Origin: Dysgonomonas sp. ZJ279
GTDB taxonomy: Bacteria; Bacteroidota; Bacteroidia; Bacteroidales; Dysgonomonadaceae
Assembly: GCF_011039205.1 (NCBI RefSeq)
Contig: NZ_JAAKEL010000004.1
Location: 62,001-126,000 of the forward strand
DNA: 64,000 nt
Direction of reading: 5' to 3'
Positions 1-64,000 of the stretch are shown piece by piece. A program made the translations under genes and the position numbers. The notes beneath the pieces were generated by a model. That model worked only from the letters and a program-made list of their open reading frames with translations. It searched no databases and was not told the origin of the DNA. Positions within the stretch are counted from its first letter, which is position 1; every line of letters starts with the position of its first letter.

Positions 1-1
1 T

Positions 2-838
2 CCTAAAGCAGGATTGCTCTCTATGGTAGCGGCTTGGGCAGCTAAAGTGCCCGTAAGGATGCATACATTTACCGGGCTTATTTTTCCATGGAAAAAAGGG
101 TATATGAGTAAACTACTCAAAACAATGGATCAATTAACATGTATAGCTGCTACACATGTTATTCCTGAAGGAGAAGGAGTAAGGAAAGAACTGATAAATA
201 TTTGTAAAGCGAACAAACTATCGAAGGTTTTAGCCAACGGTAATATCAATGGTATAGATGTGGAATATTTTAAACCCATCCCCAAGATTTCGGATAATAC
301 CGTTACACGTTTTGTTTTTGTCGGTAGAATTGTACGCGATAAAGGAATAGAAGAATTGAAAGAAGCTTTTGAACGATTGGACAATGCCGAGTTGGTTCTA
401 GTGGGTCCTTTTGAACAAGATATTGATCCCCTAAGCGATAGTTGTCATAAGTGGATTAGGCAAGGAAACCGAGTAACAAGTGTCGGATTTAGAGACGATA
501 TCCGCCCATATCTCGCAGATGCCGATGTTTTTGTGTTCCCCTCTCATCGTGAGGGTTTCCCTAATACACCTCTTCAGGCCGGATCTATGGGACTCCCTAC
601 TATAGCAACGAATATTTGTGGATGTAACGAGATTATTATCAATGGAAAGACAGGTTTTCTAATTGAACCTCATAATATAGATCAGCTCTACCAAGCTATG
701 AAATCACTTGCCGAAGATGCTGCATTAAGAAAGGAAATGGGTTTGAATGCCAGAGTACATATTGTTGAAAAGTTTTCGCACCAGAATGTGTGGAATGCAT
801 TATTACAATTTTATCAGAATGTATCGCAACTTCATTAA
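2..838 (+). CDS. Glycosyltransferase family 4 (GT-B), 5' truncated by window edge
   Basis: The reading frame is open from base 2, so the gene begins before the window. The visible part covers the end of the acceptor-binding half and the whole nucleotide-sugar-binding half of a GT4 enzyme. The latter starts with FVFVGRIVRDKGIEEL and contains the HREGFPNTPLQAGSMGLP loop. In this EX7E-type loop the second Glu is Gln, a variant I recall as common in CapM-like Bacteroidetes enzymes, so I do not read it as inactivation. It should transfer a sugar from a nucleotide donor onto the lipid-linked repeat unit at the inner membrane face. The next gene starts inside its last 20 bases, so the two are probably translationally coupled. 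Donor and acceptor are not predictable. Confidence 0.9.
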   Translation, partial: PKAGLLSMVAAWAAKVPVRMHTFTGLIFPWKKGYMSKLLKTMDQLTCIAATHVIPEGEGVRKELINICKANKLSKVLANGNINGIDVEYFKPIPKISDNTVTRFVFVGRIVRDKGIEELKEAFERLDNAELVLVGPFEQDIDPLSDSCHKWIRQGNRVTSVGFRDDIRPYLADADVFVFPSHREGFPNTPLQAGSMGLPTIATNICGCNEIIINGKTGFLIEPHNIDQLYQAMKSLAEDAALRKEMGLNARVHIVEKFSHQNVWNALLQFYQNVSQLH

Positions 839-1448
839 ACGAATCTTTGATATTGTAGGGTCTGTTGTTGGGCTTGCATTATTGTTACCTGTATTATTGT
901 TCATAAGCATATTCTTAGCTATCGCCAATCATGGATGCCCTTTCTTTTTTCAGGAAAGACCCGGAAAGAATGGGAAAGTTTTCAGAATTGTTAAGTTTAA
1001 GACAATGAACGATAAACGGGATGAGAATGGAAAGTTATTACCCGATTCAGAAAGAATTCATCCAATAGGACGGTTTGTGAGGTCAACCTCCATAGACGAA
1101 CTTCCACAAATGATAAATGTGTTACTCGGTCATATGAGTTTCATCGGTCCACGTCCGTTGTTGAAAGAATACCTTCCATTATATACATCTGAACAGGCCT
1201 GCCGCCATAAAGTGCGACCGGGAATAACTGGATGGGCACAGGTGAACGGACGAAATACCATTTCGTGGGAGCAAAAATTTGAATATGATGTATGGTATCT
1301 CGACCATCTGAATTTTAAATTAGACATTCAAATTATATGGATGACAATACAAAAAATTGTGATTCGCGATGGAATTAATTCAAATGAGAATATAACTATG
1401 ATTCCTTTCGATACATATTGTCAACAATTTCAATCAGACTTGGAATAA
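819..1448 (+). CDS. Priming sugar transferase (PglC/WcaJ family)
   Basis: This is a bacterial sugar transferase that moves a sugar-1-phosphate from a UDP-sugar to undecaprenyl phosphate, the first step of repeat-unit assembly. The protein opens with a short basic stretch and one hydrophobic segment (about residues 9-32). The conserved catalytic core follows: FFFQERPGKNGKVFRIVKFKTM, DELPQMINVLLGHMSFIGPRP and RPGITGWAQVNGRN. About 209 residues fits the short monotopic PglC-like class rather than long WbaP/WcaJ proteins with extra N-terminal membrane helices. I chose the ATG at 819 because MYRNFIKRIFD matches the usual family start; a longer frame reaches back to 747 with no family similarity. 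It overlaps the preceding gene by 20 bp and precedes PglD- and PglE-like genes. Confidence 0.92.
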   Translation: MYRNFIKRIFDIVGSVVGLALLLPVLLFISIFLAIANHGCPFFFQERPGKNGKVFRIVKFKTMNDKRDENGKLLPDSERIHPIGRFVRSTSIDELPQMINVLLGHMSFIGPRPLLKEYLPLYTSEQACRHKVRPGITGWAQVNGRNTISWEQKFEYDVWYLDHLNFKLDIQIIWMTIQKIVIRDGINSNENITMIPFDTYCQQFQSDLE

Positions 1449-1525
1449 GTAATCGTACTTGGTGCACTCTACGCAAAAGATTGAATATTAAGCTAAAAAT
1501 AAGGATGTCAAAATAATACAATTAC

Positions 1526-2152
1526 ATGAAAAACTTAATTGTTTTTGGTGCAGGAGATCTTGGTAAATTCATTGTATATAACATAGAAATGTTTGACAAT
1601 GAATATAATATACTGGGTTTTATAGATGAGGATGTAAATAAAGTGGGGGGTGAGCTTTGCGGGTTGCCGATATTTGGTATAGGCTATTTGCAATCTAACA
1701 AAATAGATAATTTATGTATCGTTATAGCCATGAGCTCTCCGACGGCAAAAGAGGCAATCTCAAAAAAACTAAATCCCTATGATGTGGAATATCCAAACTT
1801 TATATCTCCTAATTCCTGGCTGTCAAAAGGGGTGAAAATAGGACGTGGAGTTTTAATATATCCGGAGAGTTCAGTTGATTTTGAGACAGAAATAGGAGAT
1901 TTTGTTACAATTAATGCTGGATGCTCTATTGGTCATAATGTTACAGTAGGACAATTCGCAACATTGGCTCCCGGCGTTAATCTTGCAGGATTTACGAAAA
2001 TAGAAGAAAAAGCTAATTTGGGTATAGGATGTTGTTCCATACAAAAAATCAAAATAGGTAGTTGCAGTATAGTAGGAGGTCAGGCGATGTTGATAGAAGA
2101 TGTTGAGTCTGGAAGAACTGTAGTGGGAGTACCTGCCAAAATAATCAAGTAA
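1526..2152 (+). CDS. PglD/NeuD-like sugar O/N-acyltransferase
   Basis: This is a two-domain acyltransferase of the NeuD/PglD family. Residues 1-80 form a Rossmann-like domain starting KNLIVFGAGDLGKFIVYNI. Residues from about 95 on show imperfect hexapeptide repeats (VKIGRGVLIYPESS, IGDFVTINAGCSIGHNVTVG) of a left-handed beta-helix that binds acetyl-CoA. His137 in CSIGHN is a plausible general base by comparison with PglD. Family members acetylate 4-amino sugars or O-acetylate sialic acids. The aminotransferase gene begins on the base after the stop, so both probably act on one nucleotide sugar, with acetylation following amination. The identity of the sugar is inferred from gene order only. 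Confidence 0.88.
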   Translation: MKNLIVFGAGDLGKFIVYNIEMFDNEYNILGFIDEDVNKVGGELCGLPIFGIGYLQSNKIDNLCIVIAMSSPTAKEAISKKLNPYDVEYPNFISPNSWLSKGVKIGRGVLIYPESSVDFETEIGDFVTINAGCSIGHNVTVGQFATLAPGVNLAGFTKIEEKANLGIGCCSIQKIKIGSCSIVGGQAMLIEDVESGRTVVGVPAKIIK

Positions 2153-3343
2153 ATGGAATCAAAAAAAATATGGTTGTCTATCGCCCAAATGGGTGGTCAC
2201 GAACTACAGTACATTCAAGATGCTTTCGATAAAAATTGGGTGGCTCCATTGGGTCCGAACGTAACCGGATTCGAAAAAGATCTTGAAGGTTTTCTTAATC
2301 AGGAATGCCATGTTGTAGCTCTTAGTGCCGGAACAGCCGCCCTCCATCTGGCTATGGTACAATTGGGCGTAGGTTCGAGTGATGAAGTTATATGCCAATC
2401 ATTCACATTTTCGGCATCAGCCAATCCTATTGTATATCAAGGTGCAACACCAATATTTGTCGACAGTGAGGCTGATACATGGAATATCTCTCCCAAATTA
2501 CTGGAAATAGCTATTCTTGATAGGAAAATGAAGACAGGGAAATATCCCAAAGCGATTATTGTAGTGGATCTTTATGGTATGCCTGCGAAAATGGATGAGA
2601 TTATTACCATTGCATCACGATACAATATTCCAATAATAGAAGATGCAGCAGAAGCATTAGGATCTGAATATAAAGGGCGTAAATGTGGCACATTTGGAGA
2701 ATTCGGAGTACTGTCATTCAATGGAAATAAGATGATAACTACTTCGGGTGGTGGAGCTTTGATCTGTAAAAATACAGAAGAGGCACAGCAAACTGTTTTT
2801 CTTGCAACTCAGGCGAAAGAAAATAAGCCGTATTATCACCATGAAAAAATAGGCTACAATTACAGACTAAGCAATATCTGTGCAGGAATAGGTCGGGGGC
2901 AGATGGAAGTACTGTCACAGTATTTGTCGCGAAGGCGAGAGATTCATGCTCTATATTCAGAATTGCTGGCTGATGTGGATGAAATAGCTGTTATGCAATG
3001 TCGAGACAAGGCATTTAATTCTAACTATTGGTTAACCTGCATTACTATCGACAATACGATATTAGAAGTAACAGTAAATGATATTCGCTTGTATCTCGAT
3101 TCTGTTAATATCGAGTCACGGCTACTTTGGAAACCGTTGCACATGCAGCCGGTATTTGATTCATGTCCTGCATATATAGATGGCACATCAGAAGAGCTTT
3201 TCCGCAAAGGGCTTTGCCTGCCTTCCGGTTCGGCACTGACAAATGATGATGTAAAGAGGGTGGTGACCGAGTTGAAGAAATATATATACAATAGTAAGAC
3301 AGAAAAGTCAGATCGGCAGACCGAATTAATTTCGGCAAACTAG
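2153..3343 (+). CDS. DegT/DnrJ/EryC1/StrS aminotransferase (PglE-like)
   Basis: This is a PLP-dependent sugar aminotransferase that would convert a UDP-4-keto-6-deoxy sugar into its 4-amino form. Family landmarks are visible: the ALSAGTAALHLAMVQLGV cofactor-binding stretch, SQSFTFSASANPI-type substrate loop, IIEDAAEALGSEYKGRKCG with the PLP-pyridine Asp, and SFNGNKMITTSGGGAL with the Schiff-base Lys193. The start abuts the acyltransferase stop. Together with the two preceding genes this reproduces the transferase-acetyltransferase-aminotransferase order of Campylobacter pglC-pglD-pglE, so bacillosamine or a related diamino sugar is the best guess. The required 4,6-dehydratase (PglF type) is not in the window. 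Confidence 0.92.
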   Translation: MESKKIWLSIAQMGGHELQYIQDAFDKNWVAPLGPNVTGFEKDLEGFLNQECHVVALSAGTAALHLAMVQLGVGSSDEVICQSFTFSASANPIVYQGATPIFVDSEADTWNISPKLLEIAILDRKMKTGKYPKAIIVVDLYGMPAKMDEIITIASRYNIPIIEDAAEALGSEYKGRKCGTFGEFGVLSFNGNKMITTSGGGALICKNTEEAQQTVFLATQAKENKPYYHHEKIGYNYRLSNICAGIGRGQMEVLSQYLSRRREIHALYSELLADVDEIAVMQCRDKAFNSNYWLTCITIDNTILEVTVNDIRLYLDSVNIESRLLWKPLHMQPVFDSCPAYIDGTSEELFRKGLCLPSGSALTNDDVKRVVTELKKYIYNSKTEKSDRQTELISAN

Positions 3344-3463
3344 AGGTGAGGTATATATAGATACCATCTCTACTTTATATTCACCCAAGATAAAAGATAT
3401 GACCAAAGAGCAAGCATGCCTTCTGTTCTTTAGTTTAAACAGATAAATTACAAAAAAAGAATT

Positions 3464-4195
3464 ATGAAAATTCCATCTAAATTATTTATAGGAATACTTA
3501 TCACAACTTTACTTAGTTCTTGTTCGTCCAAGAAGGTCGTCTATTTTCAGGATATTGATAAGATTGATATGAAAAATCTTACTGCTTATCATAATTATGA
3601 GCCTAAAATAAAAAAAGATGATATGATTGGTATCATTGTTTCAGCTCCGGACAAAGAGGTTGTTGCGCCTTATAACAATGATCCAATGGTCTACATGGTT
3701 GATATCGATGGTTATATAGCTTTTCCTGTATTAGGGAAAATTAAAGTTGAAGGTCTTACTTTGCGAGAACTGTCCAATTGGCTTACTGACACGATATCCA
3801 AAGATGTGAAGAACCCTATTGTTAATGCATCTTTCATGAACTATAAAGTAACAATATTGGGAGAAGTGCGTACGCCGGGAACTTATGTTATGCCAAGCGA
3901 AAAAACAACGATCCTACAGGCTTTGGGTATGGCCGGAGACCTCACTCTGGGGGGAAAACGTGACGATGTATTACTAATTCGCGAAATAGATGGTAATTAC
4001 AAGCATATAAGAATTGACCTTAGGAAATCTGATATTTTATCTTCTCCATATTTTCACTTATGTCAGAACGACGTTATTTATGTGGCTCCAACCTCATCCC
4101 GTACATTTTCGGGATCGAGTCAATCTACCATCATTCCATTAGTTGCCTCTTCTTTAGGATTGGTGATATCAATGGCAGTTTTGATTTTCAATTAA
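3464..4195 (+). CDS. Wza-like polysaccharide export lipoprotein
   Basis: This is an outer-membrane polysaccharide secretin of the Wza/BexD family. The start MKIPSKLFIGILITTLLSSC is a lipoprotein signal peptide ending in an LSSC lipobox. A polysaccharide-export domain follows (about residues 45-125, KDDMIGIIVSAP through DGYIAFPVLGKIKVEGLTLREL). Next comes a SLBB-type segment with VTILGEVRTPGTYVMPSEKTTILQALGMAGDLT. The C-terminus has a hydrophobic stretch (IIPLVASSLGLVISMAVLIF) that may be the amphipathic pore helix. It should form the exit pore working with the Wzc-like protein encoded next. At 243 residues it is shorter than E. coli Wza, which is usual in Bacteroidetes. Confidence 0.93.
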   Translation: MKIPSKLFIGILITTLLSSCSSKKVVYFQDIDKIDMKNLTAYHNYEPKIKKDDMIGIIVSAPDKEVVAPYNNDPMVYMVDIDGYIAFPVLGKIKVEGLTLRELSNWLTDTISKDVKNPIVNASFMNYKVTILGEVRTPGTYVMPSEKTTILQALGMAGDLTLGGKRDDVLLIREIDGNYKHIRIDLRKSDILSSPYFHLCQNDVIYVAPTSSRTFSGSSQSTIIPLVASSLGLVISMAVLIFN

Positions 4196-4250
4196 TTAAG
4201 CAATTACTGTGTTGTAGGCTATATTCCAATAAAAATATTTTGATACAATC

Positions 4251-6665
4251 ATGACTGAAAGAGAATTTTTGAACGATAAGGAACGAGCAATCAAAGTAGA
4301 TTATCGTAAAATAAGCACTATTTTATGGAACATGAAGTATATATTACTCATGTCTATAATATTATGTCTGACAGGGGCTTATTTTTATATTCGCTACACT
4401 ACACCGGTCTATAAGAAGAATATAACTGTAGTTCTCAAGAATCAACAAACTCAGTATTCCGATAATTATCAGCTAATATCTAATACTTTGGGTATAGGGA
4501 ATAAGACTAGCCCCGATAATCAGATATTTATATTGAAATCGGCAACATTGATGAGCCGTGTTGTTGAGCTGGGTAATTTTAATGTTAGGTATTTCAGCAA
4601 AGGTCGTTTTATTGATAAAGAGCAATATACAGACTCTCCTGTTAAGTTTTCGTTTAAACCCAAAGCCAATTATGAGAAGGTTGACATTAATCTGGAAATA
4701 ACATTTTCGACAGGGAAAGAAATATTTATAGACTCTTTGATAGTAAATAACGAACCAGTATCATTACCTGCCCGAAAAATTAATTTCGGACAAATCGTTA
4801 ACACACCTGTTGGTAGTTTCAATCTAACTGCACAAGAAAATATAGATGTTTCCAAACTAATAGGCGAGATGCGTATTACTCGCTCGAATGTAGAAAATGC
4901 TGCGAGAGCATTGACAGGAGCTTTGGAAATAACCTCTTCGGCCCAACAGCCGGATGCTTTAATTATCTCACTAAGAGAAAAGCATCCCAAACGAATAGAG
5001 GATATACTGAATATGCTAATAGACGAATATAATATTCTGACTAAGGAAAACGATAGTCAAAGTATTCTCAGTACGATATCATTCCTCGATGAACGCATCA
5101 TGGGACTGGAGGATGAACTGGAAGAAGTGGAAGGATCGTTTACCAAATATCAAACAGCAAATGAGTTGGTTGATCTTGGTTCGCAGTCTCAGATTGCAAT
5201 GAACTCTGAACAAGGATATAAAGAACGCTCGAATGAACTCAGATTACAACTTAATCTATTGGCTAATATTAAAAAATCTTTTGAGAGTAATGTTCATGAG
5301 CTTATTCCAGCCAATATAGGTATTACTGATGGTACTCTAAACATGTCTATCTCACAATATAATCAATACATTATTGATCGGAACAGGATGTTAGCAGGAT
5401 CTAGTGAGAATAATCCTAAGGTTCAAATAGTAAACGATTTGATTGCTACTTTGAGGAAGAATATTAAGCAGTCAATAGATAATTTAGAGGCTGGTTACAA
5501 ACTCCAGTTACAATCTACAACCAGACAACAAAATTTAAATCAACGCGAATTGATCGCAATGCCTTCAAAGCAACTGGCCCTAACGCGAATGTCACGTTTA
5601 CAGCAAGTAAAGGAGCCGCTCTATACTCTCTTACAGCAAAAAAGGGAAGAGGCATTACTCATGTTATCATCATTGTCTAATCAAGCTTATGTTGTAGATA
5701 AAGCCTTTGGGTCAGACTTCCCAATTTATCCAAAAGGGGGGGATATATATATGCTTGCATTGATTGTATCAATTTTTGTGCCTGTGTTCATTGTGTTGAT
5801 TATGAATATATTTCGTGATAAAATTATTTTTGAAAAAGATATTACAGATCGAACAGACATTCTGTTATTAGGAGCTATTCCTTCGGCATTGAAGAACAGA
5901 AAGTCGCCGATGAAAGCCCATATAATAACGGCTACAGGTCGTGATCCCCTTACCGAGAGTTTCCGCATGCTGCGAACCAAATTAGAGAACTTTACTATCA
6001 ATAAGAAAAAACAAGGAGGGTTAATTCTTCAGATTTCTTCTTCGGGACCGTGGGAGGGGAAAAGCTTTGTTTCTATTAATATGTCTTTATCCTTAGCATA
6101 TTTAGGAAAAAAGGTTCTATTGATTGGAGCAGATCTACATAAGCCGGCACTTAGTAAATATCTGGGGATAGATAGTAAAGAGAAAGGTTTGTCTACGTAT
6201 TTGGCAGGTATGGTGGACGACATACATCAGGTCATAATTCCTCATGAAAGTACCCCAAATTTAGAGATTATCCCGGCGGGTCCGATACCACTAAATCCGA
6301 GTGAATTGCTCTCTCTTCCATTATTAGAGAAAACGTTGGACGAGTTGCGCAATGAGTATGACTATATTATAATTGATTCTGCTCCATTTCTAGTTGTTTC
6401 TAGCGGATTCATTATCAGTAAATATGCTGATTGCACTTTGTACATCGTAAGATCCGACTACACCAAATTTTCGGCTATAGATGCTCTGAACAGTATAGTT
6501 AAGGAGGGTAGTTTGCAATCAGTAATGCTTTTGTTGAATGCAGTCAGTTTTAATAAAAAATCAATTTATGGTGTTAGTCGTTCCGGGCAGGCTTATGGTT
6601 ATGGATACGGCTATGGCTATGTTGAACATAATAAAAAGATTAAAAATAAAAATAACTATAATTAA
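4251..6665 (+). CDS. Wzc-like chain-length regulator and tyrosine-kinase-type ATPase
   Basis: This is a fused Wzz/Wzc protein of the inner membrane that controls polymerisation and export. A first membrane helix lies at about residues 28-50, a large periplasmic domain with coiled-coil character fills 50-495, and a second helix (MLALIVSIFVPVFIVLIMNIF) is near 500-520. The cytoplasmic BY-kinase domain follows. Its Walker A reads SSGPWEGKS (about 597-605), with Trp where Gly is usual. Walker A-prime reads LIGADLHKP and Walker B reads YIIIDSAPF. The tail carries a YGYGYGYGYV tyrosine cluster, the normal site of autophosphorylation, encoded by tandem tatggn-like hexamers. Kinase activity is likely but not certain given the altered motifs. 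Confidence 0.92.
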   Translation: MTEREFLNDKERAIKVDYRKISTILWNMKYILLMSIILCLTGAYFYIRYTTPVYKKNITVVLKNQQTQYSDNYQLISNTLGIGNKTSPDNQIFILKSATLMSRVVELGNFNVRYFSKGRFIDKEQYTDSPVKFSFKPKANYEKVDINLEITFSTGKEIFIDSLIVNNEPVSLPARKINFGQIVNTPVGSFNLTAQENIDVSKLIGEMRITRSNVENAARALTGALEITSSAQQPDALIISLREKHPKRIEDILNMLIDEYNILTKENDSQSILSTISFLDERIMGLEDELEEVEGSFTKYQTANELVDLGSQSQIAMNSEQGYKERSNELRLQLNLLANIKKSFESNVHELIPANIGITDGTLNMSISQYNQYIIDRNRMLAGSSENNPKVQIVNDLIATLRKNIKQSIDNLEAGYKLQLQSTTRQQNLNQRELIAMPSKQLALTRMSRLQQVKEPLYTLLQQKREEALLMLSSLSNQAYVVDKAFGSDFPIYPKGGDIYMLALIVSIFVPVFIVLIMNIFRDKIIFEKDITDRTDILLLGAIPSALKNRKSPMKAHIITATGRDPLTESFRMLRTKLENFTINKKKQGGLILQISSSGPWEGKSFVSINMSLSLAYLGKKVLLIGADLHKPALSKYLGIDSKEKGLSTYLAGMVDDIHQVIIPHESTPNLEIIPAGPIPLNPSELLSLPLLEKTLDELRNEYDYIIIDSAPFLVVSSGFIISKYADCTLYIVRSDYTKFSAIDALNSIVKEGSLQSVMLLLNAVSFNKKSIYGVSRSGQAYGYGYGYGYVEHNKKIKNKNNYN

Positions 6666-6717
6666 AAAAAATCTTGAGCGTTTTTTAACCCATAATATTA
6701 ACAAAACAAAGAACAAA

Positions 6718-6894
6718 ATGAAAAGCGAAGAAAAAGCAATGAAAAAAGAGTATGTATCCCCTCTTATCGAGATTATTGAGGTGGATGTGGAAGAAGGCTT
6801 TGCCATGTCTGTGGAAATAAAAGGAGCTGCAAATGATTTTACTACAAACAGCTTCGGTAACGGAGACGGAGGTAGTACAATGGGAGATTTTTAA
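6718..6894 (+). CDS. Small peptide, candidate RiPP-type precursor with YxxP leader
   Basis: A 58-residue open frame begins at the ATG at 6718; a second in-frame ATG (MKKEYVSP) lies at 6739. The longer frame running back to 6538 only overlaps the Wzc gene and I disregard it. Residues 8-30 read as a conserved-looking leader: EYVSPLIEIIEVDVEEGFAMS, with YxxP followed by alternating acidic and hydrophobic residues. The C-terminal half is rich in Gly, Asn, Asp, Ser and Thr and ends GDGGSTMGDF. No signal peptide is present. Related small Bacteroidetes proteins with YxxP and GFAxS are familiar to me as uncharacterised. The PqqD, kinase, exporter and peptidase genes downstream make a modified peptide precursor plausible, but this is inference. 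Confidence 0.7.
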   Translation: MKSEEKAMKKEYVSPLIEIIEVDVEEGFAMSVEIKGAANDFTTNSFGNGDGGSTMGDF

Positions 6895-6925
6895 CTAAAG
6901 TATGACGACTAAAAAAGAAAAAACG

Positions 6926-7912
6926 ATGAAGAAAATAATATTTGCTACATTAACGTTAGCAATTGGCTTATGGTCATGTTCGCAAAGTGAAGAAAATGAG
7001 AAAACTGACAATACTGACAATACTTCGCATGGTTATGTAAATGTAACAATAGGTACCGAATCGGGAAGTCTCAAAAGTATAGTGGCTCCCGGAGGAGCAA
7101 CTAGTTGGGATCTTGTTGACCAAGTAAAGATTCTAGATGTTGATGGTGTAGAGCAACTGTTTTCTTATGCAGCTGAAACACCTAAAAGTTCAGCTCAGTT
7201 TTCTGGAAGACTGAAATCCGGACAGGGTAAGCAGGTTTATAGAGCGTACCATGTTCCTAAGAAATCTAAGGTTACATTGAAGAATGGTCATATTCTAGTT
7301 GTAGGAAGAGAAAATATTGAAATAACCGAAGATAAAGCGACTAACAATTCAGCTCTATTTGGTATGTATTGTCCAATGGTGGCCACTCCTTTTGAATTTG
7401 ATGCTGAAAACACAAAAGATTCTAAATTAGCTCAATTTTATCATTTGGGTACAATGATTGAAGGTCGAGTTAGTCTGAGAACTCCTCAAGATTCAAAACA
7501 TTTGGACAAAATGTTTGACAAGATAGTGTATGAGGTTAAAGCAATCGGTTCATATCCCTTCTATACCGAAATAGAATTAGACTTAAATAAACTAACGACT
7601 TCTTCGTTGGTTGAAGATTTGAATGATTGCATAATACCTAACAAAGCTGTGAAAACAGATTTAATGTCAACGACTATAAATATGCAAGCACGTTCTATAA
7701 GAAGTCTTATGGAAGAGTATAAATTATTGGGTTCTTATGCTATTCCAATATTTGCTCTTCCGACAGAAGAGGGCTTTAACTATACAGCAACCATCTGTTT
7801 CTATAATCAAGGGAAAGAACAATTGAAACTACAAGGTAGTGGTGTAGCAACGAGATTGAATCCGGCAGGATTGAATATTTTGAATTTCGATTATAAGAAA
7901 ATTGTCGAATAA
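6926..7912 (+). CDS. Fimbrillin-like (Mfa-like) lipoprotein
   Basis: This is a secreted lipoprotein. From the ATG at 6926 it starts MKKIIFATLTLAIGLWSCS, a type II signal peptide with Cys at position 18. An in-frame ATG at 6902 would add eight polar residues and spoil the signal, so I prefer 6926. The mature part begins with a low-complexity acidic linker (EENEKTDNTDNT). Then comes a beta-rich domain with YVNVTIG, a SWDLVDQVKI-like segment and a late YTATICFYNQG strand. That layout resembles the FimA/Mfa-like fimbrillin family, but the match is by feel only. It lies 31 bp after the small peptide gene and is followed by a strong terminator, so peptide and lipoprotein are probably co-expressed. 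Confidence 0.7.
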   Translation: MKKIIFATLTLAIGLWSCSQSEENEKTDNTDNTSHGYVNVTIGTESGSLKSIVAPGGATSWDLVDQVKILDVDGVEQLFSYAAETPKSSAQFSGRLKSGQGKQVYRAYHVPKKSKVTLKNGHILVVGRENIEITEDKATNNSALFGMYCPMVATPFEFDAENTKDSKLAQFYHLGTMIEGRVSLRTPQDSKHLDKMFDKIVYEVKAIGSYPFYTEIELDLNKLTTSSLVEDLNDCIIPNKAVKTDLMSTTINMQARSIRSLMEEYKLLGSYAIPIFALPTEEGFNYTATICFYNQGKEQLKLQGSGVATRLNPAGLNILNFDYKKIVE

Positions 7913-7933
7913 AAATTACCTTAATTAATACTG

Positions 7934-7980
7934 TAAAGGATTATTATTGCTTCTGTAGAATAATAATCCTTTATATTTTT
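7934..7980 (+). terminator. Intrinsic terminator inside the locus
   Basis: A perfect 15-bp stem (taaaggattattatt, 7934-7948, pairing with 7959-7973) with a 10-nt loop is followed by a T-rich tail running to 7982. It sits between the fimbrillin-like gene and the PqqD-like gene. Only about 15 bp separate the tail from the next start codon, leaving no room for a separate promoter, so downstream genes must depend on read-through or on a promoter inside the preceding gene. Confidence 0.85.
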
Positions 7981-7996
7981 TTCTAAATATATCAAT

Positions 7997-8269
7997 ATGA
8001 GAATTCGAAAAGGTTTTAAAATACAGTCTGTAGGAGGAGAGAATATTATACTGTTGCAGGGTACATACGGTGTTGATACCACCAAAATAGTATCGTTCAA
8101 CGATACATCTCTTTTGTTATGGAATATCTATGAAGATAAGGAGTTTACAGCAGAAGATATAGCCGCCTCTCTTGTGGAGGAGTTTGGTATAGAAAGAGAG
8201 CTGGCCACTAAGGATGCTATAGCTTGGATTGATGTATTAGTTCAAAACAGACTGATCGAGCAGCAATGA
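7997..8269 (+). CDS. PqqD-like RiPP recognition protein
   Basis: A 90-residue protein of the PqqD family, the small winged-helix proteins that bind leader peptides of ribosomal peptides and deliver them to modifying enzymes. The pattern fits: an N-terminal beta segment (FKIQSVGGENIILLQG), the FNDTSLLLWNIYEDKEFTAEDIAASLVEEFGIE core, and a C-terminal helix plus strand (AIAWIDVLVQNRLIE). It is free-standing rather than fused to an enzyme. The next gene starts on its stop codon with a 4-bp overlap. I infer that its client is the YxxP peptide encoded 1.1 kb upstream. Free-standing PqqD-like proteins beside HprK-related kinases are also known in exopolysaccharide loci, where the client is unknown. 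Confidence 0.85.
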   Translation: MRIRKGFKIQSVGGENIILLQGTYGVDTTKIVSFNDTSLLLWNIYEDKEFTAEDIAASLVEEFGIERELATKDAIAWIDVLVQNRLIEQQ

Positions 8270-9393
8270 TAAATTCAGTAAATATGTTTTTTTCACTGCT
8301 TCGGCTGAGTCTGAATGCTGATAAAAACAAAATAGATCGTTGCTCATCAACATTTGTTGGTGCAGAAAGTAACGATTGGGAGCAATTGTTTGAACTTTCT
8401 GTAAGACAAGGAGTGCTATTATTGTGTTATGGTGGTTTACAGTACTTACCTAAAGAGTCACAACCGCCTCGTAAATTGAAGTTGCGTTGGTGTGTAAATG
8501 TAGTAAAAGGCTGTGAACGATACGACCATTATAAATGTATTATTGCGAAGTTATCAAATTTACTATCAGAAAATAATATAGCTCTTCTTATAATTAAGGG
8601 GGTTACCATATCTGAATTATATCCTGTTCCATATTTTCGAGAGAGTGGCGATATAGATATTTATTTGTTCAAGAAAGCCGAACAAGCTAATGATCTGATC
8701 TCATCTCTCGGAATAAAAAAAGAGGAGGGAATAGAGAAACATTCCATTTTTATAATAGATGGGATACCCATAGAAAATCATTATACATTTTTTGATACTG
8801 CTTTACAATTTCAAAGAGAAAGCCAATTGTATCAGAAAATGGAGATTATGCTTAACGGCATGTTCTCTCAAAATACTTGCCCTACTATAAAGAGGGATAA
8901 TATTTATCAGCTTCCGCCACAGGCGGCGGCTCTTTACCTAATAGGTCATACGTTCAGACATTTTTGTTGTCTGGATGTAAACATTAGACAGATGTGTGAC
9001 TGGACAATGTTTTTCAGTAAAAACGAAGAATATATTGACAGTGAGTTGTTAGCCTCTCAAATAGACGAATTGGGGTTAAAAGAATTTGTATGCCATATCA
9101 ACTCTTTCTGTTCTAACTATCTTGGATTCAATCCCTATTTCATAATTCCACAAAAAAGAGAAGCAGCAACAGAAGAATTTATCTTGAAAACAATAATGCG
9201 GTACAGAGTCAATCCTAAAATACATATCCCTGTTTTTGGTGTATTGCACTATCTTTTCCGCAGAAATAATATATATAGAAAATATTTGGGTAAGGTAGAT
9301 ATTACAGAATTTTTACTCCCTGAGATCAAAAGCTATTTTGCCTATCTGTTAAAACATAGATGGCGTTCTACAAATAAAACATCGAAGATCTAA
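8266..9393 (+). CDS. Nucleotidyltransferase-fold family protein (NTP_transf_5 type)
   Basis: A 375-residue protein with the landmark of the uncharacterised nucleotidyltransferase family often found beside PqqD and HprK-like genes. LLIIKGVTISELYPVPYFRESGDIDIYLF (about residues 103-131) holds the KG, the R and the GDIDI metal-binding aspartates. It would attach a nucleotide or phosphate group to a partner, and its true substrate is not known for the family. No signal peptide or membrane segment is evident. It is translationally coupled to the PqqD-like gene by a 4-bp overlap. Homologues occur in some lasso-peptide and exopolysaccharide clusters; a role in tailoring the small peptide is inference. 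Confidence 0.85.
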   Translation: MINSVNMFFSLLRLSLNADKNKIDRCSSTFVGAESNDWEQLFELSVRQGVLLLCYGGLQYLPKESQPPRKLKLRWCVNVVKGCERYDHYKCIIAKLSNLLSENNIALLIIKGVTISELYPVPYFRESGDIDIYLFKKAEQANDLISSLGIKKEEGIEKHSIFIIDGIPIENHYTFFDTALQFQRESQLYQKMEIMLNGMFSQNTCPTIKRDNIYQLPPQAAALYLIGHTFRHFCCLDVNIRQMCDWTMFFSKNEEYIDSELLASQIDELGLKEFVCHINSFCSNYLGFNPYFIIPQKREAATEEFILKTIMRYRVNPKIHIPVFGVLHYLFRRNNIYRKYLGKVDITEFLLPEIKSYFAYLLKHRWRSTNKTSKI

Positions 9394-9416
9394 TTCAGTT
9401 CGAGCCTATTTTTGCC

Positions 9417-11096
9417 ATGAATATAAATTTATACATTAAATTGCTCCCTCATCAATTCCGAAAGAGAGCGATTGGAATAGTCATCATTGGGATACTGAAT
9501 AGATTGTTAGATCTAGTTGGCTTAGCTTCGTTGTTGCCAATCATTATCGTAATTATGAATCCATCGAGTATCAAAGGCGGGGATTCGTTTATGGCTCGGC
9601 TATTCCAACTCATAGGATTGGATTCTCTAGCTCAATTCGGTATCATGTTGGGGGTAGTTGCTTTGGTATTATTACCATTCAAAAGTATAATTACAATTTG
9701 GCTCGGAAATATTCAGAATAAATATTATCTGGAAATATATAAACATTACTCCCGAAGACTTTATAATTATTATCATAACAAGGGACTCTTATTTATACGC
9801 CAGACGTATTCATCACAGCTGGCATTTCACATCAATGGTGCTTGTTATGGATTTGCGACAAACATTATCAAAACCATTTTGGATTTGATGTCTAACTTCG
9901 TAGTAATGTTATTATTGATCGGCTTTTTAGTCTGGCTTGCTCCTATGACATCTTTGATGTTACTGGCTGCTCTGGTGCCTATTTCTTTGATATATTTGGT
10001 AATTGTCAGAAATAAACTTAAAAAAATTGGGTCCGAAGCATACGAAGCTCGTCGCAAACAAGCTCAGATAGTTCAGGAGAGCCTAAAGGGATATGTAACA
10101 TTAAAAGTTAATGATTCATTTGAGAGAACAAATGAAGACTTTAATAAGGGACTTGATACGATATTTAAAGCAGACATTAAAAATATTGTTTATAAGCAAA
10201 TTCCATCAGTGATTTTTCAGATATGCACAGTTATTGCACTGATTATTTTGCTTGTTGAAGGAACGACTAACAACACTTCTGTCAATTCTTTCATAATCTT
10301 TGGATTTACAGCTATCCGAGTAATGCCATCATTACTAGCTATGGTAAACGGTTGGCACACTCTTCAGAATAACCAATACATAATTGATGTGATTAAAGGG
10401 ATAGAAGAAGATGATAATAAGAACAATAATGAAGAGATTTCCCAACCTATAAATTTAAGTCAACAAATAGAACTAAGGGATATAACTTTTGGTTTCGAGA
10501 TCGATACACCTGTCTTTTCAAATTATTCTTTAAAGATACATAAGGGTGAAACTATAGGTTTTAGAGGAGTCTCCGGAGCTGGGAAGAGTACCCTATTCAA
10601 TCTGCTATTGGGATTCTATGTTCCCCAGAAAGGTGGTGTATATATTGACGGAGTTAAGTTATCCTCTCAAAACAGAAAAAGTTGGCATAAGGAGGTCGGT
10701 TATGTAGAGCAGGATGTCTTTATAAAAAATGATTCTCTAACTAAAAATATTGCGATGTCAACGGCTGAACCGGATAACGATAAGATATTGGAGATATTTG
10801 ACCAAGTGGGACTTAAGCCATGGTTTGAGAGTCTTAAAGATGGCTTAGATACGATTATAGGAGAGGGAGGAGCAACCGTTAGCGGAGGTGAAAAACAGCG
10901 GATTGGGATAGCAAGAGCATTGTATAAAAATCCGAAAATTCTCTTTGTTGATGAAGCCACATCTGCTCTGGATACAAAAAGAGAGGAAGATATTGTTTCT
11001 TTACTACACTCTTTAACTTCTGATAATTTCACTCTTCTGATCATTTCGCATCGGGAGAGTACACTCCAATTCTGCAATCGCATAGTAGACATATAA
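9417..11096 (+). CDS. ABC exporter half-transporter (TMD-NBD fusion)
   Basis: A 559-residue ABC transporter with an N-terminal membrane domain of about six helices (roughly residues 20-310) and a C-terminal ATPase. The ATPase shows Walker A (GVSGAGKST), the signature VSGGEKQRIGIARAL, Walker B (ILFVDEATSALD) and the switch His in LLIISHRES. It resembles MsbA and lasso-peptide D-type exporters and should work as a homodimer. There is no N-terminal C39 peptidase domain, so any precursor cleavage would need another enzyme, for which the signal-peptidase-like protein downstream is the nearest candidate. It starts 23 bp after the nucleotidyltransferase gene. Export of a lipid-linked glycan cannot be excluded. 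Confidence 0.93.
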   Translation: MNINLYIKLLPHQFRKRAIGIVIIGILNRLLDLVGLASLLPIIIVIMNPSSIKGGDSFMARLFQLIGLDSLAQFGIMLGVVALVLLPFKSIITIWLGNIQNKYYLEIYKHYSRRLYNYYHNKGLLFIRQTYSSQLAFHINGACYGFATNIIKTILDLMSNFVVMLLLIGFLVWLAPMTSLMLLAALVPISLIYLVIVRNKLKKIGSEAYEARRKQAQIVQESLKGYVTLKVNDSFERTNEDFNKGLDTIFKADIKNIVYKQIPSVIFQICTVIALIILLVEGTTNNTSVNSFIIFGFTAIRVMPSLLAMVNGWHTLQNNQYIIDVIKGIEEDDNKNNNEEISQPINLSQQIELRDITFGFEIDTPVFSNYSLKIHKGETIGFRGVSGAGKSTLFNLLLGFYVPQKGGVYIDGVKLSSQNRKSWHKEVGYVEQDVFIKNDSLTKNIAMSTAEPDNDKILEIFDQVGLKPWFESLKDGLDTIIGEGGATVSGGEKQRIGIARALYKNPKILFVDEATSALDTKREEDIVSLLHSLTSDNFTLLIISHRESTLQFCNRIVDI

Positions 11097-11151
11097 TTAT
11101 TTCACTATAACAACTGAGTGAGAAAATTTTGGTTTTGACAGTTTTAAAATA

Positions 11152-12018
11152 ATGAGAAAAATATATTCGATAGCCGGCTTGAAAGTGGAGCTGAGTGGAG
11201 AAAGTACTATGCAACAATTGACTAGATTACCCGAGTTTGATGTATTCGAAATCGATGATCAAAGTGAAGTTAATATTGATATTTTCATCCGCATGGACGA
11301 AAATGTGGATGCTGCTTACTTTACAGAAGTTTGCCATGTTCATCGTTTTAACGTATTGGATATAGAGCACTCTTTTTCGACTTGTAAAGAAGGGTATCTC
11401 TATGAAATGCACCGGCAGGATGGTAGTAAGATTGTAAGCGTTATCTATAATCCGCATAGCAATGATGTTTTAATGTCTTCTTGCAACTGTTCAATATCTA
11501 TCAAATTTGCCATGTGGATTGCGTACTCTTTACCGGCAGTGAAAGAAAAAGTGCTTCCAATACATGCATCAACGATCGTCAAAGATTCGGAGGCCGTTCT
11601 ATTCCTTGGTGAGTCAGGAACAGGTAAAAGTACACATACAAGATTATGGTTGCAATATATTGAAAATACTTACTTACTGAATGACGATTCACCTCTGTTA
11701 CGTATCGAAGGCGACAAAATATTTGTTTGTGGGTCTCCATGGAGCGGTAAAACCCACTGTTACCGGCAAGAAATAGTTCCATTAAAAGCAATGGTCAGAC
11801 TAAGTCAATATCCGGAGAATAAAATGAGTTGCTCAAGTAAGCTAAATTCTATTGGGGCTATATATCCATCTTTTCCTCCTTTTTTAGCATACGATGGGTC
11901 ATTCTCCGAGAAAATAATTTATTGCTTAGATAAAATTCTTAAAGATACACCTGTATATGAACTAAAATGTCGTCCGGACAGGCAAGCGGCTGAGGTCGCA
12001 TATACTACAATATATTGA
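11152..12018 (+). CDS. HPr-kinase-like protein (HprK-related, PqqD-associated)
   Basis: The C-terminal half resembles the ATP-binding domain of HPr kinase. LPIHASTIV is followed by the P-loop FLGESGTGKSTHTRLW (about residues 150-164), then LLNDDSPLLRI with the acidic pair, then GSPWSGKTHC. The N-terminal 120 residues are a beta-rich region without a clear match. No PTS genes are near, so sugar-PTS control is unlikely. Relatives include the paeninodin-type kinase that phosphorylates the C-terminal Ser of a lasso precursor, and HprK-related kinases of exopolysaccharide loci. A peptide kinase role acting on the Ser/Thr-containing tail of the small peptide is a reasonable inference but not shown. 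Confidence 0.85.
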   Translation: MRKIYSIAGLKVELSGESTMQQLTRLPEFDVFEIDDQSEVNIDIFIRMDENVDAAYFTEVCHVHRFNVLDIEHSFSTCKEGYLYEMHRQDGSKIVSVIYNPHSNDVLMSSCNCSISIKFAMWIAYSLPAVKEKVLPIHASTIVKDSEAVLFLGESGTGKSTHTRLWLQYIENTYLLNDDSPLLRIEGDKIFVCGSPWSGKTHCYRQEIVPLKAMVRLSQYPENKMSCSSKLNSIGAIYPSFPPFLAYDGSFSEKIIYCLDKILKDTPVYELKCRPDRQAAEVAYTTIY

Positions 12019-12023
12019 TTTAT

Positions 12024-12491
12024 ATGGCTGTGAAAGAAATATCCAATAATCTGTTTTTTACTAATGTTAGAAATATTATTAATTCGGGCAATTCGGTAGA
12101 ACTGAAAATTAAGGGGACAAGTATGTATCCCACTTTGTTAAATGGTGAACATAAAGTGGTACTAACATCTTATCAAAAACAATATCTGAGGATTGGTATT
12201 ATACTTCTCTTTGTGTATAAGGAAAAATACATATTGCATCGTCTGGTGTCTATCAATGAAAATCAGCTAATACTTCAAGGAGATAATCAGCCATATATTA
12301 GAGAATATATTGAGGAGAAAGATATAGTTGGTATGGTAGAATACATTATTAGCCCTACAGGTAAAGTTACAGACTGTAAAAAACGTCGTTTTTTTGTTCA
12401 AAATAGATTGTGGCGACCAATATATCAATATCATTTATTCTTCGTTAGAAAAATGAAAGGTTTTTTCATTAAGACTTTTGCATATACATAA
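12024..12491 (+). CDS. S24/S26 signal-peptidase-like protein (Ser-His type)
   Basis: A 155-residue protein with signal-peptidase boxes. VELKIKGTSMYPTL contains the nucleophile Ser33, and YILHRLVSINENQLILQGDNQ contains His72 and the GDN motif. A histidine in this position is typical of the archaeal, ER and SipW-like class, which uses Ser-His rather than Ser-Lys. It lacks a clear N-terminal membrane anchor, though a hydrophobic stretch near residues 56-66 (IGIILLFVY) is present. A TTG in frame at 12015 overlaps the kinase stop, but the ATG at 12024 is the simpler start. It could cleave the leader of the small peptide, filling the role of the missing lasso-type protease. Confidence 0.82.
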   Translation: MAVKEISNNLFFTNVRNIINSGNSVELKIKGTSMYPTLLNGEHKVVLTSYQKQYLRIGIILLFVYKEKYILHRLVSINENQLILQGDNQPYIREYIEEKDIVGMVEYIISPTGKVTDCKKRRFFVQNRLWRPIYQYHLFFVRKMKGFFIKTFAYT

Positions 12492-12499
12492 TCAAGGAC

Positions 12500-13612
12500 A
12501 TGGAACAAAAAATAAAAGTGTTGTTTTTTATCGAATCGCTTGCTGGTGGTGGAGCAGAAAAAACACTTTCTACAATTATAGATCATATAAACAAGGATAA
12601 ATTCGATATAACTGTGGCTACTATAATAGCCAACGGTGTATATGTGGATCAGATTAGTAGATTTGTAAAATTTAAGCCATTAATAAAAACACGTAATCAG
12701 ATTTTATATAAGATATTATACCACTTGATCTATTTCTATTTGCCTTTACGGATAGTTTATAATTTGTTTGTTCCAAAAGGGAATGATGTCGAAATTGCTT
12801 TTTGCGAAGGCTTTGCAACAAAGCTATTTGCACATTCGCCCAATAAGCGTAAGATTGCATGGGTACATACAGATATGCTGGTTAATCCATGGACTCAAGG
12901 TTTGGTCTATTCTTCGATAGATAAAGAAAGGAAAGCATACTCGAAATACGAAAAAGTAATATGTGTTTCAAGGACTGTCAGTCAATCGGTTAATGCGAAG
13001 TTCGGGATAAAAGCTAATACTATTTATAACCCGATTGATAGTGATGAGATCGTCAGTAAATCCAAAGAAAAAGTTTCTTTACCTATAAAGAGTAGACTTC
13101 GTATTGTTACTATCGGACGTCTTGTAGAGCAAAAGGGATATGATCGACTATTAAAGGTGATTAACGAACTCAAAAATGAAGGTTGTGATTTTGAATTGTG
13201 GATATTAGGGGACGGACCTGAAAAGGAAGGACTAGCTGATTATATTGATAAAAACAATCTGAATGACGATGTAAAGCTCTGGGGTTTTATTTCTAACCCA
13301 TATCCGTACATGTTAGCCAGCGACATTTTTGTTTGTTCATCACGATGCGAAGGATATAGTACAGTTGTAACGGAAGCTCTGATTCTCGGACTTCCTGTAA
13401 TAACAACACTGTGTTCGGGAATGAAGGAACTTTTAGGCGATAACATCTATGGAGTCATTGTGGAAAATGAAGATGTGACCTTACTAGAACCGTTAAGAAA
13501 AATTATACACGATCGTGATTATCTCGCCATGTTAACTCAGAAAGCTCAAAAAAGAGGTAACGACTTTAGCATATCGTCGTTAATGAAACCCATAGAAGAT
13601 TTGTTAAGATGA
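12500..13612 (+). CDS. Glycosyltransferase family 4
   Basis: A complete GT-B glycosyltransferase. The N-terminal half opens KVLFFIESLAGGGAEKTLSTIID with the glycine-rich GGGAEK loop typical of GT4. The C-terminal half has LRIVTIGRLVEQKGYDRLLKVI and CSSRCEGYSTVVTEALILGLPVI, an intact EX7E motif. It closely resembles the next gene in layout (GGGAE start, IAWVHTD, NPYPYMLASD), so the pair may be an old duplication with diverged specificity. It follows the peptidase gene by 8 bp and overlaps the next by 4 bp. It likely adds one sugar of the repeat unit at the cytoplasmic membrane face. Confidence 0.93.
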   Translation: MEQKIKVLFFIESLAGGGAEKTLSTIIDHINKDKFDITVATIIANGVYVDQISRFVKFKPLIKTRNQILYKILYHLIYFYLPLRIVYNLFVPKGNDVEIAFCEGFATKLFAHSPNKRKIAWVHTDMLVNPWTQGLVYSSIDKERKAYSKYEKVICVSRTVSQSVNAKFGIKANTIYNPIDSDEIVSKSKEKVSLPIKSRLRIVTIGRLVEQKGYDRLLKVINELKNEGCDFELWILGDGPEKEGLADYIDKNNLNDDVKLWGFISNPYPYMLASDIFVCSSRCEGYSTVVTEALILGLPVITTLCSGMKELLGDNIYGVIVENEDVTLLEPLRKIIHDRDYLAMLTQKAQKRGNDFSISSLMKPIEDLLR

Positions 13613-14751
13613 AAAAGAAGGATATAGCATTTGTCGTTAATGGACTATATGGCGGAGGAGCAGAGAGAGTATTGCAGGTATTTTTAAATAATTTCGACCG
13701 ACGAAAATATAATATTACACTTGTAAATTACAGGGAAGAAGATATTAATAATGAGTTTTATCCCGCTGATATTAAATATATAAGTATTCTTAAGAACCTA
13801 GAAAAAAAGAGATCGAAAGCAGGTCGCATTTGGGCTAAAATATATAATAAGATTAATTTGATTGTATATGATAATTTTTCTCCACGTGCTTTCAGACAGC
13901 TTTATTTAAGGGATAAATTTGACATTGAGATTGCTTTTATCGAAGGATATGCTACAAGGATTGTCAGCGGTGGTCGCTCTAATAAAAAAATAGCATGGGT
14001 TCATATCGATTTGAAATTATATCCGTGGACGGATATCGCATTCCGATCTATGAATGAGCAAATCAAGTGCTATTTATCTTTTGACGAGGTGGTTTCTGTT
14101 TCCAAAAGTGTACAAAAATCAGTCGAAGAGTTGTTTTTGCATGAGTCGATAGTTATATACAACCCCATCGATACTGAAGGGATACGAAGAATGTCTTCTC
14201 TCTTTACTGTTGAAAGAAAGGAAAATACTTTACTCTTTATATCAGTCGGAAGATTAGTTCCACAAAAAGGATATGACAGATTGATACCTATTGTCGGCAA
14301 GTTGATTGCTGAAGGTTTTAACCTCAATTTATGGATAGTAGGTGAAGGTGCAGAAAGGAAACATCTGGAAGAGCTAATTAAAGAATGGAAGCTTGAGGGA
14401 ATTGTCAGATTATTAGGCTATCAAAGTAATCCATATCCGTACATCAAGGTAGCAGACTGGCTCGTTTTCTCGTCACGCTACGAAGGATACGGCTTGGTTG
14501 TGGCTGAAGCTCTGATTCTGAAAACTCCGGTCATTAGTGTCATGTGTGCAGAAATGGAACAACTTCTGGGAGAACGTAACGAATGGGGGATTATAGTTGA
14601 AAATGAAGATATAGCTTTGTTAAACGGGATGAAAAATATCCTGGAAAATGCAGAGCAGACTACACTATATACAGCCCAGGCAATAGAAGGAGGTAGCCGT
14701 TTCTCATTAGAACGTCAAATGAATGAAATATATAATGTGATTGATAATTAG
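13609..14751 (+). CDS. Glycosyltransferase family 4
   Basis: A second GT-B enzyme of the same type as its neighbour. The start is IAFVVNGLYGGGAERVLQVFL; the donor half begins FISVGRLVPQKGYDRLIPIV and contains SSRYEGYGLVVAEALILKTPVI with the EX7E pair. The motif VKIAWVHIDLKLYPWTD parallels IAWVHTDMLVNPWTQ in the preceding protein. It is coupled to that gene by a 4-bp overlap (ATGA). Substrates are not predictable from the motifs. Confidence 0.93.
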   Translation: MKKKDIAFVVNGLYGGGAERVLQVFLNNFDRRKYNITLVNYREEDINNEFYPADIKYISILKNLEKKRSKAGRIWAKIYNKINLIVYDNFSPRAFRQLYLRDKFDIEIAFIEGYATRIVSGGRSNKKIAWVHIDLKLYPWTDIAFRSMNEQIKCYLSFDEVVSVSKSVQKSVEELFLHESIVIYNPIDTEGIRRMSSLFTVERKENTLLFISVGRLVPQKGYDRLIPIVGKLIAEGFNLNLWIVGEGAERKHLEELIKEWKLEGIVRLLGYQSNPYPYIKVADWLVFSSRYEGYGLVVAEALILKTPVISVMCAEMEQLLGERNEWGIIVENEDIALLNGMKNILENAEQTTLYTAQAIEGGSRFSLERQMNEIYNVIDN

Positions 14752-14771
14752 CATCACAGATCAAAGAGAGT

Positions 14772-15734
14772 ATGGAGATATCGGTTATAATACCCGTTTA
14801 CAATACTGAAGCATATCTGGAAGAATGCTTGGACTCTGTAATTGCACAGCAATTCGAGGATTGGGAGTGTTTGCTTATAGATGATGGGTCTAACGATCGC
14901 AGTAGTAGTATCTGTGATTTATATGCTAGCCGGGATGGTCGATTCAAAGTATTCCATATTGTAAATTCTGGAGTATCTGCTGCACGTAATCTGGGAATAG
15001 AGCACGCATCAGGAACATATATCGCATTTATTGACAGTGATGATACTGTTGCCAAGAGTTACCTCTCCCGACTTTACGAGGCGATGATGCAAGTTGATGC
15101 AGAACTAATCGTCGGTGGTATGAAACTGGTTCGCCCTTTAGCGACGGAAATAAATACTGCAACTCAAGGTTTGGTTATAATTGGAAGTGAAGATTCCAAC
15201 CGTTTTGTCGAATTAAATAGAAAGTTCTTGTTATACGGACCAGTTGTTAAGTTATATCATTCATATATAATTAAAAGCAACAACATAAGGTTTCCATCAG
15301 GAGTTCAGTATGGTGAAGATCTGATATTCAATCTGGAATATTTGAAATATGTAACCAACATCTTTGTAATAAACACAGCAGATTATAACTACCGGATTTT
15401 ATCGGAAGGATCGCTTTCTTCTTCGGCGCATAGTCGAAACTTTGCTAATAATTACACACAGTGGAAGATTATCTGTTCCTTTTTCAAGAGGAAAAAGATC
15501 AATAGTTCAAATGCTCAAATATACTTATCAAATCGTCTGTGGGGTATCGCTTACGACTTGGTAATGAGTAATAAGTTATCTGTAAAAGAGATAAAAAATG
15601 CTTTTAGTATTGAGTTTTTGAATGATCTGAGAGCTTTTAATAAATACACAATACCCATTCCAAGTTGGTTGAGAATGGGTATGTCCGGAAAATTTTATCG
15701 ACTGATGTGGTTGATACAGCGAAGGGCTAAATAA
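14772..15734 (+). CDS. Glycosyltransferase family 2
   Basis: A GT-A fold transferase. ISVIIPVYNTEAYLEECLDSVIAQ starts the nucleotide-binding half, followed by LLIDDGSNDRS, GVSAARNLGIEHASGTYIAFIDSDD with the DXD-type metal-binding motif, and a QYGEDLIFNLEY segment near residue 180. The C-terminal 100 residues are helical and lack clear transmembrane segments, as in many capsule GT2 enzymes. It starts 20 bp after the preceding gene. The 257-bp gap that follows suggests an operon break or an inserted repeat. Confidence 0.93.
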   Translation: MEISVIIPVYNTEAYLEECLDSVIAQQFEDWECLLIDDGSNDRSSSICDLYASRDGRFKVFHIVNSGVSAARNLGIEHASGTYIAFIDSDDTVAKSYLSRLYEAMMQVDAELIVGGMKLVRPLATEINTATQGLVIIGSEDSNRFVELNRKFLLYGPVVKLYHSYIIKSNNIRFPSGVQYGEDLIFNLEYLKYVTNIFVINTADYNYRILSEGSLSSSAHSRNFANNYTQWKIICSFFKRKKINSSNAQIYLSNRLWGIAYDLVMSNKLSVKEIKNAFSIEFLNDLRAFNKYTIPIPSWLRMGMSGKFYRLMWLIQRRAK

Positions 15735-15821
15735 GAAAAATCGAATTGAGGTCAAAGTAAAGGTTTCAGACCTGTTTGTTATCTATGAAGTGGTTTTGAC
15801 TTTTTGTTTTTCGTATTATTT

Positions 15822-15882
15822 TGTCATCCTGAGGAACGAAGGATCTCGGTTGTAAGATGCTTCACTATCGTTCAGCATGACA
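15822..15882. repeat. REP-like palindromic repeat element
   Basis: An imperfect inverted repeat of 61 bp: the left arm starts tgtcatcctgaggaacgaag and the right arm ends ttcactatcgttcagcatgaca. The arms share TGTCATnCTGA, CGA and AGnATCT blocks. Sequences of this kind, with TGTCATCCTGAG and GAAGGATCT, are dispersed intergenic repeats that I recall from several bacterial genomes. It occupies the centre of the gap between the GT2 gene and the pyruvyltransferase gene. A small hairpin (gacttttcaaaagtc, 15898-15912) follows. No other copy was noticed in this window. Confidence 0.65.
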
Positions 15883-15991
15883 GAGAGTAAGAAGAAAGAC
15901 TTTTCAAAAGTCAAGACGAATTTTATACAAGAGTAATTATATCAGATAATTACATTGAAAAAATATACCATCAAATTTTACATTTACTAAT

Positions 15992-17137
15992 ATGAAAATT
16001 ATTCTTTCACCACATGGAGGAAGTGGAAATCACGGATGCGAAGCGATAGTCAGATCGACAGCAAAAATATTGAAAAATATCGATTTTGAGCTATTCTCGG
16101 CATCTCCTGAAGAAGACGCAAAATACGGATTGACTAAATGCTGCAAATTGTCGGCTGCCCAAAAGCCAATTAACCGTTTTTCCATGCGATACCTCCTGGC
16201 TCGGATAAGCGGTAGTGTGGAGAAATTTGACCGACTAGCTTTCGATCCTATCCTCAAAGCAGCAAAGCAGAGTGATTTGATGATGAGTATAGGAGGTGAT
16301 AATTATTGCTATGGAATCAACAATCACATTCTGTTAGTTAATAGAGCAGTCAGAGAATTAGGAAAAAAAACCGTGCTATGGGGTTGTTCAATAGAAGAGG
16401 AGGCAATAAACAATGATATAGTTTTTGATGATCTTGCGGCTTTCGATCTGATAATTGCCCGCGAAAGTATAACTTATAATTCGCTAAAGAAAAAAGGTTT
16501 AGCTAAAGTATCATTGTTCCCCGATCCGGCATTCCAACTCAATCGGATAGATCTCCCTTTGCCTGAAGGCTTTAAAGACGGGAATACGGTAGGGATCAAC
16601 ATAAGTCCCATGATTATCAGTTATGAAACAAACAAAGATTCTACGCTGAACAATTATATCGGGTTGATAGAACATATAATGGCTACATCGGATATGAATA
16701 TTGCATTAATTCCACATGTAGTATGGACACATAATGATGACAGAAAGCCTCTTTTACAATTATACAATCGTTTTGCTCATACAGGAAGGATCGTTATGAT
16801 AGAAGATACCGCAGCATCGGAACTCAAGGGGTATATAGCCCGCTGTCGATTTTTTATAGCAGCACGTACTCATGCCAGTATTGCTGCATATTCAGAGTGT
16901 GTACCGACTTTGGTTGTAGGCTATTCGGTGAAAGCGAGGGGAATAGCACGTGATATTTTCGGAACGGAGGATAATTATGTAGTACCTGTACAGTCGTTAA
17001 CAAAGGATGACCAGCTAGTTAAAGCTTTTAAATATATATATGAACACGAAGCTGATATCAGAAATCATTATGCTTTGGTTATGGGGCAATATAAAGCAAA
17101 AGCTGCAGAGGCCAGAAAAGAAATTACAAAAATATGA
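15992..17137 (+). CDS. Polysaccharide pyruvyltransferase family protein
   Basis: A 381-residue protein starting MKIILSPHGGSGNHGCEAIVRST, the typical G-rich N-terminus of the polysaccharide pyruvyltransferase family (CsaB/WcaK type). Other family features are SIGGDNYCYG, KTVLWGCSIEE, a LFPDPAFQL segment and a late RTHASIAAYSECVPTLVVGYSVKARGIARD with the conserved His. Members transfer a pyruvyl ketal from phosphoenolpyruvate to a sugar, giving the polymer a negative charge, but many are assigned by family only. It follows the REP-like gap, so it may have its own promoter, and it overlaps the next gene by 4 bp. Confidence 0.88.
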   Translation: MKIILSPHGGSGNHGCEAIVRSTAKILKNIDFELFSASPEEDAKYGLTKCCKLSAAQKPINRFSMRYLLARISGSVEKFDRLAFDPILKAAKQSDLMMSIGGDNYCYGINNHILLVNRAVRELGKKTVLWGCSIEEEAINNDIVFDDLAAFDLIIARESITYNSLKKKGLAKVSLFPDPAFQLNRIDLPLPEGFKDGNTVGINISPMIISYETNKDSTLNNYIGLIEHIMATSDMNIALIPHVVWTHNDDRKPLLQLYNRFAHTGRIVMIEDTAASELKGYIARCRFFIAARTHASIAAYSECVPTLVVGYSVKARGIARDIFGTEDNYVVPVQSLTKDDQLVKAFKYIYEHEADIRNHYALVMGQYKAKAAEARKEITKI

Positions 17138-18219
17138 TAGTTATTATATCGCTGTTTGCTATACTTCTTATTTTTGTTGGGTTCGACTTTATCTTATTCT
17201 TTTGTGAGTGGCAAGCCAGAATTCATATAGGCAGATGGGATGATCGGCTCAAGTGGCAAAAGGCAATCGAATCGAGAGCCCGTAAATGGTTAGATAGGCC
17301 TCCAACTGTAAAACTAACAGACAATAATTATTGGGTACTTTATGATGTGTTGCGTGGCAGATATCGTAACCGAACAATACAAAGCTGGCAAGCAGCAGGT
17401 CTGTTGATGGCTTTCGGCAAAACTGAGGCTGTCCGATATAGTAACGGAAAAATAGATACTACAACCGGCAATTGGAAAAAAGATCCCACACATATCGATG
17501 AAGCTTTGTTGGCATATATTCTAAAAAAAAATAAAGCATTAACTCCAATAGCCGAGAAAACTATTATTTCTCTCCTAACAAAATTGAAGGGAGACCAAGA
17601 GACTATTCCCTATCGGGCTACTATTCCAGATGTGAGGTTTATAGATACAATAGGCATGGTTACTCCCTTTCTTGTCCTCTGTGGAGAAGGTGAGCTTGCC
17701 ATGAAACAAATAGAAGAATATGACAAAGCGAAATTGGCAGATTCTTCCATTCCCTCACATGCTTATGATATAGTTCGAGATGTTCCTTTAGGAATATATG
17801 ATTGGGCACGAGGTATCGGATGGTACATACTGGGGCTTGTGGATTCTAATACGGGCGGATCGCTTGATATTCGCATAATTTCGTTAGCAGAAGAATTATT
17901 ATCTTATCAAAAAGAGGGTGGTGGCTTCGGTGCTATGTTTTTCAATAATGAGGCTACATGCGAGTCGTCCGGTACAGCTTTGATAGGTTTATTGATGGTA
18001 AATGCATATCGGATAAATTCTGACACACGATTTTTGGATGCAGCCTTTCGGATAGAAAAGCAGTTGATGCGACAGACTCGTAGAACTGGTGCTATAGATT
18101 TCTGTCAGGGCGATACAAAAGGTATCGGTTATTATTCTACTTCTTTTTCAGTTATGCCATTCGCACAGGGTATTGCATTGAAGTTGTCAAAAGATCTGAA
18201 TGAATATGCGAACGGATAA
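17134..18219 (+). CDS. Membrane-anchored GH88/GH105-like (alpha/alpha)6 protein
   Basis: A 361-residue protein. Residues 1-25 are a hydrophobic N-terminal segment (IISLFAILLIFVGFDFILFF) without a cleavage site, probably a membrane anchor. The rest has the six-hairpin pattern of unsaturated glucuronyl/rhamnogalacturonyl hydrolases: NYWVLYDVLRGRYRN, DTIGMVTPFLVLCGE, SHAYDIVRDVPLGIYDWARGIGWYILGLVD and AMFFNNEATCESSGTALIGLLM. The DWARGIGWY motif is the clearest link to GH105. Such enzymes remove unsaturated uronic acids left by lyases. In a synthesis operon it may instead trim or recycle the polymer, or be a non-catalytic relative. It overlaps both neighbours. Confidence 0.75.
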   Translation: MIVIISLFAILLIFVGFDFILFFCEWQARIHIGRWDDRLKWQKAIESRARKWLDRPPTVKLTDNNYWVLYDVLRGRYRNRTIQSWQAAGLLMAFGKTEAVRYSNGKIDTTTGNWKKDPTHIDEALLAYILKKNKALTPIAEKTIISLLTKLKGDQETIPYRATIPDVRFIDTIGMVTPFLVLCGEGELAMKQIEEYDKAKLADSSIPSHAYDIVRDVPLGIYDWARGIGWYILGLVDSNTGGSLDIRIISLAEELLSYQKEGGGFGAMFFNNEATCESSGTALIGLLMVNAYRINSDTRFLDAAFRIEKQLMRQTRRTGAIDFCQGDTKGIGYYSTSFSVMPFAQGIALKLSKDLNEYANG

Positions 18220-19729
18220 CTCGCGGAAGAATTTCATAGCCAGTATCTCAGTTATGCTAGTGATGACTTTTCTGGGATTTCTTACCCGAAAAGTTTTCGT
18301 AGATAACATAGGTGTCGAGTATTTGGGGCTTAATGGGTTATTGCTCAATATTCTGAGTGTAGTATCCTTACTTGAAGGCGGTTTTGGTACCAGTATAGTG
18401 TATAATTTGTATAAACCGCTTGCAGAAAAGGATCAGCCAAGAATCATTGCACTCGTACAGTTATACCGAAAGATATATCGCTACATCAGCCTCGGCGTAC
18501 TATTAATGGGGTTGGCAATATATCCTTTTCTTGATGTATTTATTAAAGACGGGGAATCATTGAAGTATGTCTCTGTTGTATTTTTCATTTTCCTGTTCAA
18601 CAGCATAGTTCCTTATTTCGCTGCATACAAATGGTCTTTAATTAATGCAGATCAGAAGCAGTATAAACTAGTACGTATCAATCTGGTATATCAAGTTGGG
18701 TTGAACCTGACAAAACTGGCTATACTATACTATACGAAAAATTATATTTTATATCTGATTATTGAATCTCTGTTTCTTGTAGGGTACAATGTAGCTATTA
18801 CCTATAAAGTCAATCAACTGTATTCATATATTAGAACGAAAGTGAAATACAAGGTTGACGAACTTACACGGAAAAGAATCATAACGAACTCAAAAGCTTT
18901 ATTTCTACATAGTCTCGGGGGATATTTGATGCATTCGACCGGCAATATTGTTATATCTTCATTTGTCAGCATTGCGATAGTTGGTTTGTATTCAAATTAT
19001 ACATTGATAACAAGCTATATAAATAATATTGTCACAAACACTTTAAATAGTTTCTCGGAGAGTGTCGGTAACCTCATAGCTACGGAAAGTGTTGAGCATG
19101 TCAATAAGGTTTTCAATACCATATTCTTACTTAATTTTATTATAATATCCTTACCTGTAATTGTACTTTCAAATACAATTAATCCATTTATTGTTTGGTG
19201 GTTAGGTTCCGAATATTTATTGGATATAGCTACCGTAGCTGTTATCCTGATCAACCTTTATATTTTTGGTATGCGTATCTCAGTTCAAATATTTAAGGTG
19301 AAATCGGGCATATTTGTACAAGACAAATTTTCTCCGCTTATACAAGGATGTGCTAACCTGATACTATCTCTCATTTTTGTGCAATTCTGGGGTATTACAG
19401 GGGTTTTACTTGCTTCAACCATAAGTGTATTGTCTATAGGATTTTGGCAATTTCCGTTTCTTGTTTACAAATATACATTCAAGAAACCACTCAGGCTCTA
19501 TTTCATAAGTTATGCGAAATATACGCTGATTGCACTTATTTCTTGGGTAGTCACTTATTATCTGTGCTATCTCTTGGATGACAACTCACTGATTGGCATT
19601 GTTCTCAAGAGTATTATTTCGTTAGTCGTTCCCATAGGGCTATACTATATATTGTTTAGTAGGACAACTGAAATGCGAAGCCTTATATTCACTTATATTA
19701 AACCAATGTTGCTCAAGATATTTAAATAA
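18200..19729 (+). CDS. Wzx-like polysaccharide flippase
   Basis: A 509-residue integral membrane protein with about twelve to fourteen hydrophobic helices. It opens RKNFIASISVMLVMTFLGFLTRKVFVDNIGVEYLGLNGLLLNILSVVSLLEGGFG, the characteristic start of MATE/MOP-type repeat-unit flippases. It would move the lipid-linked repeat unit across the inner membrane. The first codons overlap the upstream gene by 20 bp; a second ATG at 18206 is equally possible. This is the only flippase-like protein in the window, and no Wzy polymerase accompanies it. Confidence 0.9.
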   Translation: MNMRTDNSRKNFIASISVMLVMTFLGFLTRKVFVDNIGVEYLGLNGLLLNILSVVSLLEGGFGTSIVYNLYKPLAEKDQPRIIALVQLYRKIYRYISLGVLLMGLAIYPFLDVFIKDGESLKYVSVVFFIFLFNSIVPYFAAYKWSLINADQKQYKLVRINLVYQVGLNLTKLAILYYTKNYILYLIIESLFLVGYNVAITYKVNQLYSYIRTKVKYKVDELTRKRIITNSKALFLHSLGGYLMHSTGNIVISSFVSIAIVGLYSNYTLITSYINNIVTNTLNSFSESVGNLIATESVEHVNKVFNTIFLLNFIIISLPVIVLSNTINPFIVWWLGSEYLLDIATVAVILINLYIFGMRISVQIFKVKSGIFVQDKFSPLIQGCANLILSLIFVQFWGITGVLLASTISVLSIGFWQFPFLVYKYTFKKPLRLYFISYAKYTLIALISWVVTYYLCYLLDDNSLIGIVLKSIISLVVPIGLYYILFSRTTEMRSLIFTYIKPMLLKIFK

Positions 19730-20907
19730 TGAAAAAACGGCTATTCATTTCTATGCAATATATGGAGATAGGAGGAGTGGAACGCTCCTTACTGGGTCTT
19801 CTGGATAGTTTCGACTATTCATGTTATGATGTGGATCTTTTTATCTATCGTCATTCGGGTGAATTAATGCAGTTTATACCATCGAAGGTCAACCTACTAC
19901 CCGAAATTCCAGCCTATACAACTCTAACGCGGCCTATAACTCAGATCGCTGCTGAAGGATATTGGAGGATTGCTTTGGGGCGGTTGCAGGCTAAATATCA
20001 GGCAAGACGATTTGGTAAAAGGAATACTAACGGAGAAAACTATTCTATATATCAATATGTTGCCGATGCTACTACTCCTTATTTGCCTCCGATAAACGAT
20101 ATTGTTTACGATCTGGCAATAAGTTTTATAACACCGCATAATATAGTGAAAGACAAAGTGAATGCGAAATGCAAGGTGGCATGGATTCATACCGATTACT
20201 CGAATATTGCGATAGATGTGGGGCGTGAACTGAAGTCGTGGGGTGCATACGATTATATCGCTGCTATTTCGAAAGATGCCCAAAAAGCATTCATATCAAG
20301 ATTCCCATCTTTGTCTGATAAAGTTGTCGTTATTGAAAATATTCTTTCTGTAAATTTTGTCAGAGAACAGGCTCTCCTGCAAAAGCCGGAATTAGATGCA
20401 GAGATAAAGCTTCTCACAGTAGGACGTTTCTGTTATCCGAAAGCATTGGATCAAGCTGTGCGTATCTGTGCCAAACTGGTAGAGAATGGATTACCTGTCA
20501 AGTGGTATGCCATCGGTTATGGAGATGAAGATACAGTCCGAAATGCAATTGACGAATGTGGAATGCACGATCATTTTATTATCTTGGGTAAGAAAATGAA
20601 TCCCTATCCTTATATTGCCGCTTGTGATATTTATATTCAACCCTCGCGTTACGAAGGCAAAGCAGTTACCGTACGGGAAGCACAAATACTGGGGAAACCG
20701 GTTGTGATAACTGCTTTTAATACTTCGGCCAGCCAATTGATAGATGGTTTCGACGGTCTCATTGTCCCTATGGATATCGATGGTGCTGCATCTAGAATCC
20801 AATCTCTTATAGAGAATAAGTCGTTACAAGAAGAGTTTCGTAAGAATATGGAGATTACCGATTATGGCAACTCTAAAGAAGTAGAGCTTATATATAGATT
20901 ATTATGA
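19729..20907 (+). CDS. Glycosyltransferase family 4
   Basis: A GT-B enzyme starting RLFISMQYMEIGGVERSLLGLLDSF. The donor half begins IKLLTVGRFCYPKALDQAVRI and contains QPSRYEGKAVTVREAQILGKPVV, the EX7E loop. The GGVERSLLGLLD start resembles Bacteroidetes capsule transferases. The ATG shares one base with the flippase stop (TAATG), so translation is coupled, and the gene overlaps the next by 4 bp. Confidence 0.92.
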   Translation: MKKRLFISMQYMEIGGVERSLLGLLDSFDYSCYDVDLFIYRHSGELMQFIPSKVNLLPEIPAYTTLTRPITQIAAEGYWRIALGRLQAKYQARRFGKRNTNGENYSIYQYVADATTPYLPPINDIVYDLAISFITPHNIVKDKVNAKCKVAWIHTDYSNIAIDVGRELKSWGAYDYIAAISKDAQKAFISRFPSLSDKVVVIENILSVNFVREQALLQKPELDAEIKLLTVGRFCYPKALDQAVRICAKLVENGLPVKWYAIGYGDEDTVRNAIDECGMHDHFIILGKKMNPYPYIAACDIYIQPSRYEGKAVTVREAQILGKPVVITAFNTSASQLIDGFDGLIVPMDIDGAASRIQSLIENKSLQEEFRKNMEITDYGNSKEVELIYRLL

Positions 20908-21959
20908 GGTTATTGTATATAACTAACGGAATAACAGGAGTTGGAGGTCTTGAGCGTGTACTCTCTGTAAAGGCGTCGTACCTTGCCGATAATCTTGGTT
21001 ATGAAATTTGTATAGTATCTCTTAATGAGAAAGAGAAAGAACCATTTTATAAGTTCAGTTCCAGAATAGTTTTTCGTTCGGTAGAGGTAATAAAGAGTAA
21101 ATCCGAATATTTCTTGGGTATAAGACGTATAGTCAAAGAATTTGCCCCCGATGTTATTTCCGTTTGCGATGATGGATTAAAGGGTTTTTTTGTACCCCTA
21201 TGGATTGGCTGTAAAGCCAAGATTATTTACGAAAGACATGTTTCGAAAGAGATGGTTACCCATGGTAAGAATCCAAATCTAAAACAAAAAGTATCTTTAT
21301 TATTGATGGATATAGGAAGTAGGCTCTATGATAGATTTATTGTTCTGACAAGTGATAACAAGCAGCAGTGGAGATCTAAAAATATCGAGGTAATACCTAA
21401 TCCTCTTCCCTTTTATCCCGATTCGGTTTCTAAATTAAATAATAAACGTATTATTAGTGTTGGAAAAGTCTCGGTTCAGAAAGGTTATGAACGTTTGTCA
21501 GAAGCTTGGAAACTAATTGGGCATAAGTATCCGGATTGGAGTATCGACATATATGGTTCGGTTTCAGATAATAGTAATTTGCCGGAGATTATAAGAGAAG
21601 CTTCTATAAATATAAATAAACCGGTTAAAGATATACAGAACGAATATCTGGCATCTTCGATTTATGTATTACCTTCTCGATTCGAGGGCTTCGGAATGGT
21701 GCTAATCGAGGCTATGGCGTGTGGAGTGCCTTGTGTAGCTTTTGATTGTCCCTGTGGACCGAGAGATATAATCAAGGATGGAGAAGACGGTTTTCTAGTT
21801 GAGAATGGCAATATAAAACAATTTGCGAAACAGCTTTCTTTACTGATTGAAGATGAACAATTGCGTAAAGAAATGGGTAGAAATGCCCGTCGTAATATAC
21901 GGCGTTATGATGTTAGCATCATTGCTGGCAAGTGGGATGAACTTTTCAAGATTTTATGA
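20904..21959 (+). CDS. Glycosyltransferase family 4 (GalNAc-transferase-like)
   Basis: A 351-residue GT-B enzyme. It starts LLYITNGITGVGGLERVLSVKASYLAD; the donor half begins IISVGKVSVQKGYERLSEAW and contains LPSRFEGFGMVLIEAMACGVPCVAFDCPCGPRDII, an intact EX7E motif followed by the CPxGP loop. That loop is shared with enzymes such as PglH/PglJ that add GalNAc, so a hexosamine donor is possible but uncertain. It is coupled to both neighbours by 4-bp overlaps. Confidence 0.92.
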   Translation: MRLLYITNGITGVGGLERVLSVKASYLADNLGYEICIVSLNEKEKEPFYKFSSRIVFRSVEVIKSKSEYFLGIRRIVKEFAPDVISVCDDGLKGFFVPLWIGCKAKIIYERHVSKEMVTHGKNPNLKQKVSLLLMDIGSRLYDRFIVLTSDNKQQWRSKNIEVIPNPLPFYPDSVSKLNNKRIISVGKVSVQKGYERLSEAWKLIGHKYPDWSIDIYGSVSDNSNLPEIIREASININKPVKDIQNEYLASSIYVLPSRFEGFGMVLIEAMACGVPCVAFDCPCGPRDIIKDGEDGFLVENGNIKQFAKQLSLLIEDEQLRKEMGRNARRNIRRYDVSIIAGKWDELFKIL

Positions 21960-22978
21960 TAAGTATAATTGTACCGGTTTATAATGTAGAACATTGTCTG
22001 GCTAAGTGCTTGGATAGTCTGTTGAAGCAAACCTACTGCAACATAGAAGTGGTGTGTGTCGACGATGGTTCACAAGATAAAAGTGGCTCTATTTTAGCCG
22101 AATATTCGAAAAAAGACCACCGTTTGAAAATGATTACACAAGAAAACAGTGGTATAGCCTCGGCGCGTAACCGAGCTATAGAGGAAGCACAAGGGGAATG
22201 GATCATGTTTGTAGATTCGGACGATTGGGTAGATGTCACCACATGCGAGAGAGCAATAACTTTGATAGGAGACTCTGATATAGATATAGTGCTTTGGGCA
22301 TATACTCGCGAATTTGTGAATGGGAAGAATGCTCCGCGTTTTTTAATGGATGGGGATAGGTTGTTTGACGAAAACAATATACAGTCCTTACATCGTCTGA
22401 TTATAGGTCCTATTGGAGCAGAACTGTGTGACCCTACATTACTCCATTCGTGGGGAACTGTATGGGGAAAACTCTATTCTCGCAATGTAATCTCAGAAAC
22501 CAGATTTGTAGATACAAATATTATTGGCTCGGCCGAAGATGTATTGTTTAATATAGAAGTATTCACTCGTATAAAAAGAGCATTCTATGTGAACGAGGCT
22601 ATGTATCACTACCGTAAAAGTGGAAAGTCATTTACCGGAGGTCATAACAAAAATCTCAATGAACGGTGGATAAATCTTTATTCGATGATGTCGGATATTA
22701 TTGTGGCATACGATCTTCCTTCCGATTTTAATGAAGCTCTTAACAGTCGGATCGCACTGGGGCTGATAGGGCAGGGGATAAATGAATGTAAGTCCCCGCG
22801 AAGTACACAAGATAAAATAAACGTAATAAAACAGATAATAACCCAAGAGCAATATCGTTTAGCCGTGAAGAATTTACCACTCAAGTATTTTCCACTCCAT
22901 TGGCGCCTGTTTTTCTGGGCTGCTAAGAATGGTAAAGCAAATATACTTTATATTCTTTTACTGATAATGAGTCGATAA
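21956..22978 (+). CDS. Glycosyltransferase family 2
   Basis: A GT-A enzyme and the last gene of the polysaccharide operon. MISIIVPVYNVEHCLAKCLDSLLKQTY starts the donor-binding half, then VCVDDGSQDKSG, GIASARNRAIEEAQGEWIMFVDSDDW with the DXD-type motif, and GSAEDVLFNIEVF near residue 195. The C-terminus is basic and partly hydrophobic. It overlaps the preceding gene by 4 bp. A weak AT-rich hairpin (GATATAtttTATATC, 22985-22999) follows the stop and may end transcription. Confidence 0.92.
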   Translation: MISIIVPVYNVEHCLAKCLDSLLKQTYCNIEVVCVDDGSQDKSGSILAEYSKKDHRLKMITQENSGIASARNRAIEEAQGEWIMFVDSDDWVDVTTCERAITLIGDSDIDIVLWAYTREFVNGKNAPRFLMDGDRLFDENNIQSLHRLIIGPIGAELCDPTLLHSWGTVWGKLYSRNVISETRFVDTNIIGSAEDVLFNIEVFTRIKRAFYVNEAMYHYRKSGKSFTGGHNKNLNERWINLYSMMSDIIVAYDLPSDFNEALNSRIALGLIGQGINECKSPRSTQDKINVIKQIITQEQYRLAVKNLPLKYFPLHWRLFFWAAKNGKANILYILLLIMSR

Positions 22979-23157
22979 TAATTTGATATATTTTATATCT
23001 ATTATTTTATTATATACCTTTATGTATTAAATATAATTTAATAATTTGAATATTAATGTGATTTTATAACATAATGTAGGTGTGTATAAAATTAAATTTG
23101 AACTTTTTGAAAAAGTGAATTCTATTATTTTTTAACTTAACAATAATAAAACTCATA

Positions 23158-24225
23158 ATGATAAGATATTATAGTAAGCTCTTAATGGTTATGTGTCTGC
23201 TTGTCTCTTCGTGTACAAAAGACGAAGACCAGAATGCAGATATGCGTATGGTTCCTGAAAAAATATATGTAATAGACAACAATGTCTTTGGTATCAGAGC
23301 AGATAAGACAGAAGCTAAGGCAACTACAGATGGGATCAATAAGGCTATCGCAAAAGCAAAATCGGAAGGATATAATACCGTTAAACTGGTCAAAGGAGAT
23401 TATCTGATATACTGTGTTAATGAGAGCGACTGGTATGCCACCGATGGTATATTCGTGCCGACCAATATGACTCTCGATCTGGGTGAAGCCAGATTGTATG
23501 TAGAGCCAAACGACGCTCCTCACTATGCATTGATACAGATAGATCATGCCGAAAATGTAACAGTCAGAGGTGGACATATTATTGGAGATAGAGCTCAACA
23601 TGCGAATAAAAACCATGCCTTAGGGTATGGTATTCAGGTTATAGCATCGAGAGATGTAAAAATAGAAAATGTAAAAATAGAAAGTGTAACAGGAAGTGGT
23701 ATTATATTTACGACATACGTTTATATAGCATTTCATGGAAGGTTCCCTTCTAAAAATGTAAAAGTTACCGGATGTGATATTTCGGACTGTGGTAAACATG
23801 GTATTCATGCAGTTGAAAATAAAGGGCTTGAAATATCAAACAATAAGATTTCTAACATTAAGGGAGGCATAGATCAATATGCAATCGATATAAATCCTAA
23901 CTCAGCGTGGAAAAGTGTGATGGGAAACGTTAAAATAAGCAACAATACATTAGAAAATTGTAGCAATGGAATGAGGCTTTGGGGTGGGAGTGATATAGAG
24001 ATATCTGAAAATTATTTTGAAAACTTAAATATATTTGGCATACACTGCCAAAGAGTACAAATCTATAAGAATACGCTGACCAATACAGGCACTATCTATA
24101 TCAGCGCAAGTAGTGAAAATGGTCTGAGTGAAGATTATTGTATCCCCACTGAGGGCGATAAGAAGAATATCTGTTACAAGATAACAGACTACTCAACCAA
24201 AACTCCGAATTTTACTTGTCCATAA
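23158..24225 (+). CDS. Right-handed parallel beta-helix lipoprotein
   Basis: A 355-residue secreted protein with a lipoprotein signal (KLLMVMCLLVSSC). The mature part starts with VIDNNVFGIRADKTEAKATTDGINKAIAKAKSEGYNTVKLVKGDYLI, the Pectate_lyase_3-like first coil. It continues with many NVKIENVKIESVTGSG- and GLEISNNKISNIKGG-type coils of a pectate-lyase-like beta-helix. Such proteins are surface glycan lyases or hydrolases, or phage-depolymerase-like folds. No catalytic residues could be assigned with confidence. It is a tandem paralogue of the next gene. With the polysaccharide operon just upstream, it might act on the cell's own polymer, which is inference. Confidence 0.82.
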   Translation: MIRYYSKLLMVMCLLVSSCTKDEDQNADMRMVPEKIYVIDNNVFGIRADKTEAKATTDGINKAIAKAKSEGYNTVKLVKGDYLIYCVNESDWYATDGIFVPTNMTLDLGEARLYVEPNDAPHYALIQIDHAENVTVRGGHIIGDRAQHANKNHALGYGIQVIASRDVKIENVKIESVTGSGIIFTTYVYIAFHGRFPSKNVKVTGCDISDCGKHGIHAVENKGLEISNNKISNIKGGIDQYAIDINPNSAWKSVMGNVKISNNTLENCSNGMRLWGGSDIEISENYFENLNIFGIHCQRVQIYKNTLTNTGTIYISASSENGLSEDYCIPTEGDKKNICYKITDYSTKTPNFTCP

Positions 24226-24253
24226 TCTCATTGTTATAAAAGAAATAAATCAA

Positions 24254-25351
24254 ATGAAAGCTAAATATATATATTTAATCCTATTAGTATCTTTACTTGC
24301 ATACTCATGTTCTAATGATGATTCTGAGCCGAGTAATGTATTTGTTATAAATAATTCTCAATTTGGAATTTCGGCCAACAAATCGAATGCCCGACAAACC
24401 ACCGACGGAATAAATAAAGCTATCGAACAGGCTAAAGACGAAGGGTATAGTATAATAAAGCTCGCTAAGGGCGAGTATCTGATACGTAGCGAAGGTGCTA
24501 CAGGCTATGATAATGGTAATGGTATATTCATACCCAATAATATCACTTTCGATTTGACAGAAGCTACATTATATATTGAGCCCGGCAGCAAGGACGTGCA
24601 TAAACTGATTCGTATAGATGAAGTAGAAAACGTAACTATCATCGGAGGGCATCTGATCGGTAACAAGGATAAGTATGATGCCGAGAACAATACGAAACCT
24701 AGTGAATGCGCTATCGAAATAAACTGTTCGAGAAATATTATAGTAGATGGTGTAAAAATGGAAAACTTCAGAGGCAGTGCCATGTGGGTTGGTTATGGAT
24801 TTATAGCACCCAACGAGAAACGATTGAATAAGAATATTAAGATCGTTAACTGTGAGATTTTTCATAATAGCATGCAAGGAATAAGTATTATACATGCAAG
24901 CAATGTCGAAATAGCCTACAATAAGATTTACGATATAGGCGGGATGGCACCGGGTTGCGGAATAGACTTAGAACCCGAAACCGATTGGCTTGATCCGTTG
25001 CATCCTTGGAAATCGTGGGTCGAATATGTTAATATTCATCACAACGAATTTAAAGATACCAAAGGTGAAGGTTTGTGTTTTGTCAATTACTACACCACAG
25101 ACATAGAAGCTACAGACAATAAATTCGATAATTCGGCCATTATAGTTAGCAGCAATGCTAAAAGGATTCGTCTGATGCGAAACACTCTAAAAGGATGGGA
25201 ATCATATATGGTTGCAAGTACTTCAGAAGACGTATATATGCCTCTCGAAGGACCAAATAAGAATGACATAGAATTTAAGGAGCGAGCGTTAAACTGTTCT
25301 ACTCAAACAGGATATATTAAGGAGACTGATAATTATGCAAAGTGTTATTAA
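24254..25351 (+). CDS. Right-handed parallel beta-helix lipoprotein (paralogue)
   Basis: A 365-residue lipoprotein (signal LILLVSLLAYSC) with the same architecture as the preceding protein. The first coil, FVINNSQFGISANKSNARQTTDGINKAIEQAKDEGYSIIKLAKGEYLI, is clearly homologous. The later coils diverge, with YVNIHHNEFKDTKGEGLCFVNYY and a CGIDLEPETDWLDPLHPW insertion near residues 235-255. The 28-bp gap points to a two-gene operon ended by the hairpin at 25468-25500. A shared ancestor and divergent ligand specificity are likely. Catalysis is unproven. Confidence 0.82.
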   Translation: MKAKYIYLILLVSLLAYSCSNDDSEPSNVFVINNSQFGISANKSNARQTTDGINKAIEQAKDEGYSIIKLAKGEYLIRSEGATGYDNGNGIFIPNNITFDLTEATLYIEPGSKDVHKLIRIDEVENVTIIGGHLIGNKDKYDAENNTKPSECAIEINCSRNIIVDGVKMENFRGSAMWVGYGFIAPNEKRLNKNIKIVNCEIFHNSMQGISIIHASNVEIAYNKIYDIGGMAPGCGIDLEPETDWLDPLHPWKSWVEYVNIHHNEFKDTKGEGLCFVNYYTTDIEATDNKFDNSAIIVSSNAKRIRLMRNTLKGWESYMVASTSEDVYMPLEGPNKNDIEFKERALNCSTQTGYIKETDNYAKCY

Positions 25352-25467
25352 AAGAGAAGCCTTACATAAGCGAGCAAGCATGGAAAGATGCTCCGTCATT
25401 ATGCCCATATATTTGATACGAGCATTTTAAGAGATATCCGAAGAAAGAAATACATATTTAGAAATAT

Positions 25468-25501
25468 AAAAGCCTGTCAGAAATAATCTGATGGGCTTTT
25501 A
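25468..25501 (+). terminator. Intrinsic terminator after the beta-helix pair
   Basis: A 14-bp stem (aaaagcctgtcaga with tctgatgggctttt, two G-U pairs) with a 5-nt loop, 117 bp after the last beta-helix gene. The A-rich left and T-rich right flanks would let it work in both directions, so it could also stop transcription of the converging leucine-rich-repeat gene. Confidence 0.7.
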
Positions 25502-25617
25502 TCGTAAATAAACGTTGATTCTTTCATTAAGATTATAGTACTATATTATCCTGCATACACGGAAGTACATCGCTTGATAAGACCACAATTTTGGTGGACT
25601 TTAAATTGAAAGAATAA

Positions 25618-27231
25618 TTACACTAATATCCCAAGCAAAGCACGAGCTTCTTTCAAATTCATCTTCTCGCCTTTCATTTCTATCAATCGCAGATTTTTTC
25701 GTTCTAATATTTTTTTTCCTACAAACATATCTTCGATGACATCATTAGTATAAAGGTTAGTCCAGTTTCCTATTTGCAAAAGCTGTTCTATATCCTCGGA
25801 TGTCGTATTGTCTATATTTAACCTAAGTGTTGTCAGTTTGGATAATCCATTCAATATTTGTATGCTCTTTTCGTCCAATAGAGAAAGGTCGAACGAGAAA
25901 TCTTTCAGCTTTACAAGCTTCTCTATCTCAAAATGAAAAGAAGTGAAAAGATTGTCCATCATGCCTAATATGGATATATCTTCCATTTTTGATATAGTTT
26001 CAGGAAAAGAATTTAATTTGCAACTTGAGATATTTAGGTTGACCAATTGGGGTTGAATACAATGGATATTAGGTTGAAAATTTCTTTCTAAATTAAGTTT
26101 TTTTAGTTTAGGAAATGATTTATCTATCGATAATTTACTATTGGTTTTCTGAGAGGAGATGTCCAGTTCTGTTAATTGAGGTAGGCTATATAATACATCG
26201 GGAACTATTTCAAAATGGCATTCATCAAATTTCAACTTTTCAGGGATTGTAATAACGAAAAACTATCAGGCAAATCAGATATCTGATTATAGCCTGATTC
26301 TATTTCTTCCAGACTTGTAAGTTGAGATAATATTTCGGGAAAAGAAGTGAATTCACAATTATCTATGCTAATTTTTTTTAATTTGTTTAGCTTCACTATA
26401 TCATCCGAAATAGTATCTATGTAGTTTCCTGAAAGATCTAATACAGTGATTTCATCCAGTTCCCATACTTTATCGGGGATATTCTCCAAATCCATGTATG
26501 ATAAATCCAGTTTCTTTATTTTACTTTCCTGTAACTTGGAAAACCGTTTTTCCAGTGAGCTTTGTATTGATTTATCGCTGATAATGGATTCGCCCTTTAG
26601 AATTGCTTTCAGTATATTGCTTTCCTTAAGTACCTCCTCCCATTTATCATAATACTTGCTTTGAAATATATCTATTAGTTCGTATTCTGTATTGTCATTA
26701 TTTCGTCCAATTATATAACCTTTTTTTATATTTTTAGTTCTTAATGCATGATCAGATGATATAATAACCTCAGCCGCCAGAGAACCTTCAACTGTGGTTG
26801 TTCCATGGTTGTATACCCCAATGAATGTCTGTGCAACTGTTACGTCTTTTTCGAAAGTAGTTTCTCCTCCTCCCATCCAAATATTCCGGGCTATAACATC
26901 TCCTTGAAATGTAGTTACAGGACCAAAATCTTTTTCCATTTGTACTAATGCATTTTCGACAGATACATTTTTCCTGAAAACAAAAAAGGGATTGTTCTTG
27001 CTCTCTTTTTCCAGATCATCAAGAAAAAGGTTCTTTACAGCAACTTCATTTTCCATGATAAATATGGTACCATTATATGAATTTCTATAATAATCAGGAA
27101 TATATATATATATATATATATATATTGAATTCACCTAATTTTTCGACAGGTATTTCGTATTGTATAAAGTCTGCTAATGTTATAGTATTATTTAAAGGGA
27201 ATTTCGACCCATCATCTTTGATTGATTGCAT
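25618..27231 (-). pseudogene. Leucine-rich-repeat protein gene, frame broken at two sites
   Basis: One gene is spread over three frames on the minus strand. The first part starts at the ATG at 27231 (MQSIKDDGSKFPLNNT) and runs 36 residues into an (AT)13 tract, where the frame stops at 27094. The second part continues in another frame through the tract into MENEVAVKNLFLDDLEKE and the first repeats (LDLSYMDLENIPDKVWEL), stopping at 26232. The third part (KFDECHFEIVPDVLYSLPQLTELDIS, to 25618) continues the repeats. One extra A in the run at 26237-26240 would join parts two and three as SLKKLKFDEC, the exact repeat consensus. Repeat length is about 23 residues. No signal peptide is seen. An internal ATG at 27056 could still start part two. 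Confidence 0.75.
27100..27125. repeat. (AT)13 dinucleotide microsatellite inside a coding region
   Basis: Twenty-six bases of uninterrupted AT repeat lie within the 5' part of the leucine-rich-repeat gene, read as alternating Ile-Tyr. The upstream frame from 27231 and the downstream frame differ by one base. Gaining one AT unit or losing two would join them. This is the kind of tract that changes length by replication slippage. Confidence 0.9.
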
Positions 27232-27256
27232 TATTTTTTTTCTATGATATATGCAA

Positions 27257-27289
27257 GAAAGTTTGGTGATATATTATTGTCAAACTTTC
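27257..27289. promoter_or_regulatory. Inverted repeat upstream of the leucine-rich-repeat gene
   Basis: GAAAGTTTG (27257-27265) and CAAACTTTC (27281-27289) form a perfect 9-bp inverted repeat with a 15-bp spacer, 26 bp before the minus-strand start at 27231. It could be an operator or a leader-mRNA hairpin. A TATATTTG-like -7 element on the minus strand lies just upstream (27310-27317). Confidence 0.4.
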
Positions 27290-27602
27290 CATAATTAATT
27301 TCTCAGGTACAAATATAATTAAATTTCACAATTTTATTTTCTCATGGAAGTATAGTTAGAACATATCTTAAATATGGAATAACTGAAATGAATGACAATT
27401 AAATATTTATAGTTTACTCGTATACTCGAAAGACAACCAATAACTTATTTTATTACCTTTTGCGATTACTAATCGAATATCAAATACCACTTAAAAACGA
27501 ATATACCAATCTCACCATATAATATCTTATCAATATCGAAGTAAACAATACTACAAAATCACCTTTTAAGTTAAATACTTACAATAATTTGTTTAATAGT
27601 TT
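27290..27602. other. AT-rich intergenic region between divergent genes
   Basis: About 310 bp between the leucine-rich-repeat gene and the PUL regulator without a credible open frame. It should hold promoters for both directions. I see the minus-strand TATATTTG near 27310-27317 and no convincing -33 partner. Confidence 0.5.
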
Positions 27603-27610
27603 TATATTTG
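27603..27610 (+). promoter_or_regulatory. Candidate -7 element of the PUL regulator
   Basis: TATATTTG fits the Bacteroidetes TAnnTTTG -7 consensus 28 bp before the preferred start at 27638. No good TTTG lies 19 bp upstream, so confidence is low. If real, it excludes the TTG at 27608 as a start. Confidence 0.3.
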
Positions 27611-27637
27611 CCGATAAGCTTATTTATATGCAAAGCA

Positions 27638-29290
27638 ATGAAGAAATCTTTACTCTTGATATTTGTATTTTTGCAATTTAGCTATATATATTCTGCTATA
27701 GAAAAAGACACTACTTTCCAATATTTAAGCAAATTATTGGATAATAAGGAGGTGTATATGCATGTGAAGGAGCAAAAAATATCAGAAATTAAGAGAATGC
27801 TCCAAACGCCCAATATATCAGAGGTGCAGCGCTATGATATTAATCTGAAATTGTACGATCAATATAAAACCTATATATCGGACTCGGCCATACACTTTGC
27901 TCAAGAAAATTTACAGATAGCGCATCGACTGAATAATATATTGTGGATCGACGAATCGAAATTAGCTTTAGCATCCTTATATACTATTGCCGGAATGTAT
28001 ATAGAATCTATAGACTTGTTGAGGAGCATAGATCGAAAAACAATGCCTGAAAAACTTTTGGTCAGTTACTACGATACATATAAACTATTGTATAGTTCTT
28101 ATTCGTCCAATAACTTATATACAAATATTTATTATGCAAAAAGCAATTTATATCGTGATTCACTTCTAAATGTACTCGATAAGACATCTAATCATTATAA
28201 GATAGTATATTCCGAAAAATTGCTGGATCAGAATAGATTGGAAGAATCAAAACAGATTTTACAAAATCTTTTGGAAGAATCAAAATTAGAAGATCATGAA
28301 AGAGCGGTACTAGCTTATGCACTAGCTAATGTTTATAAGAAAGAAAACAATATTGAGCAGCAAAGAGTATATTATACTATTTCTGCTGTTTGTGATATAA
28401 AGAATGCTATTAAAGAAAATGCTTCGTTACAAGCTTTAGCCGGTGTATTCTACGAAATGAGCAACATTGATAATGCTTATAAATGTATCAAATCTTCGAT
28501 GGAAGATGCTATATTCTGTAATGCCCGATTGAGAACTTTCGAAGTATCTAAGGCATTCCCGATTATAGATACGGCATATCAAGATAAGGTGAATAAGCAA
28601 AAAGAGGGTTTGCTATTTTTTCTCATCCTTGTCAGTCTGTTATCTTTATTTTTAATTGCTGCTGTAATATATGTATACAGGCAAATGAAAAGAGTAGCCG
28701 GTATTCGAAAAGAACTTTACCGTACAAATGTAAAACTGAACGAACTGAATACCGATTTGCAAAAGAATAATGTCCAACTCAACAATCTTAATGGTGAACT
28801 GTCTGAAGCGAACCGAATTAAAGAAACATATATCGGACACTTTCTCGATCTGTGTTCTATGTATATAAATAAGTTGGAGAAGTATCAGAACACACTGAAC
28901 AAAAAAGCTGTAGAAAAAAGGCTGGACGAGCTTTATAAGATGTTGAAGTCTCGTGATATGATCGACAATGAGTTGAAAGATCTTTTCGATAAATTTGATA
29001 ATATATTTTTACACCTTTATCCTAGTTTTGTTGAGGATTTCAATTCACTGCTTCTCGAAAAAGAGCGTTTTGTATTGAAACCAAATGAATTATTGAATAC
29101 AGAATTACGTATATTTGCTCTTATACGATTGGGCATCGTCGATAGTTCCAAGATAGCATCTTTCCTCCATTATTCTGCAAATACTATTTACAATTACCGT
29201 ACAAGGGTAAGAAATAAAGCAGCTGTACCTCGCGAAGAATTTGAACTTTTAGTAACAAAAATAGGAGTCAAATTTACAAAAAATAGCTAA
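27638..29290 (+). CDS. DUF6377-type PUL regulator (TPR, membrane helix, HTH)
   Basis: A 550-residue membrane regulator. From the ATG at 27638 it starts MKKSLLLIFVFLQFSYIYS, a signal peptide. Helical TPR-like repeats fill about residues 30-320 (SKLALASLYTIAGMYIESIDLL, AVLAYALANVYKKENNIEQQ). One membrane helix follows (GLLFFLILVSLLSLFLIAAVIYVY). Next is a coiled coil (KLNELNTDLQKNNVQLNNLNGEL), and the C-terminus has LNTELRIFALIRLGIVDSSKIASFLHYSANTIYNYRTRVRNK, a LuxR-like helix-turn-helix. This is the layout I know as DUF6377 proteins beside SusCD genes. It would sense a periplasmic signal and activate the downstream glucan locus. The first 30 bases of the longest frame begin with TTG and are less likely to be translated. 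Confidence 0.85.
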   Translation: MKKSLLLIFVFLQFSYIYSAIEKDTTFQYLSKLLDNKEVYMHVKEQKISEIKRMLQTPNISEVQRYDINLKLYDQYKTYISDSAIHFAQENLQIAHRLNNILWIDESKLALASLYTIAGMYIESIDLLRSIDRKTMPEKLLVSYYDTYKLLYSSYSSNNLYTNIYYAKSNLYRDSLLNVLDKTSNHYKIVYSEKLLDQNRLEESKQILQNLLEESKLEDHERAVLAYALANVYKKENNIEQQRVYYTISAVCDIKNAIKENASLQALAGVFYEMSNIDNAYKCIKSSMEDAIFCNARLRTFEVSKAFPIIDTAYQDKVNKQKEGLLFFLILVSLLSLFLIAAVIYVYRQMKRVAGIRKELYRTNVKLNELNTDLQKNNVQLNNLNGELSEANRIKETYIGHFLDLCSMYINKLEKYQNTLNKKAVEKRLDELYKMLKSRDMIDNELKDLFDKFDNIFLHLYPSFVEDFNSLLLEKERFVLKPNELLNTELRIFALIRLGIVDSSKIASFLHYSANTIYNYRTRVRNKAAVPREEFELLVTKIGVKFTKNS

Positions 29291-29347
29291 TTTTAGGATA
29301 TCCTATCTACTTTTATTAGCATCCAAAAACACCTTATGTTTCTATTA

Positions 29348-29373
29348 ATAAGACATTTATATTAATGTCTTAT
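29348..29373 (+). terminator. Possible intrinsic terminator after the regulator
   Basis: A perfect 10-bp stem (ataagacatt with aatgtcttat) and a 6-nt loop lie 57 bp past the regulator stop, followed by a T-rich but interrupted tail. It would separate regulator transcription from the SusC operon. Confidence 0.5.
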
Positions 29374-29417
29374 CTATATTATTTCTATATCTTGTTTTTC
29401 TTTCTTTATACTCACCC

Positions 29418-29425
29418 TATTTTTG
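29418..29425 (+). promoter_or_regulatory. Candidate -7 element of the glucan PUL operon
   Basis: TATTTTTG matches TAnnTTTG 91 bp before the susC-like start. The position 19 bp upstream reads TTTT rather than TTTG, as expected for a weak promoter that needs an activator. The resulting leader would be about 80 nt. Confidence 0.4.
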
Positions 29426-29516
29426 TAGAGATCAGTTTAGAAGAGGTTTAATAGCCAAACTTCAAAACTACCTTTTATCCTAATTCAAAATCTAATTTTA
29501 ATTTAAACACCTTGCC

Positions 29517-32500
29517 ATGATGAATGTAAAATCTTTTACGAGCTTACATAGAATATGTTTCATATTTATGTGTATGCTGTTCAGCCTGAATATACTGGCT
29601 CAGGATCAGAACAAAATTACAGGAGTAATAACCGACCAACAGGGAGAGCCTATTATAGGAGCCTCGGTAGTAGTGAAAGGTACCACGACGGGTGCGATTA
29701 GCGATATCGACGGAGTTTTCTCATTGGATGTCGATAACAACGCCGTACTTACAATCTCTTACATTGGTTTTGTAAGCCAAGAAATTCCTACTTTAGGAAA
29801 ATCAAATTTGAAGATTATTCTGAAAGAAGATTCTAAAATTCTAGACGAAATCGTAGTTGTAGGATATGGAGTGATGAGAAAAAGCGACCTGACAGGGTCT
29901 GTTTCGTCTATTTCTGCCCAAACGATCAAAGACAAACCTGTAGCCAATATCGGTGAAGCATTGCAGGGACGAGCTTCGGGCGTACAGGTTATATCATCCG
30001 GAAAACCGGGCGATAACGTCTCTTTTCGTATTCGTGGCATTAGTACTATAAACAATAGTGAACCTCTATTGGTAATAGACAATGTTCCTACCGATATGCC
30101 ACTCAATGCCTTGAACATGGAAGACGTGGAGTCTGTCGATGTTTTGAAAGATGCTTCGGCCACTGCAATTTATGGTTCACGTGGAGCAAATGGTGTTGTA
30201 ATTGTCACAACAAAAAGAGGAAAATCGGGTGATGGCTCTATTTCCCTAAGTGCCAATTGGGGAGTACAGGAAGCTACAAGTATGCCAAAAATGCTTAATG
30301 CCAGCCAATTTGCATCGTTACATAACGAAATGATCAAGAATTACAACAATCCGAATTATACTCAAAGACCTGATTTTGCTGATCCTTCAGCCTTAGGTAC
30401 TGGTACTAATTGGCTTGATGAACTGTTCCGTGCGGCAGTTATGCAAAACTATACCCTATCTTATTCGGGAGGTAACGACAAAAGTAATTATTATGTATCA
30501 GGAGGGGTACTCGATCAGGAAGGCATTATATTAAATACCTCTTACCGACGCTATACATTTCAATTCAATAGCGAATCGAAAGTTCGTCCATGGTTGAAAT
30601 TCGGGAATAATGTAACGTTGAGCCATGATATCAAAAAACAGGGTTCATACAGTGTCCGCGATGCTATGGCTGCACTGCCTACTCAACCGGTATTTAACGA
30701 AGATGGTTCATTTTCAGGACCGGGAGAACCAGCCTATCAATATGGGGATATAAGGAATCCGATAGGAAGTGCCACCTTGAATAAAGAACAAACAAAGGGT
30801 TATAATGTGTTGGCTAATGCTTTTGCCGAAATAAAGATAATGAACAACCTTACGTTCAAAACCTTAGGAGGTATTGATTTCAAGTTCTGGGACAAACGTA
30901 ATTTCTATCCTAAGTACAACTGGAAGCCAATTCCCCAACCACAATCGAATCTTTATGAAGAGTCGAATAAGAGTATGACTTATCTGTGGGATAATACACT
31001 AACCTTTATGGAAACATTCAAGGAAAAACATCATTTGAATGTAATGGTCGGATCGAGCGCTCAAAATAATGTATATAACAATATGAGCGCAAGTGTTCAG
31101 AATTTTCTTACAGACAACAATAATCAATTGAATAATGGCTTAACAGACCCTACTGTAGGAGGTACTAAAAACGATTGGTCTATACTATCATTCATTGGTC
31201 GTGCCAACTATAATTATGCTGACAAATATTTACTGACTGCCACTATCCGTCGTGATGGTTCATCTCGTTTCTCTAAAGAGAATCGTTGGGGTACATTCCC
31301 TTCTTTCTCGGCAGCATGGCGATTGTCGGAAGAATCGTTCTATAACAAGAATAAATGGGTGAGCGATATCAAATTGAGAGCAGGATATGGTGAAACAGGA
31401 AACCAAGCCGGTATAGACAATTATGCTTATTTTACACGATTGAAAACCGGACAATATGTATTTAACGAAACTCCTGTTTCGACACTATACCCTAAAGTGA
31501 TGCCCAACCCTAATGTGAGATGGGAAACAGTAAAACAATTTAATGCCGGAGTAGATTTGTCTTTATTGAATCAGCGTATTAATGTTGTTCTTGATGCTTA
31601 TATAAAGAATACGTCCGACATGTTGGTGCCGATGTCGGTGCCTATCACAACAGGGTATTCGGATATAGATGTTCCTAGTATAAATGCAGGAAAGGTGAGA
31701 AACAAAGGTATAGAGCTTACTGTCTCTTCTCAAAACCTGAAAGGAGCTTTCGAATGGAATACCGATTTCAATGTGTCTTACAATAAAAATGAAGTGATAA
31801 GCATGAACGATGGAGTTCCTTTATTTGTAGGAGGTGACATTAACATGACAAAAGTGAGAGTGAACACCGAAGGGCATCCTATTGGTTCATTCTACGGCTA
31901 TGTAACCAATGGAATATTCCAAAATCAGCAAGAAGTTGATAGATATGCTATACAAGTGCCGGGAGGAACAGCACCGGGTGATATCCGTTTCAGAGATTTA
32001 GACAATAATGGTGTAATCAATGCAGATGACCGTACCTATATTGGTAACCCGTCACCCGAATGGACATTCTCGATGAACAATACCTTTGCTTACAAAGAGT
32101 TCGATTTGCAAATTTTCTTGCAAGGTGTTGCAGGTAACGATATATACAACGCAAACAGAATATGGCAGGAAAGTATGTCTATACCACAAAATCAGACAAT
32201 AAAAGTGCTGGATAGATGGACTGGCGAGGGTACAAGCAATAGCGTACCACGTGCTATATATAGCGATCCTAACCAAAACGTGCGCCATTCAAACCGTTTT
32301 ATAGAAGATGGTTCGTATCTGAGAGTGAAGAATCTGACTTTGGGATATACACTACCTAGATCTATTTCACAAAAAGCATTCCTTGGTATGACTCGTTTTT
32401 ATATCTCATGCCAAAACTTACTTACTCTTACAAAATATTCGGGATTCGATCCTGAGGTAAATGTAAGTGGTGTCGATTTAAGCACATACCCTGTTACTCG

Positions 32501-32534
32501 TACATTGAGTGTTGGTGTAAACGTTAAGTTCTAA
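29517..32534 (+). CDS. SusC-like TonB-dependent outer-membrane transporter
   Basis: A 1005-residue SusC/RagA protein. A signal peptide (ICFIFMCMLFSLNILAQ) precedes a carboxypeptidase-D-like domain (KITGVITDQQGEPIIGASVVVKGTTTG). Next comes the plug (DEIVVVGYGVMRKSDLTGSVSSIS through VLKDASATAIYGSRGANGVVIVTTKRG) and a 22-strand barrel ending in a terminal strand LSVGVNVKF. It imports oligosaccharides across the outer membrane with TonB energy, capped by the SusD-like lipoprotein encoded 17 bp downstream. The neighbouring GH66, GH31 and GH97 genes indicate alpha-glucans, most likely dextran, as substrate. It is the first gene of a six-gene operon. Confidence 0.96.
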   Translation: MMNVKSFTSLHRICFIFMCMLFSLNILAQDQNKITGVITDQQGEPIIGASVVVKGTTTGAISDIDGVFSLDVDNNAVLTISYIGFVSQEIPTLGKSNLKIILKEDSKILDEIVVVGYGVMRKSDLTGSVSSISAQTIKDKPVANIGEALQGRASGVQVISSGKPGDNVSFRIRGISTINNSEPLLVIDNVPTDMPLNALNMEDVESVDVLKDASATAIYGSRGANGVVIVTTKRGKSGDGSISLSANWGVQEATSMPKMLNASQFASLHNEMIKNYNNPNYTQRPDFADPSALGTGTNWLDELFRAAVMQNYTLSYSGGNDKSNYYVSGGVLDQEGIILNTSYRRYTFQFNSESKVRPWLKFGNNVTLSHDIKKQGSYSVRDAMAALPTQPVFNEDGSFSGPGEPAYQYGDIRNPIGSATLNKEQTKGYNVLANAFAEIKIMNNLTFKTLGGIDFKFWDKRNFYPKYNWKPIPQPQSNLYEESNKSMTYLWDNTLTFMETFKEKHHLNVMVGSSAQNNVYNNMSASVQNFLTDNNNQLNNGLTDPTVGGTKNDWSILSFIGRANYNYADKYLLTATIRRDGSSRFSKENRWGTFPSFSAAWRLSEESFYNKNKWVSDIKLRAGYGETGNQAGIDNYAYFTRLKTGQYVFNETPVSTLYPKVMPNPNVRWETVKQFNAGVDLSLLNQRINVVLDAYIKNTSDMLVPMSVPITTGYSDIDVPSINAGKVRNKGIELTVSSQNLKGAFEWNTDFNVSYNKNEVISMNDGVPLFVGGDINMTKVRVNTEGHPIGSFYGYVTNGIFQNQQEVDRYAIQVPGGTAPGDIRFRDLDNNGVINADDRTYIGNPSPEWTFSMNNTFAYKEFDLQIFLQGVAGNDIYNANRIWQESMSIPQNQTIKVLDRWTGEGTSNSVPRAIYSDPNQNVRHSNRFIEDGSYLRVKNLTLGYTLPRSISQKAFLGMTRFYISCQNLLTLTKYSGFDPEVNVSGVDLSTYPVTRTLSVGVNVKF

Positions 32535-32551
32535 TTCAAAAAACATTGATT

Positions 32552-34039
32552 ATGAAAAAAATATTATATATAGGATTAATATCCATCTCGGCTCTATTTG
32601 CTTCGTGCTCCGATTATTTAGACAAAGAGTCATTCGAAGATCCTAGTGCAGAAGCTATAAACGACGAAGCATCTGCTATTGCCTTAGTGAATGGAGCTTA
32701 CCAACCGCTCCAACGTCCTAAACTCTATAATATGAGAATCTGGACACTAGATATTATTGCCGGAAACAGTGAGGTTGGAGCAGGTGGTGGAACCGATGGT
32801 ATAGAAACTATTACCCTAGCCAATTTCGTGACTACAACCGACAATGCAGCTGCGCTTGATATATGGAGAGGGCCTAATCCCGGTATTCTCTATTGCAATA
32901 CTGTTCTCGAAAATATTCCGAACATAAATATCAATGAGGCGTTGAAAAACAGATGTCTCGGGGAAGCTCGGTTCCTTCGTGCACACTATTTCTTTATATT
33001 AGTCCAATTGTTTGGCGATGTGCCAATGGCTGTGACGACATTGAAACCAGGTGATGATTTACTTCCGACACGTACCAATAAGATGACAATCTATAATGAC
33101 GTTATCATTCCCGATCTGAAAGAAGCTATAAACTTATTACCTGTGAGAGAAGAGTACAAAGGCAGTAATGTAGGTCGTGCATCTAAAGGTGCGGCAGCGG
33201 GTATGTTAGCCAAAGTGTATCTGACATTGGGTAGATATCAGGAATGTTTGGAGATGTGCAATCTTGTAGAAAGTTTAGGATATACGCTCAATCCCGATTA
33301 TAGCGACTGCTTCGGTGGCGAACAACAGAATAAAAATACAGCAGAATCATTATTTGAAGTTCAATACTACGGGCTTACAAAAGCAGGTTTTTGGGATGAT
33401 GATAACCAGGCTAATTGGTTAAGTACTTATATGGGTCCACGCAACAGCGGTTGGGTCGGCGGAGCATATGGCTGGAATCAACCGACTGAAGAGTTTGTAA
33501 GCCAATATGAAGAAAATGATAAACGAAAAGATAAAACTATTCTATATGAAGGAGGACCGGCATTCGATGGCAAACAGTATAAGAAATCGATGTCGAGTAC
33601 AGGCTACAATGTTCGTAAGTTTTTAGTACCGCTATCTGTGTCTCCCGATTATAATACTAATTCAGCTAGTATAATCGTATTACGTTATGCAGATGTGTTA
33701 CTAATGAAAGCAGAAGCTTTAAACGAATTGGGACGAACAAAAGATGCACAAGAGCCATTATATCAGGTGCGTAAAAGAGCAGGACTAACCACACGAGCAG
33801 ATGTGGAAGGATTAAATCAGGATCAAATGCGTGAGAAAATTATCAAAGAGCGCCGTATCGAGTTGGCATTCGAAGGGCATCGTTGGTTCGATATGATTCG
33901 TCTTGACAATGGACAATACGCTTTAAATTTCTTACACTCTATCGGAAAAGTCAATGCAACAAGTAAACATTTGCTATTCCCTATCCCTCAAAAAGAACGG
34001 GATGCTAATCCTAACTTGTCTCAAAACACAGGCTATTAA
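32552..34039 (+). CDS. SusD/RagB-like surface glycan-binding lipoprotein
   Basis: A 495-residue SusD homologue. The start MKKILYIGLISISALFASCSDYLDKES gives a lipoprotein signal with SDYLDKES after the Cys, typical of the family. TPR-like helices and the RagB C-terminal signature (EKIIKERRIELAFEGHRWFDMIRL, then LLFPIPQKERDANPNLSQNTGY) are intact. The longest frame begins with TTG at 32546; the ATG at 32552 gives the right signal peptide. It sits on the SusC barrel as a lid and captures alpha-glucan chains. Confidence 0.96.
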   Translation: MKKILYIGLISISALFASCSDYLDKESFEDPSAEAINDEASAIALVNGAYQPLQRPKLYNMRIWTLDIIAGNSEVGAGGGTDGIETITLANFVTTTDNAAALDIWRGPNPGILYCNTVLENIPNININEALKNRCLGEARFLRAHYFFILVQLFGDVPMAVTTLKPGDDLLPTRTNKMTIYNDVIIPDLKEAINLLPVREEYKGSNVGRASKGAAAGMLAKVYLTLGRYQECLEMCNLVESLGYTLNPDYSDCFGGEQQNKNTAESLFEVQYYGLTKAGFWDDDNQANWLSTYMGPRNSGWVGGAYGWNQPTEEFVSQYEENDKRKDKTILYEGGPAFDGKQYKKSMSSTGYNVRKFLVPLSVSPDYNTNSASIIVLRYADVLLMKAEALNELGRTKDAQEPLYQVRKRAGLTTRADVEGLNQDQMREKIIKERRIELAFEGHRWFDMIRLDNGQYALNFLHSIGKVNATSKHLLFPIPQKERDANPNLSQNTGY

Positions 34040-34057
34040 TCAAAAAATGAATGCATT

Positions 34058-35494
34058 ATGAAATCATATAAAATATTAAGTTTATTGACTCTGTTTTCCT
34101 TATTTTTCTTTTCGTGTATCGATGAAGATAATACGGAATACAACAAAGGAAATCAGCCACTGGAAGTGAAAGCTTCGAGTGAGAACATCGAATTGGATGC
34201 AACTAATCCTGAAACAAATGCCCTGACTATTTCATGGACATCGGGTTCTAATCAAGGGACTAATAGTGCTATCTCTTACACATTCCAAATGGATGTACAG
34301 GGAAATAATTTCGAGAATGGACTTACGCTCGATCTGGGACAAAACACATATCAAAAAGATTATAAAAATGAAGAACTGAACGATCTGCTTATTTCATGGG
34401 GAATAGCAACTGAAACAGAAGTCATATTAGATGTACGTGTAAGGGCTACCGTTGCTTCTGATGCTGTTGAACCAGCTATGTCGAACATTCAAACGATAAA
34501 AATAAAAACACATAAGCCCATAACTAAGACTTTATATTTGATAGGTGATGCTACTCCTAACGGATGGAGTGCTGATAACGCAACCGAAATGTCTGCTATA
34601 AAGAATACACCAAAAGGGTTTACATGGAGTGGGAGATTAAATCCGGGTAAGTTCAAATTTATAACTACTCTTGGTGAATTCACGCCTTCATATAATATCG
34701 GGTCTGATAACACCAAACTTTACTTACGTGAAAATGGTGATGATCCGTATGATAAGCAATTTGAGATTACCGAAGGTGGAAATTATAAAATAACGCTCAA
34801 TCTCGCATCGTTGGCTATTTATATAGAAAAAACCGAAGGTGCCGAGTTTACAGAACTATGGTTTGTAGGAAATCCTACGGGATGGAGTTTTAAACCGATG
34901 ACGGTAGACCCACTTGATCCATTTATTTTTCATTACAATGACAACCTTTCGGCAGGAGGAGAATTTAAAATAGGAACAGTCTCCGGTAGCTGGGATGCAG
35001 CTTTCCTACGTCCTGAAACCAATGGAGCAGGAATAGAAGCTACCAAGGTCGTTAAATGGGCAGGAGATCCCGACAATAAATGGAATATCCCTGGAGGAGT
35101 TTATAAAATAGCATTAGATACGCGTGAGATGAAGATTAATATTGCTCCGTTTACTCCTTATGCAATGATTTATCTGGTAGGAGATGCTTCGGCTAACGGA
35201 TGGGATATCGGTAATGCTACAGCTATGAGTGCAGGTGATACCCCTTATAAATTTAAGTGGTCAGGTTCATTAAATACCGGTGAGTTGAAATTTACCTGCG
35301 ATAAAAAAAGCGATTGGAACGGTGCTTGGTTTACAGCTACTAAGGGTGATATGCCGGCAAACGGACAATTACAACAAATGGTATTTACTGCTAAAGGTGC
35401 AGGACTCGATTACAAGTGGAAGATAACAGAAGCTGGTAGTTATACAATCGAATTCGACCAGTTGAAAGAAACTGTTGTTATTAAGAAAAATTAA
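34058..35494 (+). CDS. SusE/SusF-like surface starch/glucan-binding lipoprotein
   Basis: A 478-residue lipoprotein (signal LLTLFSLFFFSC). An N-terminal SusE-type Ig-like domain (LDATNPETNALTISWTSG, about residues 45-150) is followed by three carbohydrate-binding-like modules. Each begins with a hydrophobic strand and a turn of the type LIGDATPNGWS: residues about 161-260 (TLYLIGDATPNGWSADNATEM), 265-365 (ELWFVGNPTGWSF) and 370-478 (MIYLVGDASANGWDIGNATAM). Modules one and three are the most similar. It should bind glucan at the cell surface. It occupies the usual third position after SusC and SusD. Confidence 0.9.
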   Translation: MKSYKILSLLTLFSLFFFSCIDEDNTEYNKGNQPLEVKASSENIELDATNPETNALTISWTSGSNQGTNSAISYTFQMDVQGNNFENGLTLDLGQNTYQKDYKNEELNDLLISWGIATETEVILDVRVRATVASDAVEPAMSNIQTIKIKTHKPITKTLYLIGDATPNGWSADNATEMSAIKNTPKGFTWSGRLNPGKFKFITTLGEFTPSYNIGSDNTKLYLRENGDDPYDKQFEITEGGNYKITLNLASLAIYIEKTEGAEFTELWFVGNPTGWSFKPMTVDPLDPFIFHYNDNLSAGGEFKIGTVSGSWDAAFLRPETNGAGIEATKVVKWAGDPDNKWNIPGGVYKIALDTREMKINIAPFTPYAMIYLVGDASANGWDIGNATAMSAGDTPYKFKWSGSLNTGELKFTCDKKSDWNGAWFTATKGDMPANGQLQQMVFTAKGAGLDYKWKITEAGSYTIEFDQLKETVVIKKN

Positions 35495-35506
35495 TAAGTT
35501 AAACAA

Positions 35507-35537
35507 ACTGTGGTGTCGTAGAAAACGGCACCACAGT
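35507..35537 (+). promoter_or_regulatory. Intercistronic hairpin between SusE/F-like and GH66 genes
   Basis: A 12-bp stem (actgtggtgtcg with cggcaccacagt, one G-U pair) and a 7-nt loop fill most of the 57-bp gap. It is not followed by a T-run, so it is more likely an mRNA-stabilising or processing structure than a terminator. Confidence 0.6.
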
Positions 35538-35551
35538 AAAATATAAATAGC

Positions 35552-37315
35552 ATGAAAAAAATATATAATTTTTTAGCAGTAGCCTTGTGTAGCTTCTTCT
35601 TGATATCGTGCGATGATTACTACGATACAAAGAATGATCCTATAACCTTTGGCGATACCTATTTGAGTCTCGATCTCAATACCGATAAGGCTGTTTATAA
35701 ACCCGGTGAGACAGTTCATTTTTCATTGAAAGATAATCCCAGTAATAATTTGAAAGTACGGTACTCGTATTTGGGTGAAGTTATCAAGGAAGAAAACCTG
35801 TCAGGTAAATCGTGGACTTGGGTAGCTCCATCCGAAGATTTCAAGGGCTATCTGGTTGATATATATGAGTCAACAGACAGTAAAGAGATTATACATCAGA
35901 GTATTGGTATCGATGTCTCGTCAGACTGGAAGAAGTTTCCACGATACGGATTCCTTTCAGGATATGGAAAGTTGACAGATAGTCAAATAGAGAAAAACAT
36001 AGATGTACTGACCCGCTATCGTATCAATGGCATCCAATTTTACGATTGGATGAACGACCATCAACGACCATTGGCTGGTACAGTCGAAAGTCCTGCTGAT
36101 TCATGGATCGATTTAATAGGGCGTCCTAATTATCTTTCTACTGTAAAAGGATATATCAGTGCAGCTCATAATAAAGGTATGAAAGCGACATTCTACAATC
36201 TGGCTTTCGGTGCTTTAAGTAATGCGGCGGCAGATGGAGTAAAAGAAGAATGGTATATTTTCAAAGATGCAGATCATAATGAAAAAGATAATCACCATCT
36301 TGATGCTCCGTTTCGCAGTAGTGTTTATCTTACCAATCCTGCGAATACCGAATGGCAGAATTATCTGATACAACGAAACAAGGATGTGTACAGCGTATTC
36401 GATTTCGATGGCTATCATATCGATCAATTGGGTGACAGAGGTACTGTTTATGATTACAATGGCAATGTGGTTAAACTCCAGAATACCTATAAATCGTTTA
36501 TTGCAGCCATGAAACAGGCTAATCCGACAAAAAGTCTGGTGATGAATGCTGTTAATCAATTCGGACAAGAAGAGAGTATTGCCAAATCGGATGTCGATTT
36601 CTTATATACTGAAGTGTGGGATCCCAATAAATCGTTCGAACAACTAGTTCAAATCATCCAAAATAACGATACATATACCAATAATACGAAACGAACAGTT
36701 CTGGCTGCATACATGAATTATGACAAGTCGAACAGTGCAGGATTTGTAAATGCTCCGGGTGTATTATTGACTAATGCCGTGATTTTCTCGTTCGGTGCGT
36801 CTCATCTCGAATTAGGAGAGCATTATCTGGCAAACGAATACTTCCCGAACTCTAACTTGCAAATGAAGACGGAACTGAAGCAGTCGATGGTAACTTATTA
36901 TGACTTCTTGGTTGCCTATCAGAATATTTTGCGTGACGGTGGTACATTCACCACTTACAATCTGCAATGTACCAATTCTAAAATGGCATTGAATAGCTGG
37001 CCGGCTCAACAAGGTAATGTGGCGGTAGTAGGGAAGCGCTTTACCGATAAAGATGTATTGCATCTGATTAATTTTACCAACGCCAATACAATGGAGTGGA
37101 GAGATAAGAACGGAACCCAGGCAGAACCGGTTCTCATTGCTGATACTGAATTGAAAATGATTGCAGCAAAACCTGTAAAAAATATTTGGGTTGCATCGCC
37201 TGACACAAATAAGGGAGTTGCACAGAAAATTACGTTTAATCAAACGGGAAACGAAGTTGTATTTAACTTGCCATCTCTCAAATATTGGGATATGGTTGTT
37301 GTAGAATATCAATAA
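35552..37315 (+). CDS. GH66 dextranase-like lipoprotein
   Basis: An endo-acting alpha-1,6-glucanase of family GH66. The signal ends LISC, so it is a lipoprotein, probably on the cell surface. An N-terminal beta domain (DKAVYKPGETVHFSLKD) is followed by the TIM barrel from about residue 125. FDFDGYHIDQLGDRG carries the probable nucleophile Asp291 and FLYTEVWDP the probable acid/base Glu354. A C-terminal beta domain completes the 587 residues, close to the usual family length. It would cut dextran into isomalto-oligosaccharides for import. Cyclic-isomaltooligosaccharide synthases also belong to GH66 but carry an extra CBM35, which is absent here. The enzyme is the main reason to assign dextran to this locus. 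Confidence 0.9.
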   Translation: MKKIYNFLAVALCSFFLISCDDYYDTKNDPITFGDTYLSLDLNTDKAVYKPGETVHFSLKDNPSNNLKVRYSYLGEVIKEENLSGKSWTWVAPSEDFKGYLVDIYESTDSKEIIHQSIGIDVSSDWKKFPRYGFLSGYGKLTDSQIEKNIDVLTRYRINGIQFYDWMNDHQRPLAGTVESPADSWIDLIGRPNYLSTVKGYISAAHNKGMKATFYNLAFGALSNAAADGVKEEWYIFKDADHNEKDNHHLDAPFRSSVYLTNPANTEWQNYLIQRNKDVYSVFDFDGYHIDQLGDRGTVYDYNGNVVKLQNTYKSFIAAMKQANPTKSLVMNAVNQFGQEESIAKSDVDFLYTEVWDPNKSFEQLVQIIQNNDTYTNNTKRTVLAAYMNYDKSNSAGFVNAPGVLLTNAVIFSFGASHLELGEHYLANEYFPNSNLQMKTELKQSMVTYYDFLVAYQNILRDGGTFTTYNLQCTNSKMALNSWPAQQGNVAVVGKRFTDKDVLHLINFTNANTMEWRDKNGTQAEPVLIADTELKMIAAKPVKNIWVASPDTNKGVAQKITFNQTGNEVVFNLPSLKYWDMVVVEYQ

Positions 37316-37326
37316 AAACAAAATAA

Positions 37327-42049
<4,723 letters not shown>

Positions 42050-42078
42050 GGATATATCATTTAGTTTCATTGTAATAT

Positions 42079-42112
42079 AAATAAGTCTCAAGATTTTTCT
42101 TGGGACTTATTT
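42079..42112 (+). terminator. Intrinsic terminator of the glucan PUL
   Basis: A 15-bp stem (aaataagtctcaaga with tcttgggacttattt, one G-U pair) around a tttt loop begins 30 bp after the GH97 stop and is followed by a T-rich stretch. Confidence 0.8.
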
Positions 42113-42211
42113 ATTTTGAGTTCGTCTTGACTTTTAACCACAGAGTCGCACTGATCTCCGAAATTTTCTTCTAGCTTGTTTTTTATCTCTATGCTTTCCT
42201 TATCTGAACTT

Positions 42212-42246
42212 AAAAAAATAGGTGGACAATTTTAATTGTCCACCTA
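42212..42246 (-). terminator. Intrinsic terminator of the minus-strand FISUMP gene
   Basis: A perfect 12-bp stem (taggtggacaat with attgtccaccta) around a 4-nt loop. On the minus strand it is followed by seven T residues. It lies 90 bp past the stop of the gene at 42336-43775. Confidence 0.82.
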
Positions 42247-42335
42247 AAAAGATATAATTGATTTGTTTAATGAGTCAATCTACTTTCTTTTTCGACTAAG
42301 AATATAAGAGAAAAAGAAAGTACTTATATAAGTTC

Positions 42336-43775
42336 CTAATTTTTCTTACAACGTACACTGAATAAATCTACCCTAGCGCTCCATCCACGATGAGTGCCCC
42401 CATGTATAGCCTGTGAATTAATTTCAGTATAAAGAGAGCGACGCATACCGTCAGTTGCTCCAAAACTACTGGCTGACCAGAAATAGGCATTGTTTTCTTT
42501 GTAAGTGGGATTAGAAATATCAGCATTATAGTGCCCTGTTAAGTAAGCATCAAAGCCTCCTAAAAGAGCCGTGTTACTTTCTCCTCTCGTTGCAACTTTT
42601 CCGGCAAGAGCTGTTTTTGATTTCATTGCGCGCCCCAGACCATCAATACCACGCCAGTCCATATCGTCATAGCCGATCATCTTTGCTTCTCCTAAATCGG
42701 GTACATTACTAAACACACTGGTTTTTCTGATGATTCCGTTTTCGAGGTCAGTCCATTCCTGATCACTTGGCAGATGCCAGCCTGAAGGGCAAATACCTTG
42801 AATATTGACATCACTTTGATTACTACCGGCCTGATTGGCATCTCCGGGATTGGGTGTTTGCCCTGCTCCTGATCCTACATTGATACTGGCGTACCAATTG
42901 TATAGCAAGCCATAAAGATTGGCCGGATCACTACTTAACATTTGGTAATGAGGGGTTCCAACAGGCATACTTTCCGAAAACTGAAGAATGTCTGTTCCAT
43001 TAGGCATTTTTGTTGTATTCAGGTGCTGAGTCATCCAAATACCATCTGTAAATACTTTCTCTGTTTGGGTTATGTTTTCTACACTGGTCCATGCCGGATT
43101 AGATACGGGATCACAACTATTATTGCGTTTCACAATATATGACCTTGTTATGGTTTTATATCCTACATAAAAACGGGAGGTGGTATATGTGCGACTTTCC
43201 GTACCTCTGGTATCTTGCAAATCGGGAGTGTTATTGGTTGTATTGTGTCCTAAGTTATATTTTCCTGCTAATCGGTCAGCCTGTTTATCTAGCGACCAAC
43301 CATCAGATACTGAAGGGTCCAAGTATTGAAATCCGCGCACAATAGGTTGAGTGTTATCTAATTCTTTTACTTCGATTGGAGCGGCATAGGATGCTATTGG
43401 TTGCCAAAATTCACCATCCCAAACATGCATGCCGGGACATATACGATTAGTTTGGTTTTCAACAGTATTCACGTTATATACCAATAAGCCAATGTGTTCA
43501 TTTCTATCCCAGATGTCGGCAGTTGTTGTACCATCAAGAGTTGGAGCCATATTGGTCTCCCCACCTGCGACATCAATAGTTAAAGACTTGAGTGATATTC
43601 GTGGCATACCCAGCCCTTTGTTTGAGGAACCATCAGCGTTTTCTTTTAGATCGAGCAATGCTCCTGTATTAGGGGTTACATGACTTCCGATAGTAGCTTG
43701 AGCATTTGCTACTATAGAGGAAATTAAAAACAGCACGAAGTATACCCAAAAATGTTTTGTAAAGTTCTTTTTCAT
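42336..43775 (-). CDS. Secreted FISUMP-domain protein
   Basis: A 479-residue exported protein (signal WVYFVLFLISSIVANAQ). The mature start ATIGSHVTPNTGALLDLKE plus GLGMPRISLKSL is shared with the protein at 46325. A middle region of about residues 130-230 has no match I know (SRTYTTSRFYVGYKTITRSYIV). The C-terminus is a FISUMP domain (Fibrobacter succinogenes major paralogous domain): WMTQHLNTTKMPNGTDI, GICPSGWHLPSDQEWTDLE and a final SARVDLFSVRCKKN. Such proteins are cell-surface or secreted, with unknown function. A TACTTTTG -7-like element lies upstream (43838-43831). Confidence 0.85.
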   Translation of the reverse strand: MKKNFTKHFWVYFVLFLISSIVANAQATIGSHVTPNTGALLDLKENADGSSNKGLGMPRISLKSLTIDVAGGETNMAPTLDGTTTADIWDRNEHIGLLVYNVNTVENQTNRICPGMHVWDGEFWQPIASYAAPIEVKELDNTQPIVRGFQYLDPSVSDGWSLDKQADRLAGKYNLGHNTTNNTPDLQDTRGTESRTYTTSRFYVGYKTITRSYIVKRNNSCDPVSNPAWTSVENITQTEKVFTDGIWMTQHLNTTKMPNGTDILQFSESMPVGTPHYQMLSSDPANLYGLLYNWYASINVGSGAGQTPNPGDANQAGSNQSDVNIQGICPSGWHLPSDQEWTDLENGIIRKTSVFSNVPDLGEAKMIGYDDMDWRGIDGLGRAMKSKTALAGKVATRGESNTALLGGFDAYLTGHYNADISNPTYKENNAYFWSASSFGATDGMRRSLYTEINSQAIHGGTHRGWSARVDLFSVRCKKN

Positions 43776-43830
43776 ATTAAAAAGCTACGTTGAATGTAAG
43801 TTTATGTTATTGATTACTCCAATCGGCGGA

Positions 43831-43838
43831 CAAAAGTA
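43831..43838 (-). promoter_or_regulatory. Candidate -7 element of the minus-strand FISUMP gene
   Basis: On the minus strand TACTTTTG fits TAnnTTTG 56 bp before the start at 43775. The -33 position reads TTTT. The 355-bp stretch from 43839 to the terminator at 44123 and the histone gene stop shows no open frame. Confidence 0.35.
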
Positions 43839-44122
43839 CAAAAAAAAGAATAAGAAAAAAAGTTAACTGCATTCTCGTCTTAATTTAACATTCAATTCTA
43901 TCACTCCATATACGAAGACTATGTTGGAATTATAAGTGGTGGAAAGAAAAATATTCTGATTGTTTTTTGTTGTTACACGTTTGATTATAAACTGATCTAT
44001 TTCTGTTTAAGTGTTTGATTTTGATTTGTTTATATATTTACAACCAAACCATTATAAATATATGTATAATATTGGCTACAAAGTTAACGTGACAGTAATC
44101 TCTTTGTATTTATTCAAAATAT

Positions 44123-44149
44123 AAAAAAAGGTCGGAATTTCTTCCGACC
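44123..44149 (-). terminator. Intrinsic terminator of the histone-H1-like gene
   Basis: A perfect 8-bp stem (GGTCGGAA with TTCCGACC) closed by a GAAA tetraloop on the minus strand and followed by seven T residues. It starts 45 bp after the stop at 44194. Confidence 0.9.
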
Positions 44150-44193
44150 ACTAGTGACCTTTCGATCACCTTAAAACAAAATGTAAAATTATA

Positions 44194-44367
44194 TTACTTT
44201 GAAGCTTCTATTGAAGTCTTTCTGAATTCTTTCAAAGCTTTTTCTATTGCTAAGGAAGCCTTTCTTGCACGAGTTCCGGCTGCTTTGTTTCCACTTTCTA
44301 CTTGTTGCGTAGCGTCTTTAGTAAAATCTGCAAATAATTGGTTTAAATTCTCTAGTTGTTGTTTCAT
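44194..44367 (-). CDS. Histone-H1-like small basic protein
   Basis: A 57-residue protein: MKQQLENLNQLFADFTKD at the start, then NKAAGTRARKASLAIEKALK and EFRKTSIEASK at the end. The helix rich in Lys, Arg and Ala matches the short histone-H1 (Hc1-like) proteins annotated across Bacteroidetes, thought to bind DNA. It is a single-gene unit with its own promoter and terminator. An ATG two codons upstream (44373, MIM) is possible, but MKQQL fits the family start. No Shine-Dalgarno sequence precedes it; the leader is A/T only. Confidence 0.88.
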   Translation of the reverse strand: MKQQLENLNQLFADFTKDATQQVESGNKAAGTRARKASLAIEKALKEFRKTSIEASK

Positions 44368-44396
44368 AATCATTTTTTTTTATTTAAAAATTCGGT

Positions 44397-44427
44397 CAAA
44401 GATAATTTGAAGTAGAAAATAAACAAA
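44397..44427 (-). promoter_or_regulatory. Consensus Bacteroidetes promoter of the histone-H1-like gene
   Basis: On the minus strand TTTG (44427-44424), a spacer of exactly 19 bases and TATCTTTG (44404-44397) fit the Bacteroides TTTG-N19-TAnnTTTG consensus perfectly. The start codon lies 30 bases downstream. This is the best match to the consensus in the window. Confidence 0.85.
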
Positions 44428-45242
44428 GTAACACTAGTTTTAGTTTTTAACAATGTAGTTTATTTTAATAAGATCCGCTTTTGAAACTGGATATTCTACT
44501 TCATATAAGATGTCGATATCAAAATTATCATTCTGATTTTTTCATTCAAATATGTATATTAGCAAATCAAATAAATACTTGGGGGATAGCTTATGCAAAA
44601 GATAACTGGAACATATATTATAGAGGTAAAATAATCAGAGATTATAATTGAGTCTTTGGGACTCCTCGGAATTAGGATATGTTAAAAAAATGCGAATTAT
44701 CGTGGTTCAAAGGGTTTGATTAACACAAGCTTTACAAAACTGCACAAAGGCTTAGTACAAGCTTTCTTTCTACATTATTTCTTGCCTGTATTGACAATTC
44801 AAATATTGCTTTTATACCGTTTTAACTTCTGATATTTTGTGAAAAGTGATACTTCAGTTATAATTAATTGTCCGTAAAGCTTGGCTAAATTGTAGCGAGT
44901 AAAGGAATGGAGAGTATAGCGATGGCTCAAAATAACAAAATAGATAAAGTCTCACATGTGAGACTTTGTTGATTCGATCAAATATAAAGATTAATAAAAT
45001 TCAATAGGCACACAAAGAGGTGATTAATGTCTAGACAAGCTGCTGAAACGGATTAATGTAATCTTAATAGTTAGATTTAGTTCCTCATTAACGAGACTTT
45101 TATTTGATTGTGTCCGATATTCGAAACGATTAGTGGCCTCAACTTGCTTATAAAGGAACAACTGGACGCTTTCAATCATTTCTTTATTATATATGTTTGT
45201 ACCGTTTTACAAGACTCCGATATGTAGGAAATAAATAGCTTT
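44428..45242. other. Long intergenic region without a credible gene
   Basis: About 815 bp between the histone promoter and the regulator gene. Only trivial open frames occur (for example MQKITGTYIIEVK near 44593). It contains the 22-bp palindrome at 44946-44967. Decayed genes or an unrecognised RNA gene remain possible, and I see no conserved RNA structure. Confidence 0.5.
44946..44967. promoter_or_regulatory. Perfect 22-bp palindrome, candidate operator
   Basis: aaagtctcacatgtgagacttt is a perfect palindrome with no loop, 276 bp upstream of the lone regulator gene. Loop-free symmetry favours a dimeric protein-binding site over a terminator. Confidence 0.5.
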
Positions 45243-46214
45243 ATGGCACAGTTGGAATTTAATAAGAGAATAGTAGAGGAAATTCAAAGAACTTTGCCCG
45301 AAGGAATAACTTTAGCAACTGTTTTATTGGAAGCATTACCTCTTGGAAAAGAAAGTGTTTACAGAAGACTAAGGGGGGAGGTTTCATTTTCTTTGGAAGA
45401 AACAGCATTACTATCTAGGAAGTTTAATTTCTCGATGGATAAAATTCTTAATTATCATGCTGAGAATGTATCTTTCAATTTAGATGCCCATGAGCCTCAC
45501 TTTGAAGTCGAACTTTACACACATAGACTATCTGTTTGCATCAATTTTTTCAAGAAAATGACAACATACTCCGATTCTGAAGCTAGGTATGCTCTTAATA
45601 CCTTGCCTTTCGTATTTTATCTGGAGTGCCCCCATCTTTCACGATTTCAGTATTTTAAATGGCTACATCAATTAGGGAAGTCTTCCTATAATACTAGTTA
45701 TAATGAGGTAGTTATCCCTCCGACCATATTTGAATTACAAAAACAATTTGTTAGAGAAGCTCAAAATATTAATTCTTCCGTACTAATATTAGACCAAAAT
45801 GTATTCACGTCTTTACAATATGATATAGAGTATTTCTATCAATTGCAATTAATAAGTGGGGACGATTTGCAATTGATTAAACAAGAGATTCTTGATTTAA
45901 TTGGTTATGTAGAAGATATTGCAGAAAGTGGAACTTACAGCACAGGAGAAAAGTTTTTTATATATCTATCTAACATCAATATAGAAGCATCATATAGTCA
46001 TTTTCAATATGCAGATAATCAATATGCACATCTTAGATTATATGGAATAAGCGGTGTGGATACCCAATCAGCCCAAAGCTGTGAAAAACAGAAGGAGTGG
46101 ATTGACTCAATTAGAAGACACTCTACTTTAATATCGGCTAGCGGACAAGTATATAGGTACGAGTATTTTAGAAAGCAAAGGGAGTCAGTAAACTCGATGG
46201 GAAATATATTATAA
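45243..46214 (+). CDS. Putative HTH transcriptional regulator, Bacteroidetes-specific
   Basis: A 323-residue protein. Residues 15-65 look like a Cro/C1-type helix-turn-helix: RTLPEGITLATVLLEALPLGKESVYRRLRGEVSFSLEETALLSRKFNFSMDKIL. The arrangement of GKESVYRRLRGEVxFxLEE recurs in uncharacterised Bacteroidetes regulators that I recall. The remaining 250 residues are mostly helical with aromatic patches (FVFYLECPHLSRFQYFKWLHQL) and no recognised ligand domain or membrane segment. It stands alone between two FISUMP-domain genes and is 110 bp upstream of the second, which it may control. Function beyond DNA binding is unknown. Confidence 0.65.
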   Translation: MAQLEFNKRIVEEIQRTLPEGITLATVLLEALPLGKESVYRRLRGEVSFSLEETALLSRKFNFSMDKILNYHAENVSFNLDAHEPHFEVELYTHRLSVCINFFKKMTTYSDSEARYALNTLPFVFYLECPHLSRFQYFKWLHQLGKSSYNTSYNEVVIPPTIFELQKQFVREAQNINSSVLILDQNVFTSLQYDIEYFYQLQLISGDDLQLIKQEILDLIGYVEDIAESGTYSTGEKFFIYLSNINIEASYSHFQYADNQYAHLRLYGISGVDTQSAQSCEKQKEWIDSIRRHSTLISASGQVYRYEYFRKQRESVNSMGNIL

Positions 46215-46324
46215 ATAGAGCCGAGAACAAATTATGTTATAGTTATACAAACTATAACTTTTCGCTTAGGCTTCGACACAATAATACACTATATAATTTA
46301 CAAACAAATTTTACACATAGAGAA

Positions 46325-47404
46325 ATGAAGTACATTAAAATTTATTTATTATTATTTACACTGTTTTTACAAAATATACTTTGGGCTCAGGTTACGATCG
46401 GCTCTGGCGAAAAAGCTACAGATGGAGCATTGCTAGACTTAAAAGAAGTGCCTTCGACTAACCAGACAACTTCGACCAAAGGATTGCTTCTTCCTAGGGT
46501 TATAATACCTGATTTAAAAATCTTACAGATGGGAGATAATAAAATTGAAAATACTAATGATGCATGGCTTAAGCATTCAGGATTAATGGTTTATAATGTT
46601 AAGAGAGATGATTGTGCCAATGTTATGCCGGGAGTACACTTGTGGGGCGGCAGCGAATGGTTACCTCTGGGTGAAGCTTCTAAATTTATTGGAGAAACAG
46701 AGGTGTTAACCGATGTGAGAGGTAGCGAAGTGGTTAATTATCAAATTGGCAGATTCAAATCAGCGAATACAGATGCCGGTTGGTGGATGTTAGAAAACGT
46801 GAGAGCTACAAAATGGGCCGATGGAACGAGTACAGATCTTGAATTTACAATTCCTAGTGAGACAAATATGGGTAACGGTGACGAGCCGTTGTACACTTAT
46901 CCTATGGCTGATCCGGCTAAGGTAAGCGAGCACGGCTTTTTTTATAATTATGCTGCTGCATCACGTAAAGCGCCTGTTTACGTTGAGCAATTTCCCGATA
47001 AAGTTCAAGGCATTTGTCCTGATGGCTGGCATTTACCCTCTCAGGATGATTGGCATACACTGTTTCGTGCAATCACCGAAAATCCTTGTCAATTTTCGCG
47101 TAGTTCAGTGAACGCAAATTATGCAGGAAATGCTCAGAAAATGGATGTAACGCCTTTAGGGAAAAGTAGACCAATGAAGGAAGGGGGCTTCAATGCTGTG
47201 CTGACAGGAGCTGTATATGCCAATGGTGCCGCAACAAATATTGATTCTTATGGATATTATTGGAATAGATATCCCTCTATTTCGGGCGGATACGAAGTAT
47301 TGGGAGCACTTACATTCGTTTTTTATACAGCAACCCAGCATGGAATTAGGCTTATGGCTGCCAGTTACTATTTGCCTGTGCGCTGTGTGAAAGATGTTCA
47401 ATAA
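46325..47404 (+). CDS. Secreted FISUMP-domain protein (second copy)
   Basis: A 359-residue exported protein (signal LLLFTLFLQNILWAQ). The mature start VTIGSGEKATDGALLDLKE and KGLLLPRVIIPDL match the protein at 42336-43775. The C-terminal FISUMP domain shows WWMLENVRATKWADGTS, VQGICPDGWHLPSQDDWHTLF and a final YYLPVRCVKDVQ. It lacks the roughly 100-residue middle region of its relative. A pair of related surface proteins beside a regulator suggests a small regulated surface module. Function unknown. Confidence 0.85.
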   Translation: MKYIKIYLLLFTLFLQNILWAQVTIGSGEKATDGALLDLKEVPSTNQTTSTKGLLLPRVIIPDLKILQMGDNKIENTNDAWLKHSGLMVYNVKRDDCANVMPGVHLWGGSEWLPLGEASKFIGETEVLTDVRGSEVVNYQIGRFKSANTDAGWWMLENVRATKWADGTSTDLEFTIPSETNMGNGDEPLYTYPMADPAKVSEHGFFYNYAAASRKAPVYVEQFPDKVQGICPDGWHLPSQDDWHTLFRAITENPCQFSRSSVNANYAGNAQKMDVTPLGKSRPMKEGGFNAVLTGAVYANGAATNIDSYGYYWNRYPSISGGYEVLGALTFVFYTATQHGIRLMAASYYLPVRCVKDVQ

Positions 47405-47520
47405 TTAGAGAAATATGCAATAAATACAAACAAATAATCTTAGAATACTGCAATTAGCAGCCTTTTATTCTTATGATTATTTGATAGAGTTCAGGAGTAA
47501 TTATTTTCTCCGTACCAAGA

Positions 47521-47545
47521 AAAGTGGCTGTCTAAGCCACTTTTC
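47521..47545 (+). terminator. Intrinsic terminator after the second FISUMP gene
   Basis: A perfect 10-bp stem (aaaagtggct with agccactttt) and a 5-nt loop begins 117 bp past the stop. It is followed by cttgcttt, a modest T-tail. Confidence 0.75.
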
Positions 47546-47712
47546 TTGCTTTAAAACTATTTCTAGCGTAAATATCATTTATTTATTCCTGCTCCCTGTT
47601 TACTGAATTGATACTTTTCAGATTAGTATTAAATATTGAGAATAAACAAGTTGAATTATTTAGATATTGGAAAGTGTACAAAACTCAAGTAAATAATACT
47701 CTAATATAGACT

Positions 47713-47736
47713 AAGTTAGAAATGCATTTCTAACTT
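47713..47736. promoter_or_regulatory. Perfect 24-bp palindrome, candidate operator
   Basis: A loop-free perfect palindrome: aagttagaaatg followed by its reverse complement. It lies 133 bp before the first gene of the second PUL-type locus and is followed by further repeats at 47761-47815. Confidence 0.55.
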
Positions 47737-47760
47737 TTCCATTTATTAACTAACTTTCTG

Positions 47761-47815
47761 GTATCTTATCATTGGCTATGGTAAAATACTATAACTATTG
47801 GCTAAAATAAGATAC
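47761..47815. promoter_or_regulatory. Composite repeat array, candidate regulator-binding region
   Basis: Two direct copies of ATTGGCTA (47771-47778 and 47797-47804, 26 bp apart) are flanked by an inverted pair GTATCTTAT (47761-47769) and ATAAGATAC (47807-47815). A TATATTTG -7-like element follows at 47837-47844 and the start codon is at 47869. Direct repeats are typical of AraC-type sites, and an AraC-type regulator is encoded 3 kb downstream. Confidence 0.5.
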
Positions 47816-47836
47816 AAAATGATTATAGATGAATTT

Positions 47837-47844
47837 TATATTTG
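47837..47844 (+). promoter_or_regulatory. Candidate -7 element of the M24-like gene
   Basis: TATATTTG fits TAnnTTTG 25 bp before the start codon at 47869. No -33 TTTG is found at 19 bp, consistent with activator dependence. It sits just after the repeat array. Confidence 0.4.
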
Positions 47845-47868
47845 TAAAACATATATTCTTATACAACC

Positions 47869-49275
47869 ATGAAAAACGAAAACGTATATCTAAAAGAAAT
47901 CAATTGGCCCGAATTTGGTCTTGCTTCTCCTATCATATATCCTGAAGCCGAAGAAATAGAAAATCGTATATCCAAATGTCGTGAAATGATGGAACATCGC
48001 AATCTGACTCATCTAGTTGTGTATGGAGATCGCGAACATTTTGCTAACTTGATGTATCTCGCTCATTTTGACCCTCGTTTCGAAGAAGCACTAATGATAA
48101 TCAGTAAAGAGGGAGCGCCTCTTATGCTCGTAGGCAATGAATGTGTGGGGCATTTAACCGTATCACCTTTATACAATGCAGGTAAACTCCGTTATGAGAG
48201 ATACCAACCATTTTCGCTAATTAGCCAGCCAAGAGACGAGAGTAGGGGATTGGCTGAAATATTGAGAGGAGAAGGAATAAATGATGACTCGAAAGTAGGA
48301 TGTATGGGCTGGAAATATTATTCGGACATTGAGTTTGCCGACTATCAAAAAGCGATTGAAATTCCATCATTTATAGTTGACAAACTCCGTTCTATCTGCG
48401 GATACGATAATGTGCTGAATGCTTCAGATATATTGATGTCGCCTGCATACGGATTGAAATCAATATTATCAGCTTTCGAAATAGCCCATTTTGAATTTGT
48501 AAATGTGATGGCATCCGAAGGTCTTAAAAATCTATTTAAAAATTTCAGAGCAGGTATTACCGATTTTGAATTAATTGCAGAACATCATTATACAGGTTAT
48601 CCGTTAGGTTGCCATACAGGGATAAAAAGTTCGGGAAATCAACATATAGGTCTCTCCAGTCCTGTTGGCGCTATAATTAAAAAAGGAGAGCCTTGCTCTA
48701 CCGGAATCGCTTATTGGGGCAGTAATATTTGCCGTGCAGGGTGGGTAGCAGAAAACGAAAGCGATTTACCTGAGTATGCGAGAGAATATGTACAAAATCT
48801 TGCTGCGCCTTATTTTTATGCCTGCGCCCAATGGTATGAGACAATGAAAATCGGTACAAAAGGAAAAGTTTTCAGAGAACTGATAGATAAACTCCTTCCT
48901 TTCGACGATTTTGGTGTCTATCTCAATCCCGGTCATTTAATTCACTTCGACGAATGGGTCAGTTCTCCTATATATAAAGATTCAGAAGATGAGATTCGCT
49001 CAGGAATGTATCTTCAAGTAGATATTATTCCCAGATCGAAGAAATATTTTTCGTCAAGAATGGAAGACGGTATCGTTATCGCAGACGAAAAATTGCAAAA
49101 AGAACTCAAAGAGCAATACCCTGATACCTACAACAGATGTATGGCTCGACGTACGTTTATGATCGAGGAGTTGGGCATTAATTTACCTGAAGAAATATTA
49201 CCACTTTCGAACATACCTGCCATAGTACCTCCATTTTTCTTAAACAGTAAAAAAATATTGAGCCTAAAACCCTAG
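47869..49275 (+). CDS. M24-family (creatinase/Xaa-Pro peptidase-like) protein
   Basis: A 468-residue cytoplasmic protein with the pita-bread fold layout: an N-terminal creatinase-like domain (MEHRNLTHLVVYGDREHFANLMYLAHFDPRF) and a C-terminal M24 domain from about residue 220. The His in NPGHLIHFDEW and the Glu in RMEDGIVIAD are kept. The two metal-binding aspartates of M24 peptidases appear to be missing: that segment reads STGIAYWGSNICRAGW. Metal-free creatinase is the precedent for such loss, so a hydrolase of a C-N bond other than a normal aminopeptidase is possible. It starts the locus and precedes an M81 gene by 27 bp. Confidence 0.8.
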   Translation: MKNENVYLKEINWPEFGLASPIIYPEAEEIENRISKCREMMEHRNLTHLVVYGDREHFANLMYLAHFDPRFEEALMIISKEGAPLMLVGNECVGHLTVSPLYNAGKLRYERYQPFSLISQPRDESRGLAEILRGEGINDDSKVGCMGWKYYSDIEFADYQKAIEIPSFIVDKLRSICGYDNVLNASDILMSPAYGLKSILSAFEIAHFEFVNVMASEGLKNLFKNFRAGITDFELIAEHHYTGYPLGCHTGIKSSGNQHIGLSSPVGAIIKKGEPCSTGIAYWGSNICRAGWVAENESDLPEYAREYVQNLAAPYFYACAQWYETMKIGTKGKVFRELIDKLLPFDDFGVYLNPGHLIHFDEWVSSPIYKDSEDEIRSGMYLQVDIIPRSKKYFSSRMEDGIVIADEKLQKELKEQYPDTYNRCMARRTFMIEELGINLPEEILPLSNIPAIVPPFFLNSKKILSLKP

Positions 49276-49302
49276 AATAATTTAATAAACAAAAAAGTAG
49301 CT

Positions 49303-50823
49303 ATGAAAAAACACCTATTTATTTATATCCTATTAGGAGCCTTCCTTACAATGCTCTGTATTTCTTGCAAAACAGAAAATAAAGGCAATGGAAGTACACG
49401 TATCTTAACATTGGGGATTCGTAACGAGTCTAATACGTTCTCCACGTTGCCGACTACAGAAGCTGATTTTAAAACCTTACGAGGTCAAGACGTATTAAAA
49501 GATGAGCCGTGGGCTGAAGTTTGCCGTAACGAAGGAGTGGAACTTATCCCTACTCTTCATGCCTATGCTTGGCCCGGGGGTATAGTGGAGCGTACAATAT
49601 TTGAAAAATACAAGCAAGAAATACTTGATAGCATAAAGAATGCAGGGCATCTGGACGGTATATATATGGATATGCATGGCGCACTTCATGTAGAAGGTTA
49701 TGAAGATGCACAAGCTACTTTGATAAAAGAAATAAGAGAGATTGTAGGGAATGATGTTCTTATAAGTGGCAGTTTTGATCTACATGGTAATTTATCGCCC
49801 GATTTTGTAAAAAACATCAATATCCTTACAGCTTACCGTACTGCTCCACATAGAGATGGAAACGAAACACAGACCCGAGCAATTACACTTCTTATTCAAG
49901 CAATAAAAGAAGATTTAAAACCGCATATCGAATCTGTGATAATTCCCATCTTAGTGCCCGGAGAGAAAAGTATTACCGAAGTCGAACCTTTGCACTCTAT
50001 ATATGCTCAAATTCCTGATGTTGCAAAAGCAGAAGGAATGATGGATGCTTCTATATTCGCAGGATATTGCTGGGCAGATCTTCCCCGCTCAGCTATGCGT
50101 GTGTTTGTTGTAGCAAAAGATGAAAAATATGCTGACATAGCCAAAACAAAAGCGAATAATTTAGCTCAACAAATATGGGATCGCAGAACCGAAATGAAAC
50201 TGGATGTGCCCGAAGGCACAATAGATGAGATGATTGTGAAAGCCGGTGAATATGATAAAACAGTATTTATTTCCGATTCTGGCGATAATACAACAGCGGG
50301 AGCTCCGGGCGATAATACTCAAGTATTAGAAGCTTTGATAAAATACAACTCTAAAGACGCATTTGTAGCTGGTATTGTAGATAATGACGCATTAAGAAAA
50401 TGTGTTGAAACTGGCATTGGTAAAGATGTTAATGTTAAACTTGGTGGAAAAGTCGATTATATTTTTGGAAAACCCTTGCAAGTAAAAGGGAAAGTTATAT
50501 ATTTATCACCGGATTCGATATTAAAAACACCAAGAGCCGCCGCAGTAGTCGATATTGATGGGATTAAAGTTGCTATAATTAGTACACGCCGATCATTTAT
50601 CGAAGTACGGGATTTTACAGAAATAGGATTCAATCCACTTGACTTTAAAATTGTTGTAGTAAAACTAGGTTATCTATATCCTGAGCTTCGAGACATAGCT
50701 CCGGTACACTTGATGGCACTTACTTCAGGCTTTTGCAATTTAGATATGCGAACACTTCCATTTAAACACGTAAGCAGACCCAGCTATCCTTTAGATTTAG
50801 AAATGAATTGGAAAACACCTTAA
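49303..50823 (+). CDS. M81-family (MlrC/microcystinase-like) lipoprotein
   Basis: A 506-residue protein with a lipoprotein signal (LGAFLTMLCISC). The M81 MlrC family core is clear: LTLGIRNESNTFSTLPTT at the start, YMDMHGALHVEGYEDAQ, GSFDLHGNLSPD and AYRTAPHRDGNETQTRA with likely zinc ligands, then SDSGDNTTAGAPGDNTQVLEAL. MlrC hydrolyses linear peptides with unusual residues, and most family members have unknown substrates. A lipoprotein signal places it in the periplasm or at the surface, while the M24-like partner is cytoplasmic. The 28-bp spacing suggests they share an operon. Confidence 0.88.
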   Translation: MKKHLFIYILLGAFLTMLCISCKTENKGNGSTRILTLGIRNESNTFSTLPTTEADFKTLRGQDVLKDEPWAEVCRNEGVELIPTLHAYAWPGGIVERTIFEKYKQEILDSIKNAGHLDGIYMDMHGALHVEGYEDAQATLIKEIREIVGNDVLISGSFDLHGNLSPDFVKNINILTAYRTAPHRDGNETQTRAITLLIQAIKEDLKPHIESVIIPILVPGEKSITEVEPLHSIYAQIPDVAKAEGMMDASIFAGYCWADLPRSAMRVFVVAKDEKYADIAKTKANNLAQQIWDRRTEMKLDVPEGTIDEMIVKAGEYDKTVFISDSGDNTTAGAPGDNTQVLEALIKYNSKDAFVAGIVDNDALRKCVETGIGKDVNVKLGGKVDYIFGKPLQVKGKVIYLSPDSILKTPRAAAVVDIDGIKVAIISTRRSFIEVRDFTEIGFNPLDFKIVVVKLGYLYPELRDIAPVHLMALTSGFCNLDMRTLPFKHVSRPSYPLDLEMNWKTP

Positions 50824-50877
50824 AATATATAAAATGAGTACATAACATATCATTAACCATTACTAACACCAACACCT

Positions 50878-51768
50878 ATGAAACCATTATATCAGGATTT
50901 GCCATTTACACCAGCTAGCTATGTAAATGTTTATAAAGAAGAACTGCCCCACTTTATTGTCCCTTGGCATTATCACCCTGAAATCGAAATCATGTATATT
51001 CTCGAAGGAACAGGAACACGATTTGTAGGTGATCACATAGAAGAATATGGTGAGGGCGATTTGTGTATAATAGGAGCAAATTTACCTCACGAATGGAGAA
51101 ATGACGATATATTCTTTCACAAGGAATCGAACTTGCGGGCTTCATGCTTATGTTTATTTTTTCAGAGAGAATTATTTGGTGCTAATCTACTCAATCTACC
51201 GGAAATGGACAATATAAAATCTTTGTTGGAAAAAGCAGAGAGAGGAGTAAAGTTCGTAGGTAAATCGAGAGAAGAGATCGGTAAATTGATAAATGAATAT
51301 GTAAATGAGAATGGTGCAGGTCGCATCGCAAAACTAATACTCTTACTCGAACAAATGGCTTCTGCCGAAGAATACGAATCATTAGCCAGTGTCGGTTATA
51401 CCCGCAACACTCTAAATTCAGGCGATTTTGAGCGGTTCAACAAAGTATATCAATATATATTAAGAAACTTTACCAGACCAATCCGACTCGAAGAAGTCTC
51501 GTCGCTTGTCGGATTAACTCCGAATGCCTTTTGCCGCTATTTCAGAGATCGCACAAAGAAAACTTTTGTACAGTATCTGAATGATGTTCGCATAGGTCAT
51601 GCTAAAAAACTTTTGATTGAAGATAAGATGACAATATCTGCTCTTAGCATAGAATCCGGATTTTATAATCTGTCTAATTTTATTGATCAGTTCAAGCGTT
51701 CTACTAATATGTCACCGTCAGAATATCAAAGAAAATACGGCGCTAAAAACAGAAAAGTACCAGTATAG
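50878..51768 (+). CDS. AraC-family transcriptional regulator with cupin domain
   Basis: A 296-residue regulator. The N-terminal cupin domain (HFIVPWHYHPEIEIMYILEGTGTRFVGDHIEEYGEGDLCIIGANLPHEW, about residues 20-80) probably binds a sugar or metabolite. The C-terminal 100 residues are a double helix-turn-helix AraC domain: RFNKVYQYILRNFTRPIRLEEVSSLVGLTPNAFCRYFRDRTKKTFVQYLNDVRIGHA and ISALSIESGFYNLSNFIDQFKR. It likely activates the SusCD operon that starts 207 bp downstream, and perhaps the peptidase genes upstream. Confidence 0.92.
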   Translation: MKPLYQDLPFTPASYVNVYKEELPHFIVPWHYHPEIEIMYILEGTGTRFVGDHIEEYGEGDLCIIGANLPHEWRNDDIFFHKESNLRASCLCLFFQRELFGANLLNLPEMDNIKSLLEKAERGVKFVGKSREEIGKLINEYVNENGAGRIAKLILLLEQMASAEEYESLASVGYTRNTLNSGDFERFNKVYQYILRNFTRPIRLEEVSSLVGLTPNAFCRYFRDRTKKTFVQYLNDVRIGHAKKLLIEDKMTISALSIESGFYNLSNFIDQFKRSTNMSPSEYQRKYGAKNRKVPV

Positions 51769-51800
51769 TAAGATACCAGAAGTATTGGCGAGAATCGCAT

Positions 51801-51884
51801 AAAATAGCCTCTATTATTAAAAATACATTTGCATTGTAACATAAATGTTTAATGCCTATGAATAAGTAATAATAAAGGCTTTTT
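51801..51884. promoter_or_regulatory. Nested stem in the leader before the second susC gene
   Basis: aaaatagcctctattatta (51801-51819) pairs with taataataaaggctttt (51867-51883) apart from a bulge and a mismatch. Inside, GCATT and AATGC (51831-51857 region) can also pair. The closing GGCTTTTTC looks like a terminator tail. A TACATTTG -7-like element sits in the loop (51824-51831), so terminator and promoter readings conflict. Confidence 0.35.
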
Positions 51885-51975
51885 CTATTAATATATGTAG
51901 AAAAGCAATTCACCTTAAACTTTCGTATTTAGCAAATAAGCTACCTAAATTTTAAAATCTTAATAATCTGATGGT

Positions 51976-54939
51976 ATGAAAAAAAAATCAAATCAAAATC
52001 TTTTAGACAAACGAATAATTCGTTTTTGTCAAAGAATGCTCCTGATTATTTTTGGTTTTAGTTTAATTGGGATAAACCTATCGGCCCAAACTAAAACACA
52101 ACAGGACAAAATACTTAAAGGTACAGTTGTAAGTGCATCAGGCGAAACCTTGCCGGGTGCTTCGGTAACAATAACAGGGACAAATGTCGGCATTATGTCC
52201 GACCATGAAGGACGCTTCTCAATTAATGTGCCCACAGGGTCGAAAGAATTGAAAGTGACCCTTATTGGTATGAAATCTCAAACTATACCTATTGGCTCCG
52301 AAACAAATATTAGAATAACTATGGAGGACGATGCTGTTATGTTGGATGACGTAATTGCTATCGGTTATGGTACAATACAAAAGAAAGACTTATCTGGGTC
52401 TGTAGCTAATATCTCCGAAAGAGACTTTAATAAAGGTGTGGTAACATCTGCCGACCAATTGCTAAAGGGAAAAGTTTCAGGACTTGTAATCACAAGACCC
52501 GGAGGTGATCCGACTCAAAGTGCCACTATGCGCTTAAGAGGTTCTACTTCTTTGATGGGAGGAAACGGACCATTAGTTGTAATAGACGGAGTTCCCGGAG
52601 CGTCATTAAATAGCGTAGCGCCGCAAGACATTGAATCGATGAGTGTATTGAAAGATGCTTCTGCCGCAGCTATATATGGAGCACGAAGCGCTAATGGCGT
52701 TATTCTGATTACAACAAAAAAAGGTAAAGCAGGTAAAACATCTATTACTTATGATGGATTTTTTGCAGTAGAAAACTTGGCCAACAATCTGGATATGCTC
52801 ACTGCTGACGAATGGCGAAAATATGTAAAAGATAATGATATTACAAAAGCCATGGACTATGGTGGGGATACAAAGTGGAATGAAGAAATTTATAGAACAG
52901 GGTATTCTCAAAATCACAATTTAAGCCTGATGGGTGGAACAGAAAACTCTACTTACAGAGCATCTGTGAACTATCTCGATCAAAAAGGAATTGTACTTGA
53001 TAATGGTCTGCAACGTTTGAACGCAAATATATCTTTCGATCAGACTGCTCTTGACGGTAATCTTAGAGTATTACTGAATGCTAATACAGCAATCGAAGAC
53101 TGGACAAGTGTTCCTACCACAAATGTATTTGCATATTCGTTGAATCTAAATCCAACCATTCCTGTTTATGACGACAACGGAGGATTTAAAGAAGTATCGG
53201 GATACGAGTATTACAATCCCGTAGCAATGTTGAAACAGATGACCTCAGAAAGTAAACGCAATCAGTTTATGGGACGTATCCAGGTTGAATACAAATTCTT
53301 AAATATGTTTACAGCTGCGGTTAATGGTTCGTTGTCAAGAACTAATAGACTGAACGGTTATTACGAATCGAAAGATTCGCGAACCGCAGAGCAAATAAAC
53401 GGATTGGCACGACGTTCGACAGTAGAAGATAATACTAGACTATTGGAAACTACTCTAACTTTCGATAAAACATTTAATAAAGTACACAAAATAAACGCAA
53501 TAGCCGGATATTCTTATCAGGATTTTTCGACTGAAAACTTTATGGCTCAACGAAGAGGATTTATCAATGATAAATTTATGTACAATAACTTCGGTGCAGC
53601 AGAAGGTGTTATGAATCCATCTGATGTAACAAGTTGGAAAGAAAAAAACAAACTGATTTCGATGTATGCCAGAGCGAACTATTCTATGGCCGGAAAATAC
53701 ATTTTTACCGGAACAATCAGACGAGATGGCTCGAGTAAATTCGGTAAAGATAATAAATGGGGCACATTCCCTTCGGGTTCTGTGGCTTGGAGAATCAGCG
53801 AAGAAAGCTTTATGAAGAATATCTCGTTCTTAGACGATCTTAAAATGCGTGTCAGTTACGGTATTACAGGTAATCAGGATATAGGAAACTACAAATCTGC
53901 TGCATTATACGGTGCTGCCGGATATTACTACCGCGATGGAAGCTTCTATACTCAATATGCTCCTAATCAAAACGAAAATCCAAATTTGAAATGGGAAGAA
54001 ACTGCTCAACTCGATTTCGGATTCGATTACTACCTTTTGGGTGGAAAAATAAGAGGAAGTATAGATTATTACAATAAACAAACATCTAACTTGCTTTATG
54101 ATTATCCCGTTTCTACACCTCCATATCAATACAGAACTATGATGGCGAATGTAGGTAAAGTAGAAAATAAAGGGATTGAATTGTCTGTAGAAGCAACAAT
54201 GGTTGATACTAAGGATTTCAAATGGGATCTGGGCTTCAATTTCGCTAAAAACAAGAATACACTTAAATCGTTGTCGAACGACGAATTCAAACTGGATGTA
54301 GTTTACACCGGCGAATGGTCTCTAAACGGATTACAGGAGACACCTCAAATACTTAAACCGGGTTATTCTATCGGAACATTCTATGGTGCAAAATACACAG
54401 GCAAAGATGAAAACGGTATATTCCAATATGAGGATGTAAGTAAAGATGGAAAATTTGTTTATGCAGACGATAGAACGGTGATTGGTAATGCACAACCTGA
54501 TTTTACTATGAATATGTCGAACTCTTTCCAATATAAAAACCTGTCGTTGTCATTTATGATGAGAGGAGTATTTGGAAACGATATTGCTAACTCTACAGGA
54601 CTGTATCTGGACGATATAAACCGTATGCCCGGAAGTAATGTATTGAGATCGGCTCTTGATAAAGCAGCTCAACCGTTGGTATATTCTTCTTACTATATAG
54701 AAGACGGAAGTTTTGTCCGCATGGAATATCTTACTTTAGGATACGATTTCAAACTACCTGCCAGCTCTAAAATTAAAAATATAAGACTTTCGGCCACAGC
54801 TAATAATCTATTTATTATAACAGGTTATTCAGGTATAGACCCAGAAGTAAACGCTGACGGACTGGTATTGGGTATAGATGCCCGAAACTATTATCCTAAA
54901 ACACGGGCATTCTCTTTGGGAGTAAATGTATCATTTTAA
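51976..54939 (+). CDS. SusC-like TonB-dependent outer-membrane transporter
   Basis: A 987-residue SusC/RagA protein with a long signal (MLLIIFGFSLIGINLSAQ), carboxypeptidase-D-like domain (ILKGTVVSASGETLPGASVTITGTNVG), plug (DDVIAIGYGTIQKKDLSGSVANIS to VLKDASAAAIYGARSANGVILITTKKG) and barrel ending ARNYYPKTRAFSLGVNVSF. It imports an unidentified oligosaccharide or glycoconjugate. It is not a close duplicate of the SusC at 29517; the barrel sequences differ through most of their length. It is followed by its SusD partner after 18 bp. Confidence 0.96.
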   Translation: MKKKSNQNLLDKRIIRFCQRMLLIIFGFSLIGINLSAQTKTQQDKILKGTVVSASGETLPGASVTITGTNVGIMSDHEGRFSINVPTGSKELKVTLIGMKSQTIPIGSETNIRITMEDDAVMLDDVIAIGYGTIQKKDLSGSVANISERDFNKGVVTSADQLLKGKVSGLVITRPGGDPTQSATMRLRGSTSLMGGNGPLVVIDGVPGASLNSVAPQDIESMSVLKDASAAAIYGARSANGVILITTKKGKAGKTSITYDGFFAVENLANNLDMLTADEWRKYVKDNDITKAMDYGGDTKWNEEIYRTGYSQNHNLSLMGGTENSTYRASVNYLDQKGIVLDNGLQRLNANISFDQTALDGNLRVLLNANTAIEDWTSVPTTNVFAYSLNLNPTIPVYDDNGGFKEVSGYEYYNPVAMLKQMTSESKRNQFMGRIQVEYKFLNMFTAAVNGSLSRTNRLNGYYESKDSRTAEQINGLARRSTVEDNTRLLETTLTFDKTFNKVHKINAIAGYSYQDFSTENFMAQRRGFINDKFMYNNFGAAEGVMNPSDVTSWKEKNKLISMYARANYSMAGKYIFTGTIRRDGSSKFGKDNKWGTFPSGSVAWRISEESFMKNISFLDDLKMRVSYGITGNQDIGNYKSAALYGAAGYYYRDGSFYTQYAPNQNENPNLKWEETAQLDFGFDYYLLGGKIRGSIDYYNKQTSNLLYDYPVSTPPYQYRTMMANVGKVENKGIELSVEATMVDTKDFKWDLGFNFAKNKNTLKSLSNDEFKLDVVYTGEWSLNGLQETPQILKPGYSIGTFYGAKYTGKDENGIFQYEDVSKDGKFVYADDRTVIGNAQPDFTMNMSNSFQYKNLSLSFMMRGVFGNDIANSTGLYLDDINRMPGSNVLRSALDKAAQPLVYSSYYIEDGSFVRMEYLTLGYDFKLPASSKIKNIRLSATANNLFIITGYSGIDPEVNADGLVLGIDARNYYPKTRAFSLGVNVSF

Positions 54940-54957
54940 CTATCAAAAACGTATATC

Positions 54958-56442
54958 ATGAAAAGAAAATATATATTATCCATATTTCTGTCCGGCATTT
55001 TGGGACTTACATCTTGTACCGATCTCGATGAAGATTTCTATAGTGTAACACCTCAAGATGAATTCGGAGGTACGACAGAAGAAATGAATTCACTGATTGG
55101 CCCTGCATACGGAACATTAGTCAACTATGTCAATAATGATTTCTGGATGCAAGAAATTACTACCGATGAATATATGATTCCGGCACGCGGACTGGATTGG
55201 TATTCGGGCGGTATCCATTTACGATACCATACACATGAATGGTCTGCAAAAGAAACTCCTGACTTCTGGCGGTTCGAGCAAGTAACTACTGTCAACAAGA
55301 TTATTGACATGTTAGATAAGACAGCCGTTCAGATTGAAAACAAAGAGCGTACTTATGCTGAATTGAGAACGATCAGGGCTTTCTGGTACTTTATGATGCT
55401 CGACAATATAGGCAATGTGCCTATTGTTACGTCTTTCGACGGTACACTACCAACCAATAATACACGTAAGGAAGTTTACGATTTTGTAGAAAAAGAATTA
55501 TTGGAATCAGTAGAAGGGCTTTCCGAAGACAAGAACGCAAGTACGTATGCTAAAGCTACGAAATGGGTTGCATATACAATTTTAGCAAAATTATATCTGA
55601 ATGCTCAAGTATATACCGGTACAGCTCAATGGGATAAATGTCTTACTTATGCCAATAAAGTTATCGAATCGGGTTTGTATCAATTAGAACCTAATATCTT
55701 CAATAATTTCAAAGTAAAGAATGAAGGCTCTACCGAAAATATATTTGCTATACCTTACGATGCAGAATATTTCAGAGGTTATTTTATCCCTTACCAAATG
55801 TCTTGGCATTACTCCAACTATACAACTTTCGATGTACAATTCAGTTCGTGGAACGGACCTTGCGCAGTACCTGGTTTTGTGAAAAGTTTTGATAAAGATG
55901 ATGCTCGTTATGCTTCATTCTTAATAGGACCTCAATATTCTGCTGATGGACAAACTCTTTATATACGTGATGGTGTTACTCCTCTTGATTTCACAATCGA
56001 AGTTGGTGATTTTGCGAATGCAAACGAGAATGAAGGAGCGAGACTATTCAAATGGGAAGTTGAAAAAGGAGGTAAAAATCACCTGAATAACGACTTTGCT
56101 ATATTCAGATACTCAGATGTTTTACTCATGAAAGCAGAATGCTTGTTGCGTAAAGGAGACGAACCTAGTGCACGTACTATTGTAAATCAAGTAAGAGAAC
56201 GCAACTTTAGCCCGGCAAAACCATTGCCTACTCTGACTCTTGATTTATTACTTAAAGAACGGGGCTTTGAATTTGTTTTTGAAGGATGGAGAAGAAACGA
56301 CCTTATACGTTTCGATGCATTCAAGGGAACATGGGATTTTAAACCTAATCAAGACCCTGCTGATAAACACACTTACCTATTTCCAATACCTCTGGCGGTA
56401 ATGGATAAAAACCCACATTTGAAACAGAATCCGGGTTACTAA
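54958..56442 (+). CDS. SusD/RagB-like surface glycan-binding lipoprotein
   Basis: A 494-residue SusD homologue with signal FLSGILGLTSC followed by TDLDEDFYS. RagB features include FWRFEQVTTVNKIIDML, ELRTIRAFWYFMMLDNIGNVPIV and the C-terminal ERGFEFVFEGWRRNDLIRF with FPIPLAVMDKNPHLKQNPGY. It caps the SusC barrel encoded upstream. No SusE/F-like lipoprotein follows; a structured gap and two glycosidase genes come next. Confidence 0.96.
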   Translation: MKRKYILSIFLSGILGLTSCTDLDEDFYSVTPQDEFGGTTEEMNSLIGPAYGTLVNYVNNDFWMQEITTDEYMIPARGLDWYSGGIHLRYHTHEWSAKETPDFWRFEQVTTVNKIIDMLDKTAVQIENKERTYAELRTIRAFWYFMMLDNIGNVPIVTSFDGTLPTNNTRKEVYDFVEKELLESVEGLSEDKNASTYAKATKWVAYTILAKLYLNAQVYTGTAQWDKCLTYANKVIESGLYQLEPNIFNNFKVKNEGSTENIFAIPYDAEYFRGYFIPYQMSWHYSNYTTFDVQFSSWNGPCAVPGFVKSFDKDDARYASFLIGPQYSADGQTLYIRDGVTPLDFTIEVGDFANANENEGARLFKWEVEKGGKNHLNNDFAIFRYSDVLLMKAECLLRKGDEPSARTIVNQVRERNFSPAKPLPTLTLDLLLKERGFEFVFEGWRRNDLIRFDAFKGTWDFKPNQDPADKHTYLFPIPLAVMDKNPHLKQNPGY

Positions 56443-56464
56443 TTACTGACTTTTACTTAGCCAT

Positions 56465-56533
56465 GTCTCAGAGGTCTATTATCTGAGGAGTAATGGAGAA
56501 TTTTAAACTGAAAGGTCTATAGACTTTTGAGAC
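56465..56533 (+). promoter_or_regulatory. Competing hairpins between susD and the glycosidase genes
   Basis: gtctcagaggtctat (56465-56479) can pair with atagacttttgagac (56519-56533) using two G-U pairs. The right half also forms a local hairpin, aaaggtctatagactttt (56511-56528). Mutually exclusive folds of this kind occur in attenuators. There is no long T-run. Confidence 0.4.
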
Positions 56534-56597
56534 AGGCTATTTTATTGCTTCATATTCAATATGAACTGAGTTTACACACCCTCTAAAAAGGCTGATT

Positions 56598-59500
56598 ATG
56601 AGAAAAATATCAATAATTATATTTCTATTGGTGCTATCTTCCAATTGCTTCTGGGGACAAGATAATTTGTCTTTGCGATACATCGGAAAAGCTCCTACCT
56701 CATTGATAGGGGATGGGAAATATATAGTAAAAACAACACCCGAACGTTTTATTGCCGCAAAAGATTTAAAACTCGATGGATCGTTGCATTTCTTAAAAGG
56801 AAGAGAAGAATTACTACCTACAAGTACCTTATGGAATTCTACTTTCTTTCCTGGAGGAGCATCATATGATATTAGAATAGGCAGAGATTCGGTTCATGTC
56901 ATGTATGGCGTATTACCAGCTACAGGTTTTACTATTTGTGTAAAATCGCCTGTAAATATAAAAACCCAACTTGAACTAAAAAACTCTATACCACTATACA
57001 AAAAAGAGATTCATAATGGTGGCACAAGCTACACTTTTTTTACACAAAATGAAAATTTTGATTCTGTAGAAAGCTATGAAGCTATGAATACTTTGCTGCA
57101 GGAAATCTATACACAACAATTAGTACTAAAATCGCCAAATACTACTCTAAATAAGTCAGTTGCATTTTCCCAATTTTTATTAGATCTGGGATATAACGGC
57201 GAAATTATGCTGTGCGAATTATTTCGCTGGCAAGACATCTGGGCTCGCGATTTAGGTTCAGGAATGTTACCCGGAGGACTTGTTTCGGGACGAGCAAAAA
57301 TGGCTCGACAATCGTTGGATTACGACCTGAATAGATATGCATTAATGTCGCCTCAGGATTGTAAAAACTCAAATGATCCTTCACAAGGAGGCACATCATC
57401 CGAAATAGGATGGACGGCTCGTTCGTCATGGAATTATTACCTCCATTCGGGTAATATTCAAACTCTAAAAAAAGATGCAGATATAATCAGACCGTGGATC
57501 AATCACTGGATTACCAGAGATTATGATGAAGATGGCTTAATCACGGATGTTACCGAATTTATGGATCACATGATTATGATGCTAACAACTAATGGCGTCA
57601 GTACATTGGCAACGAATGCAATGTATGCATGTGCACTAGATTATTTCTCTAAAATAGAAACAGAAATAGGCAATAAAAAAGAAGCAGCTCGCCTGCAGAA
57701 ACTATATACACGAACCGTAGACGCAATTAATACTGTTTACTGGAATAAAGAAAAAGAATACTTCAACAGCATGACTCTATGGGATATTGTCAGTGAAAGT
57801 AGTTCACAGACTTTCCAATCCATATTGCTCAAAATGCATGCGACTGATGACGTGCGAGCTAAAAAGACACTCGATTATTTAAAGAAAAATAATTGGTGCG
57901 ACTATGGTTCTATAACAATCGTTCCACGTATGAATCATGTAGGGCTAGAGAACGACCAGAATGTGAAAGTATGGCCTTGGTGGAATCTATGGGAAGTAGA
58001 AGCACGTTTCAGATGCAATGATAAAGAAGGGGCTTATAAATTATTAGACTTAGCTGCTTCGACAATAGAAGATGAGAAGTACCCCGGACTAATAGAAGAA
58101 ACACTTGATACAGACGGTACATCTATTGGCGGCAATGTATTTATTACTGCCGCAGGCAATCTACTAGAAGTAGTAGTAAAAGACCTGATGGGTGTGGAAA
58201 CACTTGCACCGGGTTGGACAGAAGTAAAAGTTGTTCCCGCTGTTCCTGCCGACTGGAAAGATTATGAGTGTAAAATACCTACACCAAACGGGAATATGTT
58301 ACTCAACTGTAAAAATGGAAAACTAACAGTAACAGTAAAAGATACCAGTATAAAATATGTACATGTTGATAAATTAGATGATGTAAATGTAATAGGTGCA
58401 AACAAAAAACAATATGTAAAACCGGTTATCAACGAGAGAACTTATAGTGCAGTATCGAAAATTACTGTACCCCAATTAAGAGAAGGTAAAACCGCAATAT
58501 TTTATGATCCCGAATTTCATTCTGTAAAACCGGAACTCGAATTGGATGCGATCAATGTCGAATCGTTAGCAAATATGGCTGGTTCATCATACAACAAGCT
58601 TATTATACAAGGAAATAGCTTACCACTCTATACTAAATCAGGTAATAATATAAAACGAGCCTTAGAGGCCTATGTAAACAAAGGTGGAACAGTCGTTTTC
58701 TATGGTGCTACAGTGAACCCGAAGAGTGATGAAGATGGAGCGGGCATTTTGGGTGAGCAGGGTGGCATTGTCGATTGGTATCAATATCTTCCTGCAAAAG
58801 ACAGGCAATATTTAAAAGACTGGTTGTTCACTCCACATGTAAACAATACATATCCGAATCAGAAGAACGGCAATTACACTTCTGAATTTACATTAAATTC
58901 CGCTTTCAAGGGAAAAGATATTTATATAGAACTTGGAGCTCTCGTTGGACTCGATAGTGTATTTATCAACAATACATATGTTGCCAATTATCGGGATATG
59001 GAGCAATTTATAAAACAAGAATATCCGACTAATACTGATTATCCGGACTCGCACCGCTATAAAATGCTTAGCCGTATGTATGTAGTAAAAGCTGGTTCTG
59101 ATGCTTATAATGCATTGAAATTCGGTTCCTCGAATATAATAGATGTAAAGCTGTATGACGACGGAATGGATTTCGGTTTTTCCGAATCAAATTCACCAAA
59201 CGTCAGTATACAAACAACCGCAAACGAATGGCAGGCAACAGACGATGCTCTCCCGAATATCGGATTAACCCATCCTAAACGAAAAGGTGTCAATTATTGG
59301 GGAAGCGAACAGTTTTTCAATTCGTGGAGTACCAAAAATGGATTATTCGGTTTCGAAATAGAGGGATCAGGTATAGACTTTTGCGATGGGACAGTATTAG
59401 AAGGGCTATCGTCCGAAGCATTCCCTGTAAACACTACATATACTGATTTTGCACTGTTTAAACCTTGGACATTCGAAGTTCTCGCATATACAAACACAAA

Positions 59501-59657
59501 GCAAAATCTGCTTTATCCGATGACTACCGAACGATACCCTTGTATAGTAAGAATTGTAGATACAAAAACGAAGGGCGGTTATATACTGATAACTCCTTCT
59601 GTAATAAATCGACCGATAGGTGAAGAGATACTGAAAAAGCTGAAAGTGAAATTATAA
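56598..59657 (+). CDS. Large six-hairpin glycosidase with extra C-terminal modules
   Basis: A 1019-residue secreted enzyme (signal IIIFLLVLSSNCFWGQ). An N-terminal beta domain (about 20-180) precedes an (alpha/alpha)6 catalytic region. That region has LFRWQDIWARDLGSGMLPGGLVSG, GTSSEIGWTARSSWNYYLHSG, DEDGLITDVTEFMDHM and VWPWWNLWEVEARFRCND, with Asp/Glu residues suited to inverting catalysis. This resembles GH78/GH63-like enzymes, but I cannot assign a family. After about residue 600 there is a Rossmann-like segment (NKLIIQGNSLPLY, VNKGGTVVFYG), a jelly-roll-like segment (FKGKDIYIELGALVGLDSVFINNTYV) and a terminal domain. The next gene encodes another six-hairpin enzyme. Substrate unknown. Confidence 0.75.
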   Translation: MRKISIIIFLLVLSSNCFWGQDNLSLRYIGKAPTSLIGDGKYIVKTTPERFIAAKDLKLDGSLHFLKGREELLPTSTLWNSTFFPGGASYDIRIGRDSVHVMYGVLPATGFTICVKSPVNIKTQLELKNSIPLYKKEIHNGGTSYTFFTQNENFDSVESYEAMNTLLQEIYTQQLVLKSPNTTLNKSVAFSQFLLDLGYNGEIMLCELFRWQDIWARDLGSGMLPGGLVSGRAKMARQSLDYDLNRYALMSPQDCKNSNDPSQGGTSSEIGWTARSSWNYYLHSGNIQTLKKDADIIRPWINHWITRDYDEDGLITDVTEFMDHMIMMLTTNGVSTLATNAMYACALDYFSKIETEIGNKKEAARLQKLYTRTVDAINTVYWNKEKEYFNSMTLWDIVSESSSQTFQSILLKMHATDDVRAKKTLDYLKKNNWCDYGSITIVPRMNHVGLENDQNVKVWPWWNLWEVEARFRCNDKEGAYKLLDLAASTIEDEKYPGLIEETLDTDGTSIGGNVFITAAGNLLEVVVKDLMGVETLAPGWTEVKVVPAVPADWKDYECKIPTPNGNMLLNCKNGKLTVTVKDTSIKYVHVDKLDDVNVIGANKKQYVKPVINERTYSAVSKITVPQLREGKTAIFYDPEFHSVKPELELDAINVESLANMAGSSYNKLIIQGNSLPLYTKSGNNIKRALEAYVNKGGTVVFYGATVNPKSDEDGAGILGEQGGIVDWYQYLPAKDRQYLKDWLFTPHVNNTYPNQKNGNYTSEFTLNSAFKGKDIYIELGALVGLDSVFINNTYVANYRDMEQFIKQEYPTNTDYPDSHRYKMLSRMYVVKAGSDAYNALKFGSSNIIDVKLYDDGMDFGFSESNSPNVSIQTTANEWQATDDALPNIGLTHPKRKGVNYWGSEQFFNSWSTKNGLFGFEIEGSGIDFCDGTVLEGLSSEAFPVNTTYTDFALFKPWTFEVLAYTNTKQNLLYPMTTERYPCIVRIVDTKTKGGYILITPSVINRPIGEEILKKLKVKL

Positions 59658-59695
59658 ATAAAAGATAAAGATTTAATCATCAAAAATATATACAA

Positions 59696-61831
59696 ATGAA
59701 AACGAGATTATTATTTATATTATTCATTGTTGGCATATTTTCTCTGTATGCCCAAACATTGAAAGTAGACTACAGATATGCGCCACAGTGGCACGCCTCT
59801 ACGACTTCTTTACCCGATGACACTTGCAAAACGGTGGTTGGACCTTTAGGACAACTATTATATGAGTTTGGCAGTGATAAATTTTATCCTTACGCAAACA
59901 ATAAGGGGTTTCGTACTGTGGTGCATGTCTTAGCTGATGAGAACGTAAAAATAAACGATCAAAAACTCTATTCACCTCGTGTTCCTATTGTAGTTACCGA
60001 AAGTTCGTATGCAGGAATGGAAATAATCCAAGAGGCTTTTGCTACCGGACTAGACTATATTCAAAAAGGAATAAGCACGAAGAAGGGGAACAGGGAAGAT
60101 ATCGTTCTTACAACAGTAGAAAATAAAACAAACACCCTGAAAACAATTAATCCTGTTTTGATTATCAACTCTGAGCATGAAGTCAAAGTAGAAGGTCGGG
60201 TCGTGACTATCAATAATAAAGAACAACTTGTTGTCAGTGAAGAGATCGTAAAAGTAAGAAAAGTACTTAGCGATTCTAAAACATTTCTCGAATTAGCTTC
60301 CATACAAATGGCTGCTGGAGAAAAAAGACAAATGGTTGTTCTCTACGACAATGGGAAACAATCGCTGCTTGCTAATGAACTTAAGGCAGATGCTAAATCA
60401 TTAAATAATAAAATCAATACAATAAAAGAAGAGCATATTTCTTATTGGGAAAACAAAACAGAAATACCTTACGGACATATATCTGTTCCCGATCAGGAAA
60501 TTCAGAATATTCTGGACGCTTCTATCAGGGGAATCTGGCAGGCACGCGAAATTAAAGATGGTAATATATCTTTTCAGGTAGGTCCAACCTGCTATCGTGG
60601 CTTGTGGATCACCGACGGCGCTTTCTTCCTTGAAACAGCGACTATGCTCGACAAAGGAAAAGATGCCCGCTATGGAATAGATTATACTCTCTCGTTTCAA
60701 CAGGAGAATGGAAAGTTCGGAAAAATGACTCCTAACTATTGGAAAGAAAATGGCATTGTACTATGGACATGTGTTCGCCATGCCATGCTGACACAAGATA
60801 AGGAATGGTTGAGATCGATATGGCCTAAACTTCGCAAAACGGTTGCCTATATTAAAGAATTAAGAAAGACAACTCTTGACAATGATATCCCTCTCGACGA
60901 TGGATTAATACCTCCGGGAGATATAGACGGCGGACTTTGGGGCGGAAAAGATCAGGCAGAATATACTAATATATATTGGAACCTGTCAGGGCTTAAAGCT
61001 ATGATTCAGGCAGCTAATTGGATCGGCGAAAAGAAAGATGCAAAAGAATGGGATAAAGAATACAAAGACTTTTATGACACATTCCAAGCTGCTGCCCATC
61101 GTGATATGCAAACAGATGCTTTCGGAAATCAGTACTTATCAGTATTAATGGACCCTAAGTTTCAGGCATTGCCCCAACGTGCACAATGGGCGTTTTGTCA
61201 GGGAATATATCCGGGACAAATATTCGAAAAAGAAGATCCGATTGCTGTAGGAACTATCAATATGCTTCATACAACTTTACAGGAAGGTATCGTTATGGGA
61301 ACAGGTTGGATGCCCGACGGAATTTGGTCTTATTTCGCAAGCTTCTATGGTCACGCATGTCTTTGGATGGGTGATAGTAAAAGCGCCTATGAATCTCTGT
61401 ATGCTTTTGCAAATCATGCTTCGCCATTATACGCATGGCGTGAAGAACAAAATCCACGAGATCTGGAACCTAAATTTTGGGGCGAAATGCCACACAATTG
61501 GGGGAGTGCAGAGTTTGTCCGTTTAACAGTTCACTTATTGGCACTCGATAGAGGAAATGAAATGCACTTACTCGAAGGCTTACCGGCAGAATGGTTGCAG
61601 GCAGGTATGGAAACTAGTCTGAAAGATATAGCTACACCATTTGGCAAACTATCATTTACCTTGAAAGTAAATGAAGCTGGAAATGAGGCTAATTTGACAA
61701 TAGATAAGTTGACAGATAGTTCTTGTATAGGAATATATGTTCATCTCGGAGAGTGGGCTAAAAACAAAGAATCGAATACTATAAAATTAAATCCTTCCAA
61801 ATCGAATAGCTTAACAATAGCACTAAGATAA
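59696..61831 (+). CDS. Six-hairpin glycosidase, secreted
   Basis: A 711-residue exported protein (signal LLFILFIVGIFSLYAQ). Residues 20-250 are beta-rich with no clear match. The (alpha/alpha)6 domain starts near residue 275 with NILDASIRGIWQAREI, then VGPTCYRGLWITDGAFFLETATML, GKMTPNYWKENGIVLWTCVRHAML, DDGLIPPGDIDGGLWGGKDQAEYTNIYWNLSGLKAM and MGTGWMPDGIWSYFASFYGHACLWMGD. The WITDGAFF and DGG/WGG motifs suggest an acidic catalytic pair, as in GH78- or GH63-like enzymes. It is 38 bp behind the previous glycosidase gene and distantly related in fold only. Confidence 0.75.
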   Translation: MKTRLLFILFIVGIFSLYAQTLKVDYRYAPQWHASTTSLPDDTCKTVVGPLGQLLYEFGSDKFYPYANNKGFRTVVHVLADENVKINDQKLYSPRVPIVVTESSYAGMEIIQEAFATGLDYIQKGISTKKGNREDIVLTTVENKTNTLKTINPVLIINSEHEVKVEGRVVTINNKEQLVVSEEIVKVRKVLSDSKTFLELASIQMAAGEKRQMVVLYDNGKQSLLANELKADAKSLNNKINTIKEEHISYWENKTEIPYGHISVPDQEIQNILDASIRGIWQAREIKDGNISFQVGPTCYRGLWITDGAFFLETATMLDKGKDARYGIDYTLSFQQENGKFGKMTPNYWKENGIVLWTCVRHAMLTQDKEWLRSIWPKLRKTVAYIKELRKTTLDNDIPLDDGLIPPGDIDGGLWGGKDQAEYTNIYWNLSGLKAMIQAANWIGEKKDAKEWDKEYKDFYDTFQAAAHRDMQTDAFGNQYLSVLMDPKFQALPQRAQWAFCQGIYPGQIFEKEDPIAVGTINMLHTTLQEGIVMGTGWMPDGIWSYFASFYGHACLWMGDSKSAYESLYAFANHASPLYAWREEQNPRDLEPKFWGEMPHNWGSAEFVRLTVHLLALDRGNEMHLLEGLPAEWLQAGMETSLKDIATPFGKLSFTLKVNEAGNEANLTIDKLTDSSCIGIYVHLGEWAKNKESNTIKLNPSKSNSLTIALR

Positions 61832-61863
61832 TTCAAGAAATATAAATACTAAAACAAATAATT

Positions 61864-62421
61864 ATGAGCACATCTAATATCATCAATCCAGCACTTTTTT
61901 TCGCGGATGATAATCTGATCGGAGACAAAGTTGAAAAATCGGTACGTAGAATGAAGGACCTGAAAGGCATATTTCAAGACGAAGCAGCCTTTCTGCAAAT
62001 ACAAGAAGAAAAGCTTGTTTATGAAGTCAGCAGTTTCTTACCTGTAAAAGAGGGTACACCGGGCGGACTATACTTTGGGATTACTTATTTGTACCCGGGT
62101 AAAGTAGGCGATGAATATTTCATGACTAAAGGACATTTTCATGCAAATATAGACAGAGCAGAATTTTATTGGGGTCTGAAAGGTGAAGGCATGCTCATAT
62201 TTATGGATGAACAAAGAAAAGTATGGGCAGAGAGAATGTTTCCCGGTAGTTTGCATTACATACCCGGAGGCATAGCACATCGTGTAGCCAATACCGGCAA
62301 TCAGATGTTGTCGTTTGGAGCTTGCTGGCCTTCTGACGCAGGACATAATTACGAGGAAATAGCCCAAAACGGGTTTGCCTGTCGCTTGGTAGATAGAAAT
62401 GGAGTCCCCAACTTAATCTAA
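61864..62421 (+). CDS. Cupin-type glucose-6-phosphate isomerase
   Basis: A 185-residue cytoplasmic enzyme interconverting glucose 6-phosphate and fructose 6-phosphate. It belongs to the cupin class first known from Pyrococcus, unrelated to the usual PGI. Metal ligands match that enzyme with a constant offset of three: His91 and His93 in TKGHFH, Glu100 in RAEFYWGLKGEG and His139 in GIAHRVAN correspond to His88, His90, Glu97 and His136. The gene lies 32 bp after the glycosidase and 11 bp before the ROK kinase. It would channel released hexose into glycolysis. Confidence 0.92.
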   Translation: MSTSNIINPALFFADDNLIGDKVEKSVRRMKDLKGIFQDEAAFLQIQEEKLVYEVSSFLPVKEGTPGGLYFGITYLYPGKVGDEYFMTKGHFHANIDRAEFYWGLKGEGMLIFMDEQRKVWAERMFPGSLHYIPGGIAHRVANTGNQMLSFGACWPSDAGHNYEEIAQNGFACRLVDRNGVPNLI

Positions 62422-62432
62422 ATTGAAACAAG

Positions 62433-63395
62433 ATGTATAGCATAGGAATAGACTTAGGAGGTACAATCGTAAAAATAGGATTGATACATTCCGGCAAAAT
62501 CATCGGATTCACTGTTTTGGATGCAAATTCCCGAAAAGGTTTGGAATCTAACTTGCCATTTATCGAAAAGGCCATTAATGATCTTCTTCTTAAAGAGAGT
62601 ATTGAGCCTTCGCAATTATCAGGCATAGGACTGGCATTTCCGGGATTAGTAAATCCAATAAAGAAAACAGTTATATCTACAAATGATAAATACGATGATG
62701 CTTGCGACCTGAAACTTGACGTATGGGTTAAAGAGAACTGGGCTGTTCCTTTTTGTATGGATAACGATTCGCGCCTTGCAGCAATGGGCGAATGGAAATA
62801 TGGAGCAGCTAAAGGACGTAATAACGTGGTGATGATGACTATTGGAACAGGCATAGGGACGGGTGTTATAATAGATGGAAAAGTACTTCATGGCGAGCAT
62901 TTTCAAGCCGGCTCATTAGGCGGACACTTTGTAGTGGACTACAAAGCCAGAAGGTGCACATGTGGTAATATCGGCTGTGTAGAAGCACTAGCTTCTTCCT
63001 CTTTTTTGCCTGTCATAATAAAAGACAATAAGTCGCTGACACCAGAATTTAAAGCACGTGCTGATGAATATGATTTCAAGGAAATATTTTCGCTTGCGAA
63101 TAATGGTAACAGTGACGCTATCACGATTCGCAACGAATGTATGAATGTATGGAGTGCAGCTATAGTAACATATATACATGCTTACGATCCTGAAATAATT
63201 GTTCTGGGAGGTGGCATAATGAAAAGCAGCGATGTCATTATCCCTTATCTCAAAGAGCGCGTTGATAAATTAGCATGGTGTCCTTCGGGTAAGGTAAACA
63301 TTGTTGTTGCACAAGAAGGCGACAATGCTGCATTATTAGGAATAGAACATTGTTTAATAAACGTAAAAGAAAAAAAACATGAAACGATATACTGA
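62433..63395 (+). CDS. ROK-family sugar kinase
   Basis: A 320-residue sugar kinase. The ATP-binding start is YSIGIDLGGTIVKIGLI, followed by the MDNDSRLAAMGEWKYGAAKG catalytic region with the base Asp, MTIGTGIGTGVIIDGKVLHG, and the ROK zinc motif CTCGNIGCVEALASS. Glucose is the commonest ROK substrate, and the phosphoglucose isomerase gene directly upstream supports a glucokinase. Mannose, fructose or an amino sugar are alternatives. It overlaps the next gene by 17 bp. No helix-turn-helix domain is present, so it is not a NagC-type repressor. Confidence 0.92.
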   Translation: MYSIGIDLGGTIVKIGLIHSGKIIGFTVLDANSRKGLESNLPFIEKAINDLLLKESIEPSQLSGIGLAFPGLVNPIKKTVISTNDKYDDACDLKLDVWVKENWAVPFCMDNDSRLAAMGEWKYGAAKGRNNVVMMTIGTGIGTGVIIDGKVLHGEHFQAGSLGGHFVVDYKARRCTCGNIGCVEALASSSFLPVIIKDNKSLTPEFKARADEYDFKEIFSLANNGNSDAITIRNECMNVWSAAIVTYIHAYDPEIIVLGGGIMKSSDVIIPYLKERVDKLAWCPSGKVNIVVAQEGDNAALLGIEHCLINVKEKKHETIY

Positions 63396-64000
63396 CAAAT
63401 CGCCAAACTATGATAAATACCCTGTGATACAAGTACCATCCCATCATAATAAGTGCTCGGTGGGGTGGGAAAATATCACTAAACAGATGCAGGAAAAAAT
63501 AGATAGTGTAACAACACCGAAAAAAATAATGGTGATTGAATGCTATCAAGGGGTACTTGACAGTGAAGTTGAAACGAATATAAGAAAGGTTTTTGCTTCA
63601 GCTATATTCATCAATTCTTCACAAGCAATGTTATCTGAATCAGTCTTGAATGATAAGCTGAAAGCAGATATAACCGACGATGAGATATTCGGCTATATGA
63701 CCCGATTCAATATCGACTGTTATTTTGATACTGAAAAAGTAGAGAAAGTAAGACAATCTATTTGTGAAGTAAAACAAGGGGTTATTATTATCTATGGAGT
63801 AGGAGCGGCTTATATTCAACCAACATACGATATTCTTGTATATGCAGATATGGCAAGGTGGGAAATACAAATGCGCTTCCGCCGAAACGAAATCAGTAAT
63901 ATAGGTGTAAATAATAAAACCGAAAGAGCATCGCTTCAATACAAAAGAGGATTTTTTGTTGATTGGCGTGTCTGCGACAGATTCAAAAAAACATTAATGT
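63379..64000 (+). CDS. Phosphomannose-isomerase-associated protein, 3' truncated by window edge
   Basis: An open frame from the ATG at 63379 runs to the window end, giving 207 residues. Typical stretches are ENITKQMQEKIDS, MVIECYQGVLDSEVE, DITDDEIFGYMTRFNIDCYFD and IYGVGAAYIQPTYDILVYADMARWEIQMRFRRNEISNIGV, then FFVDWRVCDRFKKTLM. This is the N-terminal region I know from Bacteroidetes proteins annotated as class I mannose-6-phosphate isomerase, where a kinase-like region precedes the isomerase domain. The isomerase part lies beyond the window. Overlap with the ROK gene implies translational coupling. Confidence 0.75.
   Translation, partial: MKRYTDKSPNYDKYPVIQVPSHHNKCSVGWENITKQMQEKIDSVTTPKKIMVIECYQGVLDSEVETNIRKVFASAIFINSSQAMLSESVLNDKLKADITDDEIFGYMTRFNIDCYFDTEKVEKVRQSICEVKQGVIIIYGVGAAYIQPTYDILVYADMARWEIQMRFRRNEISNIGVNNKTERASLQYKRGFFVDWRVCDRFKKTLM

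Follow-up and report, generated by a model that had tools for sequence, protein, structure and literature searches.

Gene content and setting of the locus

The window, a 64,000-nucleotide stretch of the Dysgonomonas sp. ZJ279 genome, carries at positions 6718-12491 seven consecutive genes for a small peptide, a lipoprotein and five putative maturation and export proteins (Table 1). Window annotation and family searches agree on all seven, their positions and their common + strand, so confirming the gene set proposed in a preliminary description. Two gene pairs (RRE with nucleotidyltransferase, kinase with peptidase) overlap by 4 bp, and the remaining gaps are 7-84 bp. The cassette lies within capsule genes, downstream of Wzc.

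Table 1. Genes and sequence features of the cassette and its upstream context
Feature	Position	Strand	Basis
Wza-like export protein (context)	3464..4195	+	PF02563 1.5e-12
Wzc-like co-polymerase (context; immediately upstream of the peptide)	4251..6665	+	AAA_31 2.1e-13, Wzz 6.1e-6
Precursor peptide, 58 aa (51 aa from ATG 6739)	6718..6894	+	Conserved in 4 same-layout loci; profile matches in relatives
YVSP, a YxxP motif, predicted RRE-binding	6751..6762	+	Sequence reading
GFAMS, predicted leader/core junction (GF/AMS) and predicted phospho-acceptor Ser31	6796..6810	+	Ser position; analogy with LPP
Fimbrillin-like lipoprotein	6902..7912, likely start ATG 6926	+	NF038041 E=3e-5 (below cut-off); lipobox LWSC
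Discrete RRE, PqqD family	7997..8269	+	PF05402 E=7.8e-11; N35, D73 align with LppB N33, D70
NTP_transf_5 nucleotidyltransferase-fold enzyme, LppN/PsmN-like	8266..9393	+	PF14907 E=2.3e-40
ABC exporter without peptidase domain, LppD-like	9417..11096	+	PF00005 ABC_tran 1.8e-32
HprK-like kinase, LppK/PadeK-like	11152..12018	+	H138, K159, D178, D179 invariant, n=17
SipW-like S26 peptidase, LppS-like	12015..12491, ATG 12024	+	S36, H75, D90 invariant, n=14

An equivalent gene set is also present in four other loci (L004, L053, L056 and L058; L003 was excluded as a duplicate of L058). Of these, L053 and L056 contain an additional membrane-protein-like gene, and L058 has no ABC gene. A scan of genome contigs yielded 2 loci only. 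The order Wzc-peptide-lipoprotein was found in four lineages, one of them outside the Bacteroidales. The genome G526, from outside this order, has two cassette loci adjoining Wzc, one of which reads Wzc-peptide-lipoprotein-RRE-kinase, together with four further dispersed peptides, every one situated before a lipoprotein.

The closest described counterpart is the lpp cluster of Paenibacillus alginolyticus, which specifies linear polyphosphorylated peptides (LPP; Popov et al. 2026, PMC13381572). For these, peptide binding, phosphorylation and cleavage as well as the YxxP motif have been tested; the peptides were reported without a known role, and the discussion of that study describes them as restricted to Bacillota (PMC13381572).

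The precursor peptide

No credible family was found for the peptide in Pfam or NCBIfam, the single NCBIfam match reaching 12.7 of 350 bits. It is under purifying selection, with a dN/dS of 0.07-0.23 in the 5 of 10 pairs without saturation (0.12 against L058, 0.07 against L053). Among 60 peptides, of which 20 are query rows and several are near-copies, YxxP occurs in 60/60, a consequence of selection, as both Y and P are fixed in the profile. A Ser follows the Tyr at a distance of 18-22 residues in 56 of the 60, most commonly 19 (37/60) or 20 (17/60), the distance in the LPP consensus being 18. Compared with that consensus, YxxPxVLxHQxIxFETxxS, the window peptide has the YxxP and a Ser soon after the leader but lacks HQ and FET; HQ is present at the LPP position in the peptide of L080. 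By analogy with LPP, cleavage at GF/AMS and phosphorylation of the Ser are probable.

Enzymes of the cassette

The Asn and Asp of the RRE, whose LPP counterparts Asn33 and Asp70 hold Pro and Tyr, are each found in 21 of 23 S26-type sequences, compared with 7/13 (Asn) and 9/13 (Asp) in the lasso type. The RRE profile could be aligned to 9x8z, which scores below the lasso RREs TfuB1, TbiB1 and PbaB1; a phmmer search of PDB with the single RRE gave no match, while the profile did. Six residues of the nucleotidyltransferase-fold enzyme (K111, G112, D129, D131, H172 and H228) are invariant (n=26; model pLDDT 88). Activity of its counterpart LppN was undetected in the Bacillota study (PMC13381572). 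The exporter also matches ABC_membrane (9.9e-7), and a peptidase domain is absent from its family matches.

In Pfam, the kinase obtains a weak PEPCK_ATP match below the cut-off, but a profile of 17 relatives matches HprK in PDB (1jb1, E=2.4e-5). The HprK profile was rebuilt with a P-loop filter, a fourth round having drawn in unrelated genes. The peptidase passes PF00717 marginally (24.3 bits, cut-off 23.3) and matches the archaeal-type signal peptidase family TIGR02228 at 2.9e-10, below the cut-off; an N-terminal hydrophobic stretch was not found in its sequence. Its Ser-His spacing of 39 residues equals that of S29-H68 in LppS. The candidate catalytic Asp, present in 14/14, lies 15 residues past the His versus 25 in LppS, and is therefore only a tentative counterpart of the Asp in LppS.

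S26-type and lasso-type loci

Home-made profiles detected neither a lasso cyclase nor a B2 protease in the window-type loci, in agreement with the absence of both asserted in the preliminary description. The 43 PqqD loci comprise 22 with S26 and no lasso gene, 13 with cyclase and/or B2 and no S26, 8 with neither, and none with both; by the same home-made profiles, no cyclase or B2 lies within 7.5 kb of the RRE in any of the 22 S26-type loci. In the trees, a branch with 97-100% support separates the two types, for the RREs as well as for the kinases. Rows belonging to neither type are split across this branch, 4 to 3 for the RRE and 1 to 1 for the kinase.

These data bear on whether the locus is a degenerate lasso cluster that has lost cyclase and B2 protease, since PqqD, HprK-like kinase, NTP_transf_5 and exporter are common to phosphorylated lasso clusters, and lasso loci with WxxP peptides occur within the same order. 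We reject this origin on the separate RRE and kinase branches; the cassette also has its own peptidase, its peptide is under purifying selection, and it is found in many families, all of which makes it the least probable of the explanations considered.

Co-occurrence of kinase and peptide, and dispersed peptide genes

In the Bacteroidales order sample, kinase and peptide were both found in 16 genomes, peptide only in 4, kinase only in 13 and neither in 360 (p=2.5e-17), a count that leaves out three genomes with weak peptides; with these included, the numbers become 16/7/13/357 (p=1e-15). The family test on this sample covers 119 families. The kinase cut-off (E<=1e-60) was picked after viewing the order sample and was applied unchanged to the window's family, for which profiles and cut-offs were set in advance. 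Of 64 family genomes that had not been seen before, 16 had both, 3 the peptide only, 5 the kinase only and 40 neither (p=3e-8). Within the window's own genus, 7 of 25 genomes have both and 18 have neither.

The association has exceptions on both sides. In the order sample, 13 of 29 strong-kinase genomes are without a peptide profile match, although in two of them, G226 and G061, the cassette includes a YxxP peptide that escaped the profile. Cassette genomes without a match include G113 and G400. Conversely, no kinase reaches E<=1e-60 in 4 of 20 peptide-positive genomes, and in G200, G272 and G326 among these none reaches 1e-10 either; in the family, the figure is 3 of 29.

A single cassette may be accompanied by peptide genes dispersed in trans, with up to 10 matches per genome in Bacteroidales at E<=0.01; relatives usually have one cassette, sometimes two. 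Cassettes without a small peptide, which the preliminary description named as evidence against its reading, do occur locally, at 12 of the 22 S26-type loci; 7 of these 12 genomes hold the peptide elsewhere, and in 5 none was found.

Given the position in a capsule operon after Wzc, one might take the small ORF for a regulatory leader or a product of chance, with the enzymes acting on a polysaccharide-related protein, the more so as LPP and paeninodin clusters are likewise often in capsule loci (PMC13381572). Conservation at the amino-acid level, the position of the Ser, and co-occurrence with the kinase where the peptide is located elsewhere make this very improbable.

Pairing with surface lipoproteins

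A lipoprotein gene lies directly downstream of 25 of 41 order-sample peptides (4 of the 41 have E between 0.001 and 0.01), compared with 12/208 in the null, and of all 20 family-search peptides that were examined, compared with 12 of 112 ordinary next genes. Both nulls were drawn from the same stretches, and lipoproteins were called by a home-made rule. The 41 derive from 61 places in the order, of which 43 were examined, 12 had been examined earlier and 6 were not; two of the 43 (L199 and L223) were without a usable ORF. Of 58 places in the family, 20 entered the pairing count, 11 had been examined earlier and 27 were not; the 20 are partly non-independent, with identical pairs L232/L236 and L233/L240 and others that are near-copies. 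The 16 order-sample peptides without a downstream lipoprotein include 9 with a secreted neighbour upstream only and 7 with none. In L061, the gene after the cassette peptide encodes the kinase, and two further peptides of that genome sit after secreted proteases. The preliminary description supposed that the peptide may decorate or regulate the capsule; its pairing with a surface lipoprotein is the stronger genomic signal.

The partners are large and diverse, with FISUMP, laminin-G, BspA-type LRR, and C10 and M6 protease domains. A simple sequence pattern detects a fimbrillin-like N-terminus in 30/46 partners versus 11/121 controls. Several of the control matches (e.g. L056, L156, L243 and L149) are partners themselves, and because of this the contrast is understated. 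The pattern is absent from the partner encoded in the window. The structure model of this protein (pLDDT 71) has 25 fold matches in PDB at E<=0.001, to FimA/Mfa-type, adhesin-like or related Bacteroidales proteins, with TM values of only 0.28-0.55; a resemblance to type V fimbrillins is predicted from this model.

Lipoprotein immunity proteins are known for lantibiotics, and RiPP machinery with an exporter, as well as the single lipoprotein immediately after each of the 20 family peptides, would suit an exported modified peptide of bacteriocin-like or signalling type, with the lipoprotein as immunity protein or receptor. We consider this unlikely, though less so than any other alternative, as the partners are large, diverse and often fimbrillin-like at the N-terminus, secreted proteins precede some peptides instead, and the position behind Wzc recurs. 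The tight pairing of the genes could also mean that the cassette modifies the lipoprotein itself, the peptide being an adaptor or chaperone only, and another protein is possible as the kinase target. This we regard as improbable: the peptide holds every site expected for binding by the RRE, for phosphate and for cleavage, the lipoproteins carry a Sec-type signal while none is apparent on the peptide, and the precursor is the substrate of those LPP and lasso kinases that have been tested (PMC13381572 and the available part of PMC9266682).

Proposed pathway and its implications

In the interpretation we favour, to which we give a probability of about three in four, the locus encodes the LPP pathway in a Bacteroidota form, with the peptide paired with a surface lipoprotein. 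What we observe is the gene content, the conservation of catalytic and binding residues, the co-occurrence and the pairing; binding, phosphorylation, cleavage and export of the peptide are expected by analogy with the tested LPP and lasso enzymes. The RRE (7997) would hold the YxxP leader. The HprK-like kinase (11152) would phosphorylate the GFAMS Ser once or several times, and the S26 peptidase (12015), without an N-terminal membrane anchor, would cleave near GF/AMS in the cytoplasm. The phosphate may be extended by the nucleotidyltransferase-fold enzyme (8266) with a sugar, nucleotide or sugar-phosphate group, and export of the core, ~30 residues long, would fall to the ABC protein (9417). 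Outside the cell, the peptide may act with the neighbouring fimbrillin-like lipoprotein, a functional partnership that we infer without precedent. In relatives, several dispersed peptide/lipoprotein pairs would be served by one cassette, sometimes two.

The PqqD-bound, non-lasso peptide pathway with kinase, peptidase and exporter envisaged in the preliminary description is largely upheld by the LPP match and the conserved residues. The system was there considered uncharacterised; its kind has already been characterised, because the set matches the LPP RiPPs of Bacillota (PMC13381572).

More tentatively, and at somewhat less than even odds, the Bacteroidota may possess a genome-wide, trans-acting system in which a whole set of YxxP peptides owes its maturation to a single RRE-kinase-NTase-S26-ABC cassette. 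Every peptide would be (poly)phosphorylated, perhaps also glycosylated, and dedicated to one fimbrillin-like surface lipoprotein or secreted protease, serving in its phosphorylated form as a removable surface subunit, ligand or anchor. One of the pairs would be set aside for the capsule machinery that follows Wzc. If true, this would be the first biological role for LPP. What appears to be new is the presence, beside one Bacteroidales cassette, of peptide genes dispersed in trans and usually followed by a lipoprotein gene. LPP-type machinery is so placed in a second phylum, and the lipoprotein gene beside most precursors is a strong hint of function.

Comparison with known systems

In the open-licence literature, among the matches listed, LPP were found in PMC13381572 only, and neither Bacteroidota LPP nor lipoprotein-paired precursors were found; in the accessible part of a study that mined Bacteroidales for RiPPs (PMC10352776), PqqD occurs only in the reference list.

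HprK-like and PqqD-like proteins also form the HPr-rel-A pairs (TIGR04352, TIGR04353). Such pairs are linked to exosortase/polysaccharide loci. We reject this assignment, as the scores, 17.8 of 200 and 13.9 of 35 bits, fall a long way short of the cut-offs. The window's lipoprotein shares a predicted fold class and a lipoprotein signal with type V fimbrillins (FimA/Mfa family), but differs in the low TM values and reaches no family cut-off; to our knowledge, the described type V pili do not include a RiPP-like peptide encoded alongside them.

Lasso systems of the paeninodin/pseudomycoidin type, as far as the available part of PMC9266682 describes them, share the HprK-like His-Lys-Asp-Asp kinase, a nucleotidyltransferase-type tailoring enzyme, an RRE and an exporter. 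The locus differs from them in that no cyclase or B2 was found, and its candidate phospho-Ser is near the core start, not at the C-terminus.

The LPP system has in common with the locus a discrete RRE, an HprK-like kinase, a SipW-like serine peptidase, an NTP transferase, an MsbA-like ABC exporter, a YxxP precursor with a Ser just past the leader, the capsule-locus setting and the lack of a cyclase. The differences are the phylum and the leader, EGFAxS here versus FETxxS in LPP, with the Ser mostly one or two residues further. LPP clusters contain one to three precursor ORFs each, sought up to 5 kb around the cluster (PMC13381572), a search by which many scattered precursors per cassette would be missed. 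In the Bacteroidota set, by contrast, a lipoprotein gene adjoins the precursor, and relatives have many precursors in trans.

The locus and its setting

The gene set named in the preliminary description is present in full, on a single strand and inside a polysaccharide locus, downstream of Wza and Wzc and upstream of a glycosyltransferase. Its precursor, MKSEEKAMKKEYVSPLIEIIEVDVEEGFAMSVEIKGAANDFTTNSFGNGDGGSTMGDF, is the sole one that the peptide profile found in this 4.1 Mb genome, with no second precursor at the cut-offs used, and a kinase search found relatives of the window kinase in Dysgonomonas sp. Marseille-P4677 and Bacteroides sp. 519.

Coordinates of features in the window and in compared stretches
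Stretch	Position	Strand	Feature
Window	3464		Wza
Window	4251		Wzc
Window	6718-12491	+	Cassette
Window	12500		Glycosyltransferase
Window	17134-18219		GH88-like protein amid capsule biosynthesis genes (E=1.2e-5, under cut-off)
Window	25618-27134	-	Two neighbouring leucine-rich-repeat ORFs of 205 and 300 aa, possibly a single interrupted gene
L053	7888-9282		Extra protein
L058	9300-11293		Cassette of G010
L147	8055-8201		Further peptide of G024
L148	~7990-8163	-	Further peptide of G024

Separation from lasso clusters

PF14907 searches gave matches in 17 of 61 relatives and in 125 of 393 genomes of the order Bacteroidales. The comparative set comprised 77 stretches picked around such matches (one being the window's own) together with L003 and L004, with genes labelled by home-made profiles. 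Among 43 PqqD loci (L003 being left out as a copy), 22 carry the S26 peptidase but no lasso gene, 13 carry the lasso cyclase and/or the B2 protease but no S26, eight have neither, and none has both. In trees of the RREs and of the kinases, a branch with 97-100% support splits the S26-type from the lasso-type sequences, while those from loci of neither type occur on both sides of it. From these counts and trees, S26 seems to stand in for the lasso protease in a lineage of its own. The cassette of a close relative from the window's own genus (G010) has no ABC exporter gene between the NTP enzyme and the kinase, and in L053, likewise L056, an extra protein (464/454 aa, membrane-like by eye) lies between NTP enzyme and exporter.

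Peptide and kinase occur together, commonly at a distance

That a YxxP peptide accompanies the gene set holds in part: one lies near 10 of the 22 S26-type loci and only elsewhere in the genome for 7, and for 5 (L075, L079, L116, L117, L120) none was found in either place. A profile from 7 peptides detected the peptide in 10 of the 61 relatives, many of the matches being on contigs different from that of the cassette; nine of these ten genomes also have PF14907 (p=1.2e-5), and the tenth, G025, has the kinase. Without the five query-source genomes, PF14907 is present in 4/5 peptide genomes (p=0.006).

Profiles of 20 peptides (A3) and 17 kinases (A4) were then applied to the 393 order genomes at E<=0.001 and E<=1e-60, respectively, the kinase cut-off having been picked after the order data were seen. 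The peptide was found in 20 genomes, the kinase in 29 and both in 16 (p=2.5e-17); minus six query-source genomes, both, peptide only, kinase only and neither number 10, 4, 13 and 360 (p=5e-11), and counted by family, the kinase occurs in 16 families, including 9 of the 12 that have the peptide (p=2e-7). With profiles and cut-offs unchanged, 101 genomes of the family Dysgonomonadaceae gave 26 with both, 3 with peptide only, 6 with kinase only and 66 with neither (p=3e-15), the corresponding figures for the 64 previously unseen being 16, 3, 5 and 40 (p=3e-8). Within the window's genus (n=25), seven have both and 18 neither. In a class sample of 237 genomes, five have a kinase at E<=1e-60, including all four with the peptide, of which only G526 lies outside the order.

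In the family, 45 of 58 peptide places are on a different contig from the kinase or more than 10 kb away from it. This distance is not merely due to contig fragmentation, as G440 and G441, each a single contig, have all eight of their peptide places distant from the kinase. Part of the system recurs in exopolysaccharide loci, since the order Wzc-peptide-lipoprotein is present in the window's genus, in G291 (where RRE and kinase come before Wza-Wzc-peptide-lipoprotein), in G310 (preceded by Wza) and, outside the order, in G526, where both cassette loci lie by Wzc and four dispersed peptides are each followed by a lipoprotein; most precursors are away from the cassette. The setting is as in Bacillota, where capsule loci often house clusters for linear polyphosphorylated peptides (LPP), according to Popov et al. 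2026 (PMC13381572).

A putative lipoprotein partner

A lipoprotein gene follows within 110 bp downstream of 25 of 41 order-sample peptides, the rate for other steps from one gene to the next in these stretches being 12 of 208 (p=5e-15). Of the remaining peptides, nine have a secreted protein on the upstream side alone and seven have neither kind of neighbour. In the stretches taken after the family search, a lipoprotein directly follows 20/20 peptides, one of them from G012 and the other 19 from genomes not seen earlier, against 12/112 for ordinary next genes (p=1e-15), some pairs being near-copies. An exception is L061, whose cassette peptide precedes the kinase, two others in that genome coming after large secreted proteins.

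Domains of the partners include Mfa_like_1 fimbrillin (5/20), FISUMP, laminin-G, FGE-sulfatase and others, and, in a mixed set of 44, additionally LRR and C10 and M6 protease domains. Close to the N-terminus, 30/46 partners show a fimbrillin-type pattern, against 11/121 other lipoproteins. For the model of the window partner (pLDDT 71, pTM 0.67), all 25 fold matches at E<=0.001 are Bacteroidales fimbrillins, adhesin-like and related proteins, with low TM-scores.

Two further peptides of G024 (L147, L148) stand not before a lipoprotein but behind large secreted proteins that sequences and domain tallies suggest to be C10-like and M6-like. Related MKKxYxxP peptides in G326, G146 and G419 (L209-L211, L217, L218, L222) come 19-34 bp after the genes of secreted proteins, and several of these proteins end in SLWGDDE or NLWGDDED; G326 (completeness 89%) gave no PF14907 or kinase match.

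Enzymes and predicted modification site

The LPP pathway was described in Bacillota; in that account (PMC13381572), the kinase LppK adds phosphates to core Ser3, the SipW-like peptidase LppS depends on the RRE LppB, LppD is the exporter, and activity of the NTP enzyme LppN was not seen. Our kinases keep H138, K159, D178 and D179 in 17/17, the same His-Lys-Asp-Asp motif as lasso kinases (PMC9266682). Peptidase residues Ser36, His75 and Asp90 are kept in 14/14; Ser and His are as far apart as S29 and H68 of LppS, whereas the Asp spacing is 15 against 25, and the window's peptidase lacks an N-terminal hydrophobic stretch. N35 and D73 of the window RRE are equivalents of the LppB residues that hold Tyr and Pro, each being found in 21/23 S26-type RREs; against PDB, the RRE profile scores lasso RREs above LppB. 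The NTP enzyme keeps K111, G112, D129, D131, H172 and H228 in 26/26, and the folds closest to its model (pLDDT 88) are CCA-adding enzymes and ANT(2''), with FKRP lower, none reaching E<=0.001. The related PsmN of pseudomycoidin has been linked to hexoses on phospho-Ser (PMC9266682).

A Ser lies 18-22 residues after the Tyr in 56/60 peptides; five-residue steps contain Ser in 6-17 of 60 peptides in the leader before position 16, and in 11/36 to 21/58 in the core from position 22 on. By analogy with the LPP core, which starts AxS (PMC13381572), the cut should fall near GF|AMS, with Ser31 as the predicted phosphate site. An aromatic residue is among the last three positions in 39/60 peptides, commonly preceded by Asp, Glu or Gly (as in DW, EW, DF).

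Gene content, residues and the separation from lasso clusters lead us to put the cassette, as a putative pathway known here from its genes, with LPP. We call it a variant, as its precursor differs from that of LPP, and the partner gene and the precursors in trans are new relative to LPP.
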